From: Trileptium ribeirensis
Taxonomy: Eukaryota > Nematoda > Enoplea > Enoplida > Thoracostomopsidae
NCBI GenBank assembly: GCA_030248225.1
Contig: JASANE010012378.1
Location: 62,001-126,000, forward strand
Direction of reading: 5' to 3'
DNA: 64,000 bases
Shown here one piece after another: positions 1 to 64,000 of the stretch. The notes under the pieces are model-generated. The model was not told the DNA's origin and searched no databases. It was given only the letters and a program-made list of their open reading frames with translations. Numbering within the stretch: the first letter of the stretch is position 1; each line of letters opens with the position of its first letter. Position numbers and translations under genes: made by a program.

Positions 1-499
1 ACTGTTTTTACAGTGCTTAGTTATGCACTGTAACTACAGATATATTACTGAATCGTACTGTTTTGTTTGACACAGTTTTTTTGCTCTGAACATCCAAACA
101 TTACTCTATCTAATGTTATCGGCTTCTGGCTGTGACAAACACTACGGACACACAAATAACATGATATAAACACACGAAAAATGCAAATGCAATGCTTGCA
201 AATACTATTATGCGTTTTAACGTTTTCCCAAACACCCTACCCGAATGTAAAAGTACAGAATTCGCCAGAAATGAGTGCTGTTCCATATACTTTTGTTCGA
301 GAAATTATAAATTATGTTAGATTGGTCTTCGAATTTTGTTTGGTCGATTTGTGTTGCTCGAAATTTTTTACCGTTCTTTTTTAGACGTGCTCGAAAGCTG
401 TCCCAAGAGCCTTCAAAGTTTGTTCATGCTCTTTCGAAACTCGGCTGGAATTTCTGGCATTATATAGGGTCCAGATTTTCGTATCAAAGATTTATGTAC
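1..499 (-). other. Start of the intron downstream of kinase exon 7
   Basis: This stretch follows the predicted donor site of the kinase exon (GTACAT, read on the minus strand from 499). It should be the first part of the next intron of the kinase gene, whose remaining exons lie beyond the left edge. I see no exon, repeat or RNA gene in it. Confidence 0.5.
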
Positions 500-1111
500 C
501 TAATGCAATGGCCAGTTCACCCGCGTATATTGCAACCAACTCATCGCGAAACGTTCCAGGCGTCTCGTCGCGCCAAAGTTGATGCAAATCACCATAGCCA
601 GTGACGTAATGGAGCACCATGTAAAGACTCGAGCGTGACTGCCACGCAAAATGGAGTTGTGTAACAAATGGACAATGCTGACCAAGCGAGTAGTGAATGG
701 CCACCTCTTGTTTCACCTGAGCAACAGCATCTTGTTGAATAATTGCTGCTTTCGACTGAACTTTCATTGCAAATATGGGCGGCTGAGATGAAGAACAATT
801 ATTCTTAGGCGACATATCGGGATTGCCATACGAACACGGAGAACAGTTGAACGGGTTAAAAGGTTGAGACTGTGAAGGCTTTGCAACGAGTGGATGTTGC
901 TGGGCCGTGCGATGTGGGCTCAGGAAATTCGGTTTTAAGGCTACACGGTAGACATGACCGAAAGCACCCGTTGCAATAGTTGAAAGTATAGTAAAGTTAC
1001 GCTCGGTAACCCGAGCACGATTCGGAAAGTCGGGCAAAAAGACAGCGTCGCACCAAGGAATTGGCCACGGCGTTCGTCCATCGGGCAGGGAATTCAGGCT
1101 TGCACTCGAAC
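500..1111 (-). CDS. RSKR: RSKR/S6KL-type kinase, exon 7: kinase N-lobe
   Basis: This exon encodes the start of a Ser/Thr protein kinase domain of the ribosomal S6 kinase-related type (RSKR/SgK494 in vertebrates, S6KL in Drosophila). Visible in order are a pre-kinase segment ending FLPDFPNRARVTERNF, the glycine loop GAFGHV, the beta-3 lysine in FAMKVQSK, an alpha-C glutamate in QVKQEVAI, and HCPFVTQLHFAWQSRSSLYM leading to the hinge. A Ser/Pro/Asn-rich insert of roughly 45 residues separates the glycine loop from beta-3, which is unusual. The exon opens after GTCTTTTTAG with two leftover bases (GT) that complete a Gly codon with exon 6. It closes at TTAG|GTACAT. The catalytic HRD and DFG motifs are not here, so the gene runs off the left edge. 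The pre-kinase WPIPW...FLPDFP stretch matches what I recall of vertebrate RSKR. Family assignment is fairly sure; orthology is inferred. Confidence 0.82.
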
Positions 1112-1949
1112 CTAAAAAGACCGTTTGTTTGCACTTTAGAACAATGGCTTATATATTATGTGTGATTAATAATGCTGAAACAATGATTTATTATACATTG
1201 GTCAAATAGTAACGTCTAGAACAGTCGTTCAATATATTCGTGTGACATGTGAAGCGGCGATAAATTTGGTACGAATCAGCTCATCTCAAGGACCGGTTCA
1301 TAAATATCCATATAGACTACAGTTATAACAATTATTGTTTTTAGTTGTTTCTGAATTTTGAATAGTGCCACTTGGTAGCTAAAATCTGAAAAAAAATTCT
1401 CGATAAAAATATATCTAATTTTATATTATGATCCGAACAGTATTGACAATCGCGTGAAAAAGAGCTGGATGGGGCCATGGGTTAATTAATGACCTAGTAG
1501 GCCTAGGTTTTCACATAAATAGGTATAGATTTTAACACATGAACTGATTCAATCATTCCAAACAAGCTCGTCGATGAGGTTTGAGTGATATATAAAGTTA
1601 TAAATTTGGTAATATTGGTATTTTATGTAACTTTAATTTCATAGTAATTTATTACTTTGAGTTGTTTATCATGCAAATTTGAATACCGTTTTATATACAC
1701 AAGTGTATCACAAATCGTTGTGTTACTTAACAATAATTTTGGGGTATTCTACTTTAGCCCAAAATTCGTCTGTTTCGAAGGAAAATTTCGTTATAATTAG
1801 ACTTAGCTCGACGAGCCGATTCAGACGCATCGAGCTTCACATCTATGGCAATTTTTTTTCGATTTTTTTTCTGTTGGCAACGGTCGCCCCTTGGCTCACA
1901 AAAATGTTTATCGATAGAAGTTTGCGATTTCCTCATATCAAAGAGAGAG
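1112..1949. other. Intron 6, left part: no clear feature
   Basis: This is the intron between kinase exons 7 and 6. It is AT-rich without a convincing exon. Around 1,755-1,880 it faintly resembles the foldback family seen at 15.2-16.0 kb (a register of 'ttagctcgacgagccgatt' followed by a T-rich run), but the match is too weak to call. Confidence 0.4.
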
Positions 1950-2690
1950 AATAATATATATAACATAAAACACGCTAAAGAAAATATAGCGTATTTAGAG
2001 CTTTTTAAAGCAAAGCCGCAGTAATCTCGGCAGTTCTTACTGTTGACAGTAAATTGCACTATACATCATACATATAAATATGTTTTAGTTTTATAAAAAG
2101 CTTTTAACAGTCGACTGCAGCATTTCAAGATATAATAGGCTATACTCCGCTTTCATATAAAGGTCTTAACCTCTGACTCACCTCTTTAGTCACAGAGTGC
2201 CGGCCCAAATCCAATTACTATTTTCCAGGAACATTTTCATAATTTTACCAAGGATTTTTAACATTGTTTTGGCACAATTTCCCTTATAAAAGTCATTGGC
2301 GCAGACTACGAAATGTAGCCATATTCTGCTTCACATTATTTAAAATTAAGGGAAACGATTTCTCGGATCTCCAATTTTCCAGTGATTTCGCAGTAGCTTG
2401 CATCCTGTAGATATTATGGCAGGTTCAGTCGGCCCCAAGGCTCCTAATAATAGAGGCTTATGATTTCTTAATATTATAGAGGACATAATATAATATAAAA
2501 CCAATGAAAGGAACTATGTTAAGTTGCACTAAAGCTTTTAAAAGCAGAGCCGAGATAATCTCGACGGTTCTTACTGTTGACATTCTATTGTACTATACAT
2601 CAGCTGTTACGTTTTTATTTTATAAAATAGCTTTTAAGACCTGGCTGATGTTTTCAAGATACCTTATTAAGAAAGATCCCCTTCTTAAAC
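1950..2690. repeat. Diverged direct duplication, two units about 530 bp apart
   Basis: A stretch at about 1,950-2,150 reappears in the same orientation at about 2,480-2,690. The shared core reads like AATCTCG-CGGTTCTTACTG and continues to ACTATACATCA in both copies. The units differ by many substitutions and small indels, so the duplication is old. It lies directly upstream of LINE-like sequence and may be part of the same element. Confidence 0.5.
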
Positions 2691-3520
2691 ACGTCTATGC
2701 TAAATTATTAAACGCATTGGTCACCTCTGCACTAACTAGAAATACACCGATGCACCGTGTCACCCAGAGAGGAGTCCGGAACCCCTCCCAAATCGGCTCA
2801 GCAAATTTTTTATCAAGAGTTCCCTTTGTTAAAAACGCGTCCACTAAATTTCTGAATGTGGCTATGTCCTATAGCCGCCTCTGCCTGAACCAACCGCGAC
2901 ATTACAACGTGGAATTAAGCCCCTTCCCAACATACCTGGAGGACAGCGTCATATCCAGACGATCTTTGCTTGTTCTGCTATCAAGTTTCAGAAATTGCTA
3001 ACATGTTTCAGAAATTGGCAATTGAACTGTTATGCGGGTTTTAATAGTAGATATAAAATAGGCATATTGCCCCCTTCCCCGCAGTGCGCTTGGACGATGG
3101 GTCATTAGTTATGCATAATATATGTTCACATTTAATACACATATGTGTATATTATGCTATTAATTTCTTGACAGGACATTGCTTGTTAAACAAGCACCTA
3201 TTCAGAATAGGTTTGTCAGATACAGATGTATGTCCAGTCTGCAAATTGGAAACAGAGACAGTGGAACACTACTTGCTTAGATGTACCAATTACAATACAC
3301 AGAGGGCGATAATATATGGAAAGGCAACAATGGATACAGTAGTACCAGATTACAAAAAAATTATAAGGTTTATAAAAGACACAAAAAGATTTGAATAACT
3401 CGATGGATAAGTATAGTTAAATATTATATGTCAGCAAAAATACAGATAAGTATTAAAATGCAAATACAAGAAATTTAAAATTGGAAGGGGGCAGTGTAAA
3501 AGACCACTATAAGAGTCTAC
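2680..3520 (+). pseudogene. LINE fragment: C-terminal CCHC knuckle and 3' UTR
   Basis: From about 3,150 to 3,398 the plus strand encodes the C-terminal end of a non-LTR retrotransposon ORF2. It reads LTGHCLLNKHLFRIGLSDTD, followed by CPVCKLETETVEHYLLRC, the cysteine/histidine knuckle that typically follows the RNase H region. The frame ends with TAA at about 3,396. The 2,680-2,960 segment is coding-like in the same direction but not continuous with it, so the element is broken. The 3' part (3,400-3,520), with a GGGGGCAGTGTAAAAG stretch, is probably the 3' UTR. The clade cannot be set from this piece. Confidence 0.6.
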
Positions 3521-3611
3521 ACACCTTTGTCTTTGCCCTCTTATTATCGCTTATTATCTCTCTCTATGCTATTAATTATATATATTTATAATATAAATTA
3601 TTATTTGTATT

Positions 3612-4956
3612 GTTTGTAAAGACGGCATAGTTACATATTAGTATATATATTTGTTTACGCCATTTTTTATGAAACATTTATGGCAACAAGGTTTCCAACG
3701 AGTTAGTCCATTTATGACCTCTGCCGAGAAAAGATAAAGAACTTCTGTTCGTTTCCAAAAATACAAAATTTTGTTCAAAATGTTTGTGTATTACATATCG
3801 ATCGAACCAAGAATGATATGATTGCGAAATACAGAACAACAGCGCGTTTATAGGCTGTTCCCGGATATAAATTCACGTTAATTACAGGAATAAACATATT
3901 AAAATATTTGTACTTCAATATAAATAATAGATATAATTGATGAGCTAAGTAGCGAAGTAACATCATAGTGACACAAAGCAGCACCAACGAGGCGCAATAA
4001 CACCAAGCAGCACAAATGACGCCCAATGGCTTCCCGGATACCGAAAATCTTTGAATCCAAATTTCACCAGAAATACATTTGTTGGAATACAGTTATTGGA
4101 ATGTCATACATTCAGCCACTGAATTACTCGACTGCATAACCATCCAATTATAATCAGATTTTGAGCATTTCTGGTTTAACCACATAATATAATGATTAAC
4201 CAATGAATTTCCTAACCTTAAAAACCTTTTTAAATTTTGAGGAATTTTATGATACGCTACGTACCTGCTATAAGATTAAAATTGGTATATATACTATGTT
4301 ACTGAATTGGGTAATACAATCCACACGAAAATGTATTAAAACATAAATATATTAAAAAAATTGAATAAATCTGAACAATTGGACACCCTAGACACAAGGA
4401 GTAAAAATTTACAGTGAGCGATAACGTGTACTGACTCTGCATATTTATACCTAAAAGGACATCGGTATTTCAAAATTTTGTTCTAGGCTGCATAGTGTTA
4501 TTACCACGTGGCTGATGCTTCCTGGTGCCACTATGATGTCATATAGTTACTTCAATACCTAGCTCATAAGTTATATGTGTTACTTATTATATTTTGAAGG
4601 AAGAATATTTTAATAATGTTTATTCCGGTAATTGACGTGAATTTATATCTGTACACAGTCCATAAACGCGCTGTGATGTGTACTTCGCAAAACTCTCCAT
4701 CATTCGGTATCGGCTAATTACGCATTTACCAATTACAAATCATTCTTGGTTCAATCGCCAACGTTAAAACACGAACATTTCGAGCTAAATTCTACATTTT
4801 ATGGAAACGAATAGAATAATCGTTTATCTTTTCTCCCCAGAGAATGTATACAGCAACACGTTATAAACGTTGTCATAAAGGTTTCACAAAAATGGGGTAA
4901 ACAACCATATAATATATATAGTAATATATCTGTGTAATTATGCCGCCTTTACAAAC
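3612..4956. repeat. Foldback element with about 400-bp inverted arms
   Basis: The left arm (about 3,612-4,015) and right arm (about 4,484-4,956) are inverted copies of each other. The outer ends read GTTTGTAAAGACGGCATAG on the left and the complement of CTATGCCGCC-type sequence on the right. Matching continues inward through 'caagaatgat', 'aaattcacgttaattacagg' and 'catcatagtgacac'. A spacer of about 470 bp separates the arms. The arms differ by many point changes and indels, so this is an old insertion. No transposase is encoded. It is a foldback or long-TIR non-autonomous DNA transposon in kinase intron 6. I could not identify a secure target duplication. Confidence 0.72.
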
Positions 4957-4964
4957 CAATATAA

Positions 4965-5060
4965 ATATAAGTTATATTATATTATATATATATCTATATA
5001 ATATATCCACGTATTTAACATAATATAACCATATATATTAAATATGAGTATATATTATGA
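4965..5060. repeat. AT-rich simple sequence
   Basis: A run of irregular TA/ATAT dinucleotide sequence follows the right end of the foldback element. It is low-complexity DNA with no other content. Confidence 0.7.
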
Positions 5061-5108
5061 TAATTAATGACCCATCGCCCAGGTCACCGCGGAAAGATTC
5101 AATAGATT

Positions 5109-5255
5109 CAATTCATACTGCCGCGACATTAAGAGTAGATGCAAAATATCCATTTTATATCAACTCTTATTATGTTGAACAAGTGTCAATTGCGGAGTGC
5201 ATATGTATATAGTAGTTTTAGTTTATAAGAAGGTGCAATGTCGCAGTATGAATTG
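5109..5255. repeat. Short inverted repeat (MITE-like)
   Basis: About 20 bases at 5,109-5,130 (CAATTCATACTG then CGCGACATT) recur inverted at 5,237-5,255 (AATGTCGCAGTATGAATTG), about 105 bp apart. The size and layout suit a small MITE remnant, but no target duplication was confirmed. Confidence 0.5.
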
Positions 5256-6709
5256 AAGTTCCCGTACGACCTCAAGTGTCCAATACTAGAAAACATCTCT
5301 ATTTTATACCAAAAAATTTCTAAACTAAGTTTTACAATAACTATTTATACCAACTTCGGCAGCAGAAAATCTAATTTCGGCTAATATTTTACATAGGGTT
5401 TTGGTTTTTAGATACCACACCAGTTTGTGTTGTTAATGATTTTACCAAATAAAAGCACGTGAGAGATCTATTTCTTAAAATCCGAATTCAAAAAAATTCC
5501 ATTCACATTCCTGCGGACCACCTTTATGTAGTTTATTGAAAACTAGAAAAAAAATAGAAAAAACCCTATTTCAAATGTCAGACTGCTGCTGAAGCCAAGG
5601 ACCTGTAGGTTGCAACTCAGCTGCAAAACGATCGGACATTAGCACAACTTTGTGCTCTGGATCGGCTAAATCCTGTCTTATTGGCAAACATGCATTACAC
5701 CGGGTTCTTACTCTTAAAACCCATGTAAATCTCCTGTAAAACTTCAAACGTCGTGTGGCGTAGTGAAATTGAACCCGTTTCGCAGCGCAGTTGGTGATCC
5801 GTTTTTGAGACGCGATTAGACAATAGTGATTCTAGAAATTGTGCCCGTAATATGGCTTTATCCAATGAACTCGTCTAAGAAAACGTGGTTCGGCAGGAGG
5901 TATAATTACTTGCCTATCAGGAGCTTTAATGTTTATGTATGTATATGATACATAGTCTGCGAGCTGTCAAAAATAATGCCACAGTCTTACGGTTGTAGAC
6001 TAAATGCGATTCAACTTATATACAAACAGAGTAGAAATACCCAGCATGCTTCTAACGAATACCGGTAATAAACAATATTAATTCAAGCGAAATGTGTTAA
6101 AAGCAAATCTAGATAACAAATTATTTCAATAATATTGGTGCTTGGCTTAAAAGAGTAAATTACGCCGATGAGAAGTTCCCACGGAAACTAAATCTGAAAT
6201 ATGACATGAAACGCTAACTTCAAAGACGAGATACAGAAAAACTTCTAAAAAAACAGCTGTCAGGGCATATTCGAAGATAATCAAAATAGCGATCAAGCCA
6301 TATTTGCCTAATATTAACGGCGAGCGTATTCATGCTGACAACTCGCAACTTGTTCCAGTCTGTATCAACATACACTACGCGACACTACAGAAATGGCTGC
6401 CGCCTTTCGAGCGAGTGATCAGTAAACGAAAATCAGGTGGCCAGCTAGCAAAAAGCAGTCTCTTCTAACTTCTAGAGGGTAATATATATTGCACGAACAT
6501 ACCTTGTTCGGAAAAAGCAGAGTAGTTTGACCTCGATCGGCCTTTTAGCCTTTGTAAAGATGCAAATCGCCAACCGCCACGTCGTTTTCGATTGCTAGGG
6601 TTGCTGCAGTTACCGTGGTGGCGAATACGCCAGCTAAGGCTACCGCTCCAGCGACTTTCGGTGTTACTCCCACATGTCGACGATGTTCTTCTGGTTCCCC
6701 GCTGCTTAC
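5256..6709. other. Intron 6, right part: nothing recognised
   Basis: AT-rich intron sequence. No exon, RNA gene or repeat could be supported here. Confidence 0.4.
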
Positions 6710-6827
6710 CCCAACTATTTGTGCCCGCAGCTCCGCCACCGATGCTCCACGACGATTTTAATGAATGCCACCGCGTCAATTTAGTTTCAGTCTGCTTATT
6801 CGGAAAACTTGCGCTCGGATGTACACT
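6710..6827 (-). CDS. RSKR: RSKR/S6KL-type kinase, exon 6
   Basis: A 118-bp exon encodes 39 residues beginning SVHPSASFPNKQTETK and ending GGAAGTNSW. It contains WHSLKSSW, comparable to the W-rich pre-kinase linker I recall in vertebrate RSKR. The acceptor is strong (ATATGTTTTTCAG|AGTG) and the donor is strong (TTGGG|GTAAGC). It starts in phase 0, matching the end of exon 5. It ends with one leftover base, matching the two leftover bases of exon 7. The reading frame stays open past the donor, but that extension is intron. The agreement of both phases is the main reason for placing this exon in the kinase gene. Confidence 0.72.
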
Positions 6828-8519
6828 CTGAAAAACATATCGATATAAGAAGAAATATATATGTAAATAAAGCAATGATATATTTATGCGCTGCGCCACA
6901 TATATAGTATATTAATACGGCATACGTAAATGTCACAAAATAAGTGGTCAGATTAAAGCACACAAAGGATTGGCAAATGACTAAGTATAAGATTCCGTCT
7001 TTATCGTTAAGACGACATAATGTGCTAAAATAGCTATAATATATTTCAGGCATAATCATTAATTATATGCTTTCACCAACGCTACGCATTTAACGAAAGA
7101 AATAGAAGCAAACTTCCGTATTTCAATATCCAAACATACAAATTTAAAATGATTTGAATATTGTGTGTCGATATTTCGGTAAATTAACAGGGCCCGAGAA
7201 AAACAGTTGCGATTCTAAACATTTCCATTTCTTTAATTTAGCCAGGTTATACGGAAATATCAAAGAGATTAATGACAATGCAGAAAAACGCAATGTCAGA
7301 GTTGCAGATACACGTTAGGGCATTGCTGAAAAGCCATGTCGGCTGCTCGTCTAGATATGGTGATAAGTTCAGGCTGCCATAGTAACTTACTCTGCACATG
7401 TATGGCTCGAAATAGAAATCTCGACTTAACATCCCTGCACCCGTTGCTTCATAATTTTTAACTGACTGCTTATGTGACATCAACTCATTAAAATATATTA
7501 AAACTTTTTAGCAAAATATATTAAAATTATGATATAAGTTTTGTTCAAAAGCCATAAAAATTAATATATGCTTTGGACAACGATACGCGTGACACCGGCA
7601 AAAGAATTTAAACTCTACGAAATTTTGCAACAAAATTGGTTTATGGGCTGCATTAAAAATTACTTAAATTACTCTAGATAAATTGTGTTACGATACTATA
7701 AACTGCACGTTTCATTTGCAACAATGTGCAATACAAATGATACATAAAATTAATCAGTTAGCCACTTTCTGATCGGCAGCGAAAGCATGTAGGGTAAACC
7801 AATGTTAAAGTAGGCGCGTAGCCAGGTGGTGCGAGATAAGGAGCGGGTGTCGCCCCTGAGAAAACATTTGAAAATTTTTTATTTCATATTCATAGACAAA
7901 AAGTGGATTTTCGTTTGTAACCAACAATTACAACCGGGGGTTTAATTGAATCTGTTTCCGCTGGTTATCAGTTGTTTTAATACTGATATTTTCGCTAATT
8001 TTTAGTTTTGGAAACGTGTGTAAATTTTACATAATGTAATTTCAAATAGTTTTACCCATCCCTGAACTTGACTTGACTCCCTAAAATAGAAGTATGGCCA
8101 CTTGCATGCGTTATAATAAAAAAACCAAAAATGATGAATACGCCAAGGTATAAACTTAGAAATTTGGATGTAGTGGAGAGTATTACAGTATATCGAGTTA
8201 CCGATAAAATCCATCCGACCTTCCAATGCTGAGTTATGATAGCCATCTTGTATTTACGCTAGCTATGCAAACGCATTTAAATTATACAAACCCTAAACTA
8301 GAGACAAAACGGTAGTCGTGAATATAATTATTGGGGGATATTTTATAGATTCACCAATAAAACTATACCCTTCTGTGAAAACAAAATCCTTTAATCCACC
8401 CACATACTGTCGGGTTGGCGTCATGAACGGTTCAACAACGAACAGTTTAGTCTTTTATTCCAGACAATATTGCCGTGGTGAGGTTGAACTTCTAAATTAT
8501 TAATGTTCAGCAGAGCTTA
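6828..8519. other. Intron 5, first part: nothing firm
   Basis: AT-rich intron. Around 7,812-7,855 a GC-rich patch (GGCGCGTAGCCAGG) resembles a decayed DNA-transposon end, but no partner end was found. Confidence 0.35.
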
Positions 8520-8549
8520 TGGACTTATTTGTACGGGCAAGTCCCGATA

Positions 8550-8890
8550 ATAATACCCACACATGCTCATAGGAGGGAGAGGTGGATAATTCCCTGAGGC
8601 CCGGACCCACCTCGGGCCATGCCCGGAGCTCCCCCTGTGAGTTAACCCGATCATCCTAAGGCTCCTTACCTACCCCTCCAGTCAACGATCATTTTGTCAA
8701 GAATAGGCAAAAACGGGGAATGGGGAAAATTGGCAGAAATCGATCAAAATTTGTAAAAATTGAAGGAAAGCTTCCCAGTAATGACTTTCCATTACCTGCC
8801 CACCATCTTATCACCGCCTGTGCGGCCGATGACCTTCTCCCTCTGAAGCAGCGGCTATCCCCCTGGACCATCGCACTTCGCCCATGTAAG
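8550..8890. repeat. GC-rich island, probable repeat remnant
   Basis: This patch is far richer in G+C than its surroundings (for example CCTGAGGCCCGGACCCACC and CTCCCCCTGTGAGTTAACCC), in an AT-rich intron. It looks like an imported repetitive element, perhaps a LINE or SINE tail. No coding homology was recognised in any frame and no second copy is present in the window. Confidence 0.35.
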
Positions 8891-11800
8891 ATAATACCAT
8901 TAGTTTTTACGGTTTCTTACTATGTCGCGGTAAAACATCATATTATAGGCAGATAGAGAGCAATATATAAGTCAAATCAGAAATTAATGTTTTACCTATT
9001 AAAGTTATATATTTAAGAAAGTTCCACTCACTGCGTTTTAATTAAACAAAGAATAAGAGTCATCGTCAATTCATGTGTGGAACAAATAATACAATAGTTG
9101 AGTAAAACTTAAGAAAAGTTATTCACCTGCCACAGCCGACGAATAGCACCTTTTAACGTCATACACGAATTTAGAACTAACAGTAATTTAGCTTCTGAAT
9201 CTGAATATAACCACAACGATAAGATATAAATAATTATTATATATATTCGTAAGCCCAAAACAATAACTCTTGAGTGTTGAGCGCAACTATCATATAAGAT
9301 TTTCAAAATTTATAGTTATCAATTAACTGATTGGAATTGCTATTATAAAGTGGAAAGCGGATTACACTACATAGAAGAGGTACAAATAGGCATTCACCTT
9401 CTATTGCGACGATAATAACTAGCCTACCCGACAAAGACCTCGCAGCAGAGGTTTATCTCGGTATAAGGCTTGAGAAAGCCGCAAGATGTTGCAGCAGAAA
9501 GCAGAAATACATCACTCATATTAGTATAGTTATTATTGAAAGGTATATAACACATAATTTATAAAAGTGCTAAAAGAAACGCCAATATTTTATTTATTTT
9601 CAAAAAAACGCTCAGTACCAGTTCATAGAGTCTAAACTGTTCGAATTTGGCTGAAGTTTTTACCGTGATATATACACAATTTAATATTTCTATCAACAAA
9701 ATATGCTCAATCGGAGAAATTTTTTCGGAAAGTCATGGAAAAATTCAGCACCCTGGAGCCTTAAGAAAACGTAGCTCAGGTTAATATAATTAGGCTTTCG
9801 GGAGGCGCTGCCAATGTATTCCCAGTAACTGACTGTTAATCTATGCTAAATATTGTCTAAAAACATGTTATTGGAGATATATATTTTTAGTATTTGCAAA
9901 ACATTGGATAAAAACAGAATAACAGGAATATTATATTCAGTTATATATATATTTTTATATGTAAAAAGATATTATGTGTGTGTATTTTGAGCTAGTAAAA
10001 TCCAATCAATCACCCCTCTCTTTACTAAAATGGATACGTATATATATATAATTGTAACAAAACGATTTGATACTTTTCTTCCTTCGCTTTTTTTCAGATT
10101 AATGTCTCAAATTAGTACACAAAGCGTTCGCACACCTTTTATTTTAAATCGCAATTATATGACTAAAACGGTAATCTTTTCCGAAGCCAAGTAACAAAAT
10201 GACGCAGACATAGGCAACTTGTGCACGCGTAATTTGTAAACCGTAAGTTCAGCCGCCAAAGCTATTGCAGTTCCTTACAGCAACGGCGTGTTATGCACAA
10301 CATTGATCTTTTTGTGCCCCAAGATCAATGTACTAAGTGGGATAACAAAATGATCACTTAAAACGTAATATACAATGATCCTTTATAACAATATTTCATC
10401 TCAGGCTGCATATTTTTGTCTAAAACTGCAGTACTGTGGTTAAACCAGGTTTGTTCTAATTGGTAGTGCAACCTGAAGAAATTTTTCGTCCGGCACTACC
10501 AAGTCAAAAATGAGCTAACAAACAAAGAATTTTTTGTCTAACATTATACCAAATTCCCTGAGGCTTTTTTGAGGCTGCTTTGACTTACATATGTTTAGAG
10601 AAATGTCATCGTAACACATGTAAAGAAATAACAAAGGAACTGTGAACACCAAATTTCATTTGGGAAAAAAATTTGTGAATTTACAGTTGCGAATTTAGAA
10701 AACAACTCCAAGAGGTTGTACCAGTCCAGCGGTCGGGAGCGATCTAATTTTAATCCGAACAGTTCGCAAACATCACTAGTTCAGATTTTTAAGAAATTCC
10801 GATATGTAGCTTTTACACATATCATTCAAATGGTCTAGCTAACAAACCCATGTTTACGGAGCTGCACCTAGGCCCAAAAATTAAATGGGTCATGTGGCAT
10901 ATAGAAATAAGACCCACCTAATCTCATATTTGTCGTCCACAATTTCGTTTTGTTAACGTTTCGTTGACCGTCCTGGTAAAAATATCTGGGTAGAGACAAC
11001 GCTTAACACTCCATGGACAAATTTGTTAATTAGAAGTGTCCATAGATAAATTGTTACATAAATGAGGACGACCACAGATATAAAACCCTGATATCTTAAA
11101 ACCAGCTCTGGACTCAGATTTTAAAACACTCCCCCAACGCTTCTACTAATCTACTACAAATGAATAAATGTTAAAGATTGCAGTAGGGTCAGTTTTTGGC
11201 GGCCAACAACCCCACCATATTAAGCTGACATGCTCGAAAACGGAAATCAATTATATTAAAGAACATTTAAACACATAATGCATCATGCAGAAACACGGGA
11301 ACAGAGGCAGGGGCAGATGCCCACCAGATGGCTCAAGCTCAAAAGATACGCCCTTTGTTACCCCTTCCCTGAAAATAAACGCAGTTCTGCCAAATTTCCA
11401 CCAATTTCTGTTAATTGAATATACCAAAGTGTGATTTCACAAATTCAACAAAGCCAAACCGAGGCCATTGTTGCTGTATGACGTGATGGGTCTCGATTCT
11501 ACACATGTGATAGTATTTAACGATACTAATACATGTATAACCAATGATACTAAACTGCTTGTACTGTCCTTCTACGGTACATTTTTTGTAGCCTGCGACG
11601 TTTTCGATGCCTTCTTCAATTTTATAGATGCAGCGTTAATTCTGGGCCACTTGATGCCACTCGACTTAGCTCAGATTACATCTGTCAAATAGCACAGTCA
11701 TCAACTCCAATTATATATATTGCAAATTGTAGTTAGGTACGTGCTAGGAATTTGCTATTGGGGTGGAATTCTCCGGCTAGCAGTTTTAGAACGACTTCTT

Positions 11801-13678
11801 TTGAAAAATCATTGTCTGCCACGTTAACTAATACTCTATTTTAGCTTCTACGCAAACAATCCGAAGTTACACCCTCACTTTTTAGCGTAGTAAGCGGGAG
11901 CTTATTTTTTGATTTCATAGCAGCTACATAACAGTGTTACTAGTGTATTGATCATTACATGCTACGTAGTAAACAGCAGTGTGCTATAAATGACAAAAAT
12001 CGTTAATTTTAAGTACTTATAGTGATTTTCATGTACTAATAACTTTTTCTACGAAGGAAAAAGAATGTCAGTGACTCGATTTTAAAACCATTTTGTCTGA
12101 ATTGTAAGCAAATTTGGTCTCACAATCTTAATCGATTTGAAATCGGCTTGCTTAGGGAAATGCGTTTTTATATCGGCCTGACGCAACAAAACGCTCAAAC
12201 AAACGAGGAACGTTCGCAAACCCGCAAAACTGGCTAATGTACGCGTCTGCTAATCGCGTTCCAATATCACAGATTTTCTATTCGTAATTACGAACACAAG
12301 TTGCAAACCTGTGAACGCGGATTTTTGCACGGTTCAGTTCGTAATTTTGATAAAAGATCGCCCATAGTGAAGCTAAAGCTCGTAAGGCAGACTCATGCAT
12401 AAATCGATTCATTTCCAGTCGGTAAAATTTAAATCCGGTTGATTTCAAAAAAATTATTATAACACACGTAGTGTCATTCAAATCACACATATATATGTAC
12501 TAAACGTAAAATTTATCTCGTAACGTATCAACATGAATATGAACGTTGCTGCACACATAAAACGGTTAAAGTCTGTCGGAAACCGGCGCAGATGGCGCGA
12601 TGCGTATAACGAACTTACATATATGTAGACAATGATTTTGCATTTGTATATTTATGGTGAATCGGTGTAATTTATTGCCATGACCCTGACCGCAGAACAC
12701 ACTACAGCTGTGTGAATTCTAGGAGTATATATACATTCGGAATATCAACGCGTCGCTAGCAATACGAGAAACTTAAACTACCAACAAAACTATCACAATG
12801 TTTTAATTCGGCCCGTTCAGGGAACGTGTTTCAAACCTAAAGTTTACTATTATGATACTACTATATACTTTCCCAACGTGGAAGATACTGCGTGGTTTAT
12901 ATACTTCAAAACGAACTGACCTGCGGGAAGACACCCCAATCCGACCTGCACTCCGCCTAATCCGACTGGTATCTTTAGAGTAAATTTACTGAAAAGGCAC
13001 AAATACAGCAATACTTAGCATTAAACAGATCTTCAGTACTTCAGCGCCTAAACTCTTAAACTTAAAAGACTGTTGTACAAGCGACGAAGAAACGTATTTT
13101 TCATAGCCCTAATCATACGACCAGTTTTCCGATTTTTTGATGCAGCAATATATATTTTGCGTTGTAGGTAACCGAGTTGGCTCAGTAATGGCAAGAGGAA
13201 TGATCAATTTTTGTATAAGAGTATGACACTGTACAAATTTGTCTTAATGAACTCTTGGTATTAGTGAAGAGAAAATAAAATAACGCTAATACTCTGATAA
13301 ATCAGACAAATAAATCACACTTGTGCTAAAATACAAATGTATAGTCAAGCTGTTGTATGTGGGTCTCGAAAACCAAAGCATTTCACAAAAAAACTAATAA
13401 GTAAAAAGCAAAACTTGGTCGCCGTAGCGTTGCATTCGCCACAGAGCGTAACTCATTTCTTAACATTTTCCGATTGGACGGATGTTTCTTTGGCCACCTA
13501 GAAACCTAGGAACGCAAAAGAGGTCATGATGCGGCAAGAACTTTCCAGTTATGCGATGTAAACATAGCTGAATCATTTCTATTCTATTTATCTAAAAACG
13601 ATCAAAAACCTGATTTCATTGTTAAATAACACTGGTTGTGAAACTTTTCCAACCGGGGCGCAGCTCGAGCTAAAAATC
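8891..13678. other. Intron 5: mostly unremarkable
   Basis: A long AT-rich stretch without a recognisable gene. The only clear structure is the short hairpin at 10,300-10,331. Coding frames present are short and at the length expected by chance. Confidence 0.4.
10300..10331. other. Perfect 11-bp hairpin
   Basis: ACATTGATCTT is followed by a 10-base loop (TTTGTGCCCC) and then AAGATCAATGT. The stem is perfect. It could form a stable stem-loop in RNA from either strand. There is no sign that it is a terminator or a known RNA; it may be a remnant of a palindromic repeat. Confidence 0.5.
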
Positions 13679-14150
13679 GGGGGGGGGGGGGGCGTAGTAA
13701 TGTGGGCTTCAGTAACCAAAAATTGGGAGAGCGGAGAGTGCGGGCCCCACCATTGCAACACCCCTACTAAATAAAACAGGGTTCAATGTGCAGGTCCTCC
13801 CTGGGCTGACGATTTGGGGGCTACCTCCGATATTTGGTCGCCCCCTGGTTCTGGAATTGTCTACTAACCAGGAACTTGCGGTGTCAGACGGCTCAAGTTT
13901 TAACCCTATAAGTGGTGCTGCGATTAAATATTCGTTGAGAGGGTAGTGGTGTGGGGGGGTGGGAAAGCCAGCTTCCATAGTTGGTCGTCTCCCGGTACGT
14001 GAGAAGCTATCCCCCATTATTTTAGTCGCCCCGCGGTTAACGAACGGGGACACCACCCCTATACTTGGTTAGGTACTGTCTACTAGCCAAAAACTTGAGG
14101 CGAAAAATAGCTCAAATTTTTAACCCTAAAGGCGGAACTGCGATTATGTA
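13679..14150. repeat. Poly-G tract and imperfect 219-bp tandem repeat
   Basis: A run of 14 G residues (13,679-13,692) is followed by a GC-rich stretch containing two imperfect units about 219 bp apart. 'tgtctactaaccaggaactt' at 13,857 is paired with 'tgtctactagcc' at 14,076. Both continue through CTCAAG/CTCAAA, TTTTAACCCTA and CTGCGATTA. This is a decayed minisatellite or a tandemly repeated part of a transposon. A coding frame of 115 codons across it is not conserved between the units and is rejected. Confidence 0.55.
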
Positions 14151-14297
14151 GGTAATCATTGAAATATAGTCTTGAATTTATGGTTAGTACCGAAACACCT
14201 CACAATGTGAACAACAATCACCACAAATATGAAAAAATTAATATTGTAGTATCTCACATACGCAAACGTTTATTGCGTAGCTTCAACGCGAGTTGAT

Positions 14298-14676
14298 CGG
14301 GGCCCTGTGGTGTTTTGGTAGCGCGCTAGTCTTTCCTGAGGTAGATGACCGGGTTCAAACCCCGATGGGAGAATGCAAAATCTCTCTTGGATTTTCTCAA
14401 TATAAAGCAAAATCATCTGGACAGCTATCCAAATTACCATCCGGGTTATGGCAGCAGCACTCGGAGTGCCACATAGATTTTTATTTACAATTTCACAAAT
14501 TAATTCGTTCGGGTCTTAAGACAACCACAGATTGTTTGGATGATGGTAAGTGTGTAGAATGTAAGGGTAAGCGGGGTCTTTTGGAACAAGCCGCTTGTGC
14601 CGCTGCAAGGTTGTCGTTGAGATGCGTTGCATGACCGGTATATACTTTGTGTTTCCTAAGAAAGAAGAAAGAAATC
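14298..14676 (+). repeat. tRNA-derived SINE
   Basis: The 5' part (about 14,303-14,372) looks like a decayed tRNA. It has an A-box-like TGGTGTTTTGGTAGCGCG and a good B box within CCGGGTTCAAACCCCG. The downstream body, including GTGCCGCTGCAAGGTTGTCG near 14,600, is unrelated to tRNA. The element ends near an AAG-rich tail (AAGAAAGAAGAAAGAAAT, about 14,659-14,676). The tRNA head, unrelated body and simple-sequence tail are the usual SINE plan. Start and end are approximate and no target duplication was verified. Confidence 0.55.
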
Positions 14677-15189
14677 ACAGATACGACAATGATACTCACA
14701 TTTATGACTCCTTGACAGATACTACAGAAAAGTTGTTCAAAAATAAACAAATGTTCATCGTAACAAGAAGAATGACAATCACTTCTGATATCGGCTAACG
14801 CCCTGCATCAAAAACCAAACGTTTGTGTTTCAAATTTTAAAAATATGGTTTTGTAAAAAATACTTCGGAACAGATTCCGAAATATATCGGATTCATGTGA
14901 CTAGAGTCGACAATATAGGATAATATAGGACAATTATCAAAATATAGGATTTGTACGACTATCGGTAACAATGTAGCAGTTATAAAATGAAGTTGCCGCA
15001 GGGCGACCATAAAATTCCGTCAGACCAGTGTTCCAAGATCTCAGAGCCCAGGTAAAATCCTGATACAAATAACACCCACTGGTTCCACAGCTGGAAATTC
15101 CTGGCCATTTACTCTGCAACCCAATGAGCAAGAATTTCAAAACTGTCTCGCTGCTTCTACAAACAATCTACATAGGTCATTACAAACCA

Positions 15190-15987
15190 GGGTCATTTCT
15201 TTTAGCCCCGCCCCTACCCGAATTTGGTCAATTTTGAGGATACAGAGCTGATTTTGGTATCATTCGATTAAGCTCAATGAGGCGGTTCAGAAAATACTCA
15301 TTTTACCCATATCCCTGAAAAAAATTTTTTCGATTTTTTTGAGGTACCAATAAGCCCGCTTTGGGAACACAAAAATTTTTTTCTTCGGAATATGGTTGTG
15401 TTGGGTACCGTTCGACTCGGTTTGATGAGAGAAATCTACTGGTGTGTATTTTATTGAAATCTACGTCATCGTTACAAAGTTATGAGTGCCCGAGTAATCC
15501 TGAAGGGCGGAAATAAAATGCAGGCCAAGCCGTTCTCGATATAGTAAGCCTAAGTCTTAGTCTTAGCCTAAGCTAAGGTCCTTATATGAGACATACACTA
15601 ACCCTAAGTCAGGGGGCTCCCGCCACCCGAACCCCCCGCTCTAAGCTGTTCTTTTTTCTAACGTTATAACGTAGCCCCTCAGGGTTACTTGGGCTCCTCA
15701 TAACTTTTTAACGGTGTTGTAGATTTCAATAAAATACATAGCAGTAAATTTCTCTCATCAAAAAGAGTCGAACGGTACCCAACATGACCATATTCCGAAG
15801 AAAAAAATTTTGGGTTCCCCAAGGGGGACCAATGGGACCTCACAAAATCGAAAAAAAATTTTCAGGGATGTGGGTAAAATCAGTATTTTCTGAAGCGCCT
15901 CATCGAGCTGAATCGAATGATACCAAAATCAGCACTGTATCTTCAAGATTGACCAAATTCGGGCTGGGGGCTAAAAGAAAAGACCCC
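15190..15987. repeat. Foldback element, about 320-bp arms
   Basis: The left arm (about 15,190-15,513) and right arm (about 15,671-15,987) are inverted copies. Matching blocks include CCCGAATTTGGTCAAT, GATTTTGGTATCATTCGATT, GGGTACCGTTCGACTC and TGATGAGAGAAATCTACT. The 150-bp centre contains a palindromic 'cctaagtcttagtcttagcc' stretch. It encodes no protein. A single arm of the same family occurs at 60.0-60.3 kb, and a related fragment with a similar CTTAGTCTTAACCTAAG centre occurs at 20.0-20.4 kb. It is a non-autonomous DNA element in kinase intron 5. Confidence 0.78.
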
Positions 15988-16847
15988 AAACCAGCCCGAA
16001 AGCGAACGCATGTATAAAATAAACGTATATACATGATCGCATCCGAATACCTAAATTTTTGGAAAGGTCACGTAAATATAAAAGAGTTACGATGGTATAT
16101 CAGCCAACGTTTAATTGCAGCTATCTGAAATCCGTGCTATTATTTTTATTGTTGCCGTAGTCGATCGCAACAGTTTTACTAAAAAACCGACTATCAAAAA
16201 CTATACAGCAATCATATCTCTTTTTATAAAACAGAACGGATGAAATTGGATTTAAATATATTTAATCATTATTAGCTTAGCTGACTACAAAATGCACAGT
16301 AAGGAAAAAAGCTAAAAAATACAGCAGCGCAGCTCACTGCAGATATGAGTAGATTATGTCTAAAAACAGAACGAATACAGAAAAATGTCTACAAAAACAT
16401 ACGAATAATACATAATTATACATACGCTCAACTACACATATCTTCTCAATTAATAGCCCGTAAAAATACACATTCTTAAATCCGTTCGTAGCAAATATAG
16501 GAAATAAGATAGCAAATCACTAATAACTAGTAACACGTAAACGTGGGTGACGGAGGCAGGGCCGGCGCTAGGAATATGGGGGGCCCCCCCCAAAGCCGCA
16601 AGCGGGGGCCCCTGCCAAAGTTGTAATTACAACATCAACTTATAAAACACAATGAAATATGTCCAGAGTGAGATGCAACACTTAGCCTGAATCACAAACA
16701 TCTTACAAAATAGGTGCCTGTTTTTGGCAGTCTACACAGAAGTTTTATATAATTGAGTCAAAACGGAAAAGCTTGAGGTAAAGAAACTTAGCACCTATTT
16801 TGACGATGTCTTAAAGCATCAAACGCAGCCAACCTTGTCCATATCAG

Positions 16848-17713
16848 TTACAGCGGGATCTTTCTGCTCTTCGTTGCCGCAAACCTTTCAATCAAATTTT
16901 CGTAGTCGATTCCCTTCGCAATTGTCTGTTCAATCGAGATCGTCGCCAAGGCAGTCAACCGCTCTTGCGCCATCGTTGAGCGAAGGTAACTTTTGATGAG
17001 TTTGAGCTTGGAAAAAGACCGCTCACCGGACGCCACTGTCACGGGAAGCGTAAGAAAAATTCGAAGGGCGATAGCCGCATTTGGATACACGTCGTGCAAT
17101 GAATACTTGTAGATGTAGTCCAGCGTATCGTGGACCGTCTTCGGCATTTCCGTTGACGGGCGGTAGAGCCGCTCCAACTCACGACACAAGTCGTCCGGGT
17201 GGACGTCACCCAACAGTTTGGCGAAATTGTGACACTTCTGCTGAAACGCGGAATGTCCCCCGACTGACTCAAGAATGTTCGCAGCCGCACAAGGAGATAA
17301 GAATCCATATAGATCTGTCACCTTCCGAGCCTGTTCGAACCGTTCACTGACGGACATAGTAGCCTGATCCACTAAAACATTGAAGAACTGGATGCGAAAA
17401 TCGTCTCCTGCCTGCTCGCCGACAACTGGCTCATCCTCATGCTCGTATTCGAATTGCTTCTTCTTGCGCCTGCGACGTACAACAGGAAATTCCATAGGGG
17501 TCTCGTTAGCCTCCGCAATTTCCCGTGCCGCAGTTACTGCAGAGGCGAACCCGTTCTCCTTATAACGTTTCAAGAACGCGGCGGTCCTGCTCAGCTCAGA
17601 CGTTTGAGTTTCTAAGGTAGCGGTCTGCGATTGCAAAGTCTTGCTTGCTTTGTTCACCTCGAACAGAACGTCATACCACACCACTATGCATATGATTGTG
17701 GGCCATTTTTCAT
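16848..17713 (-). pseudogene. hAT transposase C-terminal part with dimerisation domain
   Basis: This frame reads from LNEKWPTIICIVVWYDVL through FEVNKASKTLQ to a C-terminal hAT dimerisation region containing LPVTVASGERSFSKLKLIKS and LTALATISIEQ. This is the C-terminal half of the ZMYM1/DUF4371-like hAT transposase family. The family's catalytic core should lie upstream but is missing. The junction follows directly after KSAKY of the preceding fragment, where the first catalytic aspartate would be expected. The frame ends at 16,848 after KSRKIPL. It is a relic of an internally deleted element, not a host gene. Confidence 0.88.
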
Positions 17714-18121
17714 TTAATATTTCGCTGACTTCGCCTCGCCAATCATGAATTCTAGAATGTGACTGCCTACCAAGCGAATCAGTTCATTCTGAATGTCCTT
17801 CGACAAATAATGCACCACCGAACCACTGGCTCCTGCGCGCTCAACATGCTGGGCCATCATTGCATCGTATTTAGCCATTAGTTCAACCTGGCCCAGGAAA
17901 TTGCCATTTGCAGTGTCACCAAGCTGCTCCGTAGATCCCCGGAACGCAAGATTACGACCCGCCAGATATATCACGATATCGATCAGCCTTTTGAGGATGG
18001 CACGCCAGTACTGTTTTTGCTTCAAAAATTGTTGGGCTGTCGTGTCTTCAATAAGTCCACCTTGCATCAGTCCCCGGTGACAATCCTTCCACTTGATGAC
18101 GTTGTTCAAATGGTCGCCAGT
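17714..18121 (-). pseudogene. hAT transposase DUF4371-like segment
   Basis: This encodes NNVIKWKDCHRGLMQGG..., QYWRAILKRLIDIVIYLAGR and DIQNELIRLVGSHILEFM, the start of the DUF4371 region of ZMYM1-like hAT transposases. It ends at KSAKY just before the first catalytic residue of the family would be reached. It is in a different frame from both neighbours, so the protein is broken on both sides. Confidence 0.83.
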
Positions 18122-18125
18122 CGCC

Positions 18126-18473
18126 TCATGCTCCTTGCAGATGCGTCATCGTGATTGCAGATGCGTCATGAACTTCCAGCATGTGACCACAGTCATCGGA
18201 TTCATTCGACGAAGATTCACCAGAATCCACATAAGACACATCTTCGGCACTGTCTGATGCTTCGCCGCCTTCCGCAATGGGTTGCTCCGCGGCTGCAGCC
18301 TCTGACGCTGACGCTGAAGTGCCTGGATCCATTTGCTGTCCGTGTACCCGGAACATCTCGTCAATCCGCCGCGACTTCTTAACCTCCTCCTCTTGCTTCC
18401 GCAGTCGCTTTTCGCTGTATTTCCGTTTCGCCGCTCCACTCATATATGTGCGCGGCTTAAATGACTTGGGCAT
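18126..18473 (-). pseudogene. hAT transposase N-terminus
   Basis: The frame starts MPKSFKPRTYMSGAAKRKYS and continues with a basic stretch and an acidic Ser-rich tail. RTYMSGAAKRK is the typical N-terminal motif of ZMYM1-like hAT proteins, where a TTF-type zinc finger normally follows. That finger is absent. The frame ends near 18,126 at a 21-bp tandem duplication (TGCAGATGCGTCAT twice). The ATG at 18,473 is the natural start. Confidence 0.82.
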
Positions 18474-18484
18474 AACTGATTTTG

Positions 18485-18574
18485 GTGCTCAATTAAAACA
18501 CAGATACTGTCTAAATACTCAATTAAAACATAGGTACTGTCTAAGTGTTCAATTAAAACGTAGATACTGTCTAA
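18485..18574. repeat. Three 30-bp tandem units upstream of the hAT start codon
   Basis: Three consecutive 30-bp units share TCAATTAAAAC and TACTGTCTAA and differ at a few positions. The array begins 12 bp upstream of the transposase ATG on the minus strand. Its position suggests a promoter or transposase-binding array, but that role is inferred. Confidence 0.8.
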
Positions 18575-18923
18575 AATAAAATACGCATTTAGTAATACAT
18601 GCCTGCTACTGCGAAGCGGACGTAATAAACATTACATATACTAGCGGTCCAGCCGAGTCCGATCTGTTCATGAGGCCCCCACTAGTTTATCACACAAGCG
18701 ACAAAATAAATCTGTTCCAACGCTGTACGCTGCGGGAGTTTTGCTTTTTAGAACCTAGGGGTGAAGTGGTAAGAATTTCGTTTGGTTTTTTGAAAATTTT
18801 TACAATACCCATTTTTGCCAAAATATGTAGCACAAAATTGCAGAAATCGGGGGCCCCCAAAAATCGGGGGCCCCCCCCAAATGATGCGGATGATACTAAG
18901 GTAGCGCCGGCTATGGACGGAGG

Positions 18924-19039
18924 CATGGTGGTTAACAACGGCGTGAATAGTGCATACAGCTTGTGGAATTTCTAACATTTTTGGTAACAATAATAAGAGG
19001 AAGACATGAAAACGACTAGTTATTTATACAGTAGAATGA
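18924..19039. other. Intron 5 sequence flanking the hAT insertion
   Basis: Short AT-rich stretch resuming the pre-insertion sequence directly after the right target duplication. Nothing else is seen. Confidence 0.4.
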
Positions 19040-19600
19040 CAATACATCTATCAAGTTGTACCCATCAATGAAATTTAGTCCAAATCGGCCGAGTCATTCA
19101 AAAGTTATAACACACTTAATAATTTTTCACTCATTTTTAAGAGACTTTGCTTAATTTTAAGAGAATTTATAAAGGTAAGTAGATCACTCGTATACAGTCT
19201 TTTAGAAAACGTGAAGGTACATGTTATGTCAAAAAAATAGCACGAACGATTGTCGAGATATGATGAACTTAGGTTTCCCTAAGTCAATTTTAAGAGAATT
19301 TGCTTAATTTTTAAGGAAAGAGATGAAATACGTCAATCAGCTATATACAGCTGTTTAGAAAACGTGAAAATACATTTTATGTAAAAAAATCGCCGAAATT
19401 GCACGAACGGTTGTCGAGATGCGGTGAAAAAGCTGAAAAAATGGCAAAAATCCCTAAGTTTGAGCAACATTTGCTTAATTTTGAGTACAAAGCAATTTTC
19501 GTAGAAAAAAGTGCTCAATGAAAGGGCACTCCGCAAGAGAATATGCAACACGAAGAAAAAAAAATTTCTAAAATCGGCCCAGGCGTTCAACCTGCAGACC
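19040..19600. repeat. Imperfect tandem repeat, unit about 155 bp
   Basis: Two to three degenerate units share TTTAAGAGA, TTTGCTTAATTTT, TTTAGAAAACGTGAA and 'acattttatgt(c)aaaaaaat', near 19,134 and 19,290. A third partial unit is near 19,470. The preceding AAATCGGCCGAGTCATTCAA type of sequence is common in arthropod non-autonomous transposons. It is probably an internally repeated element remnant. Confidence 0.5.
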
Positions 19601-19698
19601 TGTCTGTGACAAACAAAAAAAAGTCACAGAGAAAATTGAAATTTTGCGTCTAGTATATTGATATATATAAAGTTAAATGTACGCCTCCGGCTGCGACT

Positions 19699-19715
19699 AG
19701 CCACCTTCGGTGGCT
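19699..19715. other. Short perfect hairpin AGCCACC/GGTGGCT
   Basis: A 7-bp perfect stem with a 3-base loop (TTC) lies in a locally GC-rich patch. It may be the end structure of a decayed mobile element. There is no evidence for a function in this gene. Confidence 0.4.
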
Positions 19716-19999
19716 CGTCTTGCCTCCGTCAATAACAGCCACTAACAAAATGTATTATGTAATAATCTAACTAACAAGTTTGTGGGATAAAATGTCCTCA
19801 CAATACAGTAATCGAAAAATGTGCTTCAAACTGCATCTAGCAGGAATAATGGATGTGGGTTATTTAGCAATGACCCATGACCCGCGGTGATCCATACGGA
19901 TCTGGACCCATAATATTTTGGGGACTTCTCCTTTAGGCCCCAGGCATGTTTCAAACTGCATCTAACAGCAATGGACATGGGTCATCTAGCTGTGGAATC

Positions 20000-20243
20000 C
20001 AAAATTTTGTCACGATAAATGTATTATTTTATAACTATTCGAACCGCATTGACGAGCTAAGACGAATTGTGGTAAAATTAGATGAATCTATTCATGGGGT
20101 AACGATTGAGGCTTAGTCTTAACCTAAGTCGTTAACCCATGAACAGATTTAGCTGATTTTTACACCATTCGATTCGATTACACCAATGCGGTTCGAATAG
20201 TATATAAAATTATACATTTATCGAGAAAATATATTTCGAAAAT
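20000..20243. repeat. Near-complete palindrome related to the 15-kb foldback
   Basis: The two halves (about 20,000-20,112 and 20,135-20,243) are inverted copies sharing CGATAAATGTAT, CTATTCGAACCGCATTG and the CATGGGTTAACG-type inner part. The centre reads GGCTTAGTCTTAACCTAAG, similar to the centre of the 15.2-16.0 kb foldback. About 100 bp beyond it (20,290-20,400) is a piece resembling that element's outer arm ('aaccaatttcagcctggggg'). It is a compact member of the same foldback group. Confidence 0.65.
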
Positions 20244-20399
20244 TTTGAGTATCCAAGTAGGAATCCAAAACAATCTAAAAAAGTTGTCGTAAGAATAGCC
20301 GAAATGGGTGTGCTCGTACAGCTGAATCCACCTGTACCAAAATTATGGCTGTATCTTCAATATTAACCAATTTCAGCCTGGGGGCTATAGGAAACAAAA

Positions 20400-22513
20400 A
20401 TAATTTTCATAACTACTGATCACCCACGCACACATAAACTCTGGCCCACTAAATTATCAATGCTGGTGCTCGCACAAAACTGATATGCCGCCAATGTGTT
20501 TCAGACTTGTGTATATAATTGTCGCATTGGGACATTGTAAGGACACTGTCGTGAAAAATGATTGTGCCTTGCAAATTCCAGTGATCTTAAATATATGTAT
20601 TGCACATTCGAATGAAATTCGTGATGTTATTTATTAAACGACTGAGTAACGAAATAGTATCCTCCGCGTTACCAGTTTGGTAATTTTTCTCGGAGAAGTT
20701 ATAACTTTAGGATCAAAATGCTGGTGAAGTGACTACAAAACTTTCCAAAATTTTGAAGCTAAAAATCCAATATCACAATTACATCCCACATTTTGCACTA
20801 TTTCAAAAATATATGAAATTGTGGCAAAATATGAATTAACACCAAATTCGTAGAATATAATGTATATATTGTGTAAACTTAAGCAGATTAACGTGACAAA
20901 TGCATAAACTGTACTTTTGGGAGGAAAGGACAAGGACAGCTAAACTGAGCTTAATTTCATGTCTCAGCACAGTTTCATCAAATACAGAAAGTGAACGAAA
21001 CGAACCACAACCTAGAAATTTACTCCGTCTGAGTGGACCCATGGCAATGTGACCCAGTACCCACCAAAAACGCGACCCATGACCCCCACAGTTCCACCTT
21101 CCATTCCTGCTGTAATGGGATATTTTATAAACCTATTAAATATCACGAAAAATAAACAATAATTGCATATTTTTGTCATAGCAAGCATGCAGTTCTGTTA
21201 TACGTTTCATCTACATATATAGTAGTATTGTTGTTTATGTAGTAGCTACGAAAATAAAAAGTAAGCTCGCACTTACTAAAACATAATTACCAAATAATAT
21301 AGCAAATAATAATGTAATAATTGACTTGATACACCCTTATTTATTGCAAATAGCTTTCCTGCAACAGCGTTCAGCTCTTGCAGTGAAAATTTAAAATAAC
21401 AAACAGAAGTAAGAATAAATATTTCGGCAGCGAGGCAAAAATTTGGAAAAATTACCATTATCATGTTTAAAACAGTAATTTTTGCGTTTCTTTTTCAGCA
21501 AGAGAAGTAACAAGTTAATAAGACTTTCGAAATGGTATCTAGGACAAAGTAAAGGTTTACAAGACTTAATCGCTTTAAGTGTAAAAATTAGTTTGCAAGA
21601 TAACGAAATCGGACATCAACTGATCAAGTCGCGAAGAGAAAGGCAATACACAAATATAAAAACAATACTATGGAAAATATATGTCCATATAAATGTGTAA
21701 TAAGCCCCGGACAAAAAATATTTATAAATTAGTAAGCCCAGGTCTGATGTAAAACTAGTTCTCCCCATTCGCTAAAAATTTTGCCATGCAGCATATCTTT
21801 CAAGGAGTAAAAAAATGGAATACGTCCTGGGTTCAAAGGGGGTGGGTGGGTGAGCTTCAGAATTTAAAATATTGGTAATATTCCATGTTTGTCGGGCAAA
21901 ACGTTATAATAGCAAAAAGATCGCATCAGAAACGCTGTCATGTTAGAGCAAAAGTGATTTTTAAGAGTTAGACTTAACTGATGAAATTTTAGCTTCATAA
22001 TGTCATTTTCGAAATTTTAATCAATTTAATCTACTAGTGTTTTTACAGGGGAAACCAAAAACGTTTTCCAGGCGGCATTAGCCCAAAATTTCGCCATGAG
22101 GAACCCTTTTTGAACCAGAGACACTAGAAATGCCACGACCCCCACGCTCTCATAATTTGAAGAGGTCAGATTCCTATGTACAATGCCCGCCAGAAATGGC
22201 CGCTGCTCGCGCGCTGCGTATGCTATAACACTACTCACTCGATTCTCGCTCGATGTACGCTGGACCCTGACTCCCACGAATCAACAACAATCATTTCTGT
22301 ATGTCTTATTGTCATCGGTTTCAACGTTTTGGAATTATGAATATAAAATTGTTCGTAACACTTCAAAATGGTAAAACAAAACCCCTACAAAATTCAATAT
22401 GTCGTTATTTCAAATGAATACAAGAATGTCAATTTTTTCGAAAATACACTTGTTAGAAGTCAGATTTACATACATAGCTCTTAGTAATATTACAGAAAAA
22501 AATGTCAACTCAC
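20400..22513. other. Intron 5, last part: nothing recognised
   Basis: AT-rich intron up to the donor of exon 5. No repeat with a second copy or recognisable end was found, and the coding frames are short. Confidence 0.4.
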
Positions 22514-23201
22514 CAGCCAATCAGGTCTACACGTCATGGCACAAACACCAGATGTTCCATTGAAAAGCCACGAGCCAAAAGTTTTGAATTTTACACGAAG
22601 GCCACGGCCAATGACTTCCGACGTAATCGGGCCCACTTTCTGCTGTTCTCCACAACCATTACTAGTTCCACATTCAGCTTCAGTGAAATAATTGTCACCG
22701 GCGACTATGTTTACGCATTGTTTACCAGATTCCTTTTCGTTGTTTTGTCGGATAACTATTCGCTCATCGCCGCAATTAGTCTGCGAACAATGACCTTGAC
22801 AATTAGTTGGTGATGTATCGGTCATTGTGCCAGGCGCACATGGCAAACAAGCAGCACTATAACGTTTATTGATACCATCCGAACGATGTTTTAGCAATCC
22901 AGTCATACTGACCTTACAGTAGTTCTCATCGAACCCTACCGCACTACCACAATCACTAACGTTGATCGAGATTCTTTTGCTGCTGTTATTACTACAATAG
23001 CTATTGCGATTGTTCGATACCGGGCTATGAGCAAGACTAGAGTAATTATTATTGTTACGAAGTTTCACAGTGGTGGTGGTTGTTTTTGCAGATAACGTCT
23101 CGTCGCCAGCGGGCCGATCAACTTCAATCAACGACGACCGACAACAATGGTTGTTATCACTGTCGTTGTTTTCAATCGCCAGTTCTTCGTCATCCAACGT
23201 T
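22514..23201 (-). CDS. RSKR: RSKR/S6KL-type kinase, exon 5: Ser/Asn-rich linker
   Basis: A 688-bp exon encodes about 229 residues of mostly disordered sequence. It begins TLDDEELAIENNDSDNN, has a threonine run (KTTTTTVKLRNNNN), and ends FNGTSGVCAMTCRPDWL. The donor is very good (GGCTG|GTGAGTTG) and ends the exon in phase 0, which fits exon 6. The preferred acceptor is TTTATTTTCAG|AACG at 23,201, leaving one base of a split codon. Weaker acceptors at 23,264 and 23,276 keep the same phase. The segment has no domain I recognise. It is assigned to the kinase by position, strand, codon-like composition and phase. The junction with exon 4 is the least certain in the model. Confidence 0.65.
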
Positions 23202-23301
23202 CTGAAAATAAACTTCTTATCTGTATGTTTCGTGCACGTCAAATAAAACCGATGCAAACTTCGCCTAGTTACAGTACTTATCAGAAATGACTGTTCTGTT
23301 T

Positions 23302-23869
23302 CTTCTTCTTCTTTTCTTGGAGTCGCGACCTATTGGCCATAGACTCCTCCCATCGGTTTGATTCTGGAGCATGCGCGTAGGAATCTGATGACATTGGTTG
23401 GTTGTTCGTAAAGAACGTCTTCCGTTGGTTCAGGTGGTAGGTATCTCTGTCGGAAGGAATCTCCAATCGGGCACTCCCAGAGAGCATGTTTCAGGTCGTC
23501 ATTTTCATGGTTGCATATCTGGCATCGTGGCGAGGGGGCTTTCCCGATGTGGTGTAAGTACCAATTCAGTATGGGTGACTTCTCCCCGCATCGCAGTTGG
23601 GCCAGTATTCTTCGCTCTCGTCTGGTCAAATTGACTTCTTTATCTCTGCTAGCCAGGTGGAGGTCTGATCCCGTCTCTTTCCAATTCTGCCGCTAGCTTC
23701 TCCCGGTACATCCGGGTCTTGTTTTTGCAGTCGTGAAGTCAATTGGTACTGATTGTTGGTCCATTGCGTTTCCTGCGTTTGCCAGCTTGTCTGCTTCTTC
23801 ATTTCCTTCAATCCCCGCGTGACATGGCACCCACTGTATTATGACCTTATTGACTTTGTTGCACAGTAA
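23302..23869 (-). mobile_element. 5'-truncated LINE insertion with 14-bp target duplication
   Basis: A non-LTR retrotransposon fragment of 568 bp is flanked by perfect copies of GACTGTTCTGTTTC (23,288-23,301 and 23,870-23,883). Read on the minus strand it ends with an AAGAAGAAGAAG-type tail, as expected for target-primed reverse transcription. It sits about 100 bp upstream of the predicted exon 5 acceptor in the kinase gene. The perfect duplication indicates a comparatively recent insertion. Confidence 0.9.
23330..23862 (-). pseudogene. LINE ORF2 C-terminus: RNase H end and CCHC knuckle
   Basis: On the minus strand the 5' part reads IIQWVPCHAGIEGNEEADKL, the last active-site region of an RNase H domain as carried by I/R1/Jockey-type LINEs. 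After a frameshift and an in-frame stop near 23,700 it continues with LTRRERRILAQLRCGEKSP, and CQICNHENDDLKHALWEC forms a CX2CX8HX4C knuckle. It ends at MGGVYGQ at 23,330. Only the 3' end of the element was inserted, so the reverse transcriptase is missing. Confidence 0.86.
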
Positions 23870-23883
23870 GACTGTTCTGTTTC

Positions 23884-25444
23884 GAGTGGATGAACATCGA
23901 CCAGATGTAGAATTTATCTATCCGCGAACAATAGTCTGGAATAGCTCTCACGAAGTTTTAAATAGCGCGCTAAAATTTCGACGACTTGCGAATAGCTTCG
24001 ATCAAAGTTTTAAAAAATTTTCGAACGAAAATCGTAGGACGGACTTCTAACGAATAACAGCGCTTTCATTTCAATCGACTACTGTACGATGACAACATGT
24101 AATGAGTGACAATACGTGACTGGACGTTATAAAAATCAATAACGTGTTGTTATTTCTTGGTCATGAAATATAAGTTAAAACTGCTACTCAAATAAGACCA
24201 AAAACAGGCCCTGCATTATATTGCACTAATAGACAAGCAGCATACTACTCCAACAAAAAATAATTATTGTTAAACATCCACAAATTTTCATATTTATCAC
24301 TAGAAATAAGTGTAATGATATTGAACCAAATTTATGAGGTTTCGATTTCACGCTATTTCGATTGATTTTCATTTTGGCTGATTAAGCTTAAAACGTAATT
24401 TTGATTGATCTAAACTGTAAGGGATTTCCTCATATTTTAAATTCATAATATCTCAATCGATTTTAACTGAACGATATTTTGACTGCGCTGTTAAGTAATA
24501 ATCCGATCATGGTATATATTCAGAAAATTTTTCCTTATATAGCAAGGTCACCTTTTGGATGGAGCAAAAGCAATTCTTACAGGCCAATATGAGGCAGTAA
24601 AACGTTAGTCTACCGTGCAACGCACGCAAGCAATATTGTCGTCAGACTTATAGCCTGACACGAAGAAATACATAGCTAAACAAGATGGTGCCATTTAGTT
24701 CTTATTTTTGTTTAAGTTATATTATCATAAAATAAATTTACATAGTATATTGGTGAAGTGAAGACCTTTTACGTCTACGCTTTTACCGAAAACTACAAGA
24801 TACATAAAGCTGCGGTCACACGTCAAAATTTTTGCTCAAATTTTCAATAAAATTCGAAAGCGATTTTAGCATTTTCGGTGAATTTGAACGTGTGAACACT
24901 TTGTTCAAACTTGCCTAGCATATGGCGTTAGCCAATGAGGAACAATGAATAAAACTTGAAAATTTTTAGCTCAAATTTTGAAGTACTTATTGTGATTTGC
25001 ATTATTTTTCTATTATACATTAAAGTCAAATTTGTACAAAAATTTGTTGAGTTTTCTAGTTCAAAAATTTAAAGCGTTTAAAAGGCACCTTTAGACGTAT
25101 TACTACACTAAAATGACGAAAAACAAACTGTTCTATTAAAATTTGTGCCTTATTCACCGAGTTCAATATTTTTTCTAAGCTAAGCAGATTAAAAGCAATG
25201 TCAGGCGTAAAGCGAGCATATTAAACATCGCTATTAGTTTGTCTCATCGCCAAGGTAATAAATTCTAAGCACTTTATGTCATTTAGAGAGACATACACAA
25301 CTATAATAAGCAGCTGCTTACAAAATGAGCCAAATATAAGCAATGTGGCCTGAATAGTTAGAGAGATCAGTTTGTTCACTCACATTATGCAACTACATAT
25401 GTATATGCTCTACCAAAAGACCAATTATAGCACGCATTATGTAT
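23884..25444. other. Intron 4: weak inverted repeat only
   Basis: AT-rich intron. Around 24,817-24,898 GGTCACACGTCAAA recurs inverted as TTTGAACGTGTGAAC, and a related GAGTTTGAACGTGTGAGC lies at 61,590. This suggests a decayed dispersed element, but its limits cannot be drawn. Confidence 0.35.
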
Positions 25445-25960
25445 ATGTGGTTCTAGCGGTTACGGAAATATTGCCGTTTTTGGAAACCTCATTTTGAGTT
25501 AACACTGCAGCGTAAATAATGTTAATAGCAACACAACATTTAAGCTATACAGACGATGTATTGTTCCACAAATCGAGACCAACCACGTCTATATAGCTGA
25601 AGCTGTTGCGGCGATATTACCTTTTTCGTGTAATTTGGGTCTCATGGCCCATTCGAAACACCATTTTGACCCAATCTGCAGAGAAAATAACGACAATAGG
25701 AGCACACCATATGCCGCTATATAGAGGGCAAATTGCCGTGTAAAATGAGACCAATAATACCGATGGATCTTGAACGGTTATGAAGATATTGTAGTTTTCG
25801 TGTATTTTGGGTCTCATGGGCCCATTTTGACCAAATGCTGCACCCTAATAGAGCCATGTAGTAAAGCATTATAGAGATGTTTGTTCCACTAAATGAGCCT
25901 AATTTTGCTCAGATATATATTATTTTCACCAAAAATGCCGACGTCGAGATACAATCCGTA
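25445..25960. repeat. Decayed tandem array, unit about 150-175 bp
   Basis: Three degenerate units begin near 25,450, 25,600 and 25,770. They share a GATATTG/GATATTA block, TTTTCGTGTA, TTTGGGTCTCATGG, CCATTTTGAC and CTGCA. Divergence is high. It resembles an old satellite or an internally repeated transposon. Confidence 0.55.
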
Positions 25961-26493
25961 ATATGTTTTGATGGGATCCTTTTTGATTTGACCCGAGCAC
26001 ACCTATTTTAACACCACAAAGAATTGGAATCAGTTTTCACATGTAACTAAAGGGCACAAATAAAGATTCTTTCGAATGAGAAGGACAATGCGCCCACCTG
26101 AAGATGAGTTATATGTGTCATCCCCAAAAAACCCAGAAACGGACACCGTCGAAATTTACCAATCTGGCCAGTACGATTCCCGTCGATTATTAATGGGAAC
26201 GACTTCAGCTTATTCCATCATCGCATAAATCCACGGTTTCTGCGATTTTCGTTTTAGTAACCTATTAAAAATTTAAGCATATTTTTAAGAGCACAACACT
26301 GTTTCTGAGATGATGTCGATTATTCCGAAATGGGCTTATGGTCTGCAACAAATCTTAATCTATGAAATTATTATTTAAAATAATTTTAAAAATAATACTA
26401 AGCGCGAAAACTGCTTAAGGTTCATTTGTTATCAACGCTATCAGCGATGCTCTGTCTGTTTGTTGTCGACGAATAACGATAGTGATTCAAATA

Positions 26494-26697
26494 CTGCAGT
26501 CACGGCCAAAAATAACTGCAAAATAATCCATCGAAATTTCATTCTATTTAGATTTTAGTGCAATTAAATATATTTTACATTTATATAATTTCGATTGTTT
26601 TCGATTAAACGAACTTTCGATCGATTGCGGGTAAACAACATTTCGATCGATGGCGATTTCGTTTGTTTTCGATTGCACTTATTTTTGGCCGGGACTG
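26494..26697. repeat. Tc1/mariner-type MITE
   Basis: The left end CAGTCACGGCCAAAAATAA and the right end (CAGTCCCGGCCAAAAATAA on the other strand) are inverted and nearly identical. TA dinucleotides at 26,492 and 26,698 fit the TA target duplication of this superfamily. The interior repeats TTTCGATCGAT and TTTTCGATT several times and encodes nothing. It lies in kinase intron 4. Confidence 0.7.
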
Positions 26698-27695
26698 TAT
26701 TCCGTGGTTAGCCAATAAAAGGACACATGACGATCGGTAACTGGCTTTTATGTACGTAAAAGAATCTAAATTAATTGCGCCATTGCTTTTAACAGAAGCT
26801 TAGATTGAACCAAAAGCAAACAGTTATATATACACATTAACTGTTTTCCTGGAACAAAATGTGCGTAAAGTCAAACATTGTGGGCTCCACTCCCACTCGC
26901 TCAAAATTTTCTCATTACCATGTTAGCTAAAAAATTACGTATATGCATACACCGTCCAACACATAAAATTTGTATAGAGCAGAGAAATCAATCGATCCTA
27001 CACTGTCTATCATAATTATTAGGTATTGGACTCAAGTTTTCAGATCGTACGAAAACCTTGACCAAAAGTGTATTAAAGATAACCAGCGAAAGATGCTTCC
27101 ATCGAAACTTTTCAGAAACTATCTATACAATTAATCAACGCCTAGCAATTACTGATAAAATATATGTCATTCCTTACTGAAGATTATGCTACTTCATTTT
27201 ATACTTGGTCGGTACTATATTTATATATTATTGTGACTGTTAGCCTAGCACAGAACCTATCAAGGCAAGTAAGTCGTTAGATAATCAACTGTCACAGCGT
27301 TTCAACTGTTTCGGACCCCCGTCATTTCGGTTTTAATGTTCTGTTTGACTACACAACATGATATTAAGATAAATTTTTACTTTTACCTCAAACTTATTAT
27401 CGGTTTTATGGTACCTCGACTCCATAAAAATCTTTGAAATTAATTATTTTTGACGTCAAGCAAACAGAAACCGCTCTTATAAATCGGCGAGTAATCAATG
27501 TAACACTATAACATTGATTTTCAGAATTTGGGATGATTCATTGTGGCTATGCATTGATGTAATAAGTAGCTGCAATAATAACAGCTGTATGTATTCGATG
27601 TTTGTTCGTGTGCTTACACAGTTAAAACCAACGGATTCGATATTCCTATTCAGCTGTAATCCATCAGTGTAACAACAGACTGTTAAGCAAGGTAC
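26698..27695. other. Intron 4, right part: nothing recognised
   Basis: AT-rich intron between the MITE and exon 4. No feature can be supported. Confidence 0.35.
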
Positions 27696-27930
27696 AGCAC
27701 TAACACTTGAGATCCAAATTTTGCCGGATGGAGTTCACTCAGCGGCGACAGTATCACCATTGGCAGCTTTCGAAGCGGCGAAGCAGACATTGTGTGCGCA
27801 ATCTTACTGCCGCTGCAGCCTACCACAGACGAGCCGGCGCTATCGCTGCTAACACTGATACTTGTATTTGAGCATGACGGTTTCACAAAATTGGAACCGT
27901 CGACATGTAACGTGCGATCAGTCGAATCAC
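27696..27930 (-). CDS. RSKR: RSKR/S6KL-type kinase, exon 4
   Basis: The exon encodes DSTDRTLHVDGSNFVKPSC, a Ser/Gly-rich stretch (SDSAGSSVVGCSGSK) and SPLRKLPMVILSPLSELHP. The acceptor ATACCACTTTAG|GTGATTC leaves two bases (GT), which complete a Gly codon with the last base of exon 3. The donor is uncertain. CT|GTACCT at 27,696 gives the phase needed for exon 5 but is a poor match. CAA|GTGTTAG at 27,707 is an alternative that would require another small exon. No domain was recognised. Assignment rests on phase, composition and order. Confidence 0.6.
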
Positions 27931-28079
27931 CTAAAGTGGTATATTAGTGGTGAAACAACTATTATCTCACATGCGAGGGTGAAAGAGTGCGAGTGTGATT
28001 TCATTTTTAAGTTATACTTTCGTGTAAGCACCTGTAGCAAGCTGCGTTTCATGTATATATCAACCTAAAGCGTTAGGAA

Positions 28080-28700
28080 CCATGAATTCATTGAAAAACC
28101 TAAAACCTCGTCGACCCTAAACCCGTCTATACCAACGCATCAAGTATTTGAACCAAACCACCGTATGCAGCGTACCCAGTATAACTGTATGTATAACTAA
28201 ACTACTGAAGACAGACCAAACATCTGAAAATCAGGTTCATTAATCCTAAACCCATGAAAAACCTTCGAAAATAATATTATTTGCATGAAATATTATTGCT
28301 GATCACTATATAACCAAACCATCTTATTCAGCATTCCGAAAAACCTCGATATGACTATTTTCATGCCATATACCAAACTACCGAAGAAACACAATATTCC
28401 GGGAATATGGCTCATTGACCCAAAACTCATGTACGCTGGAATCTAAATAACCAAATCATTGTATCAGAAAAACCCATATACACCATTCTTGATGCTCAGC
28501 ACATAATACATAACCAAACAAATAAAAACATACATTTTGGAAATCGAGTTACGTCAGCCATAAAACCTTTCAAACTCCATGAAAGGTATAATAAAGTCAG
28601 CTTGGACTGTACATAGTAAAACCATCGGATTCAGCGCGCCTAATAACCCTGTAGGCGCTCATTATAAGATGAAACACGTAGTAACATGCCGAAATTTGAA
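28080..28700. repeat. Very degenerate tandem array, unit about 140-180 bp
   Basis: Blocks such as ACCAAACCACCGTATGCAGC (28,155), ACCAAACCATCTTATTCAGC (28,313), ACCAAATCATTGTATCAG (28,449) and AAAACCATCGGATTCAGC (28,615) recur with CTGAAGA/CCGAAGA and CCCATGAAAAACC-type neighbours. The array is old and the unit length varies. Confidence 0.42.
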
Positions 28701-29838
28701 AAATCGCTTTTTTGGCAAAGGGCCGACGAACCATATTCGGGCCCAGGCAATGGTCCCACAAAAAGCATAGCTGTAGATCTCAATAAGCTGATTCCGCGGG
28801 GTGGTCTCCGTTTTTAGATGCGAAGCCTGTATCACGAGGTATGGGTTGTGAAGCACTGGTAGACAATATCCAGATTTGGCAAAGAACTTTTCAAACATTT
28901 TTTTGCCATTTTGACCCGGAATATGGGGTCGGATGTGTTAGCACTTAACTAATGGGTCATGGTCACTTTTGCTGTGTACGTTCGAAAATCCATCCAAACG
29001 AAGGTGAGTTAAATGACAGCGAGACAAAAACACATTTTTCCCCTAGCGCCCTCACTGGAAACTCCACTCGCTTCGCTCGCTCCGTTTCAACTATTGTATG
29101 CGGAGGTGCAAGACGTGTACACTGATAATGTTACAGAAGAAATCGTTTAATTTGGGATGTCGGATTCGACAAAATATGAGTTGTATTCCCGGTTTAAAAG
29201 AATTCAGTTAAATGGGTTTGCTGGTGGAACGTTCGTTTTAAATCGACAGTTGCTGAATCAGTTTGACCCAAATTAATCTGACGTTAAAATGTCATTTCGA
29301 ATCAGGCGTATTCCAGAATATAGTAGCTACGTAACATTTCAATAGTGAATTATTAGCTAAAATTTGTTGTAATAGCCGTCTTTATAGTTTTATTCCATTT
29401 AATGGTTGAACTTTTGAGAAACAACAAAATACCGCCTGACTAATATAGCGCGAATAACAAAATGTTTGGCACCGTAGTCGGCTTGTCCAAAAAGGGGAAG
29501 GCAGCACGTATATTGACCTCCACAACCGTTCCCCAGTTCAGGTAAATTTTGGCTTCCGCCCAGTTCCAGGTATTTTCTTGCGCATCTAACAAGTGATGAG
29601 TGTTTAGCTATCGTTGACTAAAAATGTCGAAATTTTTCCATGCGGGTCCAAAAGTAGCTGAAACTTTCACTTGTTACATATCCACAATTGAGTAGTTACC
29701 TTACGCACACTTGGCGTTTTCTGACAGTTACAATACTTTATGGTCAACTGAATTCAACTTTAAGTTCGACTGAGGGTCACTATAATACCAGGGAGTATCG
29801 CCCCTCCAGGTATTTACAGCTCACCCACATGCCTTCAG
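28701..29838. other. Intron 3: nothing firm
   Basis: AT-rich intron with a short CGCTTCGCTCGCTCCG patch near 29,075 of the kind found at the ends of several repeats in the window. No exon is seen. Confidence 0.35.
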
Positions 29839-31041
29839 CAGGGAATAACCGGAACCGAAATTTACAGTAACGGAAACTAGTAACCGGAACCGTCCATTTA
29901 AACCGGATCCGGAACCTAGTCTTCGAAACCAATATAGTAAAACAGATGAAGGACGAATTGAGGGTACATTGAATTTAAAATGTGTTAAAAAAATTTTATG
30001 TTAAACTTAATGTACGTGATAGCATTATTGTTTTTCTTGAACTTTATAGAGACTGAGGAAGCTAAATAATATTTATTTATCGATCAATATGTCGGTTTTT
30101 GGACCCCCAGAGCAAAAATGCCTTCCAGTATACACCCTTGTGAATATTGCGTCAAAATGCATGTGCTTATAACGCATGGAGCGTTCTATCCGTTCTATAA
30201 ATACTTTCACTCTGTAGAAGAAACACTTTCGCTCTGTTTCCAGTTGCCTCTCTTTACTACACATACGTCTGTTACATGTTATTCTGTAGGAAACTTGACA
30301 TTATTGATTTATATGGTTGTAAGAGAAAATAATACAAGGTAATTTTCTCTGAATAGTGGTTAGAAACACTGTTTAGGCTGCGTGTCTCTAAACACTGTTC
30401 GGTTCTATCCAGTGCCCATCAGTTAGATGATAATGGTGATGACTTTATAATCAGAATGCAATAAATGAGATAAACTGTTATACTGCTCGCATAGTTTCAA
30501 TAAATGCAGTTCATTGCCAAGAACTCAGTTTCTGGCTGCGTTCCACATATGTTAATACTTTACTTCAATGTAGGCTAATTTACAAAGTTTATAAACGCAC
30601 TGGTTAGTGCTTGACGTAGCTTATTATATTAGCCAAGCTTACAGCTAAGTACTTCTAAATTATCCATACTTTATTACCGAGTTAGAACTGTATAATTCTA
30701 ACATATCCCACAGACTTCTGAATGTGTTAAATAGCATCGAGTTGGCTTTGTTTTGCTAACAAACTCCTGCAGGGTTAAGATTTAAAATTCCTACTGAACT
30801 TATGTGTCCTACTTCCGTTTCACACGGCAATTTGCTGAGTTAATCTTTTTTGTTTGCTTGTATTGGAATTTGATCATTGTGTATATTACATATGTTTGGA
30901 CCACAGATGAATCAAAAAAGTGGAAAATTTCAAACAAAAATTTTTGAACCGGAATTCCGGTTTCGGTATGGTTTTTGCCTTTTGCCAGAACCGCAACCGG
31001 AACACGATTTTCGCCGGAACCGGAATTCCGGTTACTCCCTG
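29839..31041. mobile_element. Non-autonomous hAT element, copy 1
   Basis: The element begins CAGGGAATAACCGG and ends with an inverted terminus that reads CAGGGAGTAACCGG on the other strand. Eight-base flanks GCCTTCAG and GCCCACAG match at six of eight positions, as an aged hAT target duplication would. The interior matches the copy at 56,740-57,878 along its length, including GTCGGTTTTTGGAC and AATTCCGGTTTCGGTATGG. Small coding frames inside differ between the two copies, so it encodes no functional transposase. It lies in kinase intron 3. Confidence 0.82.
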
Positions 31042-31633
31042 GCCCACAGGTATAATTTTAGTTGTTTGGACAAATCAGAACATGCTATGGTGACACTCAT
31101 AGATAAGTTTTACAGTTCGCCAAACCTCCGACACCTAAACGAAAGTGTTTGGATTTAATGTAATCACCTCCTAGCAACAGAGCGATAAAACTTAGTGTTG
31201 AAATTAGAAAAATACAACCCCTAAACTACAACAGTATTATGTCAAAGGCAAGCTGCTTCAGTTTTGAGGTCATAAAGTAAGGAAGAGAATCAGTAGTATT
31301 GTAGACCGTTGTAAATACAGCTCATTATATTAGTGACTAAAATGCACATTAAGTTTTCGACTGATTTTATTTAAGCACGTTGCGTTAAATATAAAGTCAC
31401 GTTCACAAAAATCATTCACGAAAGATGTCTAAAAAATTCCCAGCTTTACTGCTCACTGTTCAGCATACTAATAGATTTTAAACTTTTCATGAAGCTTGCA
31501 CGTCAGTTTCGCCTTATTTGTTAGCAATACCGTAGGACGTTTAGATCACAAAAGGTCATTTATCAAAAGCTATTTTAGCTATTAATTAGCATAATATTAT
31601 AAATTTACCACCTAAAAATTATCTACGACATAC

Positions 31634-31793
31634 CACGTTCAGACCCATCGACATTCAAGTCGTCACTGGACGTGGAATCAAAGTATGGAATATTAATAGC
31701 ATGGCCACGATCTTTGAAAGGAAACCCAGAGGCCGGCGCACGAGGCAGTTGAAGGCGGTTAGCACTGGCTGCAACTACATCATTACAAACAAT
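31634..31793 (-). CDS. RSKR: RSKR/S6KL-type kinase, exon 3
   Basis: A 160-bp exon encodes 53 residues, from IVCNDVVAASANRLQLPRAP to STSSDDLNVDGSER. The acceptor is TTACCTTTTTAG|ATTG and the donor is good (GAACGTG|GTATGTC). It starts in phase 0, matching the end of exon 2, and ends with one base that joins exon 4 as a Gly codon. It is enclosed by in-frame stops just outside the splice sites, which supports the limits. No domain is recognised; it belongs to the long N-terminal extension. Confidence 0.65.
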
Positions 31794-34657
31794 CTAAAAA
31801 GGTAAAACGTAATTATATTAACAAGGAGCTTCATCCTTAATTGATTTTTTCACCATCTGGGGGCATAAATATTCACTTAATTACTGACCTTACATCATTA
31901 CAATTCTAATATGGCACGATAATTCCGATTTAATTAGAAAACTCTAACAAAAAACTCAATTCTAAAATCCAAAATATTTGATCCGTGAGGACACTGAGAA
32001 TCTGAATCTTGCACAAGTGCAGCAGTTGAACAATACACGTTCGACGGTAAAGCTTCGTCCCTTCTAGCTATCGATTTAAATTATCTATTAGCGTCGATTT
32101 AAATTATCGATTAGCGTCAAGATAGAGATGCTAGTATTAAATACTAACAATAAATCATATTCCTGCGACGAGAGATAGTAGTCACTATAATGTATTGACA
32201 TAGTGGACAACTAATCAGACAATATTTATGTGCAAATATTTAAAATTAAACTGAGGCTCTAGTGATGATTGGATATTCAGAGGAACGGCAATCATATTGC
32301 TATAATTTATTGGAAAGTTTATTTATGGGCAAGGGAAGTTATCTCAAACAGCCGGTAACCGAGCAAAAAGTGCCTGTAGTAATTTGATACGGAAAACTTA
32401 GCATAAGATTGATGGATTTTTGAAAATTGACAACTTTTTTCAAAAAAAACGAGACCAGAACACAAAATCATTGCGAGCTGCAGTACTGTAGTTGTATATA
32501 ATTTTCGGAAGAGCAACTATTTTCGAGCTATATATAAGCCAAATTTAAAATAAAACTACTGCAAAAAGTCGAATTTTTGAACTTTCGACTAAGCTAATTT
32601 CTTGATTGTTGGAGTGAATGGGAAATATTACGGCTATTTACTACGTTTCATGTAACCTAAAATTCGATCATATTCAGTAAGTTGTTGCGACACCTGTGGA
32701 TAGCTGCAGAGGATAAATTCCTAAATTGTATAACATAAACTATTTTGCACTTTTTTAATTATTAAGATGGCAAAGAATTTATACGGTGTTTAATCCTGCG
32801 AAAGCAACAGTATTTCCGCGATATGGCCATATCCAATACTGCATGCACACCCAATTTCGGGAAAAATAGCAGCTGTTCAATTGCTACTCGTAAATTGTCA
32901 GCAAATTTTTCGTCACAGATTCGCGTTTATTTTCGCCAGTAACTTTGCCTTTAATAACGTATCGCTGGTAGATTCTCCTATTAGTACTTTGATGGTGGCT
33001 CTGGAAGCTCAATTTGGAATCTTTGAATTTGGAGATAGAGAAGCATTCTCACTAGACCGCACTATGGTGAAAAAGATGGGTGTCCGTTTATTTTTCTCTG
33101 TAAGCAGGACTTCGATATCTCAAAGTGAACCGATATGGACGTATGAGGGCTCATATGAAAGCTACAATACTCTATATGTGCCTTTTGGAGATTTTATTCC
33201 GATTTGACACACCCAGGTCCCATCACAGTGGGTCGAAGTCAGAGTCACAGTGGGTACCCAGGGGTACATGGTTAAAATGGGCCATTTTTGCTCATAACTC
33301 GGCAACCCTTGAGCCGATTTGCATTATTTTGATATCGAAATATCTGTCCTAGGAAGCTTTATTTATGGGTATATAAATTGTTTTGGTCACCTCCTTGTGG
33401 GGCATGGGGGACTTTAGCAAATGGTCAAATTTCTAAAGTTTTGGTCAAACTTTGTCGAATTGTAGCTATGTAACCAGTCAAGCGATTCGAACGAAATTCG
33501 GTGTGTGGTTAGAGTTAGTTTGGTGCACTCGAAGGGCTTCAACAGTTTTGATGTAGGAGCCCTGGGTCAATTGGTATTTCAGGCCAAATTTGGGCCCGAC
33601 GCCCTATACAGTCATCTGTGACATTACCACTTTTAACGGTATATTAATAGATTTGTTTCTCAAGATATGTTCATATGGGTTTTCGTGGGTGCTGATTTCA
33701 AATCTTCACTGTATTTAAATGCATCTCTTCGTGTAGAGGTAGTTATATCAATGGGTGAGACAAGGCGAGTGGTGCGAAAGGGACAAGTGTCATGCGGTCT
33801 GTAGAAAATTCTGTTTTTCTGTGCTACTGTGCTTTTGTTAAGATTCTTATATATACATATAATACGTACATATTATGCTGTTCACGATTCGTAACCAGTT
33901 CTGAGGTAGAGTTAACTCTCGTAGGGTTCGTATTACATATCTGACTATAAGTTTTGCTGCATCTATGCATTATTCAACAGCAGAATAAATATATTTTGGT
34001 TAGTTACATCTTTGTTTCGTAACAGGAATATATTTTTTGAATAAGTTGTCCCACGGGTATGGTAATGTTACAGTTTATCATTTCTCCGAATTCATAAACT
34101 TGGCATGTCGCCAAGATTCTAGTAGAATAGATACTGAGCGCAGACCAGCCACAATCGCGAAGTTATTAAGATACAATATTTAATAGTTTTCAACATTAAT
34201 ATTGCTTATCTCCTTTTACCAGATAGGCCATACCATAGGCTTGAATTTCCATGAAATGCATTTGAGCAAAAACCTGTTGAATTCATAAAACTTGAAATTC
34301 TTTTGATGCTGGGCATCAACTATAATGAAGAAAGATAAACCTATAAAAATCGGGTTATATATAAAGGAAAAATCCTTAATCCATCAAAAATGCTACATAA
34401 GTTAAAATGTTTCATCCGTCATGTAGCCAAAGCGTCAGTATGGAAAGAAGCCTAGCAGTAAAACGCTTATTACAATATCGTTAGCATATGTAATAATAGC
34501 TACTACCATTTTAAAAATTACAGTATATATGTCTAGTGTTGTATATACATCTTTGACGTGTAGCATTACATGTAATTATGTGCATAAGCCACGCGACGTA
34601 AGTAAATTTAATTACGAGCTACTCAACAATTTGTAGGTATGTAGTAAACTTGTTTAC
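31794..34657. other. Intron 2: possible repeat at 33.2-33.6 kb
   Basis: AT-rich intron. From about 33,195 to 33,620 it becomes GC-richer and contains CATAACTCGGCAACCCTTGA and TCGAACGAAATTCGGTG-type sequence of the style seen in arthropod non-autonomous transposons. No second copy or end is found here. The 108-codon plus-strand frame at 32,881-33,207 is not supported as a gene. Confidence 0.35.
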
Positions 34658-35024
34658 TTCTTTTGGACTCGGAACATCAGGCAAAGAGTACCACCCGGTT
34701 AGGTCGCCCAAACGCGGTCGTTTTCTGCTTCCATACGAATGGGCGCAGGAAACCGGCGAGGGATGCTTGTTGTCATCCGACTCAAACTGATGCGATGCAG
34801 TCGATCTTGAAAGTTGATGTTCGGGCGTGCTTGCGCGTAATAAACTGTTAGACAGCGAGGCGCTTTTGGCTAGAAATTCAGATACATTATAGGGACGCTG
34901 ACAATGAGCTGGGTAGTATCGTTGATGAGTAGTTCGTGAAGAATGAGCATTGTGTATCGGTGAAACATATGGATTACGGATGACAGTAGGCGTAGAAAAT
35001 TTCTCGGTTAAAGTCGACACACTT
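34658..35024 (-). CDS. RSKR: RSKR/S6KL-type kinase, exon 2
   Basis: A 367-bp exon encodes 122 residues, starting SVSTLTEKFSTPTVIRN and ending GDLTGWYSLPDVPSPKE. The acceptor GTGTATTTTCAG|AAGTG is strong. It leaves one base that completes a Leu codon with the CT at the end of exon 1. The donor GAA|GTAAAC ends the exon in phase 0, agreeing with exon 3. The sequence is rich in Ser, His, Pro and Arg and looks disordered, with a basic RKRPR patch. The frame remains open about 40 bp beyond the donor, but the phase match favours the shorter form. Confidence 0.7.
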
Positions 35025-37147
35025 CTGAAAATACACAGAAGTCTAAGTGTTATCTTTCCACCAAAATAGCGCCAAAAAGTTAATGAATTGTAATACGAAA
35101 ACTTTTGGAAATTGAAAAGCAGGAATTTCCGTGAATATCGCGACTTGAAATTACCAATGTAGCAATGCCGTATGTAAAATGACGACACTAAGTAATATTT
35201 TACAACCCTTTGTCAGTCACGGCTCCCCGTATTATCCACTTGTTGCCTTATTCGACAGTATCAAGTGTTACCCAATACATTGCGTAACTACATATAGTAT
35301 AATGTTTGATAGTGCACATAATTATTGTTTGGAATTAGTCTCTCAAATTACACCAAACCACACAGTAATTCAAAACTACTATTATATATGATGATGACAT
35401 GTAGTGTACTGAGTTCTTAAGAGTTTACGCTATGGCGTGATTGTTTCTAAATATAAGCTTGCTATACATCATATACTGACCTGACATTATACGGATGAAA
35501 TTGTAGTCACAATGAGCGGTTATACCTATGACAAAAATAAAATCTTTGTCAAAAATTCGAGAACGTGTCGGAAAACATTCGCAATTGTTCACAAACTTTT
35601 TGATATCAATTTCCTTTTATTTTTGTCAGCTTTCTTTCCTTCCGGTATTGTTAAAGTTGTTCGTAAGTTAAAGTAAGGTAAGTTAAATTGTTCATAAGGA
35701 ATAGTAAAAAGCCACCAATATAGAAGTATCGCCTTACGAGTGGTAGGGTTACCTTTTTGACCTTTTCGAGAAAGTTGCGAGTTTTCTAAGGTAGACGTGG
35801 TTAGTCCCTCTGACAAAGGAAAAGTAGTCTGGATAAATATTTTAACGTTTTCTGAATGTGTGGCAAATACCTACTGAGTTGCTTTGAAATCATGGTTTTG
35901 TCTTTAAAACAAGCAGGGTACGAATCGAGCTGTGTGCGTTAGAGTTGCGCTCACTAACCGTGAGCTAGGGCGATGCTGTTGCTCGGATACTTAGTGATCC
36001 TCACAATGTCAGTGAGCAGCACTACGCATCCTACGTAACGAAGTAAGCTAATATGCACTCCGTTTCGTTGTACTAGGTTGCACCACAGCAACGATGTATA
36101 TGCGTTAAAGGGTTAAAACATTTCACTACTTTGTGTTAAAATATCTTACGTAACAAGAAATATTTTAAAATCTGGGGCGAGATGATTTGAAGAATATGTC
36201 GGAGTTTGAACAAAAAACATTATCTTATATCTTGAGAATTCTGGGATTACATAGATTTAAAAAACGGTACCCATTTACATTGCGTATATTTACTGAAAAT
36301 CTACAAATTCAAATAACCAACTTCAGATGACTCAAAATTCCACTTTGTATTCGCATAGTTATTTAGTCTTGATTGTTCGGACTTAACTTGAAACCTGGGA
36401 ATTTTTTTCAATCCCACTTCTGTGGTTTTCAGTTGGGTTTTAGCGATTCCTGGCATCATATCCATATCCCCAAGGTACCAAAATATATTCGAAATTTTTA
36501 CCTTATTTTGAACAAATTAACGTTAAAATCACTTGAAATGGTGTTCACTATAAATTAAATACTGTTTGCTAAAATAGCTTAGTGTAAGTTAAACAGCTAA
36601 TATTGATGCAAAAAGCTCATTATCAAAAAATAACGTTTGTTTATGCCTCAAATGGTGAATGCATCATAAAAATACACCTATGGCAATGCCTGTTATACAG
36701 TTTTTGAAGTTGAAATAAAAGTTTGAGATTTTAGGATATGGTTGTCTATATCAGAATATCCGGATTAGCCTATATCCCAAGATTTTATTTACCAGTTATG
36801 AAAAACCATATCTCTGCCAACCATTATTCCAAGCTGGGATTTAAAACAGTACCCATTACTTACATTTGGTTTAAATGCGATTTATGCAGCAAGACCAAAA
36901 TACGTAAACATTGCTCCAATTCAAGAATTTTAATGTATGATAAATTTTGTTACAAGAGATTTACAGAACACACTAAAAAGTTACGATTTGATAAAAAAGT
37001 TTATGCAAGAGATAAAAAATTCCCAAAAATCCTAGTAGTTGCCTATGGAGTTGTTCGGATGGAACGCCAGAACACTATTTGCGAAAACAGTGTTGCTTTC
37101 TGTAAAATATAAACAAAAACCAAGAATGCTACAATACATAAACTTAC
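35025..37147. other. Intron 1: nothing recognised
   Basis: AT-rich first intron. A plus-strand frame of 124 codons (36,738-37,112) is at the length expected by chance and shows no family I recognise. Confidence 0.4.
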
Positions 37148-37245
37148 AGGAACTCTTCATTTATGGAAGCGGTGTCGCTGTCCTGAGTTTCGCTCGGTGG
37201 CACCGGTGATGGAGATGAAAAATACCCGGAGCTGTTGTTACCCAT
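37148..37245 (-). CDS. RSKR: RSKR/S6KL-type kinase, exon 1 with start codon
   Basis: The ATG at 37,245 starts MGNNSSGYFSSPSPVPPSE, and the exon ends at EEF plus two bases (CT) before a very good donor (CCT|GTAAGTTT). Gly2 with Ser at position 6 is the pattern for N-myristoylation, so the kinase is probably membrane-anchored; fly S6KL is also thought to be N-terminally anchored, as I recall. The context CAAAATGG is favourable for initiation. The split codon joins exon 2 in phase. The next upstream ATGs are in other frames, so this is the best start. Confidence 0.75.
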
Positions 37246-37282
37246 TTTGCCATCTCTTGGTCGATTGCAGCGCGACCAACAT
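37246..37282 (-). promoter_or_regulatory. Two overlapping upstream start codons before the kinase ATG
   Basis: Reading toward the kinase start, an ATG at 37,282 opens a 14-codon frame that ends four bases past the kinase ATG (GGG TAA across ATGGGTAA). A second ATG at 37,253 opens a 29-codon frame overlapping the kinase start in the +1 register. If both are in the mRNA they would reduce initiation at the kinase ATG. The true 5' end of the transcript is unknown. Confidence 0.45.
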
Positions 37283-37818
37283 TTGTCGCGATGCTCCAAA
37301 AGGAAACATAATTATCGAAATGTGAAATACATTACCATGCGCAAGTTATATTACTAATGACAACCCATATTAAAAATGCCGCTACCAGGGCCTATTATCT
37401 TGTTACATTTAATGGCATGTATATATAGTTAGTGAAACTTTATTCGTGAGAGCAATAATAAAATGTTGACATAATACTAGAATAAAACATAAGTAAGGTA
37501 TCCAGGAGTTATTGAAATAAGCATAGATCAAATTTCTTTGTATCCATAAACGAGACTGAAAACTTAGTAGTCGAAGATAAAAAAGTTGCACCTAATTTTT
37601 TTCCATTTTCTATAAATAAACGAAAGAAAAACATTTTAGTAAACAATGAGGAAACCTTTTCCTTTCAAACAAAATACGCGATTGAAAATTCGGTGACAAA
37701 CGAATAAGATGTAATATAAATGACGTACAGTCTGGTCTTTAGTCGATTAATAACAATATAATGGTAAACTCAGATCAGCTACATACGTAAAAAGCCAAGC
37801 AACTTCCTTCATGCCTCG
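37283..37818. other. Sequence upstream of the kinase gene
   Basis: Probable promoter side of the kinase gene. I could not identify a TATA box or other core element with confidence. Confidence 0.3.
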
Positions 37819-39065
37819 CAACGCGCCGCTACAGTTTTTAGGATCGTATGTAGGTTATTATAGAGTTGTCCGACTAAAGCAAAAAACCAGGTGACAGCGT
37901 GGTATTCAAGATTGTTACAATGAACCAAAATCGTCATCAACTTAAAACAAAAAGATAAAGCATATGTGGAACACTATGAATTAGTGTTATTGACGTTTTG
38001 CTAAATAGCTAAACTCTGAGGTTCTAATAATCTAGTTTAGGTGAAACGTATGAACCTCATATTGTTGTTTCGAGAGTGGTTAAAAATTTAAGGTCATGCT
38101 TCCGAAATCAGCATGTCGGCAGCTATCTCACTAAATGCGACACCTATCGGAGACCTCAGACCCACCTACATTGATCCGTTCCGAATGCCCGAGATGTTCT
38201 GGTGGCAACGAACAAATGTGGTAGCAACAATGGAATTTTATAGCAACATCTTTGACATCAAATTATCAAAGATGCAGTAATGGTAACGCAGTGACAGATT
38301 AAAATTTTATTTCATGCCGTGTTCACCTATGTAGAAGGCTATGTCCGAATGAACTAAAAATTTCAACTTTTTTCCACCGACTCCTACTGGTTCCGGCCTT
38401 TCCTTGACGATGCAAGTGACCTCCAATTCGCGACTAGTTTTGGTGCCTCTACGGAGCCCAGGTTAAAGTAACAGTTGTTCTCTATCACGTAGTGTGTACC
38501 TTTATTAGCATTTCAAAATTTATGAAGCTTTCACAATCATCGTCATGTCAGCATTCGCTATACATAAACTACAGATTTTCTTCAGGTTTCGCTTTTAAAG
38601 GGCTACAAATATCCCCAGTCGTCATATTATAAAAATTAAAGGCTGTCGATAATTCAAAAGCGGCAATGCTACATCTGTGTGGTAATACACAATATGCACT
38701 AGGGAAGTGGTAAATTTTCTGAAACTTTCACAATCGTCATGTCGGGATTCGCCATACATAAACTGCGGATTTTCTTCCGGTTTCGCTTTTAAAGGGCTAC
38801 AAATATCCCCAGTCATTATTTTATAAAAATTAAAGGCTGTCGATAATTCAACAGCGGCAATGCTACGTCTGTATGGTAATACACAATATGGCAGGAGGGA
38901 AGTAGTAAACTTTTTAAAACTTTCACAATCGTTATGTCAGCTTTCGCCGTACATAAACTACTGATTTCCTTCCGGTTTCACTTTTAATGGGCTACATGTA
39001 TTCCAGTCATCATATTATAAAACTTAACGATTGTCGATAATTCAACAGCGGCGACGCTACTACTT
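37819..39065. repeat. Dispersed repeat, copy A, with 197-bp tandem units
   Basis: The block starting CAACGCGCCGCTACAG is shared in the same orientation with 45,065-45,945. Shared stretches include CTCAGACCCACCTACATTGA and CGGAGCCCAGGTTAAAGTAA. In copy A the final part is amplified into about three tandem units of 197 bp (starts near 38,522, 38,719 and 38,917), each containing AAACTTTCACAATC and GGCTGTCGATAATTCAA. Copy B has a single unit. It encodes nothing recognisable. The tandem 3' region recalls Helentron/DINE-like elements, but no terminal hallmark was verified. Confidence 0.75.
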
Positions 39066-39964
39066 TACTATTATTAAGTCTTGATATGATGCCGACTAGT
39101 CATAAATCAAGATGTTGTTGTAGCTCCGTTTCGTCACATTTCTTCGTTGGTGTCGAGTTCCAGAAATATGGCAGCTTGGATAGGCGTTGACCATAATGCT
39201 TCTGGGGTTAGGGTGGTTGGTCTGGCATGGCAATTGAACAGATGAGCCGTATCGTGTGGAGTGCTACTACAGTTAGGGCATTCATCACGCACATCTGGGC
39301 GGATTTTTGTAAGGTAGTTGTTAAGCAGCGTAGAGTGTCCAGCACGAAGCTGTGCAAGTTGGCATCTTGTTTTCCGGGGTAGTTGAAGCTCGCCTTTCGA
39401 CATTGGTGGTGGATAACCACCTAGCAGAACCGGGCATCTGTATGACGGTTCACTCCGATGAGCTTCGTCGTGTATTTCTTTCAGCGCTTTGCGGTACTCT
39501 GAATCAACTTCCAGGTTTAGGTTTCCCCATCTGCTCATATCTCTGAAAGTGGAAGACTTTGACCAGGTTTGGGCCTGGGTGGTTTCGGACCGTAGATCCA
39601 TCTTCTTGGAAACCCATAAGTCAAGATCATCATCTTCATCGCAATTATCTTCACTGTTTTGTGAACAGGTGGGCAGATCATTCCAAAATGATTTCGAAGA
39701 TTCCCGCATAAATCGAAGAAGATTTGTTTGTATTGTTGTCTTTCTTGTCTGCGTAATGCCACGTGGATGCTTGGCAACGCTGGGCAAATCGAGTGCAGTT
39801 GTTGTGCTCTTCAAAAAGTCGAACTCTATAACTGAAGATTCGTCGAACGAGATATTATTGTAGTACAGGAAGCTTTTTCCACGTTTAAACTGTGCTAATA
39901 GAATGTCGCTGAGAAGAGGACGAGGCATCCGGAGTTTTTTATGTCTGCTGTCATTAGTACACAT
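39066..39964 (-). pseudogene. Jockey-like LINE 3' end joined to an unknown acidic segment
   Basis: An uninterrupted minus-strand frame of 276 codons (39,964-39,134) ends with a LINE C-terminus. It reads LPRKTRCQLAQLRAGHST, then CPNCSSTPHDTAHLFNC as a cysteine/histidine knuckle, then ALWSTPIQAAIFLELD. This matches the tail of Jockey-type ORF2 proteins. The following 3' part ends in GACTTAATAATAGTAAAG, a Jockey-like tail, near 39,066. The first 150-170 residues (SKSFWNDLPTCSQ, then EDNCDEDDDLDLWVSKK) are not the RNase H expected there and match nothing I know. The frame has no stop, unlike the other LINE pieces here. It is either a less common domain arrangement or a fusion at a truncation point. 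Confidence 0.68.
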
Positions 39965-40902
39965 TCTACAGTCTGTATACTGAAATACAATGCATAACTA
40001 GTAAGAGTGCAATAAATTTTGCGGGCAAAACGCGCACTAATAACAAGAACAAAATGATAGCTTAGTTTTAGCAGCACACCACAGAGTTATGTGGTTAGAG
40101 TTACCTGTCAAAAGTAATAATGAAAATATTAACGCCAAAATATTGTCCTGTAAAATCGGCGACCTCCTAACCCCATCTAAAGCAAGAGCCCTGGTATTCA
40201 GATCATAATATAATTTCGTATACTTAATGTAATTACAAACACATCATGTATTGCACACACAAGCTTTACTGCAGTTATGAGCTTTAGTTGTTTAAAGTGT
40301 CACTTAATATTAGCAACTAGATAAGCTTCGTCAAGCATTATGCTGTTTACTTTTAGGTTTCTAGAATATTATAATGACACAATTTATCTTACTCAACAAG
40401 TGCTGCATGCCGTTTTTGGGCTAACTTGGCTTTAAAGACCATCTCGATATGCATACTGAGTGACAAAAATCGTAACTTTAGATTAATATCTTTTTGATTT
40501 TTGCATATCTGATTGCAACAAGGAGAACAAACATAGTAACTTTAAGTTAAAGGACACTTACATTCATTTCTAACGGAACAACTTGTCCAGAAGCAACGTG
40601 CCATACAGCTTACACAAAATCGGAAAATTGTTCTACATTCTTCATGCGTTTCATCTGCTGTTCCACGCCGTGGTGAATTGAATCTGCGGACATAAAAGTA
40701 TGACCGCTCTCCAAGTATTTGAAAGTTATCGTCTGTGCCGCAATCTCTTCGCTGTTAACATCCTTCATCATTGTCGAGAACAATGTCCAATTTTTATTTT
40801 GGCCACTGCAGTTGTCCAGCCAAAAAATAAATTTCTTCACGGTTTTGTAGTGCCGCCAAAACTTCCAGTAGGCATTGGCGATGTCAGATCCTAAACGGCC
40901 GG

Positions 40903-41258
40903 TAATGGCTTCATGCCATAACACTGCGACTGTTTTATGGCCAATTGGAGAACGCTGGGAACCCAATATAGCAAACGTTTCATTGTAAGCAATTAAGCGC
41001 GGTGTAAACAAACAACTTTCAATCCCAGGGAGCCTGGGCAACATTATAATTTTTTGCAAATCCGCAGATATTATTACTGTTAATGGCTTCATGCCATAAC
41101 ACTGCGACTGTTTTATGGCCAATTGGAGAACGCTGGGAACCCAATATAGCAAACGTTTCATTGTAAGCAATTAAGCGCGGTGTAAACAAACAACTTTCAA
41201 TCCCAGGGAGCCTGGGCAACATTATAATTTTTTGCAAATCCGCAGATATTATTACTGT
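40903..41258. repeat. 178-bp tandem duplication inside the transposase
   Basis: Bases 40,903-41,080 are repeated without visible change at 41,081-41,258. The unit spans the ADLQK...HEAI coding segment. Because 178 is not a multiple of three it shifts the frame. Apparent identity of the two units suggests a recent event or an assembly artefact. Confidence 0.9.
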
Positions 41259-42319
41259 TGATGCATCAATTTTCTCTTTTTCGACCTCATATGCATTTCT
41301 AGCTGCCTTAGGGCTTTGCAAATGTTCCACGTTAGATATGCAAATGTCACAAGCCAACATATCGTGGTCCCGAGGAACCGATTTTTTGTGCAAAGTATGA
41401 ACGGCGCATACTTCGCATTCCTCATTTCCAAGCACCAAGAAGCTAATATTCATTTCATTAATTTCCTTGCGGTATCTTTCGCATGAAATAGCGCTATTTT
41501 TGGACACAAAGTCTTTATGCATAGCCGTAATAGTTAGATCACTTGGCAAATAAAGTCGCTTGGGTGTATGCGCCCTCCTGTAGTGGCTAATACTTGGATT
41601 AAATGATAGAATATGTCGTCGAATAGGTTCCGTGTCAACTTTCTTTGCATCCTGCTTTTTGCCCAGGCCATCTCCTGACGGTGGAGTTTTATGCGGACGT
41701 GCAACAGCTATTGCGTCTGTTACGACACTAGCATTGCTGAGACCTAATGTCGACAGAAAGAACTGTCTGCATACCTTCCGTAGTTCACTGATGTCACATT
41801 TGAGACGCCATAGTAGCGTATTTTGTCTCCGGGACGACTGCGGTTCTTCCTGTGGCTGCGCCTGCTGTTCTTCTGCTCTTGCAGTTGTTCGACAAACTGT
41901 TGCTCTTCATCGTCTGGTTGCGCCTGTTGCTGTAAAAATTTCCTTCTTTGCAACCGTTCCCGAGCCTTTGGAACTGATTTTACCATTTCCATCAGAAACA
42001 TACGTCGTTGGTCAATATTGGATGCCCAGTAATTGTCGTAAATAGCTTTTCTGTTCTCGTATATGAAATGTTCGCCACAGTTCATTCTACAGCTGCATGT
42101 GTCGCCCATCGGATGTTTAGATTTTTTCATTTCTGTCGTCAATTTTCTTGGTCTTTTAGCGGGAGTATCCGCAGCAGCTATATTGTCAACACTCCGCGCC
42201 ACATTAATATTATCAATAGTGTGAATATTTGGTTGGTAGGTTTCGTTGTCGCCGTCAGATATGTGGGCCCATGATGGTCCAGAACAGATTCGCGATCGTA
42301 CGAACGTAACGGCGGCTGC

Positions 42320-42700
42320 TGATATTGAGGCAGCGTCCAAGTACTCGGCGGCGCAACCCAAGACGACATCGACTCCTGTTGCTGCTGCGGCCACCATGAA
42401 CTTGGCGGCGCAACCCAGGACGACATCGACTCCTGTTGCTGCTGCGGCCACCATGAACTTGGCGGCGCAACCCAAGACGACGTCGACTCTTGTTGCTGCT
42501 GCGGCCACCATGAACTAGGCGGAGCAGCCCAATACGGATTCGGTGCATGTTGCGGTGGTGGACGGCACGACACGGATGTCTCTTGTTGTGGTAGCGGCCA
42601 TGAATCCGGCGGCGCAGCCCAAGACGAGAAGGATGCTTCTTGCTGTGATGGCATCTGTGAACTTGACGGCGCAGCCCAAGACGACATGGATGGCAACTGC
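42320..42700 (-). repeat. 57-bp coding minisatellite (SWVAPPSSWWPQQQQES)
   Basis: The minus strand encodes several copies of a 19-residue unit based on SSWVAPPSSWWPQQQQESM. Three units (about 42,370-42,530) are nearly identical and the outer ones are degenerate. On the DNA level the unit is 57 bp and GC-rich. It forms a disordered spacer between the PWWP domain and the transposase in copy 1 and is absent from copy 2. Confidence 0.85.
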
Positions 42701-42979
42701 TGCTATCGAGGCGGCGCCCAAGAACATGGCGACGCAGCCCTGAACGGCATAGCTGCTTGTTGCGGCGCTTGTGACGTCCGTAATTCCGGCGTTGTGGTCC
42801 GACGTGACGTCGACAGTGGCACAGTAAAGGAAATCGATGACGTATTTGTTATTGGCGGTGGTGTCCATGACGGTAAAGGTGGCGCATGTGACGTTATGAT
42901 ACATAATGATGTGGTAGGCGGTGTGAATGACGGTATCGGTGGCGATACACTTGCTGGCAACTGTGATTCCAGTACTTGA

Positions 42980-43750
42980 CTAAAGTACAAAGAACTGAAT
43001 TAGTTTATTTTACAAAAGGAGGCTGGTTATGATTGGCCATGCTAAATTTTCGCTGAAGAATGTTATATATGCAAGCTTATGTAGGTAATTTGAGGCTGTT
43101 TGAGAGAAGCAGTTTTCTGAATCATAGATTTCGCTACAGGGGGGGGCATAAACCAGTTGGTAAATGTGCCCCACTATCGGTTCAGTTCTCCTCGAAGATC
43201 GAGGATCCTATCCCGAAGCCTCTGTCAATGGGAGAGGATAGCCCGCGCCAGCTGCAATCACTAGAGCTGGAGGTCGCGTGGAGTGAAACAGAAACATCAT
43301 CCCGAAGCTTGGTGCGACGCTTAGGGTTTACAAATAATGCTTGAATTTCGTTGACAGACAATTGCCGTACTAGACTGAACGTTTACAAGAAACGTTTGAA
43401 GAACGTACAACAACGTTTCGTTAACAAGAAATAAGAGCTTTTTCAATAGGAAACTGAGCAATATTAGTTATTAGGCATAATTCTCCGTTTATTGCTGTTG
43501 TTTAATGTTTATATAGTGTAATCGTGGCGGCTTCATACCTGCCACGACTTCAGAGGGCTACAAAAAAACTCGAAGTGTGCAAAAATACTTTTGGTGTGTA
43601 TTTGTACATGCACAAAAAACCTGGTTAGAACCAGGTCAGTAACGCTGCACCATTGCCGTTTTAACAAAGTTGCTTTACGAACGGCACTCGATGACTTAGC
43701 TTTTGTTCATGTCCTAACACTGCATAGTTGTCATAACAACACTGATTAAC
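42980..43750 (-). other. Intron between PWWP and transposase exons, copy 1
   Basis: The intron is bounded by AACAG|GTTAATC at 43,750 and TTTGTACTTTAG| at 42,980. It joins AG to T to make a Ser codon, the same phase as in copy 2. It contains a GC-rich patch near 43,140-43,330 whose frame (95 codons, plus strand) resembles nothing known, and a short palindrome near 43,620. Confidence 0.6.
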
Positions 43751-44168
43751 CTGTTAATTCCAAGTTTTTGCTCAACAGCATCAACCATCCCATGCCAACA
43801 ATCGTCGGCAATTTCATTAGCGTGCTTCGTAATAACAAATATTTGCGATAACGTCGCGAATGTATCCATAAATTGAAAATAAATCTCCGATCCAGAACAG
43901 TATTCGCATGCTGCCTCCATTGCTCAACTCAGTTGAATTGTGGATTTTAGACGCTTATTTTGAAAAAATCTATTGCCTTTTGTTCGTTAAATTGTCGAAC
44001 GCTACACTGATTGACGAACGAGTATTCCTTGTTCGATCCTGACCACCACACGTATGTTGATCCTTTCGGTTGTTTGACATGCGCAGGGGCAATTTTGTCG
44101 TTGGTAACAATAGAAGGCCAGTAACATCGACCCCACTTGACCCACACTAAATCATCGGCAGAATACAT
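43751..44168 (-). pseudogene. PWWP-domain exon (PWWP element, copy 1)
   Basis: The frame starts MYSADDLVWVKWGRCYWPSI, the classic beginning of a PWWP domain (a V-W-K-W-G...Y/F-W-P core), and continues through GSTYVWWSG, where the second aromatic strand is expected. After a frameshift near 43,970 and one TGA it continues MEAACEYCSGSEIYFQF, the alpha-helical end. The same order of blocks occurs in copy 2 (FVKWGSKFWPAIV, FVWWFNDTF, AFYEYCKC). The exon ends at AAC AG|GTTAATC, with the same last codon and phase as copy 2. PWWP domains bind methylated H3K36 chromatin and DNA, so this likely targets the transposase; that role is inferred. Confidence 0.82.
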
Positions 44169-44729
44169 TTTTAAATAATTTACTACCAGTATCGCGTATG
44201 TAATTTTTTCTAAAATATAAATGCCAATAATTAGTGTTACGCAGTCGTCATTATTATCATGTTAGCATATTGGATTAACTTATATCAATAAAGGTTCAGC
44301 CTTAAAAAGCCGTCCAAAAAGGTATGTCCATTGCGATTTTTCGTGCCTCTATAATGGGACAATTTCCAGTTTGTCTTTAAGGCGATCTTCACTTATCTAT
44401 AACGATTAGTGCTAACATGATAATAATGACGTTACAGTTTGGAAACATTAAATGAAAGCACTCGTTTGCATTGGGTTAGCATTACTTCTGATAAATAATA
44501 TAAAGTGCGCTTTTTGCCTTAATATGTACATGTATAATAATAAAACTAATACGATAATTTTTCCCGTATTATATCGCGTAAGTATATATATATGTATATA
44601 GTTGCTCCGTGACCGCGTGCGTTCGCTAGAAGACAGAATCAACCGATATAACGAATTAAACATCGTTGCGACCCGGTATCACAGCGTCGTCAAATATCGA
44701 TCTTTTTAAAAACCTGAAACATAAATTGT

Positions 44730-44919
44730 GGACATAGAGCTTTTGAACAGTGACATAAAGCTTGTTATCAAGAACGATTCATTTTGTTAAAAGGCGCTAT
44801 GTCCATGTTTAAAAACCGTATGTCCAGGCTACATCTTTTACAATGCTAAAAAGCTCTATGTCTAGTAGCAGTTCTGGACATAGAGCTTTTTCGTTGTACA
44901 GTATGGACATAGAAGTTTT
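44730..44919. repeat. Array of GGACATAGAGCTTTT motifs, mixed orientation
   Basis: Seven copies of a 15-16 bp motif are packed into 190 bp. Four are forward (44,730, 44,751, 44,876, 44,905) and three are reversed (ending near 44,804, 44,825 and 44,862). The sequence is GGACATAGAGCTTTT with small changes. A looser copy lies near 44,320. The array lies 560-750 bp upstream of the PWWP start codon. The layout suggests subterminal transposase-binding sites. Confidence 0.83.
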
Positions 44920-45064
44920 GCGCAAAATATAAAACTATCACAGCGCAATAATGGTTGGATATATAGCAAAATGGATAGCACCACTGAATTCTACGCGAAA
45001 TTTTGACCCAAGAAATGTTAAAATCTCAATTTCGCGAAAAATACGGCAATACGGCGTAGTACGG

Positions 45065-45945
45065 CAACACGCCGCTACAGTTTTTAGTCTCGTATGTAGG
45101 TTATCATAGAGTAGTCCGACTAAAGCAAAAACCAGGTGATAACGCGGTATTCAAAATTGTTACGATGAAGCAAAATCGCCATCAACTCTAAACAAAAAGA
45201 TAAAACATATATGGAACACTATGAATTAGTGTTATTGACGTTTTGCTAAATAGCTAAACTCTGAGGTTCTAATAATCTAGTTTAGGTGAAACGTATGAAC
45301 CTCATATTGTTGTTTCGCGAGTGGTTAATAATTTAAGGTCATGCTTCCGAAATCAGTATGTCGGCAGCTATCTCACTAAATGCGACACCTATCGGAGACC
45401 TCAGACCCACCTACATTGATCCGTTCCGAATGCCCGAGATGTTCTGGTGGCAACGAACAAATGTGGTAGCAACAATGGAATTTTATAGCAACATCTTTGA
45501 CATCAAATTATGAAAAACGCAGTAATGGTAACGTAGTGACAGATTAAAATTTTATTTCATGCCGTGTTCACCTATGTAGAAGGCTATGTCCGAATGAGCT
45601 AAAAAAATTTTCCACCGACTCCTATTGGTTCCGGCCTTTCCTTGACGATGCAAGTGACCCCCGAATTCGCGACTAGTTTTGGTGCCTCTACGGAGCCCAG
45701 GTTAAAGTAACAGTTGTTCTCTATCACGTAGTGTGTACCTTTATTAGCATTTCAAATTCTATGAAACTTTCACAATCGTCATGTCAGCATTCGCCATACA
45801 TAAACTACAGATTTTCTTCAGGTTTCGCTTTTAAAGGGCTACAAATATCCCCAGTCACCATATTATAAAAATTAAAGGCTGTCGATAATTCAACAGCGGC
45901 GACGCTACATCTGCGTGGTGATACACAATATGGCAGGAGGAAAGT
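45065..45945. repeat. Dispersed repeat, copy B
   Basis: Direct-orientation copy of the repeat at 37,819-39,065, starting CAACACGCCGCTACAG and ending in one unit of what is a three-unit tandem array in copy A. It differs from copy A by scattered substitutions and small indels. It lies between PWWP copy 1 and the Mutator-like element. Confidence 0.8.
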
Positions 45946-46198
45946 GAAAAACTCTACTATGGAGAATCGTCTATTCGACAGCAAAACTAATATTAATAAT
46001 ATCGCTAATTACTATAAATCTATACTAATTACAATAATTACTAATTATATCGACGGTCTAATTTTCGGGATGGTATTAACTGTCCGAAATAAAAGATTAA
46101 CTGTCCGAAATTATCCCATGTTTACATAATACACCAAGCACTTAGGCAAACAATAACTGCCGTGTTAAACAAACAACACTGAATAATTCTTACTTCAA

Positions 46199-47697
46199 CT
46201 AGTATCTTTCTAATGCTTCTCCTAGCTTTTTAGGACGCCCAACTTTTCTTTTTCTGTTCATAGACTGGGGCAGATCGAGACCCAGCAATTTCGATTTCAT
46301 CGCCAATATATGTTTGCAAACGTAGCTTTTGAGACCGCAGAAACAAGAGCATACCCATAAATGTGAACCATCTGGAATGAATACAGCGTAATGTGAATGA
46401 ATAAACGCTGCGAACTGTGAAAAATCTTCAAACTTGCCAGTGTAGAATAAATTCATCCAGATATCTAACGCAATAGAAGAGTTACTGCCGGACGCGCTGT
46501 ACAAATAATCGTGGATTTTATGAATTGCAGGATTTGTCAGCAAATATGATTTAGTTGCATCAATTAACGAGTGATCCCCGGTATCAGGTTACATTGTGTA
46601 TCCCGACTAGCAACTCAGTTCGGACCATTCCGGTAAACATTTACTCATTTCGGTTAGAAAACAGCCAAACGACATACGCTTAAACATTGTATTCTGCTTT
46701 TTAAGCTTTGAATTCGTAGATTCAACACCATTGTTGGTAGAAGGAAAATGTAACGCTGCGCCTCCATACCATGTTGAAAGACGAACTAGCCACTGCTGTT
46801 TGAAATAAGCAAAAAAGCGTTCAATAATTTCTGAATGAAGATATCCCTATTTTTGCTCCAGCAATTCGGATCCTATGCTAAATAAGTCTGTTGTAAACGA
46901 AAGTTGAATTGTCCTAACATCATGCTCTAGTTCTTTCCAAACGTCATTAGGAAAACCTTTTCCCTTGTGTGCTCGCAGCGCAGACATTACATGAGTCCAG
47001 CACATTAGTCGCTTAGCATTAGGGAACCGAGTGTTCACTGCATTTGTAATAGCGGCGGCGCCATCACCCAACACATAGTCAACGTCAAATTCGGGTAAGC
47101 CAAGTACCTCACCGCAGCGAGATAACGAATTGAAAAAATCCAAATATGTAGAGGTGCGTTCATCTGAGGAAACAATAGCCAGACCAACTGGATGGAATCG
47201 CCTCGCCAGGTCGGTTGTACCCCCAACTAGGACCGGACAATCGTTTAGTAATAGTTTGTAGGTGCAATCCAGTTGAATGAAAGGCCGTTTGTATGCTTGC
47301 TGCAGCAGATACGGAGTTGAAATAAAAATATTAACGTCTTCTGGCCCATGAACAACAAAGTCTGGCGAAACCGTAAGATTATGATTGTTACATGGTGGTG
47401 CAGCATGGGCTGAGCACCACTGCTTTACATCGTCAGCATTGATATTTGACGGCAACTCGGAAACCAATCTGCGACAGTATGCAGCACAATTCTTCAGCTG
47501 TTGTCGATCCGTAACATTGTACCCATCGGCTTGCAGGTTGCGTCTGATTGTCTGCAAGCTGGATCCTGAGGACGCATAAACCTTCACTCGTTCTCGAGCA
47601 GCTTTGTCTATTCCTCTCTTAGTAGGACTGGGACCAGCATGAGCATGTTGTCCTTTAACTTGGACGCTGAATTCTGGCCCAGAATTATCATTCGACC
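46199..47697 (-). pseudogene. MULE transposase, main part (DDE and SWIM domains)
   Basis: In one frame this encodes FSVQVKGQHAHAG (end of a FLYWCH-like zinc finger), then the MULE catalytic region with PFIQLDCTYKLLLNDCPVL, RRFHPVGLAIVSSDE, VDYVLGDGAAAITNAV and RLMCWTHV. Further on are the family block TNNGVESTNSKLK and a SWIM zinc finger (WVCSCFCGLKSYVCKHILAM). It ends with a basic KRKVGRPKKLG near 46,199. The frame never shifts but is interrupted by three stops, one near 46,848 and two near 46,590-46,615. It is therefore a recently inactivated transposase. The first aspartate (LDCT), the GDGAAA aspartate and a downstream glutamate supply the DDE triad. Confidence 0.9.
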
Positions 47698-47701
47698 ATA
47701 T

Positions 47702-47957
47702 TATGGAAAAAACACTTAAGTGATATCTGCCTAATTTCGAGAAAAAATGAAAAATATGTCTCATATAAGCAGTTTTCAGAAGTTGTTGCTTAGCTATGGC
47801 ACGTATTTCACCAAATGTGTTTTATACAATACGGCGTGATCAGTTTAGCTTTCTAATGGTCTAGGGTCAAGAAAATGCACTTAGGTGTTTTTTCCACAAA
47901 AGTTGTATCTTGCACTGTAATGGAAAAAATACCTGAGTATGTATAGGTGTTTTTTCC
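47702..47957. repeat. Left subterminal motif cluster of copy 2
   Basis: Within the terminal repeat and the next 220 bp the motif CTTAGGTGTTTTTTCC occurs at 47,880-47,895 and 47,943-47,957, and inverted at 47,706-47,720 and 47,922-47,937. The same motif recurs at the right end of the element. The mixed orientation parallels the different motif array of copy 1. Confidence 0.75.
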
Positions 47958-48278
47958 TTAACGTTAACCTTCATTTTGAGCATATTAGGTTCAAAGCAAA
48001 AAACCCTTAAACCGTCATTTGATTACCACAATGCTTCCAATAATTATGTACGATATTGTAAAACTCATGAATATTTAGTCTTCAACAATGTTAACCATGT
48101 TAGTTACCTTAAATTCGTTATCCAGGATAATCATGTAGTTCTTTCCGTGCGTCACATTGACTTTTCATTCATCGCGCTGCCAAATTTACACACTGAACGT
48201 CACAAACCTCGGCGTCGTGTATTTATAGTATATATACAGTTTATAGTTGCTGATGTTGTGATTGAAATGTAGTTAGAG
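47958..48278. other. Non-coding 3' region of copy 2
   Basis: AT-rich sequence between the motif cluster and the transposase stop codon, probably the 3' UTR of the transposase transcript. A 98-codon plus-strand frame here is not supported. Confidence 0.4.
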
Positions 48279-50532
48279 CTAATCCTCTTGATCAGATTCG
48301 TTCTGATCAGGCTCGGCAAGGTAGTCGACTACCCTGTCGTTGCTAGGAAGACTTTCGTAGTATGGCAGATATTTTGAAGGCACAGAACCGTCACAAGTGC
48401 AACTAAATCTGTTTTTTTGCTGCGGAAATCGGAATTGGTGCCATATATGCCTGCTGTAGACTCGCTCCAGCAACACTGATTGCTGACCGGCGCGCTTTTG
48501 TTGAAGATATTCGAATTTCAGAGAACCCAATTTGGTTGAAATCAGTTTTGAAGTAAATAGTATCTGGATTAGAATGTTTATACCGCAACCACTTAACACT
48601 TTTCCAGCTAAGTCTGTCACCTGTAACACTGATGCTACGGTTAGTAATTACGCTGTTCGTTAGCTGATGTAGGTCTGATATATCGTCCTGCGTCAGGATT
48701 TTGATTATAAACGGATTGTTCCATCGCGCTGCCAGTATAATGTTTTTCCACATATCTGGTTCATAAATTTCTTGATGAGCCTTAGCGAATTCGATCATGG
48801 AATGCATGCTATCAACTTCCATGTACGTGTGTCCGGGTTCGAGAAATTTGTGGTCGATCGTTTCTAATGTCGCACTATTCACAACTGTGTGCAGCAAAGC
48901 AGAAGCGACCTGTATGTTTCGATTTTGCCCTGAACAATTGTCTGAGTATAGCGATACCCTCCGAACGTGAGCGGGCAAAGACCGAAGGTAAATCAATAAA
49001 CAACTACCAATTTCGTTGCTGCCTCGCTTACCAACACACTCGTCCCATAAGTAACAAAACCCGTTATTTGGCAACTGCTGTTCATAGATTGTCAAATTGT
49101 AAACCGCCAATTTTCTTCGATAATACGTAGTGCTAACTTGATTGCAGGCGTATACAGAACTGATTCCAGGTCGAACGTAACACTTCTGTAAGAATCATTT
49201 GTTTGGCATTTAAACTTGTCAAGCTTCTTTTCGTTCATTACATCTTCCTTCCGTTCGATATGCGGGTTGTAGACATTCAACATATAAGCGTCCAGTTCGT
49301 CGCCAGATTTATGTAGCCGCCTCACGCAAGTTACACACTGATCTTTTTTTGGTTGGAAAAAACTGATGTTGGGGAATTCATCGTTCATGATCTTCACAAA
49401 GAGCTGCCGCCCAACTGGCTTTACGTTTTCTCGCAATTTCGCAGCCTCTACATACAAATCGTACATCTTTTGCTTATTGAGACCAGGATGCAGATATCGA
49501 CGGTGTCTGTTTTTGGCCCTTACGTAATGAGGCATCATTACTGGAAAAGTGCCAATATGTTGCTTGACAGCATCAACTTCTGCAGTGGAGGTCTTATTTG
49601 GTGGAGCACTTTTCCCACGTCGTTCAGTTCCTATGTATTCTCCCTGTACACCGCAGTTTTTTCTAGCATGTCGAAGCATGCTGTCGTTCTTCATACCTAA
49701 GGTTCTAAGCAGAAAGTCCTTGCAAACACTTAGTTCGACGATTGCGTTACCATCTGTGTCACTAGCATTTGTTTCGTCAGCACTCACAATGCCATCCAAG
49801 CCATTACCCGCATTGGCACTTATTGTGCCACTCGAACCATTACCCGCATTGGCACTTACTGTGCCGCCCGCATTGGCCTTCTTCTTTAGGATGTCCGACT
49901 TCTTGATAGCGAAAAAATATTTGTAGTTGATCGTTCTTGTCGGATCGTCCTGGTTTGTGCGACGTCGCTTAACTTCAACGGGCTTTATTCGCTTGAGCAA
50001 AAATCCATTTGTCGCACCCGGCTGTTAAGAGAATAAAATGAAGCAAATATCGACTCCCTAACATGTTCCGGAAACAATCGGCAATTGAGAGGGCAGTTGC
50101 AAGCTCTCGGGATTGGCTGACGGGCTTTAACTTCTAGTCCCTTGTAGTTAGTGTAGGCTTTGCCGCATAATCTCTTTAATTTCGACGTATTTTTCTTCCA
50201 CTCGGAAGGCTCTGCTACGCGACGTCGCTTACGTACCATATGAGCAGTGTGCTCGTTGTCGCCGGGTTCCATGATACTAGACGCTTCGACGTGAAGGGCT
50301 GTTACTACTTCTCGTACGATATGCGTTGGTTGTCTGGCAGGGACTGCTGAACATTCACCGCTCGCTTCGCTTCCGCTGTCACTTTCACTATCGGAATCCG
50401 GTATGAAGTCGTCATCGTGAAATTCAGCTGGAATTCGTTTCTTTGGCGGGCTTGGAGGGATACTGCACGGGGGCATGCCCTTCATCGATATCGGATACGC
50501 TACGAAATTTGAAGCCATTGACGCGAAGGACT
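48279..50532 (-). pseudogene. DNCSGQN-type DDE transposase exon (copy 2), decayed
   Basis: The acceptor ATTTGCAG|AGTCC (50,532) supplies two bases that complete a Glu codon with exon 2. The protein has an acidic N-terminal segment, WKKNTSKLKRLCGKAYTN, and CNCPLNCRLFPEHVRESIF. These are followed by GTFPVMMPHYVRAKNRHRRY, CVTCVRRLH, DLESVLYTPAIKLA, LYSDNCSGQNRN and FLEPGHTYMEVDSMHSMIE, then an acidic C-terminus ending at 48,279. Three acidic residues in DLES, SDNCSGQN and YMEVDSMH are the likely catalytic set. Frameshifts near 50,020 (a T run), 49,125 and 48,400-48,550 break the frame. A short run of ANAGNG-type repeats lies near 49,830. Similar genes I recall are annotated only as uncharacterised (DUF7869). 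Confidence 0.82.
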
Positions 50533-51282
50533 CTGCAAATATAAAATGCAATATAATGTAGAAGAAATTTATAGGTAAATGAATATAGTAGTAATTCAAA
50601 AGTAGAATTCAAAGTCCTGCTATATACTTCATTACGGCCCACCTGAACGGCATATACAATGTTAAGAGAGCCATCTTCCGATAAATTCTCGGATAAATTC
50701 TCTCTACATCAACCGAAAATCATCAAGACTAAAAATACAGTAAAACTAAACAAAAAATAAAACGGTATAAATAGCTTGGTGGCGGCAGGCGAGTGCGGTA
50801 GACCCGACTCGATACGCATAACATACAATAAATTGAACAGGCATCGGCTTGAAGCTCGCTTAATTTCAGATATTGTAATAGTAAACCGGAACACGCAATT
50901 GAAAAAACCATTTGACTTTTGTTGAATATCTGAAGTTCATTGAGGTGTTTATAAAGATTTAATAGAATAGAACCGACACAAACACCTGTGTGAGGGATAC
51001 CTAATACTTTTATTTAAATGTGCTTATTTAAATTTACATGGTCGTGAATATCTGTGGCAGCTGATATTTATATTGGCAATTTCATACATATGTTGTTAGG
51101 CAGTGAATATCATACTCTGGTTATCTTTATCGTTTTTAGTGTAATTTGCAATACTGCGAATAGCTGACTTCCCAAAGTATGTACTTGTCAGGCAATTTAG
51201 GATAGCCACAATAATGTTCAGTTTTAAATAGCATGTGTGCAAAGAACGCACCATTTGCAGAAACTATAGCAAGTAAGCTCAC
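50533..51282 (-). other. Intron 2 of the copy 2 gene
   Basis: Bounded by ACTGAGG|GTGAGCTT and ATTTGCAG|, with matching phase on both sides. No coding content is recognised. Confidence 0.55.
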
Positions 51283-51401
51283 CCTCAGTATTCAAAGAAG
51301 TTTCGCTATTATCTGGAATGTCAATCTCTGGTAAGTTGCTGGCACGACATGCTTCGTCAACGACACGTTGAAGCACTTCCACCACAGCAGGATCACTTGA
51401 G
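51283..51401 (-). pseudogene. Linker exon of the PWWP-transposase gene (copy 2)
   Basis: A 119-bp exon encodes SSDPAVVEVLQRVVDEACRA and SNLPEIDIPDNSETSLNTE. The acceptor CCTAATTTTAG|CTCAAG and donor ACTGAGG|GTGAGC are good. It begins with one base that completes a Ser codon with the AG at the end of the PWWP exon. It ends with one base completing Glu with the transposase exon. The agreement at both junctions is strong evidence that PWWP and transposase are one protein. Confidence 0.75.
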
Positions 51402-51849
51402 CTAAAATTAGGACGATATTAAACACATAGTCACAAGTTAGTGTTGAGTAATTTACAGAGCTTATAAAGAAATATAATAATGATTAAAAACTAAAACAGC
51501 CTAATCTTCACCCTCGACGGTTAACTTATATACGTAAAATCACCTATATACAAGGGTTCTTTGAAAGTCGTCAGATTTCCGAACTATATCATACGAAATA
51601 TAAGCATGTATATGCTGAAAAACAGAATGATTTCACGTTATCTTCAGCGATGTAACAAGCAGAACGCCGACATCCCTACCAAAAAATTCAAAATCTCAAT
51701 CGGTTCATTTACGATTATCATTTTGCTACATAGCTTAAAATGTTGCTCAAACTATATTTTATGGCCAATCGACACGTTGAAGAATAAAAATTACGTAAGG
51801 CTACAGCATTCGATTGTGCAGTTCACATTTTTACAACAGAAAAGAAAAC
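51402..51849 (-). other. Intron 1 of the copy 2 gene
   Basis: Bounded by AACAG|GTTTTC and CCTAATTTTAG|. A 103-codon plus-strand frame inside is at chance length and is not called. Confidence 0.5.
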
Positions 51850-52201
51850 CTGTTAGCCGCTTCGATTTGTAGTAGCTTGTCTGTTTCACCCTCGCATTTG
51901 CAATATTCGTAAAATGCGTCCATGTACTCGGCAAACTGCTTAGTCGTCTTGTCGGTTACTCTGATCAACTTTGCCAAGTCGGGATTATTAAACGGAACGA
52001 TTTGTACTGAAGAAGGTACGGTCGAGAAAGTATCGTTAAACCACCATACAAAAGTTTGGCCTTTTTTGGTGGTTTTGGCGAGGTGCTTGGGTCGCAGACA
52101 ATTGCGGGCCAAAACTTTGATCCCCATTTAACAAAAATGCATTCATCCGTTTTAAATTTATTACTGTCATAGTTAGGCTTTCGTATTCGTTTACGTGCCA
52201 T
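51850..52201 (-). pseudogene. PWWP-domain exon (PWWP element, copy 2)
   Basis: The ATG at 52,201 starts MARKRIRKPNYDS, followed by the PWWP core CIFVKWGSKFWPAIVCD and, after a frameshift in an A run near 52,065, GQTFVWWFNDTFSTV and the helical end FAEYMDAFYEYCKCEGETDK. Apart from that single frameshift the exon is intact. The donor is AAC AG|GTTTTC, with the same codon and phase as copy 1. PWWP domains read methylated H3K36 and bind DNA. In a transposase this could direct integration to transcribed gene bodies; that is inference. Confidence 0.85.
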
Positions 52202-52640
52202 AGCTAGTTACAAGTATATATAGCTATTAATAATACTAATTACTGAATATACTAAGCATCTGTTTAAAAAAACCTGCTAATGAAATTAGGGATGTACAAA
52301 GCACAAAGTGTATAAATAACGTGTTAAATATTGCGCACACGGGGATAGTAGATTTTCTATATATACATACTTAGCATTTGTCGCCATTGTGTTGCTTCTA
52401 TAAACAACTGTGCAATGTTTTCTTGAAAGGAACATAGCGCATTTGGCGATGAATTAATGACATTTTTCTACAACAAAGCACATTAGCAACAAAAAGTTGA
52501 TGATTTAAGTGTACTTAAAAACTACAGAATATGTTACTTCAAGATTTAGTGACATAGTCAATATTATGACAAAGGTTAGAGTATGGATCAAAAAACTTAT
52601 CCAGCATAAGTGTACTTTAGACTAGGACGAAAATCACCCA
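52202..52640. other. 5' non-coding region of copy 2
   Basis: AT-rich sequence between the PWWP start codon and the right motif cluster. It presumably holds the promoter, but no element could be identified. Confidence 0.4.
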
Positions 52641-52646
52641 AGTCAA

Positions 52647-52900
52647 TTTAAGTGTTTTTTCCGCCAAACGAGAACAAAAAACTGTGACGTGGAAAAAACA
52701 CTTGAGAGCACATAGGGCATTTTTCTTTAACATAACAAGATAAGATGTCGTTTAGGTGCTTTCGTTTCTTCTGTTATAACATAATGTAGGCTGCTCTTGT
52801 CGCTTAAGTACTTTTTCCACAGCATGCCTATCGGCCTCAGCTACAATATAATGTATAAAACTCGAAATTAAAAAATTGTCGCTTAGGTGCTTTTTCCATA
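52647..52900. repeat. Right subterminal motif cluster of copy 2
   Basis: The motif occurs at 52,647 (TTTAAGTGTTTTTTCC), inverted at 52,691 (GGAAAAAACACTTGAG), and forward at about 52,749, 52,801 and 52,881 (GCTTAGGTGCTTTTTCC). It matches the cluster at the left end of the element. The last copy is part of the terminal inverted repeat. Confidence 0.78.
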
Positions 52901-52904
52901 ATAT

Positions 52905-53088
52905 ATTATATGGCCCAATATTATCATATATTATCATATATGAATTTGCAGTCTCGGAAATGTCTAAAATATCTGCATCGATAATATGTCTTGTTACCGC
53001 ACGTCTTAGATTTTACAACTTGCTGGTTTCTGATAAACTCTTGTGCGGCTGCATCGCTACTGAAACTTTTTTCTTCAGCAAAATCCAT
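52905..53088 (-). pseudogene. MULE transposase N-terminus (5' of the nested element)
   Basis: An ATG at 53,088 starts MDFAEEKSFSSDAAAQEF and leads to the first half of a FLYWCH-like zinc finger (NKTYYRCRYFRHFRDCKF). The second half (VQVKGQHAHAG) lies 5.2 kb away beyond the nested element, so the insertion split the finger. A duplicated TATGATAAT stretch and a TGA lie next to the insertion point. Confidence 0.75.
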
Positions 53089-53270
53089 ATATAAAACTAA
53101 CTCGCATTAGAGTTATACGACATGTATTTACTGAAATTCGCTCAAAACTGTGGCAAACTCCGAAAATGATTATTCAGTATAACTGTCATTCAACTGTCGT
53201 CTTTTACACTTTTCCAATCGTTGTCATCCATCATTTTACGGTAAATGGGGTGTAATCACTTTGTTTCTTA

Positions 53271-53354
53271 AATTCGGACAAGTAATACCATTTTCGGACA
53301 TTTAATACCGTTTTCGCACACGTAATACGTATTTTGGACAGTTAATATTTTGCC
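53271..53354. repeat. 20-bp periodic subterminal repeats at the right MULE end
   Basis: Four units with a strict 20-bp period carry TTCGGACAnnTAATACC-type sequence, with GGACA at 53,276, 53,296 and 53,336 and the variant GCACA at 53,316. Two inverted units (TTAACTGTCCGAAA) lie inside the left end at about 46,075-46,110. They are probably MULE transposase-binding sites. Confidence 0.82.
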
Positions 53355-53363
53355 CTAATTTTC

Positions 53364-54342
53364 AACATACTATTCAATTGATAAAATAAGTTTGAACTAA
53401 TTTAAAGTGGCACTATTTAGGATAAATTAATTAAACTACAAAGAATTTGCATTTACTATGCTCGCCTAAGATGGCTGTCGCTTGCTCGCGGCCCGCTAGA
53501 AATACGACATTCATTTCTGGTCCGTAACGTAGATACGTTTAGGTGAATGCTTTAGGTCCTTAGAAACATTAAGGTCAACTTAAAAAAATCTCTTGGCTAA
53601 TGTATAAAATGAAATATATTTTAGGATAATATTAACCTAACACGCAGTTGAAACATGCAGACAAAATATATATGTACACTAGGTCATCTACATTGTCCAA
53701 ATGTTACGCCAGTTTTGCAGGCTACGCAGATTCGGACAAACTGTGACTATAGATTTACACAAGCTACGATCCTTTTTCTGTTTTACGGGATATAATTAAG
53801 TTGGTGGCATTATATAGCTTGCTATGGTTGTACACCGGCTGCCAGGTCAAGTATTTTAACCAAGTGCTTCCAGCAGACCATCTAGCACACTGTTTGCCAC
53901 TAGTTCATGATCATTAATTCATGACATCTACATAGCACTTACCATTGCTCGTGTTCGGCCCTACATAAAATTTTCTACTTTTAAAAGTTGAAAAAGTTTT
54001 CCTTTGAAAATTAGAATTGATTGGTTTAGCCAGTCAGCTGGTGAAGGGGGGCGGAGGGGTGTTCAAGCGCGGTGCCCTTGGCCTATGGGTTCGACGTTGT
54101 CCGGGAGGGGGTTGAGTTATTTGCCACGGGGGTCGGCGTACCGTGCCTAGCGGTAGAGCCGACGCCTCAAGAGGAGCTAACCCTTATTCCCAATGAACAT
54201 AACCTCACAAATGCTTCATTTTGGTTTCATTCTGTGGTAAAGCAATAGTATTTACTTTTCGTTTATTATTTACTATAAAGAGCGACTAGATCATAGTTGT
54301 CGAAGGTCGGTCGGCTTAGAGTGGTAGCCTGATACTGGGGGT
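53364..54342. other. Mostly unremarkable, with a GC-rich patch at 54.03-54.19 kb
   Basis: AT-rich sequence to the right of the MULE. The patch near 54,030-54,190 (with GGGTTCGACGTTGTCCGGG and a GTCGGCGT/AGCCGACGC hairpin) looks like a decayed tRNA-derived repeat but does not fold as a tRNA. Confidence 0.35.
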
Positions 54343-55204
54343 GGTTAGTTAGTAATTAGCTAATTAGTTAAGCTTATGCAGCTAAAATAGAGAATTTTGT
54401 AATATTTGTGTTATTTATTGAAATAGAATCGTTTCGATCAAACCATTATAGGGTTTTTGGGTCGAAGAATTCAAATATAATATTTTACCAATGATAAAGC
54501 CCTATGAAATGTAGTTATTTGAAGAACATAAAATTGAGTACATTCGTAATGCCACAGCCGAAGCTCCGCTCACAAATGTAGTTCCACTACCGACTAGTTA
54601 GTAATTAGCTAATTAGTTAAGCTTATGCAGCTAAAATAGAGAATTTTGCAATATTTGTGTTATTTATTGAAATAGAATCGTTTCGATCAAACCATTATAG
54701 GGTTTTTGGGTCGAACAATTCAAATATAATATTTTTACCAATGATAAAGCCCTATGCAATGTAGCTATTTCAAGAACATAAAATTGAGTACATTCGTAAT
54801 GCCACAGCCCAAGCTTCGCTCACAAATGTAGTTCCACTACCGACTAGTTTTTCAGCCACTGCTTTCTCACACTGCCACAATGAAAAATAATTTAGGCACA
54901 TCCGCAAATCCGCTCCCGATGTGCGTTGTGAATGTTGCAATAAATTTATTACTAGTCGGTAGTGGAACTACATTCGTGAGCGGAACTTGGGCTGTGGCTT
55001 TACGAATGTACTCAACTGTATGTTCTTCAAATAACTACATTGCATAGGGCTTTATCATTGGTAAAAATATATTTGAATTCTCCGACCCAAAAACCCTATA
55101 ATGGTTTGATTGAAACGATTCTATTTCAATAAATAACACAAATATTGCAAAATTCTCTATTTTAGCTGCATAAGCTTAACTAATTAGCTAATAACTAATT
55201 AACC
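54343..55204. repeat. Three-armed foldback element
   Basis: A 250-bp arm occurs twice in direct tandem (54,347-54,595 and 54,596-54,847) and once inverted (54,951-55,201), with a 103-bp unique spacer before the inverted arm. Arms begin AGTTAGTAATTAGCTAATTA and end at TAGTTCCACTACCGACTAG. The three arms are close to identical, with a handful of changes, so the element is fairly young. The second and third arms with the spacer make a standard foldback; the extra first arm is an amplified unit. No protein is encoded. Confidence 0.88.
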
Positions 55205-55420
55205 AAGCAAAATTTTTTAATCCCTAATATCAGGTGCACACTCTGACATGATAGGCTTTCAAACAAAAAAAGCTTTTTTAAAATCGGTTCAGTGGTTCTT
55301 GAGATCCGTCGGACCGAACGAACGAACGGACGGACATCGACCTTTTTACTCCCAGACAGAAAATAAAAACGCTTCGCTCGGCTTCGCCGTGCTCCGCTGA
55401 ATTATTATTATTATGGTAAA
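55205..55420. repeat. Dispersed-repeat remnant with CGAACGAACGGACGGACA
   Basis: This stretch contains AAATCGGTTCAGTGGTTCTT, GAACGAACGAACGGACGGAC and ATCGACCTTTTTA, and then AAACGCTTCGCTCGGCTTCG. The first part is a sequence style seen widely in arthropod non-autonomous repeats. The last part recurs at 60,310-60,335 (AAAACGCTTCGCTTCACTCC). It abuts the foldback element and may be the end of the element into which that inserted. Confidence 0.5.
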
Positions 55421-56739
55421 ATATGCTAAATTACTTAAACATAGCTATGATGCGCATTTTTATACCGCTGAAATGCTTTAGAACGGAATACAAAGGTTAT
55501 AAAATGTCCTGTCCTTATAAAATAAAATTATATTGATTTGTACCAACTTCTGAAAGCAATTATACTTACACCTATATATAAGGACAAACGACTATCAAAG
55601 ATTGTGAATATAAGTGCTCCAAAATATGCAACGCCAAAACGATCCATAATAACGTATTCATAAATAACCGTAAATCCACACAATCGCAATCAATGTCGTA
55701 TATTTGGCTAGTATTCGAAATTTCTGGATATTTTTATTTTCGGCAACAAACAATAATACATTATTTGACAGACATGGATTACTCCAATTATTGTAGTACG
55801 TTCACAACGTTACGATAGTACCATCGTCTGTAAAATATACAGTCAGACACAAACAGAAAATAATGTCGCACAAAAATCTATATAATCACAGATGGAACTG
55901 GGTCATTTCGGGCCACTTCCATGACCCGGTACTAACCCAGTCTGCTTTAAAAGCCAAAACATGCTCTTATATCTTTTACTGAACTTAACAGATCCTCTTT
56001 GTTTTCATCTTATTCTGTTTCTGTTCATCCGTGTAAAAACGCCAGTAGAGACACAGCAAAGGATGAAAACGCGGCTGCGTTAACCCCTGGCATGCTAATG
56101 GTTTAAATATGCAATGCAAGATCCAGAATAATAATAACAATTCACTATGGATCCAACCATAAGAGCGGAACAATGGGAGAAGCATGGTTGCCTGTAAAGT
56201 CGGCTGCGTCCTTGTCACGCACCCTGAAAACAACATTTTCGGCACTGAAAGCAGTGTGTATGTTACTTCTTTCATACGTCCTCTTCATATCCAAGATTAC
56301 GCCTCCAAACTGCTTGTAATTCGGGCATAAATGACCTCAATCGGTGAATAACTGAGTTCCAAGACATATCAACAAACAAGTTCCAAGTGGATAACATATC
56401 ACTAGAGCACTGTATCACCTTTTGTACAGTAGTGTAGTCGAAACGACTCCGCAGAAACCGCAATACTAATTATTCCTCTAAAATTATGGTTGTGAACCAG
56501 TGGCATTTGATTAAGTCAACAGTATTACAATGCCGTATCCTTAGCGGTTCCTCATAGCTATTATACAGTAGGCTGCTTTGAAAGGTGACGGTGTCATCGA
56601 ATGACTAACACGACCGTGTCCATCTGCTCACCAGATCACAAAAAAGGTAACCCGGTTCCATCTCGGCGTAACCCTGTTTCAGCATACCTTACTAAAAACT
56701 ATATTACTGTGAAATTGATAAACATGCATACATAAGACC
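55421..56739. other. Nothing recognised
   Basis: AT-rich sequence with no supported gene or repeat. Minus-strand frames of 96 and 63 codons near 56.0-56.5 kb have no recognisable content. Confidence 0.4.
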
Positions 56740-57878
56740 CAGAGAATAACCGGAACCGGAACTGTCCATTTAAACCGGATCCGGAACCGTACCCTGGTCT
56801 TAAAAATTTATGCATAGTAAAACAGAAGAAGGAAGAAATTAAGACATACTGGATTTAAAAAGCATTAAAAATAACTTTTACATTAAACTTAATGTATTGC
56901 GACGGCATTATTGCCTTTCTGAAATTTTAAGGAAACTGAGGAAGCTAATAATGTTTATTAATCGATCATTGTGTCGGTTTTTGGACACCCAGAGCAAAAA
57001 ATCCACTTCCACTATACACCCTTGCGGATAGTGCGCCAAATTGAATGTGCTTACAAGGCATGGAGCGTAGAATAAACACTTTCGCTCTGTCCTCAGTCGC
57101 CTCCCTTTACTACACATACGTTTGTTACATGTTGTTCTGTAAGAAACTTGAAATTATTGGTTTGGTGATTCTAAGAGAAATTGATAGAAAGTAATTTTCT
57201 GACTAGTAGTAAGCGACACTGTTTAACCTAACGTTGGACAAACATTGCCCGTCAGTTAGATGATAATGATAACTTTCTAATCAGAATGCTATAAACGAGA
57301 CAAACTGTGATGCTGCTCGCACAGTTTCAATAAATACAGTTCATTGCCAAGAAAGGAATTTCTGGCTGCGTTGCAGATAACGTTACTTTACTTCAGTTTA
57401 GCCTGATTTACAAAGTTTACAAGCGCACTGGCTGGTGCTTGACGCAATTTGTTAGCCAAGCATACGCTAAGTACTTCTCAGTAAGCTATACTATGTAATC
57501 CAGTTGGACCGGTTTAATTGGAATGTAACCTGGAGACTTCTGAATGTGTAAAATAGCTACTACAAGCATCGACCTGGCTTTGATTTGTTAACAAACTCAT
57601 GCAGGTTCTTATGAAAAATTCCTACTGAAATTATGTGCCCTGCTTGCGTTTCACACGGCAAATAGCTTAGTTAATCTTTTCTTTTGCTTGGTTGTATTGG
57701 AGCTTGATCATTGTATAATATATATTACATTTGTTTAGATCACAGATGAAGCAAAAATGTGGAAAATTTCATACAAAATTTTTAAACCGGAATTCCGGTT
57801 CCGGTATGGTTTTTCCCTTTGCTGGAACCGTAACCGAAACACGATTTTCGCCGGAACCGGAATTCCGGTTGCTCCCTG
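56740..57878. mobile_element. Non-autonomous hAT element, copy 2
   Basis: The element starts CAGAGAATAACCGGAACC and ends in an inverted terminus that reads CAGGGAGCAACCGG on the other strand. A perfect 8-bp target duplication ATAAGACC lies at 56,732-56,739 and 57,879-57,886. The interior is homologous along its whole length to the copy at 29,839-31,041. No transposase is encoded. Eight-base duplications and CAGGG-like ends place it in the hAT superfamily, but its ends differ from those of the 16.6-kb hAT element, so it is another family. Confidence 0.9.
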
Positions 57879-57886
57879 ATAAGACC

Positions 57887-59466
57887 ATAAATTTGAGGTT
57901 TCAGCCTTGGGCAAAAACAGTGCCGAAACGTCTTTCTGACAAAAAATTTTGAAGAAGGGTTTATTCTATTACCAAACATTCACTTAGAACAGTCGTAAAT
58001 CATTTTAAAGCAAAAAGACAGAAATGACACGTGAAAACTTAGTCAGTGCATTAGAACGTGACAATGTTTCGTAGCAGCTCGAAAGCACCTGCAACTATGC
58101 TTGAAACAAACTAGGAACTGCATGGCACTACAGTGAGCACAATACAATAGTGTCCCTCCTAATATCTAAATAGCTGCATAAAATCACAGACGTCGTTTAT
58201 TTTTCGAAACCTCAAAATCTCATAATACCACAAACTGCTGTCTAGCCTACGTGTCAACATTATATTGGAATAGTTTAGGCTTAGAGTTCTGACAAGACAG
58301 TTAACCAATCCACCACTCGTGCTCAAATAAACAAGAGAAAAAACACGCACAAGTTGACAACACGCTTTCGAAGAACTAAAATTGCGTCAAGCCGGAATAA
58401 AATACAATTACAGCATTCTTAAGGCTGAATAAGTTCAGCTAAAGGGCAGGAAAAGAGCCGCTGTATTCATGCGGTATACCAAACAACTGGAGAAAGCCAA
58501 CAAATAATAATACCGTTAAGACGACATAAATGGACAACTTTGCTTAGCAGAAAAAGATTATCTTTACTGTCGACGAGAACAACTAAATTGTATATCCGAA
58601 CTACATTACATCACATCTAAAAAAAGAGACACAGGCTCGGTAGGCTGATGTAAACGTTGCTACAGAGCTCTGCATAGTGAAATGCAGCACGACGCTTTGG
58701 ACATGCAGTCCAAATAAATAAACTGCAGTAATCATTACAATATATGTTTAGAAATAGCTGAATAGGAAATAAAAATTAACACAATGCCATTTAAGCTAGC
58801 TGCTCAGCATTCAAAAACTTGTTCACCTGATCGACTGCGGTTGGGACATGTGGATAGTACAGTTCGGCTGACTTGTCCCTCCGAAGCCCAACGATTTCTA
58901 TACCACATCAGTATACTTGCCAAATATAAGAAGAAAAATTCAGTCATACAACTCAGCTTCTACGATGCAATATGTACGCAGGTCCCCCAAATTTCGCAGT
59001 GGAACCTTATAAAATCTATGTAACATTTGGACAAAATTATACTCCGCACAGGTTTTGTAAACGCTTAATGCCATTTTAGGGGCGTACACTATAGTTGTGC
59101 TTTTAGCAAAATCACGAAATGAATAGCGTAAAATTTTGCGGTCACATTTCTTCGATAGGCATTCGCAGTTTAGCACTAACGCGAACAAGGCTGTGTGGTA
59201 CACGAATAGTATTTGCGTATGCGCACATTTCTATATTTCGCAAGTTTGTCCGCGTTCTTCAAATGGCATGCTGAATCAAACAGATATGTTCGCGCTCTAT
59301 GTGGGTATTACAGTACACAAAAACTGTATTCTTAATCGCGTTTCCACGCGTGCACAGTAATCAAATGGCGGCGTTTAAAGTACAGTGTGAAATAAGAAAA
59401 TTAAAAATTACACAAACCCACACGAATTTACAATATTTTTCGCTGTGACAAAATCTAATTCAAATA
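57887..59466. other. Nothing recognised
   Basis: AT-rich sequence. A plus-strand frame at 58,784-59,023 is short and has no recognisable domain. Confidence 0.4.
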
Positions 59467-59915
59467 ATGGCAACAAGTTTTTTTTGGGTAAATGTGTTAA
59501 TTTCACAAAAACATATGGCACTCAACCTTCTACGTCGTGCCGACTTATGCCGGGACAAGTCTGCTTCAGTCCAATTCCTCCAGAATAGAGGAATGTTGTA
59601 CAATACGCGACTATGTGTCAATGGCCACGAAATGCAACCAGCTCTTGCAGAACACCAGGATCGATGGCGGTGTCCCATTCGAGTGCTGATCGGAAAGACA
59701 CGCTCCAGGCTCCCATTTCGAACAGTCTGTCTTTTCATTTATTGTTGGGCACAAGAATGGCACTCGATCAAGTTCTGCAAAAAGGAGCTGGAGTTGAGCT
59801 ATGGTTACTGCGTAGATTTGAGCAACTATCTGCGCCAAGGTTGAAGACTGCTACAGAATCAATCTGTCATCGGAGGTATCGGATGCACAATTGAAATAGA
59901 CGAAGTCGGGGGCGC
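59467..59915 (+). pseudogene. Merlin/ISXO2-like transposase, N-terminal fragment
   Basis: The frame encodes ALNLLRRADLCRDKSASVQF, a zinc-ribbon region (TRLCVNGHEM then DRWRCPIR) and LFIYCWAQEW. In a shifted frame after 59,843 come SVIGGIGCTIEIDEVGG. This order, with WRC followed by an IDE motif carrying the first catalytic aspartate, matches the ISXO2-like (IS1595/Merlin) transposases found in many animals. Everything after the first catalytic residue is missing and sequence identity stops near 59,910. It is a decayed, truncated copy. Confidence 0.72.
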
Positions 59916-60002
59916 GTGGCTGAGTTCAGGTCCTCATCCTGCACCCTGGGCACCGCCATAGATATCTATGCCGGTGGCTGAGAGAGGCAATACATTCTCA
60001 AT

Positions 60003-60300
60003 CATAACTTTCTAACAGTTGCGCAGATTTCAATAAACTACACAAGTAGATTTCTCTCATCAAGCCGAGTCGAACGGTACCCAACAAGATAAGATTGTGA
60101 AGAAAAAAATTTGGGGTTGTCGAGGAGGGACCATTGGAAAATCAAAAACCAAAAAAATTTGTCATGAACGGGGGTAAAAGAGTATTTTCAGAAGCGCCAT
60201 ATCGAATTGAATAGATTGGTACCAAAATCAGGCCTGTAAATTCAAAATTGACCAAATTCGGGCTGGGGGCGCTAAAAGAAACGACCGCCGCCCCCTCTTA
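60003..60300. repeat. Single arm of the 15-kb foldback family
   Basis: This stretch matches the right arm of the foldback at 15,671-15,987. Shared blocks include CATAACTTT, GATTTCAATAAA, CGAACGGTACCCAAC, TTTTCAGAAGCGCC and GACCAAATTCGGGCTGGGGG. The partner arm is absent. It may be a solo arm or a fragment. Confidence 0.72.
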
Positions 60301-60645
60301 CGAAAACAAAAACGCTTCGCTTCACTCCGCTCAATAATTGAAGCAGCAAAAACGAAGCTAAAAATAATTAGTTACTTACTCGGTGACCTAGTAGTACCGA
60401 TCGTAATAATAGTAACAGTCACAAAGCTGCAATGACAGTAACAAATCGTTAAGTAATGAATTTTTGATTTTACCTTAGCGATGGGAACTTGAAGGCGAAG
60501 CGATGTATAGTAAAGGAGCATTTAAGGAACGGCTAGGTTGCAAAGTTGTCCTTGAAAGAACAACGATTTGGTTATTGGTATATTTGCAAATACCGACGAT
60601 ACATACATACCAGTAGGATAGAACTAACCCCGGGTAGTCGGCTGT

Positions 60646-60660
60646 GGGGGGGGGGGGGGG
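60646..60660. repeat. 15-base poly-G tract
   Basis: An uninterrupted run of G follows CGGCTGT. Such runs are rare in this AT-rich DNA, and the exact length is prone to sequencing error. Confidence 0.85.
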
Positions 60661-62585
60661 TTCGGTACAGTAGTGAGGACCTTTCTTTTGGTCATCGGCG
60701 TCAAATTTTCGCCTATGAGTTCACCTCACTCCGCCAGGGGAGTCCGAACTCCCAGGGGGAATTTTACTCTCTCCAGCCCCCCTGTCGGTATGTATGTATT
60801 ATAATAGATATGCTCTAGAAAATCGAGCACATAATGTTGGAAAATCGAACATATAGTACTTTTCGGCCAGACCCGGTCCAGGCACTGGCGCCGGTATAAC
60901 ACTAATATAGATCAATGATATTTAGCTTCTGCCTCCACTCATGTAGCTGAAGATACAATAGCGACAAACAACTGATTTAGCAATGGTCTACCTTTTACAA
61001 CGACTGGAGGACTCAAAGATATACGCAAGTTCCCGCACTGGTCAGCATGCTCTTACAGTTAAGGTTATCGCCGGAACGACCACTTGACTGCGTTTACTGT
61101 ACGACGTCCATAAAACTTGATGCTCATTTTGGACCTCCCTGCCAAAATATGATGATCCCTTTAGGTGCTTAGATAATTTCCATAATTATTTTACGGGGCA
61201 AGTGGGCGTTGTTGACATGATTATAATTAGTCCTTTTATTAGACGGTGTTCAAAATAGCGCAGGGTTTGTTAAATTCGCTTTATCTAAATATCGTTTTTA
61301 GTGAACATGTTTCGGAAAAGTAAACGATTTGTTTATTCTGCGCTGCGGCAAAAATTATGACAGTATGATCAATTTCATACAGTCTTTAAGGTGGCAGGAT
61401 TCCATTTCGCATAGTTGATGGGCGGTAGCCACAAATTCATTGTTTTCGGAATGAATGTCACAACATAGTTAGACATTTTATTGTAGTCCGCAAATGTCAC
61501 TGTCAACGAAGAATGACAACCTTAACTATAGTGCGACTGTAATAAAAATCCATTAAATGAACAAATTTCAATCGAAAGTTGAGTTTTTGGTGAGTTTGAA
61601 CGTGTGAGCGCGGCTCAATCTTTTGTAACAATTACTCCAGAGAATTACAGACACGGAACATATCCTTTTCCATATTCGTTTAAAACCCGCGGATTGGTCG
61701 CTACCCGCGAGTGTAAAGTTTGAGTTTATAGTTTATTGAGTTTTACGCAACCGTGTGCGCATACAACTATTAGCCGTGTACTTGCCCTTTAATGCCACTT
61801 GTTATTTCAACTACAACCAATTGCATTTCAAAACTTTCTACTAACTAAATTCGCCGAGCACTTCATGATAGTAGGCATATTGTTGTTCGCTCGCTTTGCA
61901 GAGAGCCTAAGTATCCGAGCAATAGCTTTCATGGTTCGATATCCCACAGCGATCAATATTAGTCACCCATACTCAAAACGCAAATTCGGGACGTAAATGG
62001 TTCATAAAAATTTGGAACAACTTAATATATCATAACAGAAGAAAGTAAAAAAAACAATATATCGAAAGACCGAATTGTAACGGTTATTTAAGCTTGGTTT
62101 AATCAGCTTACTCTAAAAATGACGCAGTGGTGGGTTTGCCAACAAGGAGGGGCGAAGAAAATTGTTTTATTTGGCTGCAAGATTTTGCCCGGAAAATTAG
62201 ATGAGCTGTTTACAAACTGGGAAAACGAGAACCTACAAAATTGGGGAAAACGCGGAATGAGGTTTAAAAATTGTTATCCGCTTTCCCTTTTCGCACTTAA
62301 CCAATTCCGTGCTAAAAAAGGAAAACGGAAAGATAGATAAAATTTATGTTGATTTATACAGCAAAAAATACACGTTACAATTTAGCAGGGAAAACGAGGC
62401 CCTTGGACCATGTTAGTCTTATATCCAATATGAGCCCTTGTTCCTATTATGATATAGCTTCAAGCTATTTCCCATTGTGACCCACATGAAAAGTAAACAG
62501 AAACAATATAATTACTGATTCTTCTTCTTCTTTCCAATGCAGATACTGAGTCGCAGGAATTGCGTTACGTAAAAAAAGGCATTTG
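60661..62585. other. Nothing recognised
   Basis: No gene or repeat can be supported. Near 61,590 a TTTGAACGTGTGAGC stretch resembles the weak inverted repeat at 24.8 kb. Confidence 0.4.
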
Positions 62586-62715
62586 TTCCTTACAAGACAT
62601 CCCGCGTCACTTAACAGATAATATAAATTTCGTGTTCTTAAAGCATGACTGCGTAAAAGAACACGAAATTTATATTATCTATTAAGTGACGCGGCATGTC
62701 TCTTAAAAAGTAACA
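62586..62715. repeat. Long near-perfect hairpin
   Basis: The sequence from about 62,602 to 62,640 (CGCGTCACTTAA, then GATAATATAAATTTCGTGTT, then CTT) is repeated inverted at about 62,655-62,694 with one internal mismatch and a loop of about 15 bases. Weaker pairing (AAGACAT/GAGACATG) extends the arms outward to about 50 bases. It could be a very small foldback MITE or a transcribed hairpin RNA. Nothing here decides between them. Confidence 0.82.
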
Positions 62716-64000
62716 TATAATCGCTCAAAGCTTATTTCAAGAGCACGGAAAACATAGACATTAAAAACAGTTTACTATATTATAAACAAAGCTGAAAATG
62801 GTAATACAGGCTTACACGTTTTCTACGCTACGATGAAATTTACTACCACCTTTGCAACCACAGATAGAACTCGGTAGATATTGTTACGCCCCGTATTCAA
62901 GATTTCGTAATATCGTGGCCAACAAACTGTACTAATCTGGCACTACTTTAAACGAAAAACTCGCCGATGGTACAAAATCGCTGGAATATAACCAACAGTT
63001 CAACAAGAATATAATGAGTTCAATACTGACCTAATTTTGGAACAAATTTTCACAACTCTGTGCTTTTGTACCACAGCGTGGAATAACCCCAAAAATATAG
63101 TATAGGTAAAAAGCGTAAAATGAGTGAGACTTTTTTCATGTTCATAATGAAATTATTGATGCTACCCACATACGAAAATCTTGAAACTGAGTGACATAGT
63201 CGTACACATCTGAAGGCACACTGAAGTTTTACGGACAACCCTGTAGCCTGAAATTGGTCCGCTTAGAACTGCGACATTTTACTGCCATTCTACTCAGCTC
63301 AACAAGCTGTGTCGCCGAATATCTATTTTGAGCTTCATAACAATTTTTTTTCCATTTTCTGTGTTACCAATGGCCAATAAATGCCAATGTACCTATCGAT
63401 GTATTATCTAATGCATTTAAATATCTATGGCAACATGCGTTCCGCCTTTTTGCGACCTTATAACATTAGAAAACAACAGCTTAGAGCGGGGGTGCGGCAG
63501 CCCCCCACGTGCGGCCCCTAAAGTTGACATGGGCCAGCGTAGTTCAGACATCAAAAATGTGTGTAGCTAAAGGACGCCATATTCGTTTGATAAAATAAAA
63601 ATTTTCCAGTTTTAATGTCAAATGGTCATTAAGCGATCATTTGTAGTGTTTTAATGCTAATCGCTAATAGGTCAATATTTTGTTTTAACGTTTTGGATGC
63701 ATTGAAATAATACCAATTTTATGTTCGCTTTATATTGACGGATGGCGGATACACCGAATTTGTAATAAGTCATGTTTACTCATGCATTACACACTCACAG
63801 CAGTGCAAATTTTTACACGCGTAACCTTGACAAAAGAACAACAATCGTATAAGCACATAAAGTGGACTCGCACATTACTGTTATCAGTGACTGTATACTA
63901 GGCTCCAAATTCTGATCAAAAGCAGTCGCTAAACCGATGCACTACATACATGGTAGCAAATTTACAGCTTTGTTATATTTAAATATGGACAAAATAAAGA
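62716..64000. other. Right edge: nothing firm
   Basis: AT-rich sequence. A GC-rich patch near 63,485-63,540 (GTGCGGCAGCCCCCCACGTG) looks like the end of a mobile element that cannot be delimited. No gene was seen. Confidence 0.35.

Follow-up and report, generated by a model that had tools for sequence, protein, structure and literature searches.

Does a transposon of the marine nematode Trileptium ribeirensis encode a transposase fused to a PWWP chromatin-reader domain, and what would such a fusion do? A PWWP domain, which reads marks of active genes in other proteins, could tell the element where to land. The question arises from a 64,000-nucleotide stretch of contig JASANE010012378.1 (positions 62,001 to 126,000, hereafter the window), in which an earlier note had described a PWWP exon spliced onto a transposase and knew of no account of the combination.

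A damaged transposon and its three exons

The transposon, termed element 1, runs on the minus strand between outermost ATGG..CCAT ends at 47703..52899, as defined by its inverted ends, by an end in common with a second copy on contig C6676 and by eight MULE copies without the insert. Its terminal inverted repeats at 47698..47741 (plus strand, 3' side of the gene) and 52861..52904 (minus strand, 5' side) are 44 nt long and 80% complementary; the inverted ends are thus present as described, with a length of 44 nt in place of the 40 bp first proposed. Subterminal repeats of the terminal repeat core (GGAAAAAACACYTAAG-like) form families in direct and inverted orientation at 47881..47963 on the 3' side and at 52648..52824 on the 5' side. 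Element 1 lies within a MULE, whose 5' part was located at 52905..53106 (minus strand) by comparison with uninterrupted copies and whose remainder at 46199..47697 (minus strand) carries the MULE domain (PF10551, 37.2 bits) and a SWIM zinc finger (PF04434, 19.6 bits). The joined flanks of element 1 gave 13 matches in the genome. Eight are MULE copies that continue across the junction with no element in it, two are the flanks in the window itself, and three are partial. Since these eight copies run uninterrupted across the junction, we conclude that element 1 is an insertion, and the hallmarks of a cut-and-paste DNA transposon were found in its terminal inverted repeats and in the eight empty MULE sites, which attest movement. 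The flanks are about 40-47 bp longer than the empty sites and contain a repeated target stretch (window 52905-52990); a clean target-site duplication could be read neither from the comparison of these flanks with the empty sites nor, in the related C8546 family, from ends compared at five termini.

The C6676 copy is 97-98% identical to element 1 over 47695-51091, and as its contig begins at the edge equivalent to 51091, before the PWWP exon, it is uninformative on that exon. In the linker of the transposase, a 36-bp tandem repeat that keeps the reading frame differs in copy number between the two element copies (window 49780-49851 and L004 1226-1409). On contig C588 (L078 from 1501) lies a further element end that has the terminal motif of element 1 along with numerous subterminal repeats; its match to element 1 is limited to 22 bp.

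The gene of element 1 is made up of a PWWP exon (51850..52201), a linker exon (51283..51401, recognised by its GT/AG borders and phase) and a transposase exon (48279..50532), all on the minus strand. The earlier note had these three exons joining in phase. We recovered the three blocks, GT/AG at both junctions and one joining frame; the in-phase claim holds only for exon 1's second half, because the frame from ATG-52201 hits a stop at 51965 and the frame joining the later exons opens only from 52127. Being open in two different frames, the PWWP exon is therefore broken as a whole, and with its transposase exon also split across several frames element 1 is a damaged copy. The assignment of the DNCSGQN transposase to DUF7869 was confirmed by a PF25273 match of 35.3 bits (cut-off 26) that contains this motif, located at 48730..49053 (minus strand) and corresponding to residues 48-155 of ORF 48403-49194. 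Against the Pfam PWWP profile, the first half of exon 1 scored 18.1 bits (E=0.0038) and the read-through sequence, with X at the break, 24.3 bits (E=4.4e-5), both under the cut-off of 25.6. A PDB search with the read-through PWWP gave no convincing match (HDGFL3, E=0.52), and neither an Rfam search of the window nor NCBIfam returned any matches.

A broken exon scoring below the Pfam cut-off could belong to a neighbouring gene or be a chance ORF outside the transposase, a reading that we find very hard to credit. When a PWWP profile derived solely from five relatives, with no window sequence in it, was run over the 1180 window ORFs of at least 30 aa, three matched at E<=1, namely both frames of element 1 exon 1 and an ORF lying upstream of the other DUF7869 element in the window. 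This independent match, together with the single-ORF relatives described below, rules out a chance ORF.

That second element (element 2) is divergent from element 1 and has its own upstream PWWP ORF at 43950..44261 (minus strand), which was found with the relatives-only profile and also exceeds the Pfam cut-off of 25.6 (PF00855, 28.0 bits). Its transposase ORFs at 40610..42514 (minus strand) share 32% identity over the DNCSGQN stretch and are placed in the tree with contigs C18548 and C15429. When folded alone, its PWWP gave an uninformative model (pLDDT 48). The subterminal repeats of element 2 are, by eye, of another motif (GGACATAGAGCTTTT-like). A long low-complexity repeat region (WAAPPSSWWPQQQQ-like) occupies window 42255-42979 in the element 2 transposase, and the C18548 relative carries a YCPQPATSYQTSYYSSAMPGSQISSSGWS-type repeat at the matching position.

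PWWP and DUF7869 in one polypeptide in related elements

Searches for both families across the whole genome (687 Mb in 20,229 contigs) yielded 148 scored DUF7869 matches from 313 candidates and 150 scored PWWP matches from 777 candidates, all 150 of the latter over the cut-off. Fifteen pairs fell on the same contig. Thirteen of these are at most 6.4 kb apart, and in 13/13 the PWWP lies 5' of DUF7869 on the same strand, an arrangement for which simple arithmetic gives a chance expectation of about 0.1 pairs; the other two are separated by 7.2 kb, on opposite strands, and by 32.8 kb. Among six loci with long ORFs, five (C8188, C16214, C18548, C9325 and C15429) encode PWWP and transposase in one ORF, and the transposase ORF of the sixth, C1769, contains no PWWP. 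Five uninterrupted ORFs of 799-1146 aa, that of C8546 among them, match both PF00855 and PF25273 above the Pfam cut-offs, with PWWP scores of 28.0-60.1 bits (cut-off 25.6). The 644-aa ORF of C16214 passes for PWWP, fails the Pfam DUF7869 cut-off and is matched by a family profile. Related elements of this genome thus encode PWWP and DUF7869 as a single polypeptide; the fusion proposed in the earlier note is real and more widespread than the note had seen. For these relatives, the single ORFs refute a neighbouring gene or chance ORF, and the constant order and strand of the 13 close pairs argue against it as well.

In all, a DUF7869 transposase is preceded on its 5' side by a same-strand PWWP at 30 loci. 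These comprise the 13 close pairs, both window elements and C13937; C8188, C9325, C18548, C15429 and C16214; C14730 and C15407; C7536, C17210, C10627, C3285 and C11417; and C17124 and C17213. Several of them belong to a single family (C8546 and C7300 have common ends, and C15407 resembles C8188), and the loci therefore do not represent 30 independent events. At least 23 of the 148 scored DUF7869 matches belong to them. For four DUF7869 loci that appeared to lack a PWWP, the probe was extended upstream by about 1.4 kb, which revealed one in two cases (C17124 and C17213) and none within this extra sequence at C16237 and C8122. In the 850-aa fusion of C8546 (L069, 3624 down to 3430, minus strand) the PWWP is directly preceded by the stretch CGDIEPNPGP, which we take to resemble a 2A peptide.

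A putative self-carried chromatin tether

The transposase encoded by element 1 would have the PWWP at its N-terminus, then an acidic linker and a zinc-cysteine-rich region, and DUF7869, the presumptive catalytic part, at its C-terminus. In 16 aligned DUF7869-linked PWWPs, the three positions that we take to be the aromatic-cage sites are aromatic in 13, 15 and 16 members respectively, the third site being scored over two neighbouring alignment columns. Judged from this alignment, the cage for methyl-lysine appears to be largely kept. A structure model of a molluscan DUF7869 relative displayed an RNase-H/DDE-type core, with the RNase-H fold and conserved acidic residues, from which we infer that DUF7869 is an RNase-H/DDE nuclease. 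A sequence search of solved structures with the DUF7869 profile produced only OTU-region and chance matches, no Pfam match to rve, the Gypsy-integrase-like core, was obtained among the window ORFs or the fusions, and among the VIA rows mariner and integrases were the closest transposases listed, which excludes nothing.

A functional precedent is found in LEDGF, whose PWWP, according to the available part of PMC5082951, is a reader of H3K36me3 that guides the protein to within the bodies of active units, so that an H3K36me3-reading PWWP tethers the RNase-H-fold lentiviral integrase to active genes. By analogy, tethering to H3K36-methylated chromatin would be the likeliest function of the transposon PWWP. 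The DUF7869 nuclease would cut and join at the inverted repeats, the PWWP may keep the complex of transposase and DNA bound to H3K36-methylated nucleosomes and to nearby DNA, and this tether would favour insertion into transcribed, open chromatin, as LEDGF/p75 does for lentiviral integrase. In the LEDGF system the PWWP resides in a host protein that binds the integrase, whereas in the DUF7869 elements it is fused to the transposase, such that the tether would be carried by the elements themselves and not borrowed from a host protein. We consider it probable that element 1 is a damaged transposon of the cut-and-paste type whose PWWP-DUF7869 transposase was tethered to methylated H3K36, favouring transcribed open chromatin.

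The sole placeable insertion, that of element 1, lies in a MULE and not in a shown gene body, which counts against a simple gene-body story and has to be weighed with two other readings. PWWP domains also bind DNA, and the domain might provide a general grip on DNA or nucleosomes, or help the transposase to find its own ends or the nucleus, without favouring methylated H3K36. The MULE location and the three of 16 members without an aromatic residue at the first cage site would fit such a role, which we regard as unlikely given that the second and third sites are aromatic in 15/16 and 16/16. The PWWP might otherwise steer insertion to other chromatin, for instance silent or repeat-rich regions, and thereby spare genes: the window that holds both elements is rich in transposons, and element 1 sits within a MULE. 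One insertion site, however, says little, and the solved PWWP relatives that were matched are mostly H3K36me readers, making this steering quite improbable.

Tethering to methylated H3K36 would have a parallel among the retrotransposons of the same genome. Of the best 30 PWWP matches, 20 occur with a Ty3/gypsy-type RNaseH-integrase, 18 of these in the same ORF with the PWWP C-terminal; nine others have DUF7869 in the locus, and C14157 has it 2.8 kb downstream. Examples include L040 1429-3255 and L055 1387-3237 (both minus strand), plus 18 more of L039-L068. In two gypsy ORFs, Pfam detected an integrase core, an H2C2 zinc finger, RNase H and PWWP together, and in the gypsy PWWPs that were aligned the cage sites are aromatic in 6/6. 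With 20 of the best 30 matches in Ty3/gypsy-type integrases, two unrelated kinds of mobile element therefore carry the same reader. On balance, we lean towards a DNA transposase (N-terminally) and a Ty3/gypsy-type integrase (C-terminally) having each captured a PWWP, the unrelated elements converging on a self-carried H3K36-methyl tether; such convergence would amount to a natural form of LEDGF tethering with every part in one protein.

Known counterparts and spread of the fusion

No PWWP-DUF7869 transposase fusion was found in the available text of open-licence PMC papers, in agreement with the earlier note, and DUF7869 is named in no open-licence PMC paper. In particular, no PWWP-transposase fusion of this type appears in the available parts of PMC3978060, PMC11244446, PMC8141815, PMC5082951 and PMC12460157, the first of which deals, in the part available, with a PWWP-domain gene into which Pot3 has inserted, an unrelated situation. 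Among related architectures, the Ginger1 transposases likewise carry extra domains, namely an OTU or Ulp1 protease and, in one family, a PHD (PMC2836005, available part); unlike in the DUF7869 fusions, these domains are C-terminal and accompany a Gypsy-integrase-like core, and the available text of that paper contains zero occurrences of PWWP.

If the tether works, the elements would demonstrate that active-gene chromatin can be read by a domain built into the transposase itself, as has been engineered by hand to retarget integration. For DUF7869, an uncharacterised family, the fusion would also point to a function that could be sought. Chromovirus integrases offer a similar case of a histone-methyl reader fused to a mobile-element integrase, but theirs is a C-terminal chromodomain in a retrotransposon, to which the gypsy-type integrase with a C-terminal PWWP is the nearer parallel. 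SETMAR/Metnase, in contrast to the mobile PWWP-DUF7869 elements, is a domesticated host gene joining a SET writer domain to a mariner transposase.

In protein databases, an alignment of six fusions (one row being repetitive) found, among the matches listed, two proteins, with no PWWP annotation, and residues 62-430 of the C8546 protein found none at E<=0.001 among 6014 candidates. This absence is weak evidence, because both searches depend on 5-residue words in common, and introns are absent from most entries. Among viral contigs, four stretches fitted a pattern, with zero relatives. In a tree of 53 catalytic cores, which has long branches and is uncertain in its details, the 13 PWWP rows are scattered and require at least nine changes, six of them forced by well-supported branches; this distribution points either to an ancient fusion that has frequently been lost or has escaped notice, or to repeated capture. 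Members of the same catalytic family, with up to 44% identity, are found in molluscs, insects and others, and in the longest of these database relatives an OTU protease domain was detected in 21/46 and a PWWP in 0/46. Natural pairs of elements with and without PWWP, or with OTU in its place, offer a comparison that would show whether insertion sites are determined by a fused reader. An OTU-like domain takes the place of the PWWP in, for example, P0003, P0010, P0014, P0018 and P0027.
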